Origin: Glaciozyma antarctica PI12
Taxonomy: Eukaryota > Basidiomycota > Microbotryomycetes > Kriegeriales > Camptobasidiaceae
DNA length: 64,000 nucleotides
Assembly: GCA_002917775.1 (NCBI GenBank)
Contig: KZ627161.1
Span: forward strand, 824,417-888,416
Direction of reading: 5' to 3'
The notes below the pieces were generated by a model, which saw only the letters and a program-made list of their open reading frames with translations, was not told where the DNA came from and searched no databases. Below, one piece after another: positions 1 to 64,000 of this stretch. The position numbers and the translations under genes were made by a program. The stretch's first letter is position 1. The number at the start of each line of letters is the position of its first letter.

Positions 1-196
1 ACACCCCTCGTCGTAACCAGCACGCGACGCGTCGATCGGCCGCCAACTCGCCTCTCCTCCCCTCCCCAGCCTTCGCTCTCTCGGCCTCTCCAGGATCAGC
101 TCATGTTCCGCCTAGCTTCCAGGCATCGCTGGCGAAACGCGGGATGATGGAGCGCTTCATGTCGGACCGCGAAGGAGGGAAGGAAGACGTCGAAGC

Positions 197-2766
197 ATGC
201 GATCCCGCCCCGGTCGTCACCCATCCTGCGAACGTCGAGAACGCACAGCTACCTCTTCACGAAGCTCCACTTTCTCCCTCCCCCAACTCTCGCCTCGCCA
301 ACACCACCAACTCTCCCCCTCGACGGTCGGCGGCCTTCTCCCCCAGCGCGATGATGACCTCCCCCGTACCCTCCGAGGGGTCCGTTCCCTCCCTTTTCTT
401 CCCCCGACCGTCGCACGACTTCTTCGCAGCGAGCTGGACGAGCTCGAAGCCAACGGGTCGACGAGTCGCAAGAAGTCGTTGAGGAAGCGGGCGGACCGAA
501 GCGTCGAACGCGTGAGTTTTTCTTCTTTTCGTTGAGCTTCGAGCTTAACTGACGAGCTGTTTGAGCAGACTGGCGATGAGCATCGCTCGAGTCCTTACAA
601 CACCGGCGACCGACCCGACCAGAGTCCGACGTACTCGTCGAGCCTCACCAAGCGGCCTCTCGACGTCCTGAGCTCCGACGAAAGCGATTCGACGAAGCGC
701 CCGCGGTGGAGCAACGAACTCCCGCTCAACGGCGACCCGGTTTCGCCTACCCCTTCGACGATCTCGATGCACGCTCCGTCCTTCTGCGACTCGTCCCCTC
801 CCATGTCCGACAAAGCGTCGAACGCCAGCGTCGTTCGACCCGCCTATCAGCTCATCATGACCCCGAGCCACCCCGCCTCCGCCCCCGACTTCCTCTACGA
901 CGGCCTCCCCTCCTCCTCGCCCGCGTCCTCTCCGCACGCGTACTCGGACTACGGCGCTCGACCTCGCCCCGTCGCAGCTCCCTCCGCAGCCGGCACCGGT
1001 CCCTCCCCCTCCAGCACCACCTCCTCCACCACCGTCGACAGCAACTCGACGCGCAAGCGAGCTCCTCTCAAGCGCGCCGAAACTCTGCCCGCCATCCTCG
1101 GATCCGAAAGCCACGCCAAACCGCACTGGTCCTACGCGGCCCTCATCGGTCAGGCCGTCTTCTCGACCGAAACGCGCAAGATCTCTCTCGCCGACATCTA
1201 CACGTTCATCATGGCGTCGTACCCGTACTACAAGAAGAGCGACGCGGGATGGCAGAACTCGATTAGGCACAACCTCAGTCTGAACGAGTGCTTCATCAAG
1301 ACGGCGCGCGGGCCCGACAACCCTGGGAAGGGATGCCTCTGGGCGATCGCGCCTGGATGCGAGGAGCAGTTTGCCGACGGAGGGTTTTTCAAGAAGGGAG
1401 CAGCGCCGAACGGGAAGAAGCCCAAGGTCATCAAGGCGGCGGCGGCGAGGTTCGACCCCACGGGTCTTCTACGAGCAGCGGCGTCGGCGAACAAGAGGCC
1501 TCGCGAGGTTTCGCCTCATTCGTCGTCGGCAGGAGCTTCTCCCGCCCCGAGCTCGTCGTCGACTCGTGATTCGGCCTCGCGTCCTTCGAAGCGCGCGCCT
1601 TCCAGGTCGTCGGTCGGCGAATCCTCCTCTGCCGCCTCCCAACCTCTCCTATCGACCTCGAGCCCGCACTCTGCCGAAGCCGTCCCCTCCGCCGCCTCCG
1701 ACATGCCCCAAGCTTCGATCTCCACGATGGGCACTCGAGGATCCCTCGCCTCTCTCGCGTCGGCGGCGTCGGCCGAAGAAGCAAAGGAGAAGCGCGCCAA
1801 TGTCGAGGTTCTTGCGCCAGCGTACGTCCACCGTCCTGCGCCGCGCACCAGCCCCGGAGCGTCGGAGAGCCAGCACCAAGGACACCGTACTCGCCGAGGC
1901 GCCCTCACCTCCCCCGCCCACATGGCCGCCTCCCCTCCGACGTCGGTCTACAACCGCCTCGCAGGTCCCTACCAGCCCATCCTCTTCACCCAGCCGTCCG
2001 CGCAGAGTCATCGCGCACTCGCCCTCCTCGCTTCGCCAGAAGCAGCTGGGATCATGCCCGTACATCCCTCCGTCTTCGATCGGTCCCTCCCTCAAGTCCC
2101 CTCTCACAACCCCACTCAACACTCTCACTTCCTCCCAGCGCCTCACATCTTCCCTGGCCTGAGTCGGCACCGCCAGCGCACGATCAGCGACGAGAAGGAC
2201 GGGCAGAGCATGATGTCTCCCACTGCACTTACGCACACTCAAAGTCCCGTGCGTCTTTCTCACTCGCTCTCACGACCTTAGACTGACTCGCTTCATTCAC
2301 GCAGGTCTCGTCGATGCGCGGCGGTCCTCGAGCGCCGATGTCGCCCGTCCAAGGCTCGGAGGAGAAGTCGACCGGCCTCGCCGACCCAGAGAAGAAGCGC
2401 GCAAGCGGTCTTCGCCACCTCCCCGCCGTCGCAGCTCTCGCCGACGCAGCCGACACGTTTGGAACTCCTCCTCGACACCTTCGCAGCCCGTCGTCTCGAT
2501 CGATGCAGTCGGTCGGAGCGCTCCAGGCCGCCATGTCGACGCCGGGAGGTCGGAGGTGGGGGACTCCAGGCCGGCCTGGAGTGAGCCCGAGCATGGTGGA
2601 TGGAGCTTGGGGATGGGGAGATCCTTTTGGAGGGCAGGTTGAGGCGGAGCTGGATAGGATGGGCGACGACGATGATTCCGTCCAGGGCTCGGGGTCGAGC
2701 AGCCTCCTTCCTCGCCTTTATTGGTCTTCTCCCAGTCTTCCTGGAGCGTCCCATGTGGCGTGGTGA
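197..2766 (+). CDS. Forkhead (winged-helix) transcription factor
   Basis: Sequence-specific nuclear transcription factor. Exons 197-511, 569-2248 and 2305-2766 join in phase 0 and give about 818 aa. The forkhead domain lies near residues 289-383 (nt 1118-1403): it opens KPHWSYAALIGQA, carries the recognition-helix signature WQNSIRHNLSLNECF and ends in the wing W-A-I-A-P. The rest is Ser/Pro/Ala-rich and probably disordered, with many S/T-P sites that could be kinase targets. Intron 1 (512-568) has a gtgagt donor and cttaactgac branch; intron 2 (2249-2304) has gtgcgt and cag. The start is uncertain: 197 is the first in-frame ATG, but the window begins close upstream and a further 5' exon is possible. 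Fungal forkheads of this kind include the Fkh/Sep1 cell-cycle group; I cannot assign the exact orthologue. Confidence 0.85.
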
Positions 2767-6189
<3,423 letters not shown>

Positions 6190-6725
6190 GTTGACAGCAG
6201 CGGCTTCGTTGGACGCCCTTCCTCGCGGGAGGCTAGCGACGAGCTTTGGCGGTGGTGTAACTTCTGCTGCTGTCCTGGCGAAGGCGGTGAAGATTGGGGT
6301 TGGAGAGAGGGGAGGAGGGGAGAGAGGAGAAAGGGGCAGGAGAAAGGGACAGGGAGAGCGACATGTTGTTATTCGTAGCGGGAGGGGAGACACCCTCTGT
6401 CCTCGACTTGGCTGAAGGGCTGCCAGATTAAAAGTATCGCTCGTTCTCAAGCTCTGGAGAGTATAGTAAGAAGGGAAAAGAGCACACTCGCAGTCGCTCT
6501 CGCTGGCGCCAAAGGTCTCCGCAGCTCGACTCCCCTGGAATGCGAGAAAGTAGGGGACTGGCTTGGTTTTCCTTCTAGCTTGCTCTACATAATAGGATGC
6601 AGAGGCTTTGATTAGATTAAGTTGCCTTGCGCCAGGAGAAAGAGAAACCACCCCGGCGCGCGCGGCGACGGTCAACAAATCTTCTCGAGCTCACCTCTTT
6701 CGATCCGCTACCACTCACTTCAACC
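6190..6725. promoter_or_regulatory. Divergent promoter, ArfGAP / XPT1
   Basis: The two start codons face away from each other across 536 nt, so this stretch must contain both promoters and 5' UTRs. Open frames run through it on the minus strand but lack an ATG continuous with the ArfGAP coding region. No defined factor site was recognised. Confidence 0.5.
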
Positions 6726-7929
6726 ATGTCTGTCAACGACGGCAAGCACCGAGTCACCTACCAGGATATCCACGTCGCTATCGGCCGCACGGGGAAGGAG
6801 ATCATGGCCTCGTTCAAGCCCGACATGATGGTGTCAGTCGTAGCTCCTCCTCCTCCTTCTCCTGCGTCTTGCTAACGCTGGAGCTTCTGCAGCGCCATCG
6901 CCGGTGGAGGACTGTTCCCTGCGCGTGTCATGGTTCGTTGGCGCGTACTCGACCGTCCCGGCGTAGCTGAACGACCTCTCTGCAGCGTACGTTCCTCAAG
7001 AATGAAGAACGCCCTAGGAACGTCCCCATCCAGACGATTGGCCTCTCCCTCTACGAGGACCTTGGACCCGACATTTCGGTCGGTGGGACTGGGCTCGGAC
7101 AGGAGGAGAAGATCGGAAAGGAGGTCGTGCGAACTCAGTGGCTCGACAAGCCGATTTTGGGTCGGCGCATTCTCATCGTGGTGAGTGCACGGCGGTGAAA
7201 GCTTGGTCGAGGATACGAGCTGAATCGGGTAAGTTATGTTAGGACGAGGTGGACGACTCGAGGACGACGCTGGGGTACGCCGTCACGGAGCTCAGGAAGG
7301 ACATTGCTGCCGAGCTTGCGATGCTGTCGCCTGAGCAGCAGGCAAATGTTCCCGAGACTGCTCTCGCAATCTTCGTTGGTGAGGTCGTTCTCGTCAAGGG
7401 GTGGAGCTAAGCTAACGAGGCAGCGCAGTTCACAACAAGCTCAAGACGAAGCGCGCCGAGCTTCCCAGCGACGTTGCGTACTTTTCGGGCGAGGACGTGA
7501 GTCCTCAGCTAGCTCCCTGCCGTTTGCATGCGCTGACTTGCTCTCTCAATTACAGGTTGAGGATCTCTGGTGCGTTTCGTTGTTGGGCTTGCTGCGACCC
7601 TTTACTGACCTGCTCTTCTCCTCTCCTCGCTTCGCCTTCTCCATCTTTCTTTTGCCATTCCTTCACTCCCGTCATCCACTCGCTCCCTCCTTCTTTCCCC
7701 TGCTCCTCCGCCGTCAATCCTCTCTTCGTTCCACCTCGCTCTCCGCCGCCCTCCCCGCCACCCTTTCTCCTCGCCCTCGCTTCCGACACCGCAGGATCGA
7801 GTACCCATGGGAGCAGCAGGTACGCCCACACCTTCAATCTCCTGGCGCAACTCGCTGATCCTTTGCTTGCCGCAGGACATCCTCCTTCACGACAGCCTCG
7901 CCGCTCAGCAGAAGGAGTTGGGTCTGTAA
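6726..7929 (+). CDS. XPT1: Xanthine/hypoxanthine phosphoribosyltransferase (Xpt1-like)
   Basis: Purine salvage enzyme that joins xanthine, and perhaps hypoxanthine or guanine, to PRPP in the cytosol. Eight exons: 6726-6832, 6893-6932, 6986-7180, 7243-7378, 7429-7496, 7556-7569, 7795-7819 and 7876-7929, giving 212 aa. The PRPP-binding loop is ILIVDEVDDSRTTLG near the middle, preceded by AGGGLFPARV, both family hallmarks. The C-terminus reads IEYPWEQQ then a short acidic-basic tail. Exon 6 is 14 nt and exon 7 is 25 nt; intron 6 is long for this locus (225 nt). The donor after exon 1 is gtcagt, chosen because it alone keeps the MMVAIAGGG junction. The start ATG follows a plausible 5' UTR and matches the usual length of the family. 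Assignment to Xpt1 rather than another 6-oxopurine transferase is by overall resemblance. Confidence 0.87.
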
Positions 7930-8911
7930 AACGGCCTGGCGCCGACTACACCTGGACGAGCTACCCCTGGACTTGCAGGGACTTTTTTTTATCGCTTGGA
8001 ATGGAACCAGATCCAACAGACCTCGAGGAAGTGAATCTCTTGACCCCCTTGCAGAGAGATCTTGAGGCGATTCCATCGTATCTCGCAGTCTTGAAAGGGT
8101 CGCTCAGCAGCCGTTGCTGCTGGCGTCATGTTGAACCGTACAAAGGATGGCAATCTGTAGTTTCTGAGAGCTCCGCAAGGGAAAACAGTTGGTCAGCGAG
8201 GGCGAGCAACGAGCGGCTGGGCTGGGCGAGTTGGAGCGCTCGAACTCGGGCGGCTCCTTGCCCTCACACCACCCCCTCTTCTCCTGCACCTGGACGATCC
8301 GGTTGCGCTCAGCTCTACGTCGTACTCTCGCCAGCGACTCCCAGTGCTCTCCCGTTCTCGCTCAGAGGTAAAGCTCGTCCCATCAATCTCTCTCGGATAC
8401 CACTGGGGAGCTCGGCGTTTTCTTCCCAGCAACATCAACACCTGTCCACCGCTTAGGGAGAAGCGACAGAGGCGTCTCCTGGTGTGTGGAAGGCGGGACG
8501 ACACTGATCGGAGCTGGGCGGCTGCCGATCTTGCTGGATACAGGACGTGCTTTTTCACGGGGCGTGAGGGGGCCGCAGAGGGCCTGAGGGAGCGCAGAGC
8601 AGGGCAACGAAGGGAAGAGCATGTCCTGGAACCTGCTTTACACGCCTCATCACTCTCCTGGCCGCACCGAGCTCGCGCTTACTTCTTGACGAACGATCCA
8701 GCAGGTCTAACTCCGGTCGTCCCCTCCCCTAGCACCTACGCCTCTCCTCAGCACCTACGCCTCTCCCGCCCCTCCTCCACTTCCTCCAGTCGGTTCCGTC
8801 AAGGTCTTAGTGCCGTCGCGACCCTCGCCGCTCGCCCCCAGCTACTCGCCTCTCCTGCCCCTCCTCAACTCCCATCACCCACCGCCTTTCAACAACCCCT
8901 CATCTTGCGCA
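7930..8911. other. Long intergenic region, no gene recognised
   Basis: This 982-nt stretch lies between the XPT1 stop and the mitoferrin start. Open frames exist on both strands, as expected at this GC content, but none has family-like sequence, and splice signals do not assemble them. It should hold the XPT1 3' UTR and the mitoferrin promoter. A non-coding RNA cannot be excluded. Confidence 0.45.
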
Positions 8912-10115
8912 ATGGCCGCCATGGTAGAGGAGATTGAATACGAAGGATTGGACAACGATTCGTTGGCAATCAACATGATCGCTGGAGCATGCGCCGGTAT
9001 CGCAGAGCACGCCGTCATGTACCCGGTCGATTCTATCAAGGTGAGCTCGCGTTCTTGCAGGAGCTGGCGAGGGAGTCGGAAGCGCAGAGAAGCTGACACG
9101 GCACGTACTCTCGCAGACTCGGATGCAGGTCTTGTCCACCTCTCCCGCAGCGATGTACACTGGCATGTCGGACGCCTTTTCGAGGATCACGACGGCTGAG
9201 GGAGGAAAGCGATTGTGGCGAGGTGTGGGGTCGGTCATTATGGGGGCAGGACCGGCGCATGCCATATATTTTGGGAGCTACGAGTTCGTCAAGGACTTGG
9301 CGGGAGGGAACGACAAGGGCTACTCGTTCGTGGCGACTGGTGAGCTCGAGCGCGCGCAGTGGAGCTGTGGGCGCGCAAGAGCTGATGCGAGTTTGGTCTT
9401 GCAGCTTGCGCTGGAGCAACGGCTACTGTCATGAGCGATCTCTGCATGAACCCGTTCGACGTCGTCAAGCAGCGGATGCAGGTCCATGGCTCCGTCTACC
9501 GAGGCGTCGCTGCGTGCTTCCGGGACGTCTACAAGGCCGAGGGACTCGCTGCGTTCTACGTCTCGTACCCCACCACCCTCATGATGACGGTGCCGTTCAC
9601 CGCTGCTCAGTTCTCCACCTACGAGTACCTCAAGTGAGCTGCTTCCCTGCTCTCCCCTTTCAGGTTCGCACTGACTGACCCTTCGCCTTCGCAGGGACGC
9701 GTTCAACCCCACGGGCGTCTACTCCCCCATCACCCACGTCACCGCAGGAGGTATCGCTGGAGCCGTCGCAGCCGCCGTCACGACTCCGTTGGACGTCTGC
9801 AAGACTGCAAGACGAGACGCGCGGTTCCTCGGACGACCCAACAATACGGAAAGCGCGAGGAATGGGCGACGCGTTCCGGATCATCCTCGAGCGGCAGGGA
9901 GTGGCTGGCTTCGCACGAGGGATCACGCCGCGAATCCTTGCCAACATGCCTAGCAATGCGCTTTGCTGGTGTGTCCTGCTCCTCCTGCGATTTCGACGAG
10001 TTGAACACCTCTAACGCCCATCTCTCGCAGGCTTTCGTACGAGGGATTCAAGTTCTTCCTCAAGGGCGGCCACAACTCGACTGCGACGCCCTCTCGATCC
10101 GGTCAAGGCCTTTAA
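8912..10115 (+). CDS. MRS4: Mitochondrial iron carrier (mitoferrin, Mrs3/Mrs4 type)
   Basis: Inner-membrane carrier that brings ferrous iron into mitochondria for heme and Fe-S synthesis. Exons 8912-9040, 9117-9339, 9405-9633, 9695-9968 and 10031-10115 would give about 312 aa. The three carrier repeats show P-x-D/E-x-x-K/R signatures: PVDSIKTRMQ, PFDVVKQRMQ and PLDVCKT. MIAGACAGIAEHAVMYP and the repeat-2 context resemble mitoferrins. The coding length is 1 nt too long (940 nt). The break is at about 9800-9810 in exon 4, where the frame moves from PLDVCKT to a second frame reading RGSSDDPTIRKARGMGDAF and onward to WLSYEGFKFFLKGG. A short near-duplication (tgcaagac twice) sits there. Both sides are well conserved, so I treat this as one interrupted gene and suspect a sequence error rather than decay. 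Confidence 0.85.
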
Positions 10116-10448
10116 TCTCACCTTGCTAGCGATACCACCTCCCCACTCCCCCTTTTTTTGCATTCCCCCAATACCCCACGACACTCTCCCTGCGCTCTCT
10201 CTCCTCAACCTCTGGCGACAGAGGAGGATCCAAAAGGCCTCACCCCGCCAAACTGTACGATAGTAACCTCGGAACCCCTACAGTACTTGCAACTATTGGA
10301 TAGTCCTTGCGAACGACTTGAGCGGGAAGGGAGAGTCGAAACACGAAGCGAGGTTCGAGAACCCCTAGCGAGCTTGGGCGCCAACTCGGGTTGTTCTCCC
10401 TCCCAACTCGCCTCTCCACAACAGCCCAAGGGCTCACCGCGCACTGCC
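10116..10448. other. Intergenic region upstream of MKT1
   Basis: It contains the mitoferrin 3' end and presumably the MKT1 promoter and leader. No feature with clear support was seen. Confidence 0.4.
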
Positions 10449-13222
10449 ATGGGAATTCGAGCATTCGACTGTGAGTACCGTTCGTAGAGGCTGCGTGGCG
10501 GAGTCGTGCTGACGGCCCGTTCATAGACTGGCTCAGCGAGCGTGGCTTGGTCAAGGACGTCCCTCTCTCCGCTCTTGCTGGCACCCGCATCGGGATAGAT
10601 GCTGCCCACTACCTGCGCCGTCTCTTGGCCATGCGCGACCCCGCTACAAGCGACACGTTCGTCGCGGCGGTCGGAGGAGCTCCCTTGGCGTTAACGGGTT
10701 CGTGGTCTCGCGCCGGGCATGAGAGGAGGTACGGGAGCTGATCCTACGGCTTCTGGCTATAGGGCAGATTGAGAAGGATCTCAAGTCGTTGCAGAGCGCT
10801 GGCGTCAAGCCCGTCTTTGTCTTCTCCGGCATCACGCCGTTGGAGAAGGAGCGGCCCTTCCTGGCGGAGGATCCGAGGACGTGGAGGAGGGCGCAGGCTT
10901 GGGAGCACTACGAGCAAGGGAGGGTACCTCAGGCGCAGGCAGAGTTTGGCAACTCCAACCCCGTCGTGCCCCAGGACGTTATGCGGATCGTCCTACGCAT
11001 CTTCAAGCAGCGCAGCGTCGAGTTCGTCGTGGCGCCCTACCTGGCGTGGGCCCAGCTCGTCTACCTCGAGCGCCATGAGCGGGCGTACGTTCACTCCATC
11101 TACGGCTCCAACGAGCTCTTCATGTTCGACGGAATCGACCGCATCATCCTCAACATCGACTTCGCCTCGTCCACCATCTCCTTCGCCTCCAAGAACGCCA
11201 TCCTCACCGACATGGGCGTCTCCTCGGACCAATTCCTTGACCTCTCCATCATCGCCGGATTCGAGAACTCCCCCTCCTTCCCTGGACTCGACCCGCGCGA
11301 GTTCCTCTTCCGGAACGCCGTCGACCTGGTCAAGGCTCGCGGTACGGGCGTCGCAGCAGTCATGGCGTTCAAAGACTACCCTCCCGTCTACACCTCCAAC
11401 TACATCGACCAATTCGCTCGCGCACGCTGCATGATCAAGTTCTCCCTCGTCCTCGTCGCGCAGGAAGGTCGCGTCCTCCCCCTCCCTCTCGTCGTCCCTC
11501 CCCCTTCCTCCTCCCCATCCCTCGTCGTCACCGCCGCCGATATTCCCTCCGACCTCGGCGACATCTTTTCGCCCCACTTCCCTGACGAAGTCTACTACCA
11601 GCTCTTCCGCGGCCTCGTCGGACCTCAAATCATCAACGCCCTCGCTTCCGGACACTTTGTCGAGCCGACTCCTTTGTGCGGAGGAACGCCCGAGTACGAA
11701 CGATACGTCAAGGGCTTGACGGAATCTGAATAATCTCCGAGATGCGTTGCGCTGGCACTCGTCTCGAGCGTGCTGCACCCGGTTTGGGCGAAGAAGCAGG
11801 TGGTGCGTGGGAGATTCCCTTTTGATTCCTGGGGAGTCGCTGATGGTTCTCTCGCTGCAGGCGGCTATTTACTACTTCGATCCGTCGCGAGACTATGGCA
11901 TTCCTCATTCGTCACCAGGCACGAGCGCCTTCATCGAGGGCGTGTCAAAGTGGAACGTTGACGTCCGGCACGTTGAGAACGAGCTGAGACGGCAGACGGT
12001 GAGTCTTCGAGTTAGCGGAGGACGTGGATGAGCTGACGAGTCTCTCTCCAGTCCTCGACGATCGACCTTTCTCTCTGTCTTGGTGGAACAAGCACAGCGG
12101 GCCTGGCGCAGAAGACGATCGTTCCTCGAAACTCGGAGCAGGTGGGTAGCTGTGATCTTCTCTGCGCTCACAAGCTGACCATCTTCGCGCGTCAGCTCCT
12201 CGACAAGAAGGATGAGATTGTCGCAAACACTCTTTGGCGATTCCTTGAGCTTCGAGCGTGCGCTCCTCTCCAGCCCTCTGGTCTGCGCTTGGCTGATCTC
12301 GTTGCGAACCCGCAGATTCCTCACTTCGGCTCACCAACACACCCCGCACGCTCAAGCTCTCTACATCGCCATGCGCTCGTCCAAGGTCAACGACAAGTTC
12401 CAGGAGGCCCTCTACCTCGCCCTCGAGCTCCTTCGTTCTGGCGCTCTCCACAACGGTCGGATCGGCAACCGAGCGTACAGCGGTGGACCCAACTTTCAAG
12501 GAACCGAGGACGACAAGCGAAGCATGCTCCTCGTGATGCGAGTCCTCAGCATCGTCCCCCTCTCCTTCAACGTACGTTCCTTCCCGCTGCGCCTTTCAAC
12601 GCACCACTAACGCTCTCACCCGCAGCCTGGACCTTGGAGCGGTCCCCTCTCCCGCGAACTCCTCGTCTTCAACTCCTTCCTCCGCGTCACCTCGCGCTCG
12701 ATGCGCTCCCTCGTCGAATCCGTCGCCCTCAATCTCCTCCTCCGATCCGACGCACGTCGGTCGCGCGAAGACTACGTCGACATCTCCCTCTCCCTCCCAT
12801 TCCAAACCGACACCAACACGGGGATGGGAATCTTGTTCAAGGCGTTCGGAGACACGGTGTGCCACATGGCTGGAGGCGTCGATGTCGTTACGCGCGCTGG
12901 AGCGGGGACGACGGGAGCGAGTGTCGAGGAGCAGAAGGTCGTAGGAGCGGCGAAGGAGCAGACGCTGAGCTTGCTCGACGAGGCGTTTCCGAACGTCAAG
13001 AACGTTACGGCGGAGCTGCAGAGAGGGTTGAGGTTCTGGCAGGTGGTGAGTGCCTCCCGCTTTCGATTCGGTCGGAGCAGCGAGTTGATGAGAGCTTTGT
13101 GCGCGCAGATGATGATCGCTGTGAGGACGCTTCGCCAGTCGACGGCGGGGTCGGCGATCACGCCCGAGTTGGTGCACCAGTTCGAAGCAGCAGATGCGTG
13201 GTTGAAGCCGTTCGCAGTGTAA
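10449..13222 (+). CDS. MKT1: Mkt1-like post-transcriptional regulator (XPG-related fold)
   Basis: Mkt1 proteins have an inactive XPG/FEN-like nuclease fold and act with Pbp1 on mRNA translation and stability in the cytoplasm. Exons: 10449-10470, 10527-10697, 10763-11802, 11861-11998, 12052-12141, 12196-12257, 12316-12571, 12626-13045 and 13109-13222, a closed 771-codon frame. Support: MGIRAFDYWLSERGLV at the N-terminus, GIDAAHYLRRLL, PVFVFSGI, DLSIIAGFENSPSFPG, and a C-terminal domain with FKAFGDTVCHMAGG. A TAA occurs in frame at 11731-11733, between CGGTPEYERYVKGLTE and VALALVSSVLHPVWAKKQ, with no change of frame. It is bracketed by a possible 66-nt GT-AG segment (11676-11741) whose removal would keep the frame. 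Alternatively it is a nonsense change or base error. Confidence 0.85.
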
Positions 13223-13299
13223 TGCGAAAGAAGCTGCTTCCATGGCCGTTTTACGATGTGCGATTGCGAGGGTTGTACAATGCAGCGAGGATGGGAGAA

Positions 13300-14018
13300 C
13301 TACTTGTACGTGGGATGGGCCTTGTAGACCTTGCCTTCGTGTTCGAATGTTGCGGTGCGGAAGAGAGCGTCGAGCTGCGAAGCGAGGCCTGGATTCGCGT
13401 CCTTGCATCCTGCGAGGGAGTCAGGGCGGATAACGACTACGGGCGAGCAGAAACGCACCTTCCACCACGTTTGCTCCCCACACAAAGTACTCCTGCACCC
13501 TCTCTGCTGTCCACCCAACTGGCACTCCTGCAGGACCCGCCAGATCGCTCAAGTTGCTCAGCTTGTCCGCCAGTTTTACATGCTCTGTTCGGTGGTCAGC
13601 TAAGGCATCATCTAGGACTCATCTGGCTCTAGGACTCACTGGCATCCATCGACTTGTGTGGCGCCTCGTCGATCTGCGCCTGCTTCCGTCCCGCCTTGTT
13701 CAAAGCAGGGTTGTCGGTGCACTCCAAAACGATCCGTTCGACCCGCTCCCCAAACGCCCGCGCGATCTCCTCGGGCGTCGTCTCCGTGTCTTCGACTGTA
13801 TCATGCAGGAGTGCTGCTTGAAGAATGTACACGGGCGGGGTAGGATAGAGAGAGGAGCCTGGTCCTGCGATCCGGCGCGCGACATCGAGAGGGTGATTGA
13901 TGTACGGTGTCCGAGCGTGGTTCTTGCGCCGTTGCGTCGCGTGCTTGGCGGCTGCGAAGGAGGCGGTCTCGAGGAGGAGGGCGGTGTCGGCAAGGGAACT
14001 GGCGCTGGCGGACGTCAT
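13300..14018 (-). CDS. MESH1-type guanosine bisdiphosphate 3'-pyrophosphohydrolase
   Basis: HD-domain hydrolase of the SpoT/MESH1 family, which removes the 3' pyrophosphate from (p)ppGpp and, in animals, also dephosphorylates NADPH. Exons (minus order): 14018-13640, 13584-13459 and 13409-13300, 204 aa, close to the usual ~180. Signature residues: KHATQRRK, PYINHPLDVA, the HD motif in AALLHDTVEDTETT, the KLADKLSNLSDL helix and GWTAERVQEYFVWG. The first ATG in the family-like reading is at 14018. The frame stays open upstream to an ATG at 14267; that Arg/Pro-rich extension is probably UTR, though a mitochondrial leader is possible. Its start faces the ING gene. It ends 78 nt from the MKT1 stop, so the two transcripts converge. 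Confidence 0.9.
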
Positions 14019-14322
14019 GATGGTGCGGAAGGCGATGGGAGTGATAGGGCGGAGGGAGGGGAGGAAGGAGTGGGACGGGAGCTGGTAGATTGGCCTCAGG
14101 AAGTAGCCTCTGTAGGTCGGGAGTAAGGTATTCAGTTTGGGAGAGGGAGGGGGAGGGGAGAAAGGGGGGGAAGGGAAAGAGGAGGAGGTGCTGAGACCTG
14201 GCGTGGTCAACCTCGGCGTCAACCTCGTCCCCTTCTTCCTCTCCCTCCTCCTACTCCCTCCAGACATCTCCAGAGACGACTACGGACCCCTTGAACGCCC
14301 TCAAGGCGCCCCTTCTACAGCC
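14019..14322. promoter_or_regulatory. Divergent promoter, MESH1 / ING gene
   Basis: The 304 nt between two opposite start codons contain purine-rich runs of g and a on the plus strand near 14140-14190. No specific factor site was recognised. Confidence 0.45.
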
Positions 14323-15911
14323 ATGGTCAGTCCCGACCGCCCATCTCGACCGTTTTTGACTCTGCTGACCTGGCGCCCCCACCCCAGGCCTCCACCGAGG
14401 ATGCAGCAGCGATGCTCGCCGACTTTGTCTCCTCGCTCGACAACTTGCCGTCCGAGGTCCACCATATCCTCCAGGAGATCGGGCACAAGGCAGACGCGGG
14501 CGTACGACTTTCGCAACAGGGCTGCTTCGCGCGACCAGAACATCCAGAAGCACGCACGTCCTCAAGCGCAGGGAGGGATGGGCTTGCTGGTGGTGAATCC
14601 CAAGGAGGAGGGAGCTATTTCGAAGATCAGGTACGTGGGGAGTCGATGGAGAGAGGTGGCAGAGGACGGGAGCTAAACCCCATCTCAGGAATGACTTCGA
14701 GAAGGCGGAGGCGACAGCACGGGACAAGGTCGCGCTCAGCGAGCGAGGAGTCAGTCTGGTGCGTTCCCTCCAGCTGTTGTAATGGCCCGAGGTCCTGACA
14801 CTGCCGTTATCTTAGCTCTCGCGGCACCTGAGCCGCCTCAACGCACAGCTCGAGCTCCTCACGCCCAACGTCCCTCCACTACCGACCCTCCCCTCCTTCG
14901 CTCCCATCGTTCAAGCACCTCCCGCACCCTCAGCAACTCAGTACAACCCCACCTACAACACGCCAGTCGCAGCTCTCCCAGCTCAGTACCAGAATGGCTA
15001 CTCCGCCGGAACGTATGGGATGGGAACGGGAAGCACGACGATGGGGACACCAGGAGGGCAGCAGCAGTATCCCGGATACAGCTCTCCCGCTGGCGACAGT
15101 GCGTCTTCCCTTCCACCGCACCCCCGGAACCCCGCACTGACTCGTCTCTTTCAGAGCGCAAGATGTCGACTCCGCAATCCGGCGCAGCTCCCGTCCCAGT
15201 CGCCCTCCTCCCTGCCCAGATGCATCCCAACTCCGGCCACTCTCCTCATCCCAACACGGCCTACGCATACCCCTCTCCCCAGCCTCTCGCCGGCGGCACC
15301 TCTCGCGCGCCTGGACGACCTTCGCGCCTCTCGAACGTGTACCCGTCGGCGCAAGGCCAGCAGATTCCGCCCAACGTCAACCACATGCAGCAGCAACAAC
15401 AAGCGCATCTCCACCAGCAGACGCAGCGATTGCAGCAGCAGCAGCAGATGCATCACCTCCAGCAACAGCAGCAGCTCCAGCAGCAGCAGCAGCAGCTCCA
15501 GCAGATGCACCATCAGCAGCAACAACAGCAGCAGCAGCATCATCCTCATGGAGCGCATTCGCAGAAGCGGAAGCGGAGGGACGAAGGAGAGATGGAGGAC
15601 GATGCGGCCGAGGGCGAGGACGGAGCGGACGGGGAGGACTTGACGCCGTACTGCTTCTGCCAGCGACCTAGTTTCGGAGAGGTACGTTCGCTTCCTCCTT
15701 CTCCTGCCACGGGAGCTTTGACGGAGCGTATCGACTGACACGTTCGCTTTCGCAGATGATCGGCTGCGACGCTCCGGCGTGCGCGATCGAGTGGTTCCAT
15801 CTCAATTGCGTTGGGCTCAAGACGACGCCGGAGGGGTCATGGTACTGTTCTCAGTGCGAGCCAAAGGTCAAGGCGGCTGAGAGCGCGGGGCGGGGGAGGA
15901 GTAGGAAGTAG
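14323..15911 (+). CDS. ING-family PHD-finger protein
   Basis: Chromatin reader subunit of a histone acetyltransferase or deacetylase complex (Yng1/Yng2/Pho23 relatives). Exons: 14323-14325 (the ATG alone), 14388-14630, 14689-14758, 14816-15098, 15155-15681 and 15756-15911, about 426 aa. The N-terminal ING helix is MLADFVSSLDNLPSEVHHIL, with RAASRDQNIQKHAR after it. The PHD finger is C-terminal: YCFCQRPSFGEMIGCD, then CAIEWFHLNCVGL and WYCSQC, the Cys4-His-Cys3 set that binds methylated H3K4. A basic RKRR element precedes it. The middle is Gln-rich. The frame shifts by one extra base at about 14489-14491 in exon 2, just after IGHK; sequence on both sides is conserved, so I treat this as one gene and suspect an extra g. 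The start is fixed because ATG is followed at once by gtcagt and exon 2 opens with A-S-T-E-D. Confidence 0.87.
15388..15540 (+). repeat. CAG/CAA glutamine-coding repeat
   Basis: Short runs of cag with interspersed caa, cat and ctc encode a Gln-rich tract with His and Leu breaks inside the ING-family protein. The mixed codons should limit slippage, but length variation between strains is likely. Confidence 0.9.
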
Positions 15912-16133
15912 TCGAGGATGAGCTGTTGGCGGGTTTGCTGTTGTAGCTTGTTCTTTTTTCATGAACGGGGCGTGTCAGCCCATCTGCTGTAGACCTGCTC
16001 TGCTTGAGATTGGCTGCTTTGCTGCTGGTTCGCTTGCGCTTGTCGTCGCACCGACAGGCAAGGGGAGCCTCAGCAGCCAATTTCTTCTCACCCTCTACGC
16101 TCTCCCCCACACGCTTCTCTGCTTCTTCTCAAG

Positions 16134-16811
16134 ATGCTCAAGACGTCCACTTCTCCCGCTACGAAGGACAAAGCTCCGGAGCAGCCTGCAAGTTCGTCCC
16201 CACTCACCGCCCCCTCTCGCGTTCGCTCGCTCATTCTCACTGCAGCAGCTCCGGTCTACACCGCTCCTCGAGAGCCTCCCAAGCCAGCTATCTTCTAATC
16301 AGTGCCCCTCTCTCCCCCTCCAGCAGTCCAGCCGTCCAGCGTTCCTCTCCCATCGAACCCGCAGCCTCCTCGCCAATGCGCTCCGCACCTCTGGCAGGTG
16401 AGCTTCTTCGCTTCAGGACTGGGGGGACGAAGAGCTGATAGGCTGCTCCTAGTATTAATTCTATGGGCCTGTCCCGCCGGAGGTGCGTCCGCTGCTCTTT
16501 GTGGATGCTCGGGGGTCGCTCACGCAACTGCCTCAGGGCTACTGGGCGCAAACGGGCGCGTCTCTCTCGCTCGCTCGTTCGAAGGAGCTCGTGCTGATGT
16601 TTCTCACTTACAGTCTACGGCCCCCATGGCGCTCGCACGGTGTGGGTTCGCGACGGGTACTACTACGAGAGCGAAGACGACCGAGCTTGGTTGGCGTGGT
16701 GCGTTTGAGGATGGGAGGAGCTGTCTACGGAGCTGATATTACATCGCTCGCAGCTTGGGGATCATGGCGGCTAGCTTCTGCTGCTGCTTTACGCCGTTCT
16801 GGTTCTTGTGA
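16134..16811 (+). CDS. Small protein with Cys-rich hydrophobic tail (tentative)
   Basis: A phase-consistent chain of six exons can be drawn: 16134-16191, 16324-16397, 16453-16482, 16537-16555, 16614-16698 and 16754-16811, 108 codons with the stop. The N-terminal part is Pro/Ser-rich. The end reads YGPHGARTVWVRDGYYYES, an acidic EDDRAW, then a hydrophobic Cys-rich tail, LGIMAASFCCCFTPFWFL, that looks like a short membrane anchor. The last two exons are well supported by gctgat branch sites and cag acceptors. The fifth intron (16556-16613) would start with GC (gcgcgt). Exon 3 contains an in-frame TAA directly after its acceptor; it may be a base error or the exon boundary may differ. Function unknown. 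It resembles the CYSTM class in design only. Confidence 0.45.
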
Positions 16812-17058
16812 AGGGGTGGAGAGAATGCGATGCAGTTTTGTTGAGAGCCTGCGACGAGGTTGCTTCGATTTCGTTCTTCTCTGCTCGCTCTTCGCACCAA
16901 GCTCGATACTGAAACATCATCTTTCTCTGAGAGGGTTCGACCTGAGGTGGAGTTCGTCTTCTCCTCGGCGGAGCAGCCGGGGAAGAAGTGGACCTTGCCG
17001 CCTCAACTTTGATTGCGTAGGGGTGCTGGCTGTCCCTCTCCCCTTCTCTCTCCCACAG

Positions 17059-17537
17059 CTCTCCGTCGATTAGCTGCGCCGGTGCCCACCTTTCCTGCTT
17101 CTCTCCAAGATCAACAAGACGGATCGCATGAAGAAGAAGTCTGCGCGGTCTCCGGTGGCGTGGACTCGACATCCCCTCCTCCGGAATGTTCGTCGCAGGA
17201 GACGCCGTTCAGAGGAGCTGCTAACCCTATTTGCAGATGATCCACCGAAGGAGCTTGTACCCATTCGCGAGGCCTGCAGAGGAACGCAGGTGAGGCGCAC
17301 TTCCCTCCCTCCTAGTCAGGTGCTGACCGACTTCGGTGCAGGCTGGCTACTACGCAGAGCCGACGGAACCTGTGCGTAGCTATCTTTCGATTATACCCCG
17401 TTTGCTGACGCCTGCGATTACAGCTTGCAGTTCATCTCACGCGTGAGCAGGCCCTGTCCCTCTTCGAAATCGCACAGACGCTCATTTCTAGCAGAACCGA
17501 CTCTACACCACGCTCCAAGCATTCACTCACACCATAG
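17059..17537 (+). CDS. Unrecognised small protein, 5' end unresolved
   Basis: Three introns with clear donors, gctaac/gctgac branch sites and cag acceptors (17188-17236, 17290-17341, 17372-17423) join four exons in one frame. The product reads QDQQDGSHEEEVCAVSGGVD, then TSPPPEYDPPKELVPIREAC, GTQAGYYAEPTEP, and ends with HLTREQALSLFEIAQTLISS plus a short polar tail; stop at 17535-17537. The frame has no ATG in its first exon, so at least one exon lies upstream; an acceptor just before 17059 is my best guess but is weak. I do not recognise a family. The final amphipathic helix and Pro-rich middle suggest a small subunit or adaptor. Confidence 0.5.
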
Positions 17538-18129
17538 TCACCAGCAGAAGGACTTTCTCGACCGGCACAGATGCCTGACTTGGTGCGTCGTCGCCACCAT
17601 TCCGCTCGTTCCTCGCTGACGGAAGGGCTGGCAGCTTGCTCGTGATCACGACGTACTGCTGCGTCAAGGAGCTTTGCAGTCGGTGGATGTGATCTTGTAG
17701 ATGCCGTCTTTCGTCAATTTTGACACTCGCTAAACCCATCTCTCCAGACCGCCTTCACAAGCTATCGCCTCTTTTTTCGAGGTCGAGGTGGAATCGCCTG
17801 ATGATTTTTTCTTGGGGATTCATTCTCCTTTCCTTGCATTGTATCTGTGCCTGCGAAATTTGGCCAGGAAGGGAGAGAGAGAGAGATCTCTCTGCCAAGT
17901 ACTCGCCCGGCAGAACACCGCCGATCGAACAGTGGGTACTTTCAACCTGTCGAGCTCTCCCACCTCGACAACTCTCCTTCCCTCCTCGCTTCGTACAGTC
18001 TCTCCGAACCCACCAGATCCTCGCCCCAACCATCCAACCACCCCTACGTGCGTCCATCTTGAAGAGGGGCCCGGGGAGCCTCCCGCCATTCGTGTCGTGT
18101 ACTCACGCCTCCCGCGCAGACAACATCTC
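17538..18129. other. Intergenic region with purine/pyrimidine mirror run
   Basis: It holds the 3' end of the preceding gene and the CYSTM gene promoter. Around 17870-17900 a gagaga run abuts atctctct, a short hairpin-like inverted repeat. A 5' UTR intron upstream of 18130 is possible. No further gene was supported. Confidence 0.4.
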
Positions 18130-18814
18130 ATGGCCGCCAACCAGTACTACCAGGGACAGCCCTCGCACGGCCAATCACCTCCCTGTAAGCTTCTCCGCCT
18201 CCCGTCCCCTCCTACCCCTCGTAAGAAGGCGACGAACGACCCACTGACGACTCCTCCTTCCAGACCCTCCTCAGTCCTACAACCAAGACCCTAACGCGTA
18301 CCAGGGCGATCACAACAAGGGCATGTATGGTCAAGGGCAGGGGCAGCAGCAGCAGGGGTACTACCCGCCACAGGTGCGTTTGTTGACACGACGTGTGGAG
18401 GGGGGCCAAAGCTCACTCGTGGGTTCGTTTTGCAGGGAGGACACCAGCAGCACCAGCAGCAGGTTCGTTCTGTGCTGGATGGAAAAGAGGTGGAGAAGGG
18501 AAGCTGACGCGATTTACGCACCCTCAGCAGGGATACTACCCCCAGGGCCGTACGTTCCCACCCGATCACTGCTTCCGAGTCGGCGCTTATCATTCCTTTG
18601 ATCGTGCGCAGAGCCGGGATACGGAGGAGGTCCTCAGCAGGTCTACGTTCAGCAGCAGAAGCCCCAGGGAGGAGGAGCGGGTGGCGCTGGAGGATGCTGC
18701 ATGGGAATGTGCGTGCTTCGCGCGTTTCGAGGACAGGCAGGATGGAGCTGACGATTCTTTCTGAATAGCTGTGCTGGTATCGCGGCGTGTTGTTGCCTAG
18801 ATATGCTTTTCTAA
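18130..18814 (+). CDS. CYSTM-family (Cys-rich tail) membrane protein
   Basis: Small tail-anchored protein of the cysteine-rich transmembrane module class, linked in other eukaryotes to stress and metal tolerance at the plasma membrane. Exons: 18130-18184, 18264-18373, 18436-18462, 18528-18549 (or from 18531), 18612-18708 and 18769-18814, about 118 aa. The body is Gln/Gly/Tyr/Pro-rich with GYYPPQ-type repeats. The tail GGCCMGICAGIAACCCLDML is the classic CYSTM pattern ending L-D-M-L-F. The exon 4 acceptor is a tandem cagcag, so a one-Gln variation is expected. The start codon begins MAANQYYQGQPSHG, right before the repeat region. Confidence 0.85.
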
Positions 18815-19228
18815 ACACGGCAAGAGATCCCTAGGTGAGTTCAGGTTGACAGAGGGAAGGGAGATGCTGACCGTTCGCTGCGTCTCTCCAGGCCACCGCC
18901 TCTCCTCCTACTTTCTGCCAGTCTTTTATACACCACTGCAACTTTTCGGGTCGTTTTGAGAAAGGAGAAAGGTTGGGAGAGAGAGGGAGTCGAGATGAGA
19001 TCCGTTCCGGAGCCTCGCTCGTCCGAGGATGTGGATGTTTCGCAGATCCGCCTTTCCTGTGTGCGGACGGGTGATTGCCTGGACTTCTCAGCCCCGGGGG
19101 AGGACTTCGACCTTGCCGAACTCATAACTGGAAATTAAATTCAGCTGTGTACCCCGCTTGGAATTAAATATCGGCAGGCCTTCCTCGCCTCGCTGCTTCC
19201 CAACCTACACGAACACAGACTCTAAACG
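18815..19228. promoter_or_regulatory. Promoter region of the RanBP1 gene
   Basis: This 414-nt gap holds the CYSTM 3' end and the RanBP1 promoter. Two AT-rich near-copies, ggaaattaaatt at about 19130 and ggaattaaat at about 19160, stand out in the GC-rich background some 60-100 nt before the start codon. They could be core promoter elements; this is inference from position. Confidence 0.4.
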
Positions 19229-20432
19229 ATGGCAGAAGAGGTGAGGAGGGACGCTTTGGGCAAGAAGGTGGCACCTGGGCGGCGATGCGGGCGCGACTCC
19301 TCTTGCTGGGATCGTTCTCTCGTCTTCCACCTAGTCGCCCTCCTTCAGAACCTAGCCAGCTTCCGCTAGCCTAGCAGCGTGCTGACTCCATTTGCTTCTT
19401 CGCAGAACCCTACTGTTGACGCCCCCGCCGCCGAGGAGGAGAGTGGCGCTCACTTCGAGCCCGTCATCAAGCTCGAGGAGGCCGTTGAGGTCAAGACCCA
19501 CGAGGAAGACCGAGGAGTTGCTCTTCAAGATGTGAGTCTCGTAGGAACAAGCGTGCAGGGTGCGAAGGTAGCTGGGACGACGTCTGTCGGCAGGGCTGGC
19601 GGAACGCAGGGCAGCAGATAGCTTACCTCGCGCAGCTCGCTGACCTGCTCCTCTCTTCTCTACGCAGGCGCGCCAAGCTCTTCCGCTTCATCGCCGAGTC
19701 GTCCGAGTGGAAGGAGCGTGGAACGGGAGAGGTCCGCCTTCTTCAGCACAAGGAGTCGCAGAAGGTCCGTCTCGTCATGAGGAGGGACAAGACTCTCAAG
19801 GTCTGCGCCAACCACTACAGTACGTTGGACTCTTCCCCGTCTCAGTGTTCACGTGCTCCTAGTCGAAGATGATAGTGGAGATTGGACCAGGAAGCAGGCG
19901 CTGATGGTTGTTGCTGCAGTTACCCCCGAAATGGCCCTCTCGCCCAACGTTGGATCCGACCGCTCCTGGGTGTACAACGTCGCCGCAGACGTTAGCGATG
20001 GAGTCGCCTCCGCCGAGACTCTCGCCATTCGATTCGCCAACCCCGAGAGTACGCTCATTCTCCGTCCACCCCCTCGTCCATCTCGCTAACCTCTCACTCC
20101 CAGACGCTGGCCTCTTCCGAACCGCCTTCACCGCTGCCCAGGAGACGAACAAGCCCCTGCTTGGCCATGGATCTGTGGCCGCTCCCGCTCCCGTCGTCGA
20201 GAAGGAGGAGGCTGCTCCCGTCGCCGAGAAGGAGGAGGCCGCCCCCGTCGCTGCTGAGGCCGCAAACGAGGCTGCACCTCCTACGTACCCCACCGAGGAG
20301 GGAGTTGTCGCACCTGCTGAGAAGGAAGAGGTGAGTCGTTTCGTACTTGAGGCGAGAGGGGAGAATGCGGAGCTGACCGCCCACTCCGCGCTGCAGACCG
20401 CCGCTCCTGCGGCCGAGGAGAAGAAGGAGTAG
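19229..20432 (+). CDS. YRB1: Ran-binding protein 1 (Yrb1)
   Basis: Cytosolic RanGTP-binding cofactor that helps RanGAP release export and import complexes. Exons: 19229-19240, 19406-19531, 19668-19819, 19920-20048, 20104-20330 and 20397-20432. The Ran-binding domain is clear: [20 protein letters not shown], then [37 protein letters not shown], and the [13 protein letters not shown] core. A Pro/Glu/Ala tail with repeated [19 protein letters not shown] follows. Exon 2 carries one base too many near 19510-19512: the first frame runs to EVKTHEED and the second restores EELLFKM before the splice to RAKLFRF. This is a highly conserved essential protein, so an inserted c in the sequence is the likeliest cause. 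Confidence 0.9.
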
Positions 20433-20900
20433 GCTATCCCCGCCACCACCTTTCCTTAGATCCCCTTCCTTCCTCACCTGCAACCCCTTACATTTCGTTC
20501 CGCATTCCCTACCCCCAGAGCTCCCCCGCTCGCCCTCGATATCCCCCCTTTCTCACGTCCTTTCTTGGGTTCACGTCCCCTTTTGGCCACGCAGCGTTCA
20601 ATACAGCTTCACGTCACCCGATCTGCGCGCTTCCTGAGCTGTGCGGGATGGCTGAGCGTCGTCGTCGTCGCACGAGGACCGAGGCTGAGGAGCACGAGAG
20701 AGGGAGTTTCGAGCTCCTAGTTCGCTGCGCCGGTAGCTGCTCGCAAGGAAGAAATAGCTTGATAGGCTTTGACATCCGACGAGAGGGAGACAAGCCGCAA
20801 AGACGGAAGCTGAGCTCGGCTACTTCGAATTCGAGACGAGGAGCAGCTGCCGAGCGAGCCTCTCCCTCTTCAACCTCGACCAACCGCCCGGCTCGACTCG
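20433..20900. other. Intergenic region YRB1 - PEX2
   Basis: It contains the YRB1 3' end and the PEX2 promoter. A run of cgt/cgtcgtcg occurs near 20660. Reading frames here show no family sequence. Confidence 0.4.
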
Positions 20901-22618
20901 ATGGCAGCACCAGGTCCCAGCAACTCACCTCTCGAGCGCTTCTGGCTCCCACCCCCGCCCTCCATCACCGCCTTGCCCGCTATCCGCAGCTCCCTCTCCA
21001 ACTTCCCCTCGCCCCCTCTCCGCGTCTCTCGCGTCGGCCAACTCGATGCCGCCCTGCTAGACCACGAGCTCGAAGGGATCCTCGGTGGACCTGTCTCCAA
21101 AGCGCTCGCTATGATCGTGCGTCCGTTTGCCGCAAGGAGGAGGAGGAGGAGGAGCTGATGTAGATGAGGCGAGCAGAACCCGGGCAGGAGGAGCTGGGAG
21201 CCCGAGATGACGGCATTGTTGAGGATCGCGGTGCTCAAGATGTCGCTGTATGATCGGGGAGCAACGTACGGGTCTGGATTGCAGAACCTCAAGTACCGGA
21301 ACGAGTGGAAGCACGGCGACGGACGTGAGCTCGTCTCCTGCCCTTCTTGGAGGTCCTTGACTGACCGGAGCTCTCTGCAGTACAATCGACTGCAGTGGAC
21401 TCCTCCCTCTTGCCGGTGCAGAAAGCCGCGTACATGACGCTCCAGGTCCTCCCCGCCTACCTCCACTCGCGGCTCCGCGACCGCATGCTTTCCTCCTCTT
21501 GGGGCGACGAACCGCTCCCCGCTTCGTGGTTATCATTGGTGGACGTTCGCAGAGCTTCCAAGAGCCGGCGGAGAAGAACGGGCGAGAAGAAAGAGCAGAA
21601 GAGGAGCTGGAGTGGAAGCGCGTCGTTTGGGAGCTGCTCAGTGTTGGGGAGAAGCTGGGGGCTGTGGCGGGGCTCGTCAACTTTCTGGTCTTTCTCTACG
21701 ATGGGAGGTGAGTGCGATGTGTAGACTGCTGGTCGAGGGAAGCTGAGTAGCGATCTCGCAGGTACCGAACTCTGGTCGACCGCGTTCTCGGAATGCGACT
21801 CATCTACGCTCAGCGATCCATCAACCGCAACGTCAGCTTCGAGTTCCTCAACCGCCAACTCGTCTGGGAGGCATTCACCGTTCGTCTCTCCCTCTCTCGC
21901 AACCGTAGCTCGCTAACCCCTTTCGCAGGAATTCCTTCTATTCCTCATGCCCCTCGTCAACCTCCACCGCCTTCGCCTCCGCGCCTCCCGGCTCCTCGTT
22001 TCCACCACCTCCAACTCCAAAATCCTCTCTACAGTCCTCTCCGCCCTCCCTGCCCCTCTCCTTAAAGCCCTTCGCCTCACCTCCCGTCGTACCCCTCCCG
22101 CCCCGACCCTCCAGCTCCTACAGACCCCAAAGCACGCCCCCAAGGTCCTCTCTACTCTCCTACCACGTACCACGTGCCCAATCTGCTATACTGCCTCAGC
22201 TGCACCGCCCACGATGCCGGGGGAGGAGGATCCCAGCGACCCTGCGACTACGACAGCGGCGCTCGCGCACCTCGCCAGCGCAGCTGCTGCGAGCGGGGAT
22301 ACGGGAGTCAAAGTCCCGTACGTGACGGACTGTGGGTGGGGGTGCAGGTATTGCTATTGGTGCGTGGTGGGCAAGTTGGTGGCGTGTGAGGAGGAGGGGG
22401 AGGAGGCGTGGAGTTGCTTGAGGTGCGGAGGGGAGGTGAGGGCGGTGGAGAGGGAGGTGGCGGAGAGGGTGGAAGGTGAGGAGGAGAGAGGGGACGGTGA
22501 AGAGGAAGAGGAGGATGAGGAGGAAGGGGTGGAGGAGAGTTCGGAGAATGGGATTGTGGTGGGGGAGGAGAGCGAGGTCGAATCGGTGGCGTCGGAGCAG
22601 GAGCGATGGACACAGTGA
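20901..22618 (+). CDS. PEX2: Peroxin-2, RING-finger E3 of the peroxisome import machinery
   Basis: Peroxisomal membrane ubiquitin ligase subunit that, with PEX10 and PEX12, ubiquitinates the PEX5 receptor for recycling. Exons: 20901-21116, 21177-21324, 21381-21707, 21762-21879 and 21929-22618, about 500 aa. Family hallmarks: LERFWLPPPP..., LKYRNEW, the YRTLVDRVLGMRLIY block, NRQLVWEAFTEFLLF and a C-terminal RING with CPIC and CRYCYWC...C..C pairs. The extreme C-terminus is strongly acidic. Total coding length is one base short (1499 nt). The frame change lies in exon 3 between DRMLSSSWGDEPLPASW and the second frame reading FQEPAEKNGREERAEEELEW, roughly 21500-21570. Both flanks belong to the same protein. 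The stop is 6 nt from the stop of the minus-strand neighbour. Confidence 0.86.
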
Positions 22619-22624
22619 AGCAAT

Positions 22625-23885
22625 TTATAGCTTTACCACCTGCGACTTAGTGTACCCCAGCTCTCCCAGAATCCCAGCTACAGGTCCTTGCGAAAGGTCT
22701 CGCGCTCGAGGTCCTGCGACCGTCGCAACCATCCTACACAGCTCGTCAGCCTCCTCCCGCGGCCATGAAAACGCTCTACTCACCCATCAGGTCCGCAAAC
22801 AACCACCATCACCTGCTTCTCCTGCTGTCCAGGCCCTATCCACTTCTCCAGCGCCTTCTTCTGCACGCGACCTGCGACGAGTTCGGAGCTCAATTTGGTT
22901 CCCTTGTCGGGCCGATCGACGAGGTAGCGGATCGAGAGTCGAGAAGGGTGCTCGGACGCCATGCTGTCGAGAGAGGGCTTGAGGAGGATGTCGGAGGGAG
23001 AGGGGGAGGAGTAGATGAGGGAGATGGTGGGAGTGGACGAGGGGGAGGCCTTGAGGGCTGATTCGATGTACTGGTACGCTGGCGTAATTCCAGTACCTCC
23101 GACAATCTTCGAAGATAAATTAGCGCGTGTATCTACGAGAAGAAGGGGCGACTCACGAAGACGAGCTCGTCGATACCGTCTGTGCGAGAGTCCCAGGTAA
23201 CGACGGGACCGCGGATCCTCATTTCGTCGCCTGGAACCAGTCGGTGCATCCAGCGCGAGACTTCTCCATCGTCGTATCGCTTGACGACGAGCTCGATTTC
23301 TCCAGTGCCGTCTCGGTCAAAGGAGGAGGCGTGGAGAGGCTGATGGATCGCGTTCACGCGTCAGCAAGCCGTATATTCTTGTTGATCCCAGAATGCACTC
23401 ACTGTATAAGGCCGCTGAATCTGGAGATCTGGCTGCATCACGTAGATACTGAGGACGGGGTTGGCGGGAGAGGTCGAAGGAGGAAGGAGGGATGGCGGCA
23501 GCGCGAGCTTGACCAGCGACGTGTCCTTCGTCAACGGCGTGACCGAGCGCACAGTGACACCCGTAAATCGATCCTGGGACAGTCCAGCGTCGCCTCTTTG
23601 CGAAGCCCAGGCAGCCCCTCCTGCGAGAGCAAGGACGCCGAACGCTCCGCCGATCGCCAGGCGTCCTCGTGGCTTTGATGGTGTTGGTGCGGTCCCGTAC
23701 GATCGTGAAGGCTCTCTTGAGAGCTTCAGCCGAAGGTGAGGAGCTCCGTTCGACGGTCCTGCGGCGAAGGTCGCGCCGAATCGAGAGGAGAGCTTTGACG
23801 AGCTTTCCCTGCCCGATCGGCACCCTGTGAGGGGCGATGGCGCTTGCCGAAGCGCTGAAGAGCAGTAGGTTCGATAGCCAGACAT
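22625..23885 (-). CDS. Mitochondrial cytochrome-b5-reductase-like flavoprotein (Cyc2-like)
   Basis: FAD/NAD(P)H oxidoreductase of the ferredoxin-reductase fold, probably on the inner mitochondrial membrane. Exons (minus order): 23885-23403, 23339-23157, 23106-22784 and 22733-22625, 365 aa. The N-terminus MSGYRTYCSSALRQA is Arg/Ser-rich like a targeting peptide; one membrane span, IGGAFGVLALAGGAAWAS, follows a basic stretch. FAD binding is shown by QRPYTPL, NAD(P) binding by IVGGTGITPAYQYIES and CGPDGM, and the tail by GPVAGILGELGYTKSQV. Fungal Cyc2, involved in cytochrome c maturation, and NADH-cytochrome b5 reductase share this plan; I cannot separate them here. Introns are 49-63 nt with standard signals. 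The upstream open frame lacks another ATG, fixing the start. Confidence 0.82.
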
Positions 23886-24104
23886 GGCGGAGTCGCAAAC
23901 CGAGTTGGAGATGGGAGGAGAAAGGAGAGAGCAAGCGACGCGTTGGTCGGCGAGTGTTTGTCTCCTCAGTTCTCCCCTTCCTTGAGCCGAGGAGCGAACG
24001 GTTCTTTCTCTCCACAAGGATGGAGGACTCGGCGTCAAGGTTCGAGCAATACCCTAACATCTTCCAGCAAGGCAGCCTTTAACTACTGACACCCTCTCCC
24101 TCCT

Positions 24105-26157
24105 CTAGAAGCGAACCGACGCCGACTTCTCAATCATCTCCAACGGCACCTTGTGGCCAAGCAGGTCACGGATGTTCGAGATACCGTACCTACGACCGAC
24201 GTCAGCTCGAATCTCGGCGAGCAGGAATTGACAGCGACTCACCGAATCATCGTTGGTCGCTCGAGGGAGAGACCCCAGCCGTGCACTCGCACATCAGCGG
24301 GAAGACCCATAGGCTCCAGCATCTCTGGCCGGAACATGCCAGAGTTTCCGATCTCGACCCATCGCTTGAGGCCCTCGTGCCAGGAGAAGATTTCGAGAGA
24401 AGGCTGCGAGGAGGGGGAGGGGTAAGGAGCTGCGTTCTGGGAGGAGAGGAGCAGAACGTACCTCGGTGTAAGGGTTGTAGGCAGGCTTGAAGCGGAGATT
24501 TGTGACGCCCATCTTGGCGAAGAAGACCTCCATGAATCCTGTCGCAGGGGTTAGTATGGCGCGAACTGGAGCGAAAGCGCATGGAGCTCACCAATCAAGT
24601 CCGCAAGCGTGAGGTTCCGGTCGGCGACGACTCCTTCGACCTGGTGGAACTCGGCGAGATGCGTCGCGTCCACGGCTTCGTTCCTGAAGACTCGGTCGAT
24701 ACTGAAGAGCTTGGCGGGCTTGAATCCTCCAGGCTGGTTGGCGATCTCGTAGAGCATGGCGGCCGAGACCGACGTGGTGTGCGTGCGGAGAACGAGGCGC
24801 GAGGTCTCCTCCTCCGAGAACGGGTAGCGGTATCCAGTTGAGCCGTATCCTCCAGTCTGGTGGATAGTCTTGACGCGCTCGTAGTAGTCTTTGGGGAAGC
24901 CGGTCGAAGAGACAGGATCTGCGAAGTGAGACGTGAGCCGGCAGCCGCGTGCTCGAGGACGGATAGGACTGACCCTTGAGGTAGAAGGTGTCCTGCATCT
25001 CGCGAGCAGGGTGCTGTTGAGGCACGAAAAGGCTGTCGAAGTTCCAGAAGCTCGACTCAACGAACCTGTTCGTCGGCATCTCGGTGAATCTGTTGAAGGC
25101 AAGCGTCAGCTCAGATTTCACAGCGCAGAAAGCGAGCCGACGCACCCCATCTCGAAGAAGATGTTCCTGAACTCCTCGCGGACCTTCATCAAAGGATGAA
25201 GCGCTCCGCCCGACGTAGGTGCTCCCTCAGCGTCGAAGTTGTACTTTTTGAAAGTGGCAGTCTCCCAAGCACCACTGCAGATTCAAGAGTCAGCTCATCC
25301 ATCACCACGACCCGAGGAGAGAAACGCACGAGTTCAGCAGCTCGGCGGTGAGGTCCGTCTCGAGCTTCTCAACCGTCGTCGCGAAGTAAGGTCCCTTTGC
25401 CACCGAGTAGTAAGAGGTCTTCCTGCAAGCCACAGCAACATCAGCTGTGTCCTTCCTCTCCGCCCGTCCTCGAAACGCACTTCTTCTCGACCAGCTTCCG
25501 CTTCCTGAGCTCCGCCAACAGCTTCTCGTCAGGGTGAGCTCCCGAGCTCTGCACGAGCAGGAGATCGTTTTGCGTAACATCCACGACGACGTCCACCTGC
25601 GCGTACAGCCCCCATCAGCTCCAGTCCCCTCACCTCCGCGTGCACCACTCACAGCCTTGACGAACCCATCCCCCTTCTTCACCATCCACTTGTTCTTCAT
25701 CGCCTTGCCCTGTCCAATCTTGGCCGTGTCCTTACCCACGAGTGCCTCAAGCTGCTTGGCCGTGACGGGCTCCCCGGCGGTGGGAGGAAGGGCGTTCCAG
25801 ACGAGGTATTCGTGAGAGCCGGCTTGAGCGATGCTCAGACCTTCGGCGGTGAGGACGTGGGATTCAGGGTTGAAGGTAGTGTAGGTCACCATCTGCATCC
25901 AACTGTTAGCTCTTGCATTGGCACAAGGGCGCCCAGAAAGTGCGCACCTCTCGTCCGGCCAAACTGTCCAACGCTCCCTTGATGGCGTTCTGCTCCTCAG
26001 CACCTGCGCCCGCCTTGGATCCTGCGAGAGATGCACTGCCATCGATGGTGGAGGGGAGAGAGAGGACGAGGTCGCGGGTATCCGAGATGGGAGCGGCGTC
26101 GAGAGCGTGGAGGAGGATGGACTGAAGAGTATCTGAAGAAGGAAAAGTGGACGCCAT
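24105..26157 (-). CDS. FRS2: Phenylalanyl-tRNA synthetase alpha subunit, cytosolic
   Basis: Catalytic subunit of the alpha2-beta2 PheRS that charges tRNA-Phe. Exons (minus order): 26157-25948, 25892-25653, 25596-25481, 25422-25330, 25274-25146, 25089-24974, 24918-24592, 24538-24462, 24403-24243 and 24189-24105, 517 aa, the normal length. Class II motifs: motif 2 region [19 protein letters not shown], and motif 3 [14 protein letters not shown] near the C-terminus; the Phe-pocket stretch [10 protein letters not shown] is also intact. The N-terminal winged-helix region (residues 1-150) includes [12 protein letters not shown] and the basic KNKWMVKK. All ten exons close in phase. It is followed downstream by the CYC2-like gene in the same direction (gap about 220 nt) and preceded by RIB5. 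Confidence 0.94.
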
Positions 26158-26405
26158 GGTGGGCGAGGTGAGCGCTGCTGGGGATGGAGCTCTCTTGGAG
26201 TGCTTGAATGCCGCGAGTGCTGAGCTTGGAGGAAGAAAGGGGGAGGAGGTGAGAGAGTCAACTCCGCACTCGCAGGAGTCAACGCGAGATTTGACCCCCG
26301 CGGCCTATGCGTCGTTCTCTAGCTCAAGGTCTACAGATCGTGCCGATAATTCGAGCTAAAATTACGCTCTGGACAGCAGATATTGAGGGCAGGAGCCGAC
26401 GCCGC

Positions 26406-27316
26406 TCACTTGGGCGCCAGCAAGCCGCGACGCTCCAACACCCTCTCCACAGCTCGCTCCACCATGAGCTCCAACGCTCCTCCAGCCTCTCCTCCGCCCT
26501 CCAGCACATTCCTCACTACGCTCTCCACACCCTTGCCAACGACATCGCACTCGACGTTCAGGCTTTCCCCGACCTTCTTCAGTGCAACGACCGTCCTCGT
26601 CTGAGTGTGCGCGATGAGCATGACGCCGAAGGTTCCGTGGCCGGGTTGGAGTCCGACAGGGTAGTCGGGATCTGAAGGCTTGGGAATATCGACGGAGGTG
26701 AGGGTGAGGGAGGTTCCATCGAGAGCGATGTAGCCTTTCGGGATGAGGGAGGTGTGGAAGGCGAGGGGGATGGAGAGGAGGAGGCGGAGGGAGTCGCCGT
26801 CAGGCGTAACGGAGAGAAGGGTGGCGGTGGTGTCGATGTGGCCCTGCAAGCAGACTTAGTCGCTGGGGAGAGCTCGAGAGATCCGTGAAGACGCACCTGG
26901 ACAAAGTGACCTCCAAATCGTCCGTGGCCAGACATAGCTCGCTCCAAGTTCACCTTTCCACCGACCTTGAGAGATCCTGCACACGGTCCTTGTTAGATTC
27001 CTTCCCCTCCCACCGCCGCGGCTTCGAAGACTGACCCAGATCGGTGCGGTCGAGCGTCTCGTTGCTCAGCCCGACGGTGAAGTCCCCGTTCGCGGCGTCA
27101 AACTCAGTGACCGTCAAGCAGCATCCATTGACCGCAATCGAGTCTCCGATGGAGCAGTCGGTGAGGATAGAGGCGGAATCGGAGATGACGAAGCTGTAGC
27201 CCTCGTATTCAGTTGTGGGGGAGATGGAGGTGATGTTGCCGATGTGCTGAGCTCTGGATCAGCAAGGGCAAGGTCGCAGCCAAGCTTGAGCTCACCTCGA
27301 CGAGTCCGGTGAACAT
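26406..27316 (-). CDS. RIB5: Riboflavin synthase alpha chain
   Basis: Last step of riboflavin synthesis: two 6,7-dimethyl-8-ribityllumazine molecules are dismutated to riboflavin. Exons (minus order): 27316-27296, 27246-27036, 26976-26897 and 26843-26406, 249 aa. The protein opens MFTGLVE, the invariant N-terminus. Two lumazine-binding repeats follow: one with SIAVNGCCLTVTEF and NETLDRTDLG, the second with GGHFVQGHIDTT and IALDGTSLTLTS. RAMSGHGRFGGHFVQ lies at the linker. The first exon is just 21 nt. Its start faces RTC1 across 274 nt. Confidence 0.95.
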
Positions 27317-27590
27317 TTTGAGAGCTTGAAGGTGAGGAGAGGAAGGAGGGAGCTGGAGGGAGGCGTGGATCGTGCGGCCGCGATTGTATCCAGCCGGCTC
27401 AGCCTTCATCAGTCCCTGGGAGAACCCACGCACGCCGCCAGCTCTCCAGTGAGTAGCTAGGGAGTTGCACATCGAGCTTGAAGACGCTAATCAATGCTCC
27501 GCAGAGACGTAGCCAGGCGCATGAACCCGCCCTCGCGCCTTCGCCAGCTCCTCCGACGCACTCTCAACAGCACGCACACAGCTAGAAGCG

Positions 27591-30500
27591 ATGAGCAGCG
27601 GCGATAAGTCGGCCTTCTCGCGCTTCACTAGCTACGCGAAACCTTCCTCATCCTCCGGCGCCTCCCTCTCTTCCGGCACCTCCCAAGCTTCCTCCGGTCC
27701 AGCGCGCGCGCTCGAGGCGCTCGAAGCGCTCGCATTCGCCGACGCAGATGGGCGTATGCGGCAGGCGACTGTTGATACGGGGCGGAGAAGGAGCAGGGAC
27801 CCGTCGGCCGGATCACGGGAGCGGCAGAGGGAGCAGGAGCTCCGCCTGTATGGAGGAGAGGGAGGAGGGCTGGTCGACTCGCCACTCGGAGGGCCTCAGG
27901 CGCTGGTGCAGAGCAGGTTGAACCAGGCCGCTGGGTCTGGGTACTGGGGCGGCGAATCCCTTCCTCCCAACGCGTCGACCTTCTCCGACATCGCCTCGCA
28001 ATCCGCGTTCGACGGGAGCCACTTCTTCACGGGCGCGTCCGGATTCTCGTTCGAAGGCGACGGCTCGTCGTACAGGTCCTCTGGAGGCGCGCCGTCAATC
28101 TTTCGCGGCCGGTCTCCTGCGCTGGAGAGATCGTCCATCCCCGAGGGGTCGTCGCTCGGGGGATCCTCCTGGGACTATCATTCGGCGTCAAGGGGAGCTA
28201 GCCCTATACCTCTGGGAGGCGGGAGGAAGCGCCGAGACGCGAGCAGGGCTCTGAGCTTCACGCTTCCGGGAACAGTCTCGGGGGATCGTGGCGTCGTGGG
28301 GATTGCGAAACCCAGGGAGGGCGATCATGGACGGGTCGCGGTGGCAGGCAAGACGTGTAAGTCGTCCTTCCTTCCGAACGATACCTGCGCTGACGCGTGC
28401 TCTTTGACAGATCTCAAGATCCTCAAGGTCCCTTCTGGCGAACCCGTCGCAGCTCCTCCCGTCGAGCGCGTCTCGCGCCCGACTACGACCTTCAAGTCTT
28501 CCACCAGTCTCGCCTACCGCAGGGCTCAGTCTCGGGGATCACCAGCAGCAGTAGATCGAAGCGGCGGACCCGATGCCTACACTGAGCGCAAGACGTATCG
28601 CGAAGACATCTCGGAGACGATGGACGTGCGAGTTGGATCGCGGCTCGGACCTGGCTTTCTGTTCACCGATGTTGGATGGGGATATGGAGGTCAGTACTCG
28701 CGTCGTCAACGACGGGCCTCGTTCTGACATGTTCGATTCGCAGCTACTTCGAGCAAGATTGCTACTTCGTTCTCGAATGGTGCGGTCGTGCTTTGGGATC
28801 TCGAAAAGGAGGGACCAAGTCGCGTCGGTAAGCTCTCAAATTCCCTCCCGTTGCGGCTCGTCAAGCTCATGCTCCTCTGCAGACCAACTCAAGTACGAGC
28901 ACGACCGAGCGGTCAACCGGGTCGCCTTTGGCGGAGCTTCAGGCAGCTGGCTTCTCAGCGCAGGTCAGGACGGACAGATGAAGTTCTGGGTATGCCTTTC
29001 GAAGAACAGTTTGCCGTGCTTGAGCTCATTCGTCTCGCCCAGGACGTTCGAGAGGCCAAGGCCGCGAGTCTCGTCCTCAAAGCCTCCTCCCCCGTTCGCC
29101 ACGTCGCCTTCTCCCCCTCCGCCGCTCAGCCCTTCACCCTTCTCGCCGTTTGCTCCTCCGGAACCCTTATCCGCTACGACATCCGCTTCACCGGTCGTCA
29201 AGGCGGCGGAGCGACCGACCGAATCGCCGGGCACGTCGGAGCCTGTCTTGCGATGGACTGGCGCGACAACCTCGACAACCATCGAGTCGACAGTGATCGC
29301 AACGAGGGAGGATGGGTCGTCACCGGCGGCCTTGACAAAACGATCAAGATCTGGGACTTCTCGCTTCCGACGCTCTCGACGAAACCGGTTCGCACGCTCT
29401 ACAGCTCTCAACCCGTGCAGGCCGTCGCTTGGCATCCGACTCGAGCGACCGAGCTTGCGTCTTCCCCTCTCCCTTCCCTCAGCGTCAACACCGCTGCTGC
29501 CGACGACGGCCCGGTACCTTCGCCAGAGTCGCCAGTCAAGGAGTCGGTCTGGTCGTCGTGGAAGAACGAGATCGAGATCTGGGACACGCGCGAAGCTCAC
29601 TTTCCTAAGCTGGCTCTCAAGACCGATGAGCCGACGTCTGGTGCGTCTGCTTTGCTGCTTCCGGGAAGTGGCCACTAACTCGTGCTTTTCCAGCCATCCT
29701 CTACAACGACAAGGACACCCTCTGGTCGGCGTCGAAGGCTACGGCGACTTTTCAGCAATGGGACGTTGCGAGCGATTCATACTCACTTCTCGACTCGTAT
29801 TCGCACCCTCCTGCGAGCTGGAACATCGGCGGCGAGCTTGCCTTTGTCGACGAGGCTCGACATCCTTACACCATATCTCGCGACCTCGAGTACGCTGTCC
29901 TCCTCCTGGCGAAAGACGTGCCTGATCGTTCTTCTCGCAGGTCCGCTCTCATGGCCGAGTCCCTGGTTGACGCGCCTACGTTCAAGCCTGAAGCTTCGCT
30001 CGGATCTCTGATCGACTTCGACCCCGACTTCTCAGCAGACGCCTTTGAGTACCTCGCCAATCACCTCGTTCTCGCCGGCAAGAGCTTTGGGGAGATCTGC
30101 GATCTCAATGCCGAAGTGCGTGCTTCCTTCCTCATCTTGAGCCGTTGTTAACGCGCGCGTCTTGCAGGCTTCAGATATCGCCGAACGGTCGGATGCCAGC
30201 CAACTTTGGCTGACTCTCAAGATCTGGCTCGACGACTCGCCCGTTCTACCGCCGTCTCCCTCTCCCTCCCCTCCCCCTCCTCTCCCTCCCGCCGACGACT
30301 CTCCCCTTTCGAAGCTCCCCTCCCCCCTACTTCTCGACGCGCGACTCCTCCCCACGACCACTTCCTCCGATCCAAAAGCTCCCCACCAAGTCGTTTATTC
30401 CCGACGATCGTTCAGCAACCCCCACTCTCGCGCAAGGTCTTCTGCCAACTCCTCCACCAGCTCCCCTATCATTCTCGCCGTCGACAGGACCAAAGGAGCT

Positions 30501-32056
30501 CTCGCGTACTTTTCGGAGGACTCGACTTCGAGCGAAACGGACGCCACGCCGGCCATGTTCACCGCTCAGCGCAACGGCGCTCAAGTCGACAGCTCAGCCT
30601 CGGAGTCGGAGAACGAGCTGATGGCTCGACATCGCCAGATTGCCGCCGCGCACGGCGGTCCTCCCGCGCACAAGCTCGTAACCTCGCTCGCGGCGGTCAA
30701 GGCTGGCAGGATGCGGAGCGCGACTGTCGGTGGGAACTTGGCGAAGCTGGATCCGACCCTCGAAGGCGACCTGCGAGATTCCAACCTCTCTCCCTCGTCA
30801 CCGGCCTTTCTTCGTTCCCGTTGCCCGTCTTCGAGCTCAGGATCCGACTCGGACGAAGAAGGAGAGCCCGTAGCGCGCGTTCGGACGGCGAAGATGTTGG
30901 CGCGCCAGGCGAGCCTCGCTGCGGTCGTGAAGCCTCGACGAGCGAGCTGGAGCGATCGTCGTCCTTCCTTCGGGGGTTCGACGGCGAAGCCTAGTCGACA
31001 GGCGTCGGTCGACCGTACCGCACTCTCCCGTCGGGGGGCCCTCGATTCGTGGCGCGAAGGAGTCGAAGGATTCCAACTCAACGCCGCTCAGCAGTGCTCC
31101 TAGCTTACCTTCGTCGGCGGAGTTGCATCGTGCGGAGGACGTCGTGCATGTTCGCGAGGTGAAGGAGATTGTCAAAGCGCAGGTCAAGGTGGCGTTGAAG
31201 GAGTATGCGGATCGGGTGCGTCGTCGCTGTTTTCGGGTTACGCAACGGGTTCCTTACGTTCGTTCTCGATCTCGCAGGGAGATCATCAGCTATGCGCTAC
31301 CATCTGCTGTGTCCTCCAAGACAAGGAGCTGGGATTTGAGCCCATGTTCGTCGCTCGAGTGACGAAGGCCTACCTCGGTGAGTGACTCCGCTTTCGCCTC
31401 ACGAGCCTTCCTCACACTTGCGCTCCTCCAGATCTCCTTCGACGCTCGAAGCTGTACGTGGCAGCTGCTGGGATCCTCAAGTACTGCGCCACCGAGTCGC
31501 TACGAGCATTGAGCCAGGTGAGTTTAAGGTTCGGCCGACCGAACAGCGACAAGCTAACCGATTCGGGCGCCTTAGAACACGGTCGTGTTCCACACTGCAT
31601 GTGGGAAGTGTGGCAAGGCGCTGGAGAGCTCGCCGTACGGCTACTGCAGTCGATGCTCGACTCAGGTGACGCGATGCTGCATTTGGTGAGCTTCCTCTCA
31701 ACCGTCATCGGTGCGATTTCTGACCACCTTGCCAGCCACCTTATCGTCCGCTCCCTCCTCCTATTCTGCGCGACCTGCGGACACGGAGCGCATCCGGAAT
31801 GCCTGGCGCAGTACTCGACGTCGCTCTCAGCTCGCCTGAGTGGGTCAGAGGGCGTCGCTTCGGTCGACATGTCCTACCCCTCTACGCCGGGATTCGTCAC
31901 GCCCGCCATTCGGACGTGGATGTGGGGGAGAGCCAGGAGACTGAGGCGCAGGACGCAGAAGCTCTGGAAGAAGATATGGAGGATGAGATTGAGCTGCTGG
32001 GGACGTGTCCCTCGGGGACTTGCGGTCATTCTCCATGTCTTCTCTGCCTCTCATGA
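27591..32056 (+). CDS. RTC1: RTC1/WDR24-like SEACAT/GATOR2 WD40-RING protein
   Basis: Subunit of the SEACAT/GATOR2 complex that relays amino-acid status to TORC1 at the vacuole. Twelve exons: 27591-28356, 28411-28689, 28744-28827, 28883-28989, 29043-29640, 29694-29889, 29941-30115, 30168-31215, 31278-31377, 31432-31517, 31576-31685 and 31736-32056; 1289 aa. WD40 blades: NGAVVLWDLEK, SAGQDGQMKFW, TGGLDKTIKIWDF and KNEIEIWDTREA. After a Ser-rich linker (a Pro run LPPSPSPSPPPPLPP) comes GDHQLCATI and a C-terminal zinc domain with HTACGKCGKALESSPYGYCS, CCICHLP, FCATCGHGAHPECL and CPSGTCGHSPCLL. Exon 8 has one base too many, probably in the six-g run near 31036-31041; exon 12 is one base short near 31820-31850. 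The two cancel in total length. Both flanks are coding, so I read one gene. Confidence 0.86.
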
Positions 32057-32104
32057 CGGGCGACGGGGGACTTTGAACTGATATCATGTTGCACGTATCT
32101 CCCC

Positions 32105-33529
32105 TCAGAGCTTCTTCGTCTCCTCCTGCGCCTTCTGCGCACCTCGTTCGGTCGCTCGCTCCGCCGCCAGCAAGCCCTCCTTCACCACGTCCTTCGCTCC
32201 AACTCCAGCGTCCTTCATTGTCTCCAGTCGCATACGACGCCGTCTCCTTCGTCGTTTCCGCATAACTCGCAGCGGCGTCCTTCGTCGCCGTCGCAGCGTC
32301 GATCGCAGTCTGCTTCGTCGCATCGACGGCGTTCAAAGCGCTCTGCTTCGTCGCGTCGACCGCTTCGGCCGACTTGGAGGATCCCCAGCTCCACCAATTG
32401 CTTCCGACCTCCTTCGCCTCGTGCGCCTTGGTCTCGACGATGGACTTCTCGCGCTCGAGCTCGGAGGAGGCACGGGAAGCGAGGTTTGAAGCGGTGCGGT
32501 TTGCGTCGTCGACGGCGTGCTGGGCGGCAGTCTTGGTGTCGTCAAGGGCGTGCTGGGCGGCAGACTTGGTCTCGTCGAGAGCGGATTTGCCCTGCGAGAG
32601 GGATCAAAACGTTAGCGATGCGTTGCGGAATTCGTATGAGAGCGAAGGGACGAACCTCCTGCTTCAGATCCTCGGCCTTGCTCTTCGCAAGCTCCTTCTC
32701 GCGATCGAGTTCCGACGATGCTCGAAAGGCGAGGTTCGAAGCCGAGCGTTCCGCGTCGTTCACGGCGTCCTTCGCAGCGCCTTTGCCCTCGTCGACCTTC
32801 GATCCTCCCCAACTGAGCCAGCTTCTCCCCTGCGGTCCGAAAGTTCAGATTCATCCTACTGCAACGAGCGAACGACGTACCTCTTTCTTCAACTCGCCCG
32901 CCTTGGCCTTCACCGCAGCTTTATCCTCCTCAAACTGCCTCGCCACAGCATCCTTCTCCGCCGTCGCAGATCCCCTCCAGTTGCCCTTCTCCACCTCCGC
33001 ACGACGCTTCGCATCCCCCACCTCCTCCTCTCCCCTCTTCAGCACTCCCCTCCCCTCCTTCTTCACCTCGTCAAACCTATCTCCAGCACGATGAGCGAGC
33101 TCCGACGACCTCGCTTTCGCAGCTCCGTACGCCTCCTCCGCGCGATGCTCGACCTCGTGCGCGACATCGTGCTCGACCTTACGAAGATCTGCACGGTGCT
33201 CATCCTGCGAGAAGTAGTACAGCGCTCCTCCTGCGCCGAGAGCGAGGAGACCGGCGTAGAGGCTGCGATCATTCGGACCGACGTCAGAGGGCTTTCGCTG
33301 GGAGGTGGGAGAGAGGTACGGACGGGAGGGAGCTGGTGGGGCGGTTTGCTTTGGAGGGGTTGGTAGAGGATTCGGTGGGAGCTTGAGGAGGGGGTTGGGT
33401 GGCGAAAGTGCGGAGGGACAGGGTCTGCGAGGAGAGGGTTAGTGCGAGAAGCGAGAGCCTGGCAGGGGAGAGGGATACCTGAATTGGGAGCTGGAGAGCA
33501 GCACGTCGAGTAGACTGAGCGAGCAGCAT
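32105..33529 (-). CDS. Mitochondria-targeted LEA-like repeat protein
   Basis: Exons (minus order): 33529-33479, 33424-33324, 33262-32881, 32829-32656 and 32591-32105, about 397 aa. The N-terminus MLLAQSTRRAALQLPIQ plus LSLRTFATQ looks like a cleavable mitochondrial presequence with an R-x-F-A-type site. One membrane span follows (YAGLLALGAGGALYYF), then long hydrophilic helix rich in Ala, Lys, Glu, Asp and Thr. It contains 11-mer-like repeats, for example DETKSAAQHALDDTKTAAQH, VDATKQSALNAVDATKQTA, and two copies of an SNLA-x-RASSEL-x-REK unit, each preceded by a Trp-containing SW-x-S-W/WWSWGSSK linker. This composition is that of group 3 LEA proteins that protect membranes and enzymes during drying; a protective role is inference. 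One extra base shifts the frame at about 32230, after ETASYA; the second frame ends AAERATERGAQKAQEETKKL. Confidence 0.72.
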
Positions 33530-34779
33530 CGGAGGTGAGTATTTGCGTGGGGTGGTGGTGGTAGGAGGGAAAGCAGGTGCAGCTCGTCGGGGAGTCGTTT
33601 TGGATACGGCGTCACCAGCCTTTTTTTTTCGAGTCCTGCTCCTACTCAGCCAGGAGTCGCTCTTGTCGACCATTGACTTCAGACTGAAGCAGAACACGCT
33701 GAAGGAAGGACAGAGAGAAGATTTACAGGAGCGAGCTTCGCAAGGACCGGCAATTTCCCCACCGAGCTTCCCTCCTTCGTTCCTCATCCGGTGCAGGAGC
33801 CGAGTATCGATATTAAAGATCCACTACACACGTACGACATAGCGAGCTACGTTTATGTAGCCGCAACTAGAGTCAACCAAGCTGGACAAAGGCAATTGCA
33901 TTCCGTGAAAAGCGAAGAGAAGCGGAACCGCGCGCTTCCTTTCTCGTTCTCCGCAACGTTGCATACGAATCCGGTCCAGTTAAGGAAGCCTTCCACTCGA
34001 TGGTTACAGGCGGAGAGATCCCAGCGTCTCCAATAGGGCATCTCTCGATTCCATCGCGCGATTCCGCAGCATCGGTCCTGCTTGCTTCGGTACTCGGGCG
34101 CTGCTGCTACGTATAGCTCCATGTTGACCAGTTTAAGCCATTGCCATTTGTGAGGTGCCCTGCGAAGAAGTGAAGAGGGAGGAAGTACTCGCGCCTACAT
34201 TCCTTGCTCCAAGTTTTCGACTCTCCGGTCTCGATTTCAGGATCCGTTGTTCCTCCTCCTCGTGCTGGTTTCCGCAAAAGGGAGGGAACATGGAATGGGG
34301 AAGCACAGGCACTCGTCGTGCTGCCGTCGTGACGCTGGTCGGCCCTCGACACCTCGCACGACGCCAAACGTCGCTGCTCATCGTCGGCGGGTGCCTGGGC
34401 GTACGATAGATCTAGCAGAGTCTAGACGGCGACACGCGAGGACGTAGAAAGAGCAGCAGAGCCTGGATTAGCAAGGTTTTCTCGCTGAGACACTTGGCTG
34501 GAGAAACGTGAGCCGGGCTGGGTTCCGACAGATCCGACTCTCCTCCCCTTGCACCTTCTTCCCAACTCTTCTCTCCTGCAAATCCTCAGCCAAAAGTCAA
34601 CAACTTCATATCTCAAGCTCAGCAGCAGCAGCACCACCACCTCGCCACATCACCGCCCCCGTTCACGCTCACACCGACCCCCCCCCCCCCCCCTCCCCCC
34701 CCCCTTCCCCCACCCACCTCGGCAGCAGCAGCCCCCGTTCAACTCGCAGCGTCCACCTCCGTCAAAGCCGCACTCAGCA
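33530..34779. promoter_or_regulatory. Long divergent promoter, LEA-like gene / HSF-type gene
   Basis: The 1250 nt between two outward-facing start codons is the longest gap in the window. I see no gene in it. It includes a c-rich tract next to the HSF-type start. Its length suggests regulated rather than constitutive expression of one or both genes, which is inference. Confidence 0.5.
34678..34711 (+). repeat. Cytosine homopolymer tract
   Basis: Sixteen consecutive c, one t, ten c, tt and five c lie about 70 nt before the HSF-type start codon, in a broader pyrimidine-rich leader. The opposite strand has matching g runs. Confidence 0.95.
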
Positions 34780-36447
34780 ATGGCAGATACTCGCCCCGCT
34801 ATCAAGGTGAACGAGGAGACTCAGCAGGTTCAATGCGTGCGTTCCTCTCTCTCTCCTCGGTGTTCGGGGTCAGCTGCTAACCCTTAGCGTACCCGCAGCC
34901 ATACACAGGTGCGCTCCCTCCCCTTCACCCCCGGCAAAAGGAACTCTAACTGATCCATACCCTGTTCCTCCTCCTACAGCTACCACCTGCCCTCTCTTTG
35001 CTCCCGTCTTCACCGAGCAGGGTCAGTCGCCACTGTCTGAGATGAAAGGACCCCCCACTGACCCTCTCGGATATTTCCTTGATTTGCACTATAGAGATCC
35101 GCACCAACGTCTCCACAGTCCCCCTCTCCTACTCCGACTACTCCCTCACTCCTTCGGCTCCCGCACCTCCTCTCCACAACTTTTGCGCCTCAGCTCACGC
35201 CAACTCCAACTCGGCTCCTCGCGCTCCTCCTCAGTACAACCAGGCGCCGTACGAAGCCTCTCGAGGCGACTTGCAAAGCGTCTACCAGGACTCGAGCCGC
35301 CCTTCGATCAACCGCAACTTTTCAGCAGAGTCCAACTCGAGCGTCAACTCGCAGGAGCCGCCCGCGCCGCCGCCAGCTCCCTACGCGCCTAGGCCTTCGT
35401 ACGGTGGTACGCCCGGTTCGTACGATTCGCGATGGAGTGGGGCGGACTCGTGTGGGAGCGGGAGCGGGAACAACGCGCCGGGAGCAGGTCAGGAGGACTT
35501 GCGCACGCTCGATATGGAGGATATGCTGGGAGGGTTCGGCCGAGGACGCAAGGAGGTGGTCCCCAAGCCGCGAGAGCCGAGCTTTGAGCCTGTTGAGCCC
35601 GAGTCGAACGAGGCTGTTACCGTGAGTGCCGTTGCTCCCTCCCCTCTGCGTCCACTCCTGACCTTTCCCCCTTCCGCAGCCGTTTATCTCCAAGGTTCGT
35701 TTTAACTCCGGCCCTAGTTTCGGACTCCCTAAAGGAAGCATGCTAACGTTTCCTCCTCTTTCGCATCTTTCGCAGCTCTCGCACAGTCACGCCGACTACC
35801 AACACTATATTCGCTGGAACCGTCAAGGCAACGCCTTCATTTTTGCTCACACTTCGCCCGAGCTTTTGAACATCTTCTCTCGCTTTTTCAGGCACTCGTG
35901 AGTCTCGCTCGACTTCCGTGACGAGGGCGGCTCCCTGACGGCGTTCCCTTTGTCCCTCCTTACATAGAAACTCGAACTCTTTCGTGCGCCAACTCAATGT
36001 ACGCTCGCTCGCTCGTTACGAGATTCGCTGCTAACTCGTCTTCTCCTAGATCTGTACGCTTTCGCTGCTCGTCAACGCCTTCGAATCGGTCTAACATTTC
36101 GCACCTCTCCTCGCAGACGGCTTCACCCGCCTCACGACTCTCGAACTCCTCTCGGGTACGTTCCTCCGCCTCCCCCCACCTCGCATCGCAGGCGCTAACC
36201 CACGCCCCTCACAGCCGTCGATGATCACTCGTTCCCCGAGACCAACTTTTCGGCCGGCGACTTCTCAGGCTTCCACCACTCCCTCTTCTTCCGCGACACT
36301 CCAGATCACGTCTGCGACCTCGGCAGGATCAAGCCCAAAACGACGGCGAAGAAGTGGGCGGCCAAGAAGGCCGTGTCGGCGAGCGGAGGGTCGGGGAGGA
36401 GCCTCAAGGGGGAGGGCAAGACGGGGGGGAATATGAAGAAGGTTTAG
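34780..36447 (+). CDS. HSF-type DNA-binding transcription factor
   Basis: Winged-helix factor of the heat-shock-factor/Sfl1/Mga1 group. Ten exons: 34780-34836, 34899-34908 (10 nt), 34980-35021, 35095-35621, 35680-35694 (15 nt), 35776-35897, 35968-35998, 36050-36053 (4 nt), 36117-36155 and 36215-36447; 360 codons, closed. Residues 1-211 are low-complexity, rich in Ser, Pro, Tyr and Gln. The DNA-binding domain starts PFISKLSHSDYQHYIRWNRQ, continues NAFIFAHTSPELLNIFSRFF, and has the recognition helix HSNSNSFVRQLNIYGFTRL; the wing ends FHHSLFFRDTPDHVCDLG and a basic tail. The 4-nt exon supplies the Ile codon and the first base of Tyr in RQLNIYGF. I see no HR-A/B heptad region, so it is probably not the classical trimeric Hsf1. 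Confidence 0.87.
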
Positions 36448-36722
36448 AGGCCTAGCGAGGCATATGTGTGGTCCTTTTCTCTCCCCCTTTCCCCATTTGC
36501 TTTTGTAGTCAACTCCCCCTCTTTTGTTTTTGCACTTTCTCGCTTGACTTCTCGCGAGTACGCTTTCTGACTTGCTTGAACATTCGTTTGCTTGAAAACG
36601 CGATCAGAAAGGACGAGCCAAAGTCGTTGCGAAACCTCGGCACGCGAGAGATTGGGGGGGAGCTCGAGCTCGAGCGCTTGACGACGACTCCTCTCCCTCC
36701 TCCTCTCAGCTCCCGCTCAACA

Positions 36723-37703
36723 ATGGGACGTCTCCACCTCCTCTCCTACATCCTGCTCTCCACCACCCTCCTCCTCCTCCCCTCCTTCGCCCGAGCCAAC
36801 GCGCCTCTGGACAATGACGCCCTGACCTCTCTCGAAGCCGCCGTCGCGGGCTACGTCGACCCATCCTTCGGCCTCCCAGTCGTCGACTCCTCCTTTGGTC
36901 GCCCAGCCTGGTCGAACGACCTGCCGAAGCAGGAGGAGGAGGAAGGTCAGCGAGTGACGGTGCGCGAGACGGTGTGGGTGCATCAAGCGCGTCCTACCCC
37001 CGCCCTCCCTCCTTCGCAGCCCAACACCCGGCCAGCAAAGGCGGAGGAACCGGCGAACATCCTTACGACGCTCAGTCGACTGAAACCCCTCTTTCGGTAC
37101 GGCGTCGAACACCCCCTCAAGTTCGGGTACCACTACCTCCTCCCCTCCCTCCTCTCCCTCCTCCTCTTCCTCCTCCGCACCCTCCTCACCCTGCTCCTCA
37201 CCCTCCTCACCCCCCTCCAATTCCTCGCCTCCCTCGCTCTCGCTCCACTCCGAACGACGTACGGAATCCTCATGGCCTTCTCGCCGCTGTGGATCTCGGT
37301 CCTCGCTGCCCTTGCGATTGGAAGCGGGTTGGGAGCGGTGGCGGGGATGTTGACGGGGGAATCGGTGCGGGGGTGGTTGGAGGGAATGACTCGGAGGGAG
37401 GGGGAGGCGGCGAGGTTCTTGAGGGGCGTTATCGGGGGGACGGCTTTTGGAGGGAAGGAGGCTTTTGGGGGAGAAGGGAGGAGGGTGGGAGGGGGGATAA
37501 GGAAGGGGTTTGGGGGAGTGGGAATGGTGGGAGCGAGGGAGGAGAAGGGGAAGGAGAGGGAGATGGGAGGGGAGGAAGGGTGGTTCGGGGTCGGGAGCGA
37601 CGACGAAGAGACGCGTAGTAGGGAGTCGGGATCGAGTAGGACTGAGATCTTTGGAGGGAGGGAGGGGAAGACGGGGTGGAGAGTGAGGAATGCGTATGGT
37701 TAG
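36723..37703 (+). CDS. Unknown secretory-pathway membrane protein
   Basis: Single-exon gene of 326 aa. A signal peptide is evident (MGRLHLLSYILLSTTLLLLP then A-R-A-N-A). A luminal region follows with VTVRETVWVHQ. A long Leu-rich hydrophobic block covers about residues 138-182 and a second about 185-215 (SPLWISVLAALAIGSG...), which could make two to four spans. The C-terminal third is Gly/Arg/Glu-rich (FLRGVIGGTAFGGKEAFGG and more) and ends in polar sequence. No family recognised. The ATG at 36723 is preferred over the open frame that starts upstream because it opens the signal peptide. The 3' half of the coding strand has many runs of three or more g. Confidence 0.7.
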   Translation: MGRLHLLSYILLSTTLLLLPSFARANAPLDNDALTSLEAAVAGYVDPSFGLPVVDSSFGRPAWSNDLPKQEEEEGQRVTVRETVWVHQARPTPALPPSQPNTRPAKAEEPANILTTLSRLKPLFRYGVEHPLKFGYHYLLPSLLSLLLFLLRTLLTLLLTLLTPLQFLASLALAPLRTTYGILMAFSPLWISVLAALAIGSGLGAVAGMLTGESVRGWLEGMTRREGEAARFLRGVIGGTAFGGKEAFGGEGRRVGGGIRKGFGGVGMVGAREEKGKEREMGGEEGWFGVGSDDEETRSRESGSSRTEIFGGREGKTGWRVRNAYG

Positions 37704-38365
37704 GAGGGGTATGGAGGGCGGCTGGTGGGTATTTCCCAGCCTTTAGTTTGGAATGGGTTTGTATGACTGGTTTGAACTGCTGCTTGTGCGCATCTGCGCG
37801 TTGTGCCCTGCTCCTCTGCGTACGCTCCGCAACGTTCCTGCTCGTCTCGCTCGACATTCCTGCTCTCCGCTCCTCTGCAAGTCGTCGCTGGCAACGGTAC
37901 GCTCCAACCTGTTACCCTCTCTCCTAGATGGGCGCACGTCTGGTGTTCCGCAAATGTGGCTTCTTGCGAGGGAGGGAAACCTCGTTTAGCGTCCGGAGTC
38001 CGGAATGTGCTCGATTTTGGCTCAAAAAACACTGGGATTCGCCGCTCTTTCTCTAAATTCCCTGTAGATGACTAGTAGCTACCGGCACGTACCCGCACCA
38101 GGGTAAATACCACGAGAAAGCTTGCTTGAACGAACGAGGTTGGGAGTGCTACTCGAGAGTAGCAGCAGACCCTTGAGCGAGTTGGAGCCCAGCTGGCCGT
38201 CGAGCTTGCTCACCCGCCCTTGCAAGCGCACGAACGGAACAAGGATCCAGCAAAGCCTTTGAACCCAGCACAGCAGCCGACTCGACCTCGAGCCTCCCTG
38301 CTCCACACCCCACTCACACGTCGAGCTCCACCTCCCTCCCACCTCGCACCTCCCAGCTCTCCGCT
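37704..38365. other. Intergenic region upstream of TVP23
   Basis: This 662-nt stretch holds the 3' end of the membrane-protein gene and the TVP23 promoter and leader. Open frames on both strands lack family features. Nothing else was supported. Confidence 0.4.
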
Positions 38366-39394
38366 ATGAGCTACAACCCCAACTCCTCCTCCTCCAACCT
38401 TCTCTCAACCACCGACGGCCAAATCACCGCCGACGAGGTCGAAGCTGCCGAGGAGGGGCGGGCGGCACCTAGTACGCGCCCTGCGCAGCCTCCCACGAAC
38501 CTCGGGTCAATCCCTACGAGCGGGAGCGGTGGAGGACCAGGGAACGAGCAGTCTATTTGGCAGCAATCTGCGTGAGTTCGGTTATGCTGGAAGGAGAGGG
38601 AAGGGCGGGAGCTGATGGACGTCGTGAGGGCAGGCACCCTGTCGCGCTGTTCTTTCTGTACCTGTTCCGCTGCCTCGCAATAGCGACCTACCTCCTCTGC
38701 GGCTTCTTCAGCAGCTCTTACGTCTTCTCCGTGAGCTCCCACCCGCGTCTTGGAGCTTGGAGTGGAACGCTGATGCCGCGCGAAGACCGTTCTGGTTGTG
38801 GTTGTGGTGGCGCTCGATTTCTGGACTGTGCGGAACATCTCTGGGAGGACGTTGGTCGGACTGCGTTTCTGGAACCAGGTGGACGAGGATGGGACGAGCT
38901 TCTGGGTGTTTGAGAGTCGGAATGTGCGTTCCTCTCCCTCGCGCGTTCAACGCGACGAAGCTGATCCCTCACGAACAGCCGGATCAGCCTGCGAACGCAG
39001 TGGATTCAAAGATGTTCTGGATCGCCATGTACACTGTGCGTTGTCCTCTCTTTCGCTGGGGAAGTCAAAGCTGACCTCGGTGCGCGCTACAGTTCCCCGT
39101 CGCGTGGATCCTCCTCGTCTTCATCTTCATCGTCAAGTTCAACCTCTCCTTCCTCCCCATCGTCATGCTCGCCCTTGTCTTCAACGTCACCAACACGGTT
39201 GGCTACACTTACGCCGTACGTTCCCCCGCTGCGTTCTTCAAAGCACGAGCTGACGGCGCCTGCAGGACCGGGACGCGAAGCGAAGATGGGCTACTGGAAT
39301 GGCGGGGTCAGGGATGCTGGGATCGATGGGAGGGCTCGGAGGCAGTATCGTCGGGGGACTGGCGCAGAACGCGTTTGGGAGGATGTTTACCTGA
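38366..39394 (+). CDS. TVP23: Golgi apparatus membrane protein Tvp23
   Basis: Conserved multi-span protein of late Golgi vesicles. Exons: 38366-38571, 38634-38730, 38786-38923, 38979-39035, 39093-39215 and 39266-39394, 249 aa. Spans: [20 protein letters not shown] with [30 protein letters not shown], and the pair [17 protein letters not shown] / [40 protein letters not shown] is the family signature. The Gly/Met-rich tail ([20 protein letters not shown]) is also typical. Intron signals are uniform: gtgagt, gtgcgt or gtacgt donors, ctgac-like branch sites and ag acceptors. Confidence 0.93.
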
Positions 39395-39594
39395 GCTGCT
39401 GCTATTTAGAAGCTGGAGCTTTCGCTGGGACTTGCGTTATGAGTATTCATTGCTGTTCGTGGCTCTTCTACGGCGCACGAGAACTCGAAACTAGAGCAGC
39501 AAGCACGAAAGGCGTAGACGCTGCGAGCGCCGAGCAGTACAACTCGTGCTCGCTCCACAACTCTGCTCGTTTCGGCCTCCCACTCTGCTCAACG

Positions 39595-41109
<1,515 letters not shown>

Positions 41110-41330
41110 GAAGAGTACCGAGTTGATTCGCTGTAGCTGTTTGTTGCTGTACGAGAGAAGAGTAGGCTCGGGACAGGAGTCCGAAAGTGTTTCTCTCGCC
41201 CGCCGACGCTGCTTGCACCTCGACCTTATCCCCGACTTGAACAACTTTCCTCGTCGGAAGGCTACGTACTCACGCGTGGGAGCTACGACCGCTGCCGCCG
41301 CTCCCCTCCTCCCACCCTCTCCCGCCTCGC

Positions 41331-42445
41331 ATGCCGCCAATCATCCACCTCAGCCAACTCACCCTCGTCCCCCATCCCATCGCTTCCATCCCCGCCTCCT
41401 CCTCACCCAACTACGCAGCCTTCGTAGCTATCCTGCGCGCTGAGGCCGAGCTCATCCTCGAGCACCCTTCCTGGTCATCTCCAAAGCTCTGGCACGGGGG
41501 GCTGGTGGAGACCTTCTCCCTGCCGCACGAAGCGGTCGTGGCGCTTCCACGGGAAGGGGAAGCAGTGGAGGAGGTCGTACACAAGAAGGGCTTCTGGGGA
41601 GGTGGCTCGGCGAAGGACAAGGACGGAGGGATTGGCTGGCACATGCGCAGAACGAGGCAGACGGCTCAGCGCAGTGCTAAGGATTTCAGCTTTGGATTCG
41701 AGGCGTACTGGGAGACGCTGGGAGAGCGGCATATCGAGCAGGAGGTGGAGTACCTCCCGTTGCTGGCGCAGGTGCTGCCGGTGGGAGATAACGGTGAGTC
41801 GCCTACTCTCGAGTGTTGAGGAACGCCCGCTGATGAGCACCGGACCAGGCACCTTCCTCAAGCAGTACAACCTTCCATTCCCTACCGCCAACCGTTCGTT
41901 CCTCTCCTGCGTCCTCGTTCTCTCCACCACGCCTTCCTCGCCGACCCGTCCCTCGTCGCCTACATCTCGACCTCTCCGATCCTTCCTCGTCTTTACCCTC
42001 CCAGTGTTCGATCCCTCGAATTCGACGGAGCACGAGGATAAGGGACACGTGCGGGGAAGGTACACGGCGGTTGAGGAGGTTCGCGAGGTCGAGACCGAGG
42101 CGGGGAGAATCATCGAATGGCGGTGTGCGAGCATGTCGACTCCTGGTGGGAGGTGCGCTTCCTCCTCTTCGTTCAGCCTGCCTGTATGCTGATCATGAAT
42201 CACCCCAGCATTCCGACCCGGCTAGCGGAGAGCCACATGTGATCATTCTGCTCAGGCTCGCTTCGCAGCTCGCTCATTCTGTTCATCGCAGGGCATCCTC
42301 CATGGCCGCGAACGTCCCCGATTACTTTGCGTGGCTCTCGGAACGCTACGCTACCGTCGACCATCCAGCTCCTCACCACAAGCGGCTCTCACTCGACGGA
42401 TTGCGTCGAAAGAGCAGTCACAAGTCGCATAAGGGAGATGCTTAG
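41331..42445 (+). CDS. DUF3074 (START-like fold) protein
   Basis: Fungal protein of unknown role with a predicted lipid-binding START-like fold. Exons: 41331-41793, 41849-42152, 42209-42238 and 42292-42445, 316 aa. Features: HGGLVETFSLPHEAVVALPR, GWHMRRTRQTAQRSAKDFSF then FEAYWETLG, GTFLKQYNLPFPTANRSFLS, and the end IPTRLAESHM followed by VPDYFAWLSERY and a basic tail. The third exon is 30 nt; using it and the last intron (42239-42291) is preferred to the stop that would follow directly, because the amphipathic end is typical of the family. Confidence 0.75.
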
Positions 42446-42619
42446 AGGACGAATGGGCCTTAGAAATCTCTGTGTACTTTATAATGCAGCTGTCATTCTG
42501 AGCGCTGGTCGTGAAGTCGTTACGACGCGTCTGGGAGAGGCGGTCGAAGTACAAGTAGCTACGCGTTCTGTGCACGCTGTCTCTTCCCCTCTTCCAGCGC
42601 TTCAACCCCACGGAACCAC

Positions 42620-43647
42620 ATGGAACCACGTCCTCCGCTAGCGACTTTACCTCTATCCTCCTTCGTCAAGCCCACCTCTCCCCTCTCCACCGGCGAATAC
42701 CCACCCTCTCCCAAGAAGCCGTCCGCCCTCTCTATGGCCTCGCGAACGCTCCTCCCCTCCCCCTTCCTCGACCCCTCCGCCGCTGCCGACCGCCCAGGAC
42801 CTCTAGGCACGCTTTTCGAAGTCCCTCCTTCCCCGCGCGGCATGATGCTGGCCGAGGAGGCGCAGTTGGGAGACGACGAGTTCCCTCCCACGCCACCGAG
42901 GAGCCTCTTATCCGCGTTTCTACAGAGCGCGCACAAGTCTCCGGGAGGGAATCGAACGGGGAGTACGAGTGGGAGTGTCAGTGGGATCGGGTCGAGCAGG
43001 AGTAGGACTGGGAGCCCGGGACCGCAGAGCCCGACGCGACGAAGAGTTGTGTTGGAGGAGGCGCCAGGTACGCTTCGCTTCTACGTCTTGGAGGGGAGTG
43101 GAAGCTGACGAGGGCTTCTTTTACAGCTTGGGAGTTCTACGAAGACGCGCCAGAGACGGCTGTACCACTACCCACCTCCCCAACACCCCTCTCGGCGCCC
43201 GCCTCTCCCTCCGACTCTGAGATGGACGAGCTGGAGGACGACCCGACGAAGGAGAACGCCTGCCCACCCCGTCGATATCGCTTAGATTCTCTCCAGCGCT
43301 CCAGCGTCCCCTCCGTCGCCGAAGTTCCCGAATCTCCCGCCCTCCCTTCTCCCCGCGCGCGACCTCCCCTCCCCACCCTCTCCTCCGCCGCTCCTCTTCT
43401 TCAAGACCCCCTCACCACCCCTCCCGCCTCCGCTACTTCTACCATCTTCCCTTCGTGGAGCGACGACCTTACGAGCATGGGCGCCTCGAGCTTCGGAGAG
43501 GGAGTGAGCTCGATGGCTTCTCTTGAAGGACGCGGGAGCTCGGGATCACTGTTGCCTGCGCTAGCGTTCTCACCTCGGAAACGGCCGAGTTTGGGAGAAG
43601 GAGGAGGGGAGGGGAAGAGGACGAGGATGGACTTTGACGACGAGTAG
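42620..43647 (+). CDS. Ser/Pro-rich protein with KEN box, unknown
   Basis: Exons 42620-43067 and 43127-43647 give 322 aa. The protein is low in order, rich in Ser and Pro, with many S/T-P sites (for example STGEYPPSPKKPSAL, FEVPPSPRG, FPPTPPRS), which are CDK-like. A D/E-rich stretch before KENACPP makes a canonical KEN degron, followed by RRYRLDSLQ. A basic FSPRKRPSLGE near the end and GKRTRMDFDDE at the C-terminus could serve as nuclear signal and acidic tail. I do not recognise the family. The motif set suggests a cell-cycle substrate of CDK and APC/C, which is inference. Confidence 0.68.
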
Positions 43648-43977
43648 CTCTGCGATCCCCTCCTCGCTTGATTTGTTCCCTTTGTGTCTTGTTTACTTTG
43701 CGCTTGATTTAGATACTTCCCCCTGCATTCCCCACTAGCCACCTCCGCGTTTAGCTCGTGTTATCACACATTTGGAGGCGAATTTTCGAGCGAGAGAGAG
43801 ACGCGCGCGCAAGTTCGCAGCATTCGCCCATCGTTGTCGCGCGTCGAATCACGAGGGAAGCTGGGAAGACGAGCTTGCGAGTAGAAGCAGGTCGAGAGCG
43901 AAGCAGCAAGCAGAAGCGAGGCGCAGAACGAATCGGACGAGAGCCCAAGTGCCCGCGATAAAAAATGCTCGTATTCC
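43648..43977. other. Convergent intergenic region
   Basis: This 330-nt stretch lies between the stop of the KEN-box gene and the RPA135 stop, and holds both 3' ends. It includes a gagagagaga-cgcgcgcg run near 43790. No gene seen. Confidence 0.4.
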
Positions 43978-46900
43978 TCAGTCGACCCCAACGGTGACCT
44001 GAATGCCCATACTGGAAGAACGAGAAGCGTTAGCGCTGCCACGAAAGCACCGAGAGAAGCGGACGTACCTTGCCAGCTCCGCCACCAGCAATCGGAATAC
44101 GAAAGGCACCGCGACGACCTCCATGTCCGCCCCCTTGCTGAGGCTCTCAAACACAAAGTCCGTCCCATGCCTCTTCCCGTTCCCAACCATCTTCCCCTCC
44201 TCCGCCGCGCGACACGAGCGACAGTACTCCCCTCCCGGTCCCGCCGCCCACTCCTGCCCACCCTCGGCGCCGAACCCAATCTCCTTGCCCATCCCGACCT
44301 CGTCGTACCCGAGCGAGACCATCGAGCCGCACGTTCGGCAGACCCAGGCGGTCGAGTAGTCGGAGCAGTTCATGAGGCGATCTTGGAGGAGGAACGAGGT
44401 GCCGTGGGCGAGAAGAGCGTCGCGCTCCATCTCTCCGAATCGAATTCCTCCTCCGCGCTTTCGACCCTGTGAGCGGAAGACGTCGTTAGTTCCTGAGAGC
44501 GAGAGAACGAAGAGGAGGGAACGCACCTTGACGGGCTGTCGAGTAACTTGATCGAGAGGACCCGTCGTTCGCACTTGCCACTTGTCGCCGACCATGTGTC
44601 GTAGACGCTGGTAGTAGACGACGCCGATGTAGATGTCGGCCGCAAACTCCTTGCCCGTGATACCCGAGTACATCGGCTCGTTCCCGTGGTAGTTGTACCC
44701 CGCCGCGCGCAGCTGCTCGCCAAAGTAGTCGGCGGGCGTGTCGTCCTCGGAGAAGCAGAACGGCGTTCCGTCCTGCGCGAGACCGTGCATCGCGCCCGCC
44801 TTTGCCGCGATCGACTCGACGAACATGCCGATCGTCATGCGAGAGGGAAAGGCGTGAGGGTTGATGATAATGTCGGGCTGCATTCCGGATTCGCTGAACG
44901 GCATGTCGACGGCGGGGTACTTTTGCGAGCACACTCCCTTCTGCCCGTGGCGAGAGGAGAACTTGTCGCCGATGTCGGGGTAACGAGGGACTCGGAGCTT
45001 GATGTGGAGCTTGGCCGCTTCGGCGTCGGCGCCGTCGCCTCCTGCGATTCGAAAAGAAGGTCAGCAAAGCGAACCAGCGAAAGCGAAACGACGACGAACC
45101 GATGATCCGAACCTCCTCCACATACGCCGCCTCGTCTCCCTTGTACTTCTCAATCTGAGTCCTCCCCGACGTGCGATCAAAGTAGCCAGCGATCGCGTCG
45201 CCCGACTTGAGCCTCGTGCCCAAGAACGGTAGCCCATCGCTATCGAGCGTCTTCCGCTTGTCATCGTCGTCTCGCACGTCGGGCCCGAGACCAAAGTGGA
45301 CGGCGGGGACGCCTCCGGGGCCCTTGTCGCCTCGAACGGTCTTGAGGTCGACGATGACGGACTTGTAGATTGAACCGTGCGCGAATCCTCGCTCGTGCGC
45401 CGACTTGTTGAGAATCATGGCGTCCTCCATGTCGTATCCGGTGTAGGAGATGACGGCGACGATGGCGTTCGTGCCGTTGGGGAAGCCATCCATGCCGTAG
45501 TGGTTGTGGAGGTCGGGACGAACGATGGGGGTTTGGCCGGACTGGAGACGGTATAGCTTGTTGTCGGTGCGGTGACTGAGGGCGGTCGAAGGCGTGCCCA
45601 TCGTCTGCTTGCTCATCTGGCACTGGTACATGTTGCGAGGAGATTGGTTGTAGTCGGAGAAGGGGGTGAGGTTGGCGAGGAGGGAGAGGACGTTGGTGGG
45701 CGAGAATTCGATGTGCGACGTGACGCCTTGCTCGACCTCGTCGGGCATGCACGCGATGTCGAGGTAGACCTGCTCGAACGGCCCGACGCTGTCCTTCTTC
45801 CCGTTCGAGAGGTACTTGACGTCTCGCATCATGCGAGCGCGCGACGCGAAGAGGTACAGGCCGGGGTACTGCCCTCCCTTCGAGATGGGTACGAGACCGA
45901 TCTCGAGGTCGAGCGGGACGTCGTTGAGCCCCTCCGTCTTCCACATGCGAAGCGCGTTCGCCATCTTGATCGCGAGCGACAAAGGCGCCCATCCGATGAT
46001 GCGACCGTCGAGTTGGATGCAGACGTTCTCGCGGCCGTCGATCGAGGGGTCGAGAGGTTGGGTCATGCCGAGGGAGGAGAGGAGGGAAGGGATGTGGTCG
46101 ACCGCGAGGTGGGCGTGGACGAGGCGGCACTTGTGCGCAAAATGGTTGAGGAGACCGCAAGGCGATCCGTCGGGGGTGTGGACGGGGCAGAGGAAGCCCC
46201 AGGCCTCGGGGAGGAGCTTGCGAACCGTCGTCGTCTTGAGCTCGGCGAAGAAGGCTCCTCGGTGGACGGAGCGGAAGTGGGAGATGTAGCGGGTAAAGTT
46301 GAGCTTCTCGGCGACGATCGTGTAGCCTGCGGCTTGCTGGAGGTCGAGTCCGGAGGGGGTGACGAGGTTCCCAGTCGCGAGGAAGTATTGGAGCTTGTTT
46401 CCGATGTCGGCGTTGACGCGCTGGATCGACTTGGTGATGTAGCGGTTGTCGGTAAAGTCGCAGCCGGCGACGTCGCGTCGTACGTCCTGGAGGAGTTGGA
46501 GGCGAATTCCGCTGACGAGCTCGTCGAGCTTCTCCTTGATGATGATACCGTAGAGGAAGCCGGGCATGAGTATCTCCTGGTGCTGAGGCGAATCGGGGTT
46601 GTCGGCGCAGCAGTCGCCTCCGACGAGAGCGTACAGCTTTCGAATCATGAAGCTGCGAAAGTCGTCAGTTCTTGCGAAAGCAGGCTGCGAGATTCAGAGA
46701 ACAACGCACAGGAGCAACCGCAGCTTGTCGCGAGGATCCGTAAGATGCACGAGCACGATCCTATCGATGAGGAACTGCCCGACCGCCTCGTTCGTCCAGT
46801 CGTCCGGAACCTGCAGGACGACGCGGAACTTGTCGCCCAGGAACTCGAGGCACTGCGTCCCGGTGTAGAGGCCGTAGCTCTTGAAGCCTCGAAGAAGGAG

Positions 46901-48016
46901 CTCGACTCGGTCGGTAAGGAAGGTGTTGTCGAAGTCGTTCTGGATGATGCCCTTGAAGATCTCCTTGTCCGTCGCGCCGACGAGCGCCTTGAGGATCATG
47001 ACGACGGGGACCATGTACTCGGCTTTCCGCCAGCTGAAGCGGAGGGTGGCGCCTCCGTTGCCGAGGTAGTGAAGAGTGTTGGTCTGACTGGTTTGGTCGG
47101 GGCGAACGGAGCGAATGGCGACTCCGTAGGGCGTGTAGGCGCCGCCACGGTTGCCGAAAGAGGGTCGAATGATGGAGGTGACGTGGTTGCGTCGAGGGAC
47201 GATGAGGAAGCGGATAAGACGCTCGTTTCCGTTGATGATGAAGTATCCTCCCATCTCCTCAGCTTCCTCGTGGTGGAGAACGAGCTCCGAGGGAGGGAGG
47301 CCCTTGAGGTTGCAGCGAGTCGACTGGGGATGGCGTGAGTGAGCAGCACTTCTTCAAAAGCAGGAAGCGAGCGTACCTTGACCATCATGGGAAGGTGACC
47401 GAGGTCGCGAGTAATGGAGTGCGAAGGACCGCCGTTGAGAGACCAGGAGATGGTCGCAGTCATGCGCGAGGCGTAAGTCGCCAGCCGTTCTCGAGACTGC
47501 ACACGCGCCAGATGTCAGCTCCTCTTCTACCCACGCTCTCTCACAAAACTCACCTCGGTGGGGTATACCCTCCGCTCCCTTGATCCCGCGCCCTTCTCCG
47601 GAACCATTGGACGTCCAATGAGCAGGTTGTCGATCTTGACTGCAGAGCTCTGGCATCAGCTCCCTCCTTCCATGCTCGCATCCCAATCTCTACTCACTCT
47701 CGAGTCGGTTTCCCAGCGTGCTGTCTCCTCCCTTGCCGTCAAAGACGACCTTGGGCTGCAAATCCGCAATCGCCATGTCGAGCAGTCCCTGACTCGCCGA
47801 CACCTCTCCATTCGGTCCTATCGGTGCTCCTTCGAACAGGGCATCAAAGCTGTCGATATGGGGCGCGACGAGAGCTTGAGGAGCTGGGTACTTTGGACCT
47901 TCGGAGGAGGGGTGGGCGAAGGCGTGTTCGCGGTCGAGGGTGTTGAAACTGGTGGAGGTGGGTTTGGAAGGCCCTGCCACTGGCGGAGGTGAAGGTGAAT
48001 GGGAGACGCCTGGCAT
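43978..48016 (-). CDS. RPA135: RNA polymerase I second-largest subunit
   Basis: Beta-like subunit of Pol I, which makes pre-rRNA in the nucleolus. Exons (minus order): 48016-47698, 47639-47554, 47496-47377, 47323-46710, 46652-45100, 45041-44527, 44466-44069 and 44011-43978, 1212 aa. Pol I-specific reading includes RPSFGNRGGAYTPYGVAIRS and RPDQTSQTNTLHYL. General beta-subunit landmarks: GGYFIINGNERLIR, PEAWGFLCPVHTPDGSPCGL, GYDMEDAMILNKSAHERGF, and the hybrid-binding GDKFSSRHGQKGVCSQ. The C-terminal zinc finger has CRTCGS and CRSCRA. The 1.55-kb exon is open throughout, and all phases close. It diverges from RSM25 with 170 nt between starts. Confidence 0.96.
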
Positions 48017-48186
48017 GGCTGGTTGAGATGAACGCCGTTGGGAAGAGCAGCAAGAACAACTCTAAGCCGAGTTTTTTCCCTCGAGCGAGCGACGACTTGG
48101 GCCCAAGCTCTCGCTCAGCCTTCGACACGCCGACAGCCCTTCGCCTTCGACTCCGCACGCTCAAACACTCCCGCCCGACTGCAGCT
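48017..48186. promoter_or_regulatory. Compact bidirectional promoter, RPA135 / RSM25
   Basis: Only 170 nt separate the start codons of a Pol I subunit gene and a mitoribosomal protein gene. Pyrimidine runs cctcgag and ctctcgctc lie near the middle. A shared ribosome-biogenesis control is plausible but not shown by a recognised site. Confidence 0.5.
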
Positions 48187-49215
48187 ATGAACTCTCGAAA
48201 AGCGGCTCGCGCCGTACCTCAGACGATGAACAGGCTCCTCAAGAGTGCTGCCATGCTCAAGACTCCTCCTCCCGCCTTCTACCCTCTCCTCGCCCACCCT
48301 GCTCCCCCTTCCCTCGTTCGATTCCTCCCTCCCAGACCAGACGCCGACCTTCCCCCCTCCATCCTCGCCGTGCGATCCCCGTACCAGCAGGCCAAAGCCA
48401 AGCTCGACGCGGGCCTCAGGCTGGCGGCCGAGGAGAAGGCGGTCCTCAAGGCATCGCCAGGGACGACGCGGTTGACGAGGAGGCGGCCACCAAGGAGCGC
48501 CAACTCGCGCAAGAACTCTCCTCTGCCCATCGTCTTCCCCGAGGACCAGCTCCGCAAGCAATTCTTTCGGGACCACCCGTTCGAGGCATACCGCCCAATC
48601 TTCCTCACGGAGGGAGAGACGCTGAGGGAGGAGACGGGACCGAGTGGGGAGAGCTGGACTCAGTTGAGCCAGCGGTCGAGCATACCTACGGCAGAAGAGT
48701 GCGTTCATCCCTACCTCCCCCGCATCGCCTCTCTCCTCTCGCCAGCCTCCGAGCCTCAAGCTAACGTGCGTCCTTGCAGCGCCATTGCCTTCACCCTTAA
48801 CCTTGTCGACTTCCACGAAATCCCCCTCGCAACAGCCTACAGCGTCTCCCTCGCCCAATTCCGCACCCTTCGCTCCGAGCACGAGAACGCCACGCGCGCC
48901 GCCACTCTCCAAGCCGAAGCTCACGGCGCCGTTTTCTTCGGCGAGATCCAACGCGGCGTGCAAGTCGAGGAGCGCGTGCTGGACGAATGGAGTAGGGCGC
49001 GCGAAGTACAGGAGCAGATCGCTGCGTCGAGGGGACCGGGACAGGCGCCCCAGGGAGCGGATGTGGGAATGTGGGCCAAGGCGGAGGGACTGGAGGAGGA
49101 GGCGCTCGAACCTGAGCTGGGGGAGGTCGAGTTCACTGGAGGAGTTAGCTACGTGAACAGGTTCACGAACCGGGGAGTGGAGGAGCTGGAGGAGGAGGGG
49201 CTGGAGGCACGTTGA
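48187..49215 (+). CDS. RSM25: Mitochondrial small ribosomal subunit protein mS23
   Basis: Structural protein of the mitochondrial 37S subunit. Exons 48187-48698 and 48780-49215, 315 aa. The N-terminal block MNRLLKSAAMLKTPPPAFYP follows the mS23 pattern of a basic helix then a Pro-aromatic turn. The central FPEDQLRKQFFRDHPFEAYR is diagnostic, and AIAFTLNLVDFHEIPLATAY follows the splice. The C-terminal helices are acidic. A run of Arg around residue 90 to 110 may be an insertion. The start could also be the Met at MNRLLK, 13 codons later. Confidence 0.85.
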   Translation: MNSRKAARAVPQTMNRLLKSAAMLKTPPPAFYPLLAHPAPPSLVRFLPPRPDADLPPSILAVRSPYQQAKAKLDAGLRLAAEEKAVLKASPGTTRLTRRRPPRSANSRKNSPLPIVFPEDQLRKQFFRDHPFEAYRPIFLTEGETLREETGPSGESWTQLSQRSSIPTAEECVHPYLPRIASLLSPASEPQANVRPCSAIAFTLNLVDFHEIPLATAYSVSLAQFRTLRSEHENATRAATLQAEAHGAVFFGEIQRGVQVEERVLDEWSRAREVQEQIAASRGPGQAPQGADVGMWAKAEGLEEEALEPELGEVEFTGGVSYVNRFTNRGVEELEEEGLEAR

Positions 49216-49512
49216 GGGGTAGATAGGGTGCTGCTATGCAAAGCTGCAGGAGATCAAAGACTGTTTGTTGGATCCGAGGAGGAAGGGCTGAGGGTGCGTC
49301 TTGGTGCTGAGTGCACGACTTCCGCTTGCCGGCTGCTTGGGCAAGGAGCTCTGAGCCCAGCTCTTGCTGTGAAGAGCTATTCTGAAGAACTTGAAGAGCA
49401 AAGACACAGCTCCGCGCTGAACGAGGACGAGAGCACCACTAGAGAGCACCGAGCCGGCGCAGCGCGATCAGCCGTTGCTCTCCCTCCTTCTACTCCCCTC
49501 CACCTCAAAATT

Positions 49513-51238
49513 ATGACAGCAGCAGAGTACGACACCAAAGCTGTGCTCTTGGAGGTGCGTTTCTCTTTCATCCACCTGCTGTTCTGCCCTGACCAACGCT
49601 CCCCGCGCAGCTCATGAAGGAGTACGTCCTCACTGTATCCCGGGACGCGCTGGCGGAGTTGCAGCTGACCTCCTTCTCTTTCTGCTTGTTAGGGGCGAGA
49701 ACAAGACCTGCGCGGATTGCGATGTTCCAATGCCGCAGTGGGCGTCGTTGAGGTGCGTCGACGTGCCGTCCAGGAGGAACCTCGTCTGACCGCTCTCTCC
49801 TCACAGCTTCGGTGTCTACGTCTGCCTGACGTGCTCTGGAGTACACCGTGGACTGGGAGTGCACATTTCGTACGCTTCCTTTTACCGGGGCGAGCCCACA
49901 AAATGTGGAGCTGCTGAACTAACGCTCCTCCCGGCAGCTTCGTGCGCTCGCTCACGATGGACAAGTGGACGGAGGCGCAGATTACCAAGATGCGTGTGGG
50001 AGGCAACAGCAAGTGGCGCCAATGGTGCGAGGCTAGCCCTGAGTACTCGAAGAACATGAACATTACGAATAAGGTTCGTCGAGGCGCAGGAGGAGCTTCT
50101 TGGGGGAGAGCTGACCCAGTGCCTCTTGCAGTACACCTCGCACTTTGCAGCCCAGTACAAGGACAAAGTGAGCTTTCCCCCTCAGCTCTTCTCGTTCCAG
50201 CACCAACGCGTCTTCGCGCAGCTCCTCGCCGAAATCGAAGGCCGCACCTGGTCTCCCGAGGACACTCCCCTTCCTAGCGCCCCCTCCCCCAGCTACTCCC
50301 TCCGCAAGCCTCGCTCCGTCAACTCGCGCGGTTCCTCCCCCGCCCCTTCTCGCGCGCAACAGCTCGCCTCCAACTCGTCCAACCGCCCCACCTCCCCTCT
50401 CAGCGCCGGCGGCGCAGGAGGCCTTTCGAACCCGTACAACCAGAAGGCGCGGAACGAGGATTATTTTGCGAACATGGGATCGCAGAACGAGGGACGGAGC
50501 GCCGACCTGCCGCCTAGCCAGGGAGGCAAGTACGGTGGGTTCGGCAGCGACGCGAGCTACAACCCCAGCAATTCGACGAGCAGTAAGGCAATTCCCACCT
50601 TCGACGACCTGCGGGACGATCCTGTTTCGGCGCTTGGGAGGGGATGGGGATTCCTCGGAGCTGCACTCTCGCGGGCCTCTCGAACGATCAACGAGTGCGT
50701 CTTCCTTCCCTCTCTTGCTCTCCACTAACCTCCTCCTAGGACCGTCGTCCAACCCACTCTCGAACGCGCCGTCGACCCCGCTCTCCAATCCCAATTCTCC
50801 TCCTACGTCAGCAAAGCCCAATCCGCTCTCACCGAAGCCTCTCGGAACGCCGGCGAAGTCCTCTCGCAAGGCTTGCAGCAAAACGGCTTCAACGATCTCG
50901 CGCAGACGGTCGAACGAGCGACGGGAAGGGGAGCGGGAGGAGGGTACGGACAGGTCGGAGCGAACCAGGCGCCGTCGGCGGAACAGCAGGAGGAGGGGGA
51001 CGATTTCTTTGGCAGTCATTTGGGAGACAACCACGCGAGTGGGAGTGGGAGTGCGAGTACGGGAGGGTATAGGGATGGAGGAGAGGATGGGTGGGCGAAA
51101 ATGGCGCCGCAGTCGGCTACGAGGGGAGTGGCGGGGAGGGCGTCGCCTGCCGCGAGTGGGCGGTCGTCGCCTGCTGTGACGAAGAAGGCAAAGGGGGACG
51201 ACTGGGACGATTTCGGTGGAGAGTGGAAGAACGATTGA
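49513..51238 (+). CDS. GCS1: ArfGAP1/Gcs1-type Arf GTPase-activating protein
   Basis: GAP for Arf1 on Golgi and COPI vesicles. Exons: 49513-49554, 49611-49621 (11 nt), 49693-49752, 49807-49869, 49938-50073, 50132-50167, 50222-50694 and 50740-51238; 439 aa. The zinc finger is C-x2-C-x16-C-x2-C, beginning KTCADCDVPMPQWASLSFGV and ending YVCLTCSGVHRGLGVHISFV with the catalytic Arg. KWRQWCEASPEYSKNMNI and YTSHFAAQYKDKLLAEIEGR close the domain. The middle has Ser-rich stretches such as ISKAIPT and a potential ALPS-like amphipathic helix near GWGFLGAALSRASRTI; the end DDWDDFGGEWKND carries Trp-acidic motifs used for coat binding. The 297 nt before the start show nothing else clear. Confidence 0.9.
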
Positions 51239-51313
51239 AGGGAGCGTAGACTATTTGGGGTAATGCGCACAGCGTAAGGTATTAGAACGAGAGAGTGCAT
51301 GCGTATATTTGCT

Positions 51314-53575
<2,262 letters not shown>

Positions 53576-54487
53576 GGGAACTCCGCGCGTCGGGGACTGG
53601 GTGCAGTCGGTTCGAGCTGTGTTGGAAGAAGGGAGTCCTGCGGGTGCGATTCGAGCTGATACTCCTGTGCTGAACTAGCTTGTACTAGAGTTTGTGACGA
53701 GAGAGGTCGAGGAGGAGGAGCTTGGACATCCGAGGGAGACGACCTTCGTTAATTTAATTCAGCTCTCTCCCCTCTGCCTCTTTCCTCGTTCTCAACTCTC
53801 GACAGCTCTCCTTCTTGGACTCGCCCCTCGGCCATCCAGAGGCCTGATGGCGCAGGATAGACTACATCAAGCAGAGCTACTCCGACTGCCCTGATCAAGG
53901 TGAGCCACTCTCTTCCTCCCCAGGACTCGTTCTCCTAGGTGGATAGTCGCTAATCGCTAAATTGAATTTAATCACAGACCTCAAATCGCCTCTCACCCGC
54001 CCGTTGCCGTTTGTATGCAGTCGTCTTCGTAACTCTTTAGACTCGCAACTGTAGGCCCCGACTACGACTACGACACACCTCGCATTCACCTCTCCCGCCA
54101 ACTCCCTTGCCGACCGAGACGCCCACCCTCGTCTCGCCCTCTCCCCAGGACACCTACCCACTCTCCGCCCAACCGTCTCCGCCCTCTTCCATCGCCTCCA
54201 GTCCCTTCGCCCAATCGTTGATAAGTTTCCTGCATCCGGTAAGCACAGCCTCAGGACTAGCTCGGAGCCTTGAACGGCAGGGAGGCTGACTCCCCTCTCT
54301 TTTCGTTGTTTCAGCGCAGTCCGTGCTTGTTTACGCCACTCATAATCCACCCCTCCTTCGCCGCCGCATCACTCCACTGGACCGCCTAGGCCACCAGTAA
54401 CCCTCCCCTTCCTCCCCCTTTCTCCGGCGTCCTCTCCTTCCGCAACCTTCGGCCGCCGTCAAGTACGCGCGTCACCACGAGGGCAGC
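53576..54487. promoter_or_regulatory. Divergent promoter ATE1 / WHI3-like, with 5' UTR intron
   Basis: The 912 nt between two outward-facing starts hold both promoters. A likely 5' UTR intron of the WHI3-like gene runs 54239-54314: gtaagc donor, gaggctgac branch site, and cag acceptor after a t-rich run. AT-rich islands (gttaatttaattc near 53750 and taaattgaatttaatc near 53960) stand out against the GC-rich background. Confidence 0.55.
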
Positions 54488-57400
54488 ATGCTCCCTCCCA
54501 GTCGGCCGCACTCGTCCTCCCAGTCTTCGGAGCGAACTCTACCTCCACAGCACTATCAGCAGCGTGCCTCCTACGCTTTTCCGCCCTCTCAGTCGTCGAG
54601 TCAGTCGTCCCACTCACGCTCCTACGACCTCAGCTCGACGACGGCCACGGCAGGGATGCAGGACGACACGGGGCATGGGCAGAGGAGTGACTGGAACGGA
54701 AGGCGGGACGGGGGAGGAGGAGACAGCATCCAGGGCACCACCATCTCGAGCAGGCCGAGCACTTCATCATCGCATCGCCCCCCTCCCTCCCTCCCTCCGA
54801 CCTCCCCACCTCTCCAACCTCAGCAACGACCACCAAGTATCAACTCTACAGCCTCACACTCTTCCTCCCGCCCCCTCGCCGATTCCTCCACTCCCTACCA
54901 GCCATCGCAATCCTCCTCCAGCTCCACCACCGGCACCTCGCGCCAGACCTTCTACTCGAGCCCTTCTCTCACCAGTCGGTCTGTTCCGAACATTGCCAGC
55001 ATCGGAGCTGAGCCAGAGGTGGGAGGACAACGGAGCGGAGTACCAGGAGGGAACGAGGCGGCTTTGGGGTACGACTCGCTCTTGGGCGCTCCTCCTCAAG
55101 CTTCCTCGGCATCCTCTTCCTCGAATGGAACGAACGAGAGCAACCGATCGGCGCTGTTCCCAGGCTCCGAGGGAGCGAATCCGCAGCGAGGCGCAGCAAG
55201 GAGAGACGGTTCGCCTGGAGAGCGCGGGATGGATCGCACGGACGAGGAGGAGGGAATGAGTGGATTAGGCGTCAGCGGATGGTCAGGGGAGACCAGAAGC
55301 GGCAGTGGGGACGGAGAGGGGAGGATCAGCGAGGGAGACGAATGCTACTCGTCCAGCAGGCCCAAATCGGCACCCAGGACCACTCGCACGAACGATCGCC
55401 TACCCGACGACCCCTACCAGCAGCAGCAGTCCTCGAATCAAGATTGGACCGGCACTCACGGCTCCTACTTCCCTCAGTCGACGACCGACCGCGAACGCAC
55501 CCTCTCTGCAAGTCAAGGCGGAGCGAACTACGGATCCGGCGGCACTCTCTCTGGACATCCTTCGTCGTCCTCGCTCGCGAGTTCTGCGGGGCTCTTCAGT
55601 CCTTTGAGCCCCCTCGTCGAGCCGTTCTCGCCTTCTACGACGGCGAGCGGAGGGAGCGCGACTTGGGGCGTCAGCAGCAAGGAACCTTCGCTTGTGCGTT
55701 TCTGCGTTCATTGTTCGAGAGGTGGGGCCAGAGCTGACGCACGTCTATCGCAGACGAGCAACTCGATCAACGCACCGAGTTCGCCGCGCGATCTACGTGG
55801 ATACCCGCTTCAAGTACAGCAGCAATACCAGCAGCAGCACCAAGGACTCTCCTCCCTCGCCCCTCGCCTCTCCCAGCCCTCCCTTCCAGCGACTCAGCCA
55901 TCCCACTCCTCCCTAGACCGCAAGTTCTCCTCTCTCGCCCTCGGCCTCGGCGGCGTCCCAGAGCATGGCGTTCCCGATTCGCTCCATCCCTCCGAACCCC
56001 GCATTCCCTCGCAACTCTACGGCCCCAACGTCCAGCTCGGCAGCGCAGGCATCACATCCAGCGTCGTGTTGAACAACGCTCTCGTCCTCGGTAGCGGGCA
56101 GCAGTACGGCTCCGATCCAGGAGGCGCGAGCTTCGGCGGGATGAGCGGCGGCTACAGCGTTCCGATGAGCGCCAGCGACAGCCGCGACTCGTACCTCCCG
56201 TCGCACGGTCTTCCTGGCGCCAGGAGGGAGATCCCGATGGACCGAGGAGGATACGCGCGAGCTGGGTACGCCGAAGCAGCTGTACGAGGTGGAGCGGCGG
56301 CGACGGCGGGGAGCGGGAGCGGCGGCGAGGGGAGCGAGGAGATTTCGACCATTTTTGTCGTCGGTTTTCCCGAGGATATGCTCGAGCGCGAGTTCCAGAA
56401 CATGTTCGTCTTCTCGACTGGATTCGAGGCCGCCACGCTCAAGATCCCGGCGTCGACGGTCGCGGCGAGGGAGAGGGAGCGGGAGCTCGCAGCTGCTGCC
56501 GTCAACGCTGCCGTCGGCGGGAACGTCCTCAAGTCGGCGGGAGGAGGTCCCATCAACCTCCCTGGACCAGTCGGGATGGGCGTCTACCAGGATCCGTACG
56601 GCGGCATGCTCGGAGGACCTCTCGACCAAGGAGCGTACGAAGACGCGTTCGGCAACCTCCCCCTCGACGGACCCGGCTCCTCCCTCGCCCACGCTCTCGG
56701 CGCCGCTTCTCTCGCTGCGCGCGAATCGGCCGACAGTCCCGCGAGCGCGCGCAAGCAGATCATCGGGTTCGCCAAGTTCCGCACGAGGGCTCAGGCGCTC
56801 GACGCTCGCGATGTCATTAGCGGGAAGAAGGTCGACGCGGAGAAGGGCAACATCCTCAAGGCCGAGATGGCGAAGAAGAACCTCCACACGAAGCGCGGAC
56901 TCTCGAACGAGCTCGCCAGCGGACCCGGCGGACCGTCCTTCCCCCTCTCCTCCCTCGATGCCGCCACCCTCGGCCGACTCGCCAACGCCAGCGCGCTCAA
57001 TCCCGCTGTCCTCGCCGAACTCGCTAGGCAGAGCGCGGCGGCTCAGCTCCAGGGTCAGCCCCCGAGCTCGGTCGCTCTTCCGCAGGATCGCGAGACTAGG
57101 GCGCAGATGCAGCAGGCCGCCGCGTTCGACGCCTTCCATTCGGTTCCTCCCTTCCCTCCGTCGTCGTCGGGACGGGAGCGAGAGCTCAGCGGAGGATCGG
57201 CCGCAGGGTTCGCAAGCCACCACAGCGTCAGCGGCATGTCGCGCGAGTACTACGACGAACCCAACTCTCCCCCACTCACCTCCGCCGCCTACTACAACCT
57301 GCCTCGCGCCGACCGTCCTCGAGGTTACAGCCGTGAACGCGCTCTTGGATCCTCCCCTCCCGACTACCCCGGCGACCTCGCGCACTCTCCGACGTCAACT

Positions 57401-58507
57401 CAGACCTCGTCGCCCCACCTCCGCAGCACGATGCTCCAGTCGGCCTACTCGAACAGGAGCATGATGCAGCAGCTCGACGACGGCGTCGAACTCCAGCGCT
57501 CGCTGGCCCACTCCACTTCAACGACCCTTCCAGTTCAACGACCGCCCCACCGACTCGCACCGCTTCCCCTCGTCGCCTTACAACCACCCTCAGTTTGGAG
57601 GATCGTCCCATTACGGAGGCACGGAGAACTACCAGGTCGACGAGCGCGAGAGGGAGCGCGACCGCCCGCAGCCGATGTACCAGTTCTCGCCGCCGTCGAA
57701 CCCGCACTTGCACCAGCATGGGGGAGTCAGGATGCCGCCGTCGCCGACTTCTCCCCTCTTGGGCCAGTCGCACGCGATTCCGAGGACGCAGAACCCGGCT
57801 GATATGAACGCGCCGAAGAAGTGAGTGGCTTCCTCGATGATTTCGTTGCGCGGTTGCTGATTCGCGCCTGCAGCACGCTCTACGTTGGTGGACTTCCAGC
57901 TGTTCTTCCTTCCCTCACTGGACCGTTCAGCGCTGCTCATCTCGAGGACAGTGAGTGTTTTTAGTGATTATCGCGCGAAACTCGCTAAGATCTCTTGCGA
58001 CAGGCCTCCGAAACGCCTTCTCCCGATGCCTTGGCTTCCGTCGCCTTTGTTTCAGGTCGAAGAGCAACGGACCCATCGTCTTTGTCGAGTTCGACGACGT
58101 CAACTTTGCGACGCAGGCGCTGCACGACATGTACGGCAACACGCTCGGAGGGATTATCAGAGGAGGGATTCGACTGTCGTACTCCAAGGTGCGTTCTTTC
58201 GCTTGCCGGTGATTGCAGTCAGCTTTGCTGACGAGAATCGTATCAGAACCCTCTCGGCGTTCGCACCGGAAGCGCTTCGAACGGATCAATGTCGCCCTCC
58301 GGACCCGACGGCCACAGCTCGTACGGCTCCTCGACTCCGATCCTAGGCATGGGTCGACGCCCCTCCGAATCCGTCTTCAGCACCGGGCTGACGATGGACT
58401 ACCATCGCTCGCCGCTCGCGCGCGCTCCTCCCCCTGCACCCTCCGCATCTCATTCTGTTCAGTTCGGTAGCTCATTCTCCCCTTTCGGTGCCTACGACCA
58501 CCAGTGA
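54488..58507 (+). CDS. WHI3: Whi3-like RNA-binding protein
   Basis: Cytoplasmic RRM protein related to yeast Whi3 and fission yeast Scw1, which bind G1 cyclin and other mRNAs and form assemblies. Exons: 54488-55693, 55754-57820, 57874-57950, 58004-58188 and 58247-58507, about 1264 aa. A degenerate RRM-like half lies near residue 595-760 (ISTIFVVGFPEDMLEREFQN, then QIIGFAKFRTRAQALDARDV). The canonical RRM is C-terminal: RNP2 TLYVGGLP, RLCFRSKSNGPIVFVEFDD, GGIIRGGIRLSYSK and NPLGVRTGS, all Whi3 hallmarks. The first 400 residues are Ser/Gln-rich. Intron 1 (55694-55753) is 60 nt, a multiple of three without stops, so its retention would stay in frame. One extra base shifts the frame somewhere in 57490-57550, before FQFNDRPTDSHRFPSSPYNH. 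Confidence 0.86.
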
Positions 58508-58809
58508 TTACCCTCTCTCTCTCTCTCTTCATTCACCTCACGCGCCTCTCCTCATCCCCATCTCCTTGCCTTCGCATCCTGTATAGCCTCTTAGCACACC
58601 CAACACCCCTCATTAGCTTACCACCCCTCCGCTTTCTACATACCTTTTTTGATAGTCTCTTTTAGTTAATCGCAACCTCGGCTTCCCCAGTTCTGCACTG
58701 CTCGACGTGAGAGAAAGGTCTTGCGGGATCCGGCTGAACGAGGTCGTCATCACGCCGAGGGGCGAAGTCGACGCTCTCCCTCCTTCCCTCGTCTCGATTC
58801 CTGTTCATA
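58508..58809. other. Intergenic region with CT microsatellite
   Basis: It begins with a ctctctctctctctc run just after the WHI3-like stop (about 58511-58527). The rest holds the 3' end and the next promoter. No further feature. Confidence 0.5.
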
Positions 58810-59734
58810 ATGGCGTACGTGGCTACTGAACTGCTCCCTGGATCTGCTGCTCACCCGGCGTCTCTCCAGTCTCGCTCCTCAGTTCGCTACGCACCGCTTC
58901 GGCAACCCAGCTGCTGCTCACACTCTCGAGCTCTACCTCGACCTCATCTGCCCCTTCTCGATGAAGCAGGCGCGTCGCTTTCATCTCCTCTAACACCCCA
59001 CGCTGACGAGTTCCTGCTGTCGCCAGCTCACGGGAGTTCGCGAGCACGTCCTCCCACTCCTTCAGTCCAACTCCGAGGTCGCCGACAAGCTCCAGATCAT
59101 CCTTCGTCAGGTTCCTCAGCCGTGGCACAGGTACGCTCCAAGCACGTAGCTTCGGGATAGACGCTGATTCGAACGCAGCTCCTCGACGCTCGTTCACGAA
59201 GCTGCTCTCGCCGCATCGCGTGCTGCCGTCGGATCGAGCAGGACCAAGTCCTACAGCGATCCTGAGGTCATCAGCCTTTTCCAGAAGTACTTCTTCGCGC
59301 TCATGGAGGGGCAGAAGGTGAGCAGTTCCGCGGCGGGCCTGGCAACACGACTAATGCGCGTCGCAGGCGTTCTATGATGAGCCTTGCGCGCAGGAGACTC
59401 CGAACGAGACGAGGGAGAGGCTGGCGGTCCTTGCTGAGAGTGTGGGGATCGACAAGGCTGCTTTCCTTGAGGCGAGCAAGGTCGGGGAGAGCAATGGAGG
59501 AACTCCAGGTTCGCTCGCTTCGGCTTTGGGCATCGCTCGACCTCGCTGATCTCGTTTTCGGGCGCAGTCACGAATGATCTCAAGCTTTGTGTCAAGTACG
59601 GACGACAGAATGGTGTTCACGTTACTCCTACCGTTAGCTTGGATGGACTCGTTGATCCTTCGATCTCATCCTCTTTCTCTCGCGAGGACTGGGTGAAGTA
59701 CCTTGTCGAAAAGGTCGGGGTCAAGTCGCTGTAG
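58810..59734 (+). CDS. DsbA-like thioredoxin-fold protein
   Basis: Thioredoxin-fold protein of the DsbA/2-hydroxychromene isomerase kind. Exons: 58810-58814 (ATG plus two bases), 58870-58969, 59027-59130, 59179-59317, 59367-59508 and 59568-59734, 218 aa. The fold opens AAHTLELYLDLICPFSMKQ; the active-site position is CPFS, so only one Cys is present, which argues against simple disulfide exchange. VREHVLPLLQ, ILRQVPQPWH, STLVHEAALAA, the helix ALMEGQKAFYDEPCAQETPN, and GVHVTPTVSLDGLVDPSISS with the cis-Pro T-P-T support the family. The second intron (58970-59026) begins gc rather than gt (gcgcgt) with a normal gctgac branch site and cag end. Function in fungi unknown. Confidence 0.82.
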
Positions 59735-60048
59735 TGAACTACGCTCGGAATTAAGAACCTTCCTGAGTGAGAGAAGGGAGAGCCAAGTTGCGTTGCGGAA
59801 AGGACGTTCGGCTGCCTGAGCGAGGCGAGGTTGTGAGGCAGCCTCTGGAATTTCAGCACCGTACTTGTGCTTCTTCCAGCCTTGGTTAATACTTGTAAAA
59901 GCATTCAATCTAGCGAGAAGAGGAGAGGGTTACCAGCGAAAGCGCCTGCGAAATCGGGGTCGAGTTGGAGAAAGCGCGTTCTGCCTCTCTTCCTCCTTCC
60001 TTGTCCTCCCCTGCTCGTCGCTTCGCCTCTCCTCTTACCGACTTGAGT
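59735..60048. other. Intergenic region upstream of DTD1
   Basis: This 314-nt gap carries the 3' end of the DsbA-like gene and the DTD1 leader. Nothing specific was recognised. Confidence 0.4.
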
Positions 60049-60973
60049 ATGAAGGCAGTAATTCAGCGTGTCAAGTCTGCTTCCGTCGTCGGTGCGTCTT
60101 GCCACCCTCCGAGCGTCGCCCCCAACCCTCCGCTGACCTTCTTCTCTCCCTCTCTGATCGTTCCCGTCAGTCGATGGAAAGCAAGTATCAGCAATAGGAC
60201 GCGGACTGATGGTCCTCATTGGGATCGGAGTCAATGACAGCGCGTACGATCTCGCATACGTGTCGGGGAAGATTCTCGCGCTTCGACTGTTCCCCGATCA
60301 AGAGCACGAAGACTGGGGATGGAAGAAGAGCGTCGTTGATGCCGAGTACGAAGTGTTATGCGGTGAGTCCACTTTGTCTGCCCCTCGCGAGCGTACTGAC
60401 GACCTCGTGAATCCAGTCTCTCAGGTCGGCATCGCTCTCTGCAGCCTTTCAAGCAGTCCTAACCCGCTCTACGCTTCAAGTTTACGCTTTACAGCAACAC
60501 CAAGAAAGGAAGCAAGCCCGACTTTCATGCCGCCATGGTAAGCTACCTCCGCACGCAAGTCAATCCGCGACTGACGAGATCAAAGCCTGGTGAGACGAGC
60601 AGGCAAATGTACGACACTCTTCTTGAAGACCTTCGCGCAAAGTACAAGCCCGAGCGCATTCACGACGGTCGAGTACGTCTTCGCTCTCTAGCTTCGCGCG
60701 CCGAAGCTGATGCCTCCTTGAAAGTTTGGCGAGATGATGGACGTTTCGCTTACAAACGACGGGCCTGTCACGATTATTATCGACAGCAACGATGTTCCTG
60801 CGGCGCCTACTGCGAAAGTCACGACGTCGAACGAGCTCAAGGAGAAGCGGAGAGCAGAGCTGGCGGTGAAAGCGCAGGAGAAGCAGGCGAGGATGGAGGC
60901 CGCGAAAGCTGGGGGAGATAATGGGGAGAAGCTGGCGGAGCGGTTTAAGGAGGCGATGAGGGAGGGGTATTAG
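60049..60973 (+). CDS. DTD1: D-aminoacyl-tRNA deacylase
   Basis: Removes D-amino acids (and misloaded glycine) from tRNA, a proofreading step in the cytosol. Exons: 60049-60091, 60171-60362, 60417-60424 (8 nt), 60481-60537, 60586-60672 and 60725-60973, 211 aa. The enzyme starts MKAVIQRVKSASVVVDGKQV, has the active-site SQFTLYSNTKKGSKPDFH and the cross-subunit motif TNDGPVTIIIDS. IGRGLMVLIGIGVNDS and KYKPERIHDGRFGEMMDVSL are also typical. The 8-nt exon (two bases of Val, then Ser-Gln) is needed to make VSQFTL. A lysine-rich helical extension, ELKEKRRAELAVKAQEKQ and onward, follows the core domain. Confidence 0.93.
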
Positions 60974-61064
60974 AACCTGGCTGCGAAGGAATAGAAAACG
61001 GGAGCGGAGCTTTGCGGAGCGAAGGTCGAGTGCGATAGTCACGAACGCCGCGGGCGTCTGAATT

Positions 61065-61878
61065 TCAGGCCTCAGCCGTGTTGGGGCTCGCCTTGTGCAA
61101 TTTCCACCTCCGTACTTCAGACTTGCCGTCGGCAGCCTTCTTAAACTCCTCCGAATCGACGTAGGATTCATCATCGAACTCTGCGAAGAGCAGATGAAGT
61201 CAGTGTCTTCCTCCAGCGTGCAGCCCACTAAATTGTAACTCACCGTGCACGGTTAAGTACTTGGGAACGGCGTTCTCCTCGGGAGCGCGTCCGAACCCAG
61301 TCCTAAGCGCGTCGTAGACGAGGTGACGGTGCGACCTCCTCCATCCCTTTACTCCCGCTAGTTCCCGCCCATCTCCCTCGAACGGCTCGTCCGACGAGAT
61401 CGTAGTCTCAAATGGCGCGGCCTCCTCAGCCTTGGGAGCCGGGCTAGTCTGGTCCACGGACTCGCACGTCCTGCGGTCGAGCGTCTCGAGCCGGACGACG
61501 AGGGCGCCTTCGCGAGGAGAGCGGTTCGCGCGCAGGCAAGTGTATTTGGGGTCCGTGAAGAGTGAGGTGGACTCGATATCGTATGAGGCGAGATAGCCGG
61601 GGGTGAGGGAGTCGGTCGCGACGTAGCGAGCTCCAGTGAGAAATTCGCGGATACTGAGGGGAGGGGAGTGAGCGGAGCCTCGAGACGAGCACAGAGGAAT
61701 GTGATTACTGTGCCATGCGAAGAGGAACGTGTTCGTTGTCGTACCAATCTGCGCAGAGGAAGGAGGTCAGCTGTTGAGTGGAGAGAGGAGAGGGGGTGCT
61801 CGCAGACTGACCGGTGAACTCCTCGACGGTAGCGGTAGCTCCAGGCTCAGAGAGAACGTGCAAGTATCCAGCGGGCAT
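61065..61878 (-). CDS. EthD-like dimeric alpha+beta barrel protein
   Basis: Exons (minus order): 61878-61812, 61748-61709, 61653-61244 and 61180-61065, 210 aa. The start MPAGYLHVLSEPGATATVEE, then FTDWYDNEHVPLRMAHI and FLTGARYVATD is the ferredoxin-like EthD/muconolactone-isomerase-type barrel, with the conserved DWYDNEHVP. A second, degenerate barrel half may lie in the C-terminal part (GVKGWRRSHRHLVYDALRTG, KYLTVHEFDDESYVDSEEFK). In the family these proteins take part in degrading small aromatic or ether compounds, often as accessory factors. It shares a 160-nt promoter with the decarboxylase-lactonase gene, which supports a link. The open frame upstream of 61878 lacks a good start. Confidence 0.75.
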
Positions 61879-62038
61879 CGTGCCTTGCTTGACTGTTGGT
61901 GTGTGGTCAGAGAGAGAGAAGGCTTCGAAAGCTTTGGTGGGGCGGCCGCGCCGCAGTCTACGCGGTTGAACGTTGTCGCCCTCTCCCTCTGCCTTCCTCC
62001 TTGTCCTCCACCCCAACACCTTCAAATCTCCAACAACG
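61879..62038. promoter_or_regulatory. Compact bidirectional promoter, EthD / CMD-lactonase
   Basis: The 160 nt between the two start codons must drive both genes. It includes a ggggcggccgcgccgc element near 61940, a palindrome-like GC-rich core, in an otherwise mixed region. A shared inducer response is possible; no known zinc-cluster site was identified with certainty. Confidence 0.5.
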
Positions 62039-63700
62039 ATGCCTCGTATTCCCTACAAGTCTCCGGCTCCCGGAACCAGCGTCATCGGCGACGCGATTCG
62101 CGAGCGCAGGGGAGCTCGAGGACTCACTCCCCTGGACCAAGCTCTCCTCAACGCTCCGGAGATTGCTGTGCGTTGATCGAATGAGCAGGGACGAGGAGGG
62201 GGAAGCTGATGCATTCGGCGTTCACAGAGTGGATGGAACTCTCTGCTGGGAGCTGTCAGGACCAAAAACAGTCTCCCAGATGATGTGCGGGAGCTCATGG
62301 TGAGAACGGCCACAGCTCTGCTTTGTTCAAGCACTTGCTGACGGAACCTGCTTGTACAGATCCTGCGAGTAGCTGCTCGCAACTCGGCGGCATTCGAGTG
62401 GATGCGTAGGTCCAGTTTCCCTGAGCTCGGGTTGGAGGTCGTGGAGCTGGGATCGCAGCTCGAGGAGGAATTGCGGGCTGACTGCCTCGCCTCGCAGACC
62501 ACGCCCACGTCGGAGTCGATGCTGGACTCACGGCACCCCAGCTCTCCGTCATCCGCGACCTTCACACCACTCTCCCTCTACCCTCCTCCCCCGAACCCCT
62601 CTCCGCCATCCAAGCTGCCGCTCTTCGTTTCGCCGACGCGTCCACCTTCTCCGTCGTAGTCCCCCAGGCCAAGCTGGACGAGCTCAAGACGTATCTCAAG
62701 GACGATCAGCAGCTCCTCGAGGCTACCGCCGTCGTCGCGACCTACAACATGGTCTCGCGCCTCCTCGTCACTCTCGACGTTGGAGATATGGGCGAGCAGC
62801 CCGTCGCTCTTCCGGAAACAACCGAAACGGAGCACGATGTCGAGGTCGAGGCTGGCGTCAAGCTTCACGTTCGCGTGGCGAAGAGGGACGGCAGCGCGCC
62901 GTGGCTCGTCTTTGTCAACTCGCTCATGACGAACCAAAAAATGTGGGGCGAGGTTCTTCCTCGTCTTTCGAAGACCTACAACCTCCTCACATTCGACCAG
63001 CGTGGTCACGGCAAGGTGCGCTCTCACTCCTCGTCTCCCACACTCTCAAACTGACAGCCTTCCTCCGCAGTCTTCCACCCCCTCCACCCCCTCCACCCTC
63101 TCCCAACTCGCCAACGACATCTCCACCATCCTCTCGACCCTCGAGATCTCCACTCCTATCCACGCCATCATCGGCGTCTCCCAAGGCGGCGCCACCGCTC
63201 TCGCCTTCGCACACGGCCACAGCTCGCTCTACTCGCGCCTGATCGCCTGCGACACTCAAGCGACCTCCCCGGCTGCAAACTCCAAAGCCTGGGATGACCG
63301 AATCGCCCTCGCTCGCAAGGACGGCATGAAGCCCCTTGCGGACGTGACCGTTCCTCGGTGGTTCCCCGCCGGAAGCGAGTTTGTTGAAGGAGGACGCCGA
63401 GAGTCGTTCGTGCATGATATGGTCACTGGAACAGACGTAGAGGGATTCGTGGTCGGTGCGAGGGCGCTGCAGGGGTACGACGTCCTCCCTGGACTTGCGC
63501 AGGCGCTCGAGGGGAAGAAGGTGCTCCTGCTCGCGGGAGAGAGAGACGGAGCGCTGCCGGGAACGCTTAAGACGCTCAAGGAGACGCTGGAGAAGGACGG
63601 CGTCGAGGTTGCGTTCGATGTCGTGCCCGGGTGCGGTCATTTGCCGATGGTTGATGGACCCAAGGCGTGGCTCGACATCGTTTGCAAGTTTTTGGCGTAG
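62039..63700 (+). CDS. Carboxymuconolactone decarboxylase / enol-lactonase fusion
   Basis: Two catabolic domains in one chain. Exons: 62039-62167, 62228-62299, 62360-62405, 62498-63015 and 63071-63700, 464 aa. Residues 1-190 are a CMD/AhpD-like helical domain: GWNSLLGAVRTKNSLPDDVR, the RNSAAFEWMHHAHVGVDAGL active-site helix with E-W-x2-H, and no C-x2-C pair, as in true decarboxylases. Residues 205-464 are an alpha/beta hydrolase like 3-oxoadipate enol-lactonase (PcaD): LVFVNSLMTNQKMWGEVLP, FDQRGHGKS, the nucleophile GVSQGGATALA, Asp in AGERDGALPG and His in GCGHLPMVDGP. Together they could turn 4-carboxymuconolactone into 3-oxoadipate. The order is CMD then lactonase, the reverse of the bacterial PcaL fusion as I recall it. 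All phases close. Confidence 0.88.
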
Positions 63701-63770
63701 ACCGTTGGACGCGCAACGAGATTGTGAAGACGACTGTACGGAAGAGCGAGAGAGGGATGAAGCACGATAG

Positions 63771-64000
63771 TTACGACAGCCAGACAGCGTGACTGGAGCC
63801 TACTGCGACCGTCTTCCCATCCTCCCCCTCCTCGACCAACCGCAACGCCGCAATCTCCTCCATCCGCTTCCCATCCCACTCGATCACCCAAATCCATCCA
63901 GTCCCCTCCTCGTCGTCCGTCAAAACGATCCAGTCCTTCGCAACGGGCGAGTCCTTCGCATGGAACGGGAACGTGTCGATCGCGTTCGCCTTTCCTCCGC
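63771..64000 (-). CDS. Probable 3-carboxy-cis,cis-muconate cyclase, C-terminus (partial)
   Basis: The window ends inside this minus-strand gene; only the last 76 codons are present and no intron is needed. The product reads GGKANAIDTFPF, then DWIVLTDDEEGTGWIWVIEW and ends VAVGSSHAVWLS. This resembles the last blade of fungal seven-bladed beta-propeller carboxymuconate cyclases, which end in an A-x-W/A-V-W-type strand after a W-x-x-L-T-D strand. It converges on the CMD-lactonase gene (70 nt between stops), whose substrate such an enzyme would produce. With so little sequence, another lactonase-type propeller is possible. Confidence 0.55.
   Translation of the reverse strand, partial: GGKANAIDTFPFHAKDSPVAKDWIVLTDDEEGTGWIWVIEWDGKRMEEIAALRLVEEGEDGKTVAVGSSHAVWLS

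Follow-up and report, generated by a model that had tools for sequence, protein, structure and literature searches.

The window analysed here is a stretch of 64,000 nucleotides (G000:C16:824417-888416) from a 20.0-Mb genome of 18 contigs. At 34780-36447 on its plus strand lies a gene of the heat shock factor (HSF) type, which we read as ten exons of 57, 10, 42, 527, 15, 122, 31, 4, 39 and 233 nt; once joined, these form a 1080-nt reading frame encoding 359 amino acids and a stop. In our gene model the start ATG lies in exon 1 (34780-34836), followed by exon 2 (34899-34908), exon 3 (34980-35021) and exon 4 (35095-35621), the last encoding the N-terminal region ahead of the conserved domain. Exon 2 is itself a 10-nt microexon, CCATACACAG, although its margin in the model (5.7 nats) falls below the mark of 10 nats used throughout this study. 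Directly upstream of the start codon, at 34680-34712, the window also contains a C-rich run, which could be real or an assembly effect.

The HSF-type domain starts in exon 5 (35680-35694), a 15-nt microexon encoding PFISK with a margin of 9.9 nats, just under the same mark, and continues through exon 6 (35776-35897). Exon 7 (35968-35998) encodes ...NSNSFVRQLN and ends in ...CAACTCAAT, exon 9 (36117-36155) reads GFTRLTTLELLS and begins with ACGGCTTC, and exon 10 (36215-36447) closes the domain and carries the TAG stop. Between exons 7 and 9 lies the feature on which this study centres, an internal exon of 4 nt (exon 8, ATCT, 36050-36053) that would supply the codon for Ile and the initial base of the one for Tyr in RQLN-IY-GF. 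Intron 7 (35999-36049, 51 nt) interrupts the frame between Asn and Ile (N|I, phase 0), with the donor GTACGC, a branch site GCTAAC at 36030-36035 and the acceptor CTCCTAG; intron 8 (36054-36116, 63 nt) interrupts the Tyr codon in phase 1, with the same donor GTACGC, a branch site TCTAAC at 36090-36095 and the acceptor CTCGCAG. With a plausible acceptor and donor, exon 8 falls well within the usual length of microexons (less than about 30 nt), and like published tiny exons it is needed both for the frame and for a conserved motif. A first-pass annotation had proposed this exon and its two introns from the letters of the window, and its coordinates proved exact.

Residues 214-317 of the predicted protein match the HSF-type profile PF00447 with 61.6 bits, well above the gathering cut-off of 22, although the domain is divergent for this family. 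The match extends over positions 1-96 of the 100 in the profile when exon 8 is included, and drops to 36.9 bits and positions 1-57 when it is left out. By sequence the domain also matches structure chains of HSF4, HSF2 and HSF1, and the printed alignments with HSF4 and HSF2 span the RQLN-YGF stretch. The closest named proteins found come from fungi such as Phenoliferia, Pseudohyphozyma and Meredithblackwellia, and the nearest relative overall is a metagenome protein (P0012) with 87% identity over 38% of the domain query, which ends before exon 8. Among the 20 homologues inspected (P0001-P0020; P0021 was left out), all 16 that could be read at the disputed position have Tyr there; we set aside P0004 and P0014, which carry intron-like residues after RQLN or RQLNI, and P0005 and P0012, in which the motif is not contiguous. 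At 35776-35800 the window gene reads KLSHSHADY, compared with KLSHLLSHSDY in relatives such as P0001. Since two residues (LL) are thus missing early in the domain, the full function of the protein is not certain.

Alternative readings of the RQLN-YGF region

We enumerated the splice readings of 35968-36155 that use GT-AG or GC-AG introns, allowing 0, 1 or 2 introns of 30-200 nt and keeping exons 5, 6 and 10 as well as the end of exon 9 fixed, and scored the products against a profile of ten homologues. The 104 readings give 90 distinct proteins. The best, at 162.5 bits, is the one with the 4-nt exon, giving the RQLNIYGF that the first-pass annotation had read through ATCT, and the runner-up (157.0 bits) uses a single GC-AG intron and reads RQLNVHGF. 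Because the profile homologues carry IYGF or LYSF, the preference for Tyr is built into this score, which is therefore not independent of the 16 of 16 homologues with Tyr.

The second line of evidence is a gene model that uses no homologue input. It was trained on 264 kb from the same genome (the window and 20 stretches of 10 kb), and its splice, length and coding tables were re-estimated without the window gene, although the background table, like the first training rounds, still included it. The splice and length tables come from 619 introns with long neighbours, which are the model's own predictions under a training ceiling of 130 nt; raising this ceiling to 200 nt barely shifts the distribution of intron lengths. 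The penalties for starts, stops, introns and GC donors were set by hand, and gene ends from the model are unsafe: the prediction at locus L037 fuses a JmjC gene with an HSF gene, and its 5' end varies between runs. Left free, the best path of this model consists of exactly the ten exons described above. Barring the acceptor of exon 8 costs 25.5 nats, the largest margin among the 55 exons of 1-15 nt predicted in the sample, and barring its donor costs 19.8 nats.

The two introns are of ordinary length for this genome (5th-95th percentile, 48-79 nt). In contrast, the 118-nt gap between exons 7 and 9 would be unusual as one intron: when introns of up to 200 nt are allowed, those predicted with long neighbours have their 99th percentile at 110 nt, and just 5 of 682 are 114 nt or longer. 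The splice signals around exon 8 are ordinary, not outstanding: relative to the 619 predicted reference introns, the donor, acceptor and branch site of intron 7 stand at the 54.6th, 53.8th and 63.5th percentiles, and those of intron 8 at the 24.1th, 99.0th and 26.5th. On the plus strand of the window, 2 of 229 AG-NNNN-GT pairs are this good by signal, exon 8 being one of them. As the other, at 49938, falls in what reads by eye as continuous ArfGAP coding sequence, we rejected splice signals alone as proof.

Four other explanations were weighed against these results. The first-pass annotation had held that only ATCT restores the motif, which is nearly so: joining 35968-36002 to 36117 through the single GC-AG intron also keeps the frame, without any microexon, and places VH between RQLN and GF. 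Elsewhere, 36 of the 933 introns that the model predicts are GC-AG, and it picks the GC donor at 36002, together with a 17-nt exon, once donor 36054 is barred. However, the VH reading scores 5.5 bits below the 4-nt exon, swaps out the Tyr seen in every readable homologue, needs an intron of 114 nt, and trails by at least 25.5 nats in the model, which does not choose it even when the acceptor of the 4-nt exon is barred; we regard it as very unlikely. A twin intron (stwintron), in which one intron sits inside a splice element of another and there is no 4-nt exon, is hardly credible here. Such introns are known in fungi (PMC5639578), but the 118-nt gap as a whole is not a multiple of 3, and the best of 34 nested readings (9 proteins) is again RQLNVHGF at 157.0 bits, which requires a GC donor. 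A stwintron proper, where an inner intron interrupts a splice element of the outer one and the latter then leaves whole and in frame, finds no support in these 34 readings. It is also most improbable that the gene is a pseudogene with no working protein and a fortuitous exon. The LL missing from the early domain would fit such decay, but the frame runs through ten exons without a premature stop, the metagenome relative is 87% identical over the part it covers, and the PF00447 match is far above its cut-off.

The remaining alternative accepts the exon and makes it a regulated switch. Joining 35998 directly to 36117 changes the frame immediately after RQLN, so the first-pass annotation was right that skipping shifts the frame, and yields a product of 354 residues with half the domain and a basic tail; there is no early stop, as this frame stays open to 36433 and ends at 36434-36436 in the last exon. 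In-frame stops do enter if intron 7 or intron 8 is kept. In view of HSF structures, the included form would be expected to bind DNA through the recognition helix, and the skipped form to lack this ability. Since the donor of exon 8 is weak to average and the next acceptor very strong, skipping could be favoured, and a microexon is used in this way by Xlr2 of Trichoderma (PMC11121469). Skipping would, however, need a 118-nt intron, a length that is rare among the predicted introns (5 of 682), and long open alternative frames are to be expected from composition at 60% G+C. A switch of this kind therefore seems unlikely. Judged by the sequence evidence, the 4-nt exon probably exists, and the best explanation as a whole, in which we place high confidence, is that ATCT at 36050-36053 is a real coding exon, normally included, in a transcription-factor gene of the HSF type.

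Intron positions in the HSF paralogues

A six-frame search of the whole genome with PF00447 returned at least 20 matches, which we grouped into 15 loci. The window gene is not among the matches listed, presumably owing to the division of its domain between small exons. We compared intron positions in the predicted models of 15 genes, leaving L042, in which the motif is not intact, out of this comparison and of the tree. In these model structures the RQLNIYGF stretch and the codon preceding it attract introns across the family. An intron at N|I in phase 0 is present in the window gene and in L033, L036 and L043, and one in phase 1 of the Tyr codon in the window gene and in L035, L038 and L040. 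The Tyr codon carries a phase 0 intron in L037 and L041, L030 and L034 use other single sites, L033, L036, L037 and L043 have a second, upstream intron, and L029, L031, L032 and L039 have no intron in this stretch. Only the window gene, among the 15 read, has both the N|I phase 0 and the Tyr phase 1 introns, exactly 4 nt apart. The 4-nt exon is thus the interval between two intron positions that are each found alone in HSF relatives.

Small exons arise from neighbouring introns in other members of the family, with 11 nt in L036 (14.4 nats), 11 nt in L043 (7.7 nats), 15 nt in L033 (7.2 nats) and 16 nt in L037 (7.5 nats). The borders of the PFISK exon recur as well: T|P in phase 0 is found in L035, L038, L040 and L041, and K|L in phase 0 in L034, where we read the boundary by eye and the model gave a 0-nt exon. 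Some of the homologues set aside above may carry traces of the same positions, judging from their protein letters. The insert in P0004, annotated as RQLN-LTLAPLSLQ-IYGF, looks like the retained end of an intron at N|I; RQLNI-CES in P0014 would fit a donor at the Tyr phase 1 site, and P0005 an intron within the Asn codon, as in L034.

A tree of 27 domains places the window gene in a group with P0004 (Pseudohyphozyma) and P0006 (Meredithblackwellia), supported at 96/91, and L035, L038 and L040 fall in one strongly supported clade, so their shared Tyr phase 1 site may represent a single event. Overall, 8 of 24 inner branches are starred. With support this patchy, the tree is compatible both with parallel gain and with ancestral presence followed by loss: an ancestor may have had both sites, one or the other being lost in the other genes, or the window gene may have gained its second site. 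A broader scheme can be drawn for this lineage, in which introns entered the HSF DNA-binding domain again and again at a small number of favoured positions and cut its recognition-helix code into exons of 4-16 nt in several paralogues, their inclusion serving as an on/off control of DNA binding; we consider this scheme distinctly unlikely.

Six of the HSF-type loci (L038-L043) lie within about 240 kb at G000:C3 1648458-1890209. Three of them, L038, L040 and L041, form a clade with L035 on contig C16 (support 100/99). At about 5068-5174 of L042 the model reads RRTPAKH where its relative L043 has RRQLNIY, and this paralogue is possibly decaying.

Other predicted tiny exons and the lineage of the window

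The predictions for the 264-kb sample comprise 154 genes, 933 introns and 782 internal exons. Among the exons predicted at 1-15 nt, 55 in all, we place no reliance on the 45 with margins below 10 nats; nine 'exons' of 0 nt are artefacts of the model, one of them (L046) with an unexplained margin of 68.1. Ten of the 782 internal exons are 1-15 nt long with a margin of at least 10 nats, and all ten lie inside recognised domains. Three belong to HSF genes: exon 8 of the window gene, the 11-nt exon of L036 mentioned above, and a second 4-nt exon, GATG, in L030 (minus strand, 4776-4779; G000:C14), which gives KLHSMVQTP with a margin of 18.8 nats in a domain that matches PF00447 over its full length (1-100, 118.5 bits). 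The smallest is a 2-nt exon, TG, in the KDM3-type JmjC gene of L037 (minus strand, 3165-3166; G000:C8, about 1103034-1103035; 11.7 nats by its acceptor), followed by a 13-nt exon and completing LHMD in the JmjC domain. The Pfam match stops short of this 2-nt exon, and alignments to two KDM3B chains span the junction, STKLHMDVADAVNVM. The others are a 5-nt exon, ACAAT, in an aldo-keto reductase gene of L034 (plus strand, 6808-6812; G000:C9; YRHLDNAAVYGNE; 13.2 nats), exons of 6 nt in a ferric reductase (L039), 10 nt in PCNA (L029), 12 nt in a YTH domain (L034) and 14 nt in a Zn2Cys6 domain (L044), and an 11-nt exon, ATTTTGGACAG, in the PH domain of a PH-ArfGAP gene of the window itself (reverse complement 59236-59246, about 4755-4765 on the plus strand; 21.3 nats). 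Exons of this size had been called rare in the first-pass annotation, a view that needs qualifying for this genome, as nine others of 2-14 nt are well supported in a sample enriched for HSF genes. Since 15 of the 21 stretches were chosen for such genes, we claim no genome-wide rate; the predictions suggest that conserved domains in this genome contain several exons as small as 2-15 nt.

The PH-ArfGAP protein also bears on the lineage. It is closest to proteins of Meredithblackwellia eburnea (50% identity) and Leucosporidium creatinivorum (46%); those of Rhodotorula, Rhodosporidiobolus and Sporobolomyces stand at 38-43%, exceeding this in short alignments only, and Pseudohyphozyma is likewise at 40%. 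M. eburnea is classified in the Kriegeriales and P. bogoriensis in the Chrysozymaceae, both within the Microbotryomycetes. Going by this single protein, the window appears to come from a Microbotryomycetes fungus, and the earlier assignment to the Sporidiobolales finds no support.

Proposed splicing of exon 8 and comparison with known systems

Introns 7 and 8 are both short, and a GT, a branch site and a YAG are present in each, so their splice sites would be expected to pair across the intron. If each intron is recognised across itself, the exon between them would need no minimum length. Removal of the two introns is probably sequential, in either order, since simultaneous binding at sites separated by 4 nt is improbable. 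Should intron 7 leave first, the second donor would sit 4 nt beyond the new junction, a recursive-like arrangement but not recursive splicing proper; with the latter, defined by stepwise removal and a regenerated 5' splice site, the anatomy of exon 8 is compatible only. Inclusion would place Ile-Tyr in RQLNIYGF and keep the remaining DNA-binding domain in frame.

If transcripts confirm this, the gene would offer a clean test case for the minimum size of a constitutive exon between two short introns, and would illustrate concretely how such exons may come about, from two intron positions of a family that lie 4 nt apart. Its absence from the six-frame PF00447 results shows how genes with such exons get missed, and several exons of 2-15 nt in conserved domains would make this genome suitable for systematic study.

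Our literature search for heat shock factors and microexons in fungi, which had most subscription journals outside its scope, found no paper on the subject by title. Exons this small are already known elsewhere, and more is learned from the finding that both intron sites recur in paralogues. What is new is that each of the two flanking intron positions is found by itself in three other HSF genes of this genome, and, at the level of model prediction, the set of ten well-supported exons of 1-15 nt, including the second 4-nt HSF exon and the 2-nt KDM3-type exon.

In the bglA genes of basidiomycete yeasts, microexons (<30 bp) reach down to 5 bp in Sirobasidium magnum and 6 bp in Rhodotorula minuta, and are termed putatively common features of these yeasts (PMC9142197). 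The likeness to the window gene extends to the lineage, to short introns (means of 59-81 bp) and to a GC-AG intron beside microexons; however, bglA is an enzyme gene whose exons were set against cDNA, whereas ours would encode a transcription factor and its exon is predicted from DNA (PMC9142197). The CYP621A gene of Fusarium has a 1-nt exon across many orthologues, confirmed by RNA reads in two species, and the introduction of the same paper cites exons of 2-5 bp for Arabidopsis, Drosophila and humans (PMC12940212). There too a tiny exon in a conserved motif was inferred from frame and motif and from an oversized apparent intron, but it is 1 nt long, widely shared and RNA-confirmed, unlike the predicted 4-nt exon (PMC12940212). 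Human MPC1 has a constitutively included exon of 4 bp, the same length as exon 8 and likewise not a multiple of 3, although it is flanked by long introns and depends on exon definition, whereas the introns around exon 8 are both short (PMC9929638). Closest in its potential consequence is Xlr2 of Trichoderma virens, where a microexon decides whether the DNA-binding domain is present; its authors describe fungal microexons as little studied (PMC11121469). In both genes a microexon would govern the DNA-binding domain of a transcription factor, but condition-dependent inclusion was demonstrated for Xlr2 (PMC11121469), whereas the window exon is predicted from DNA.
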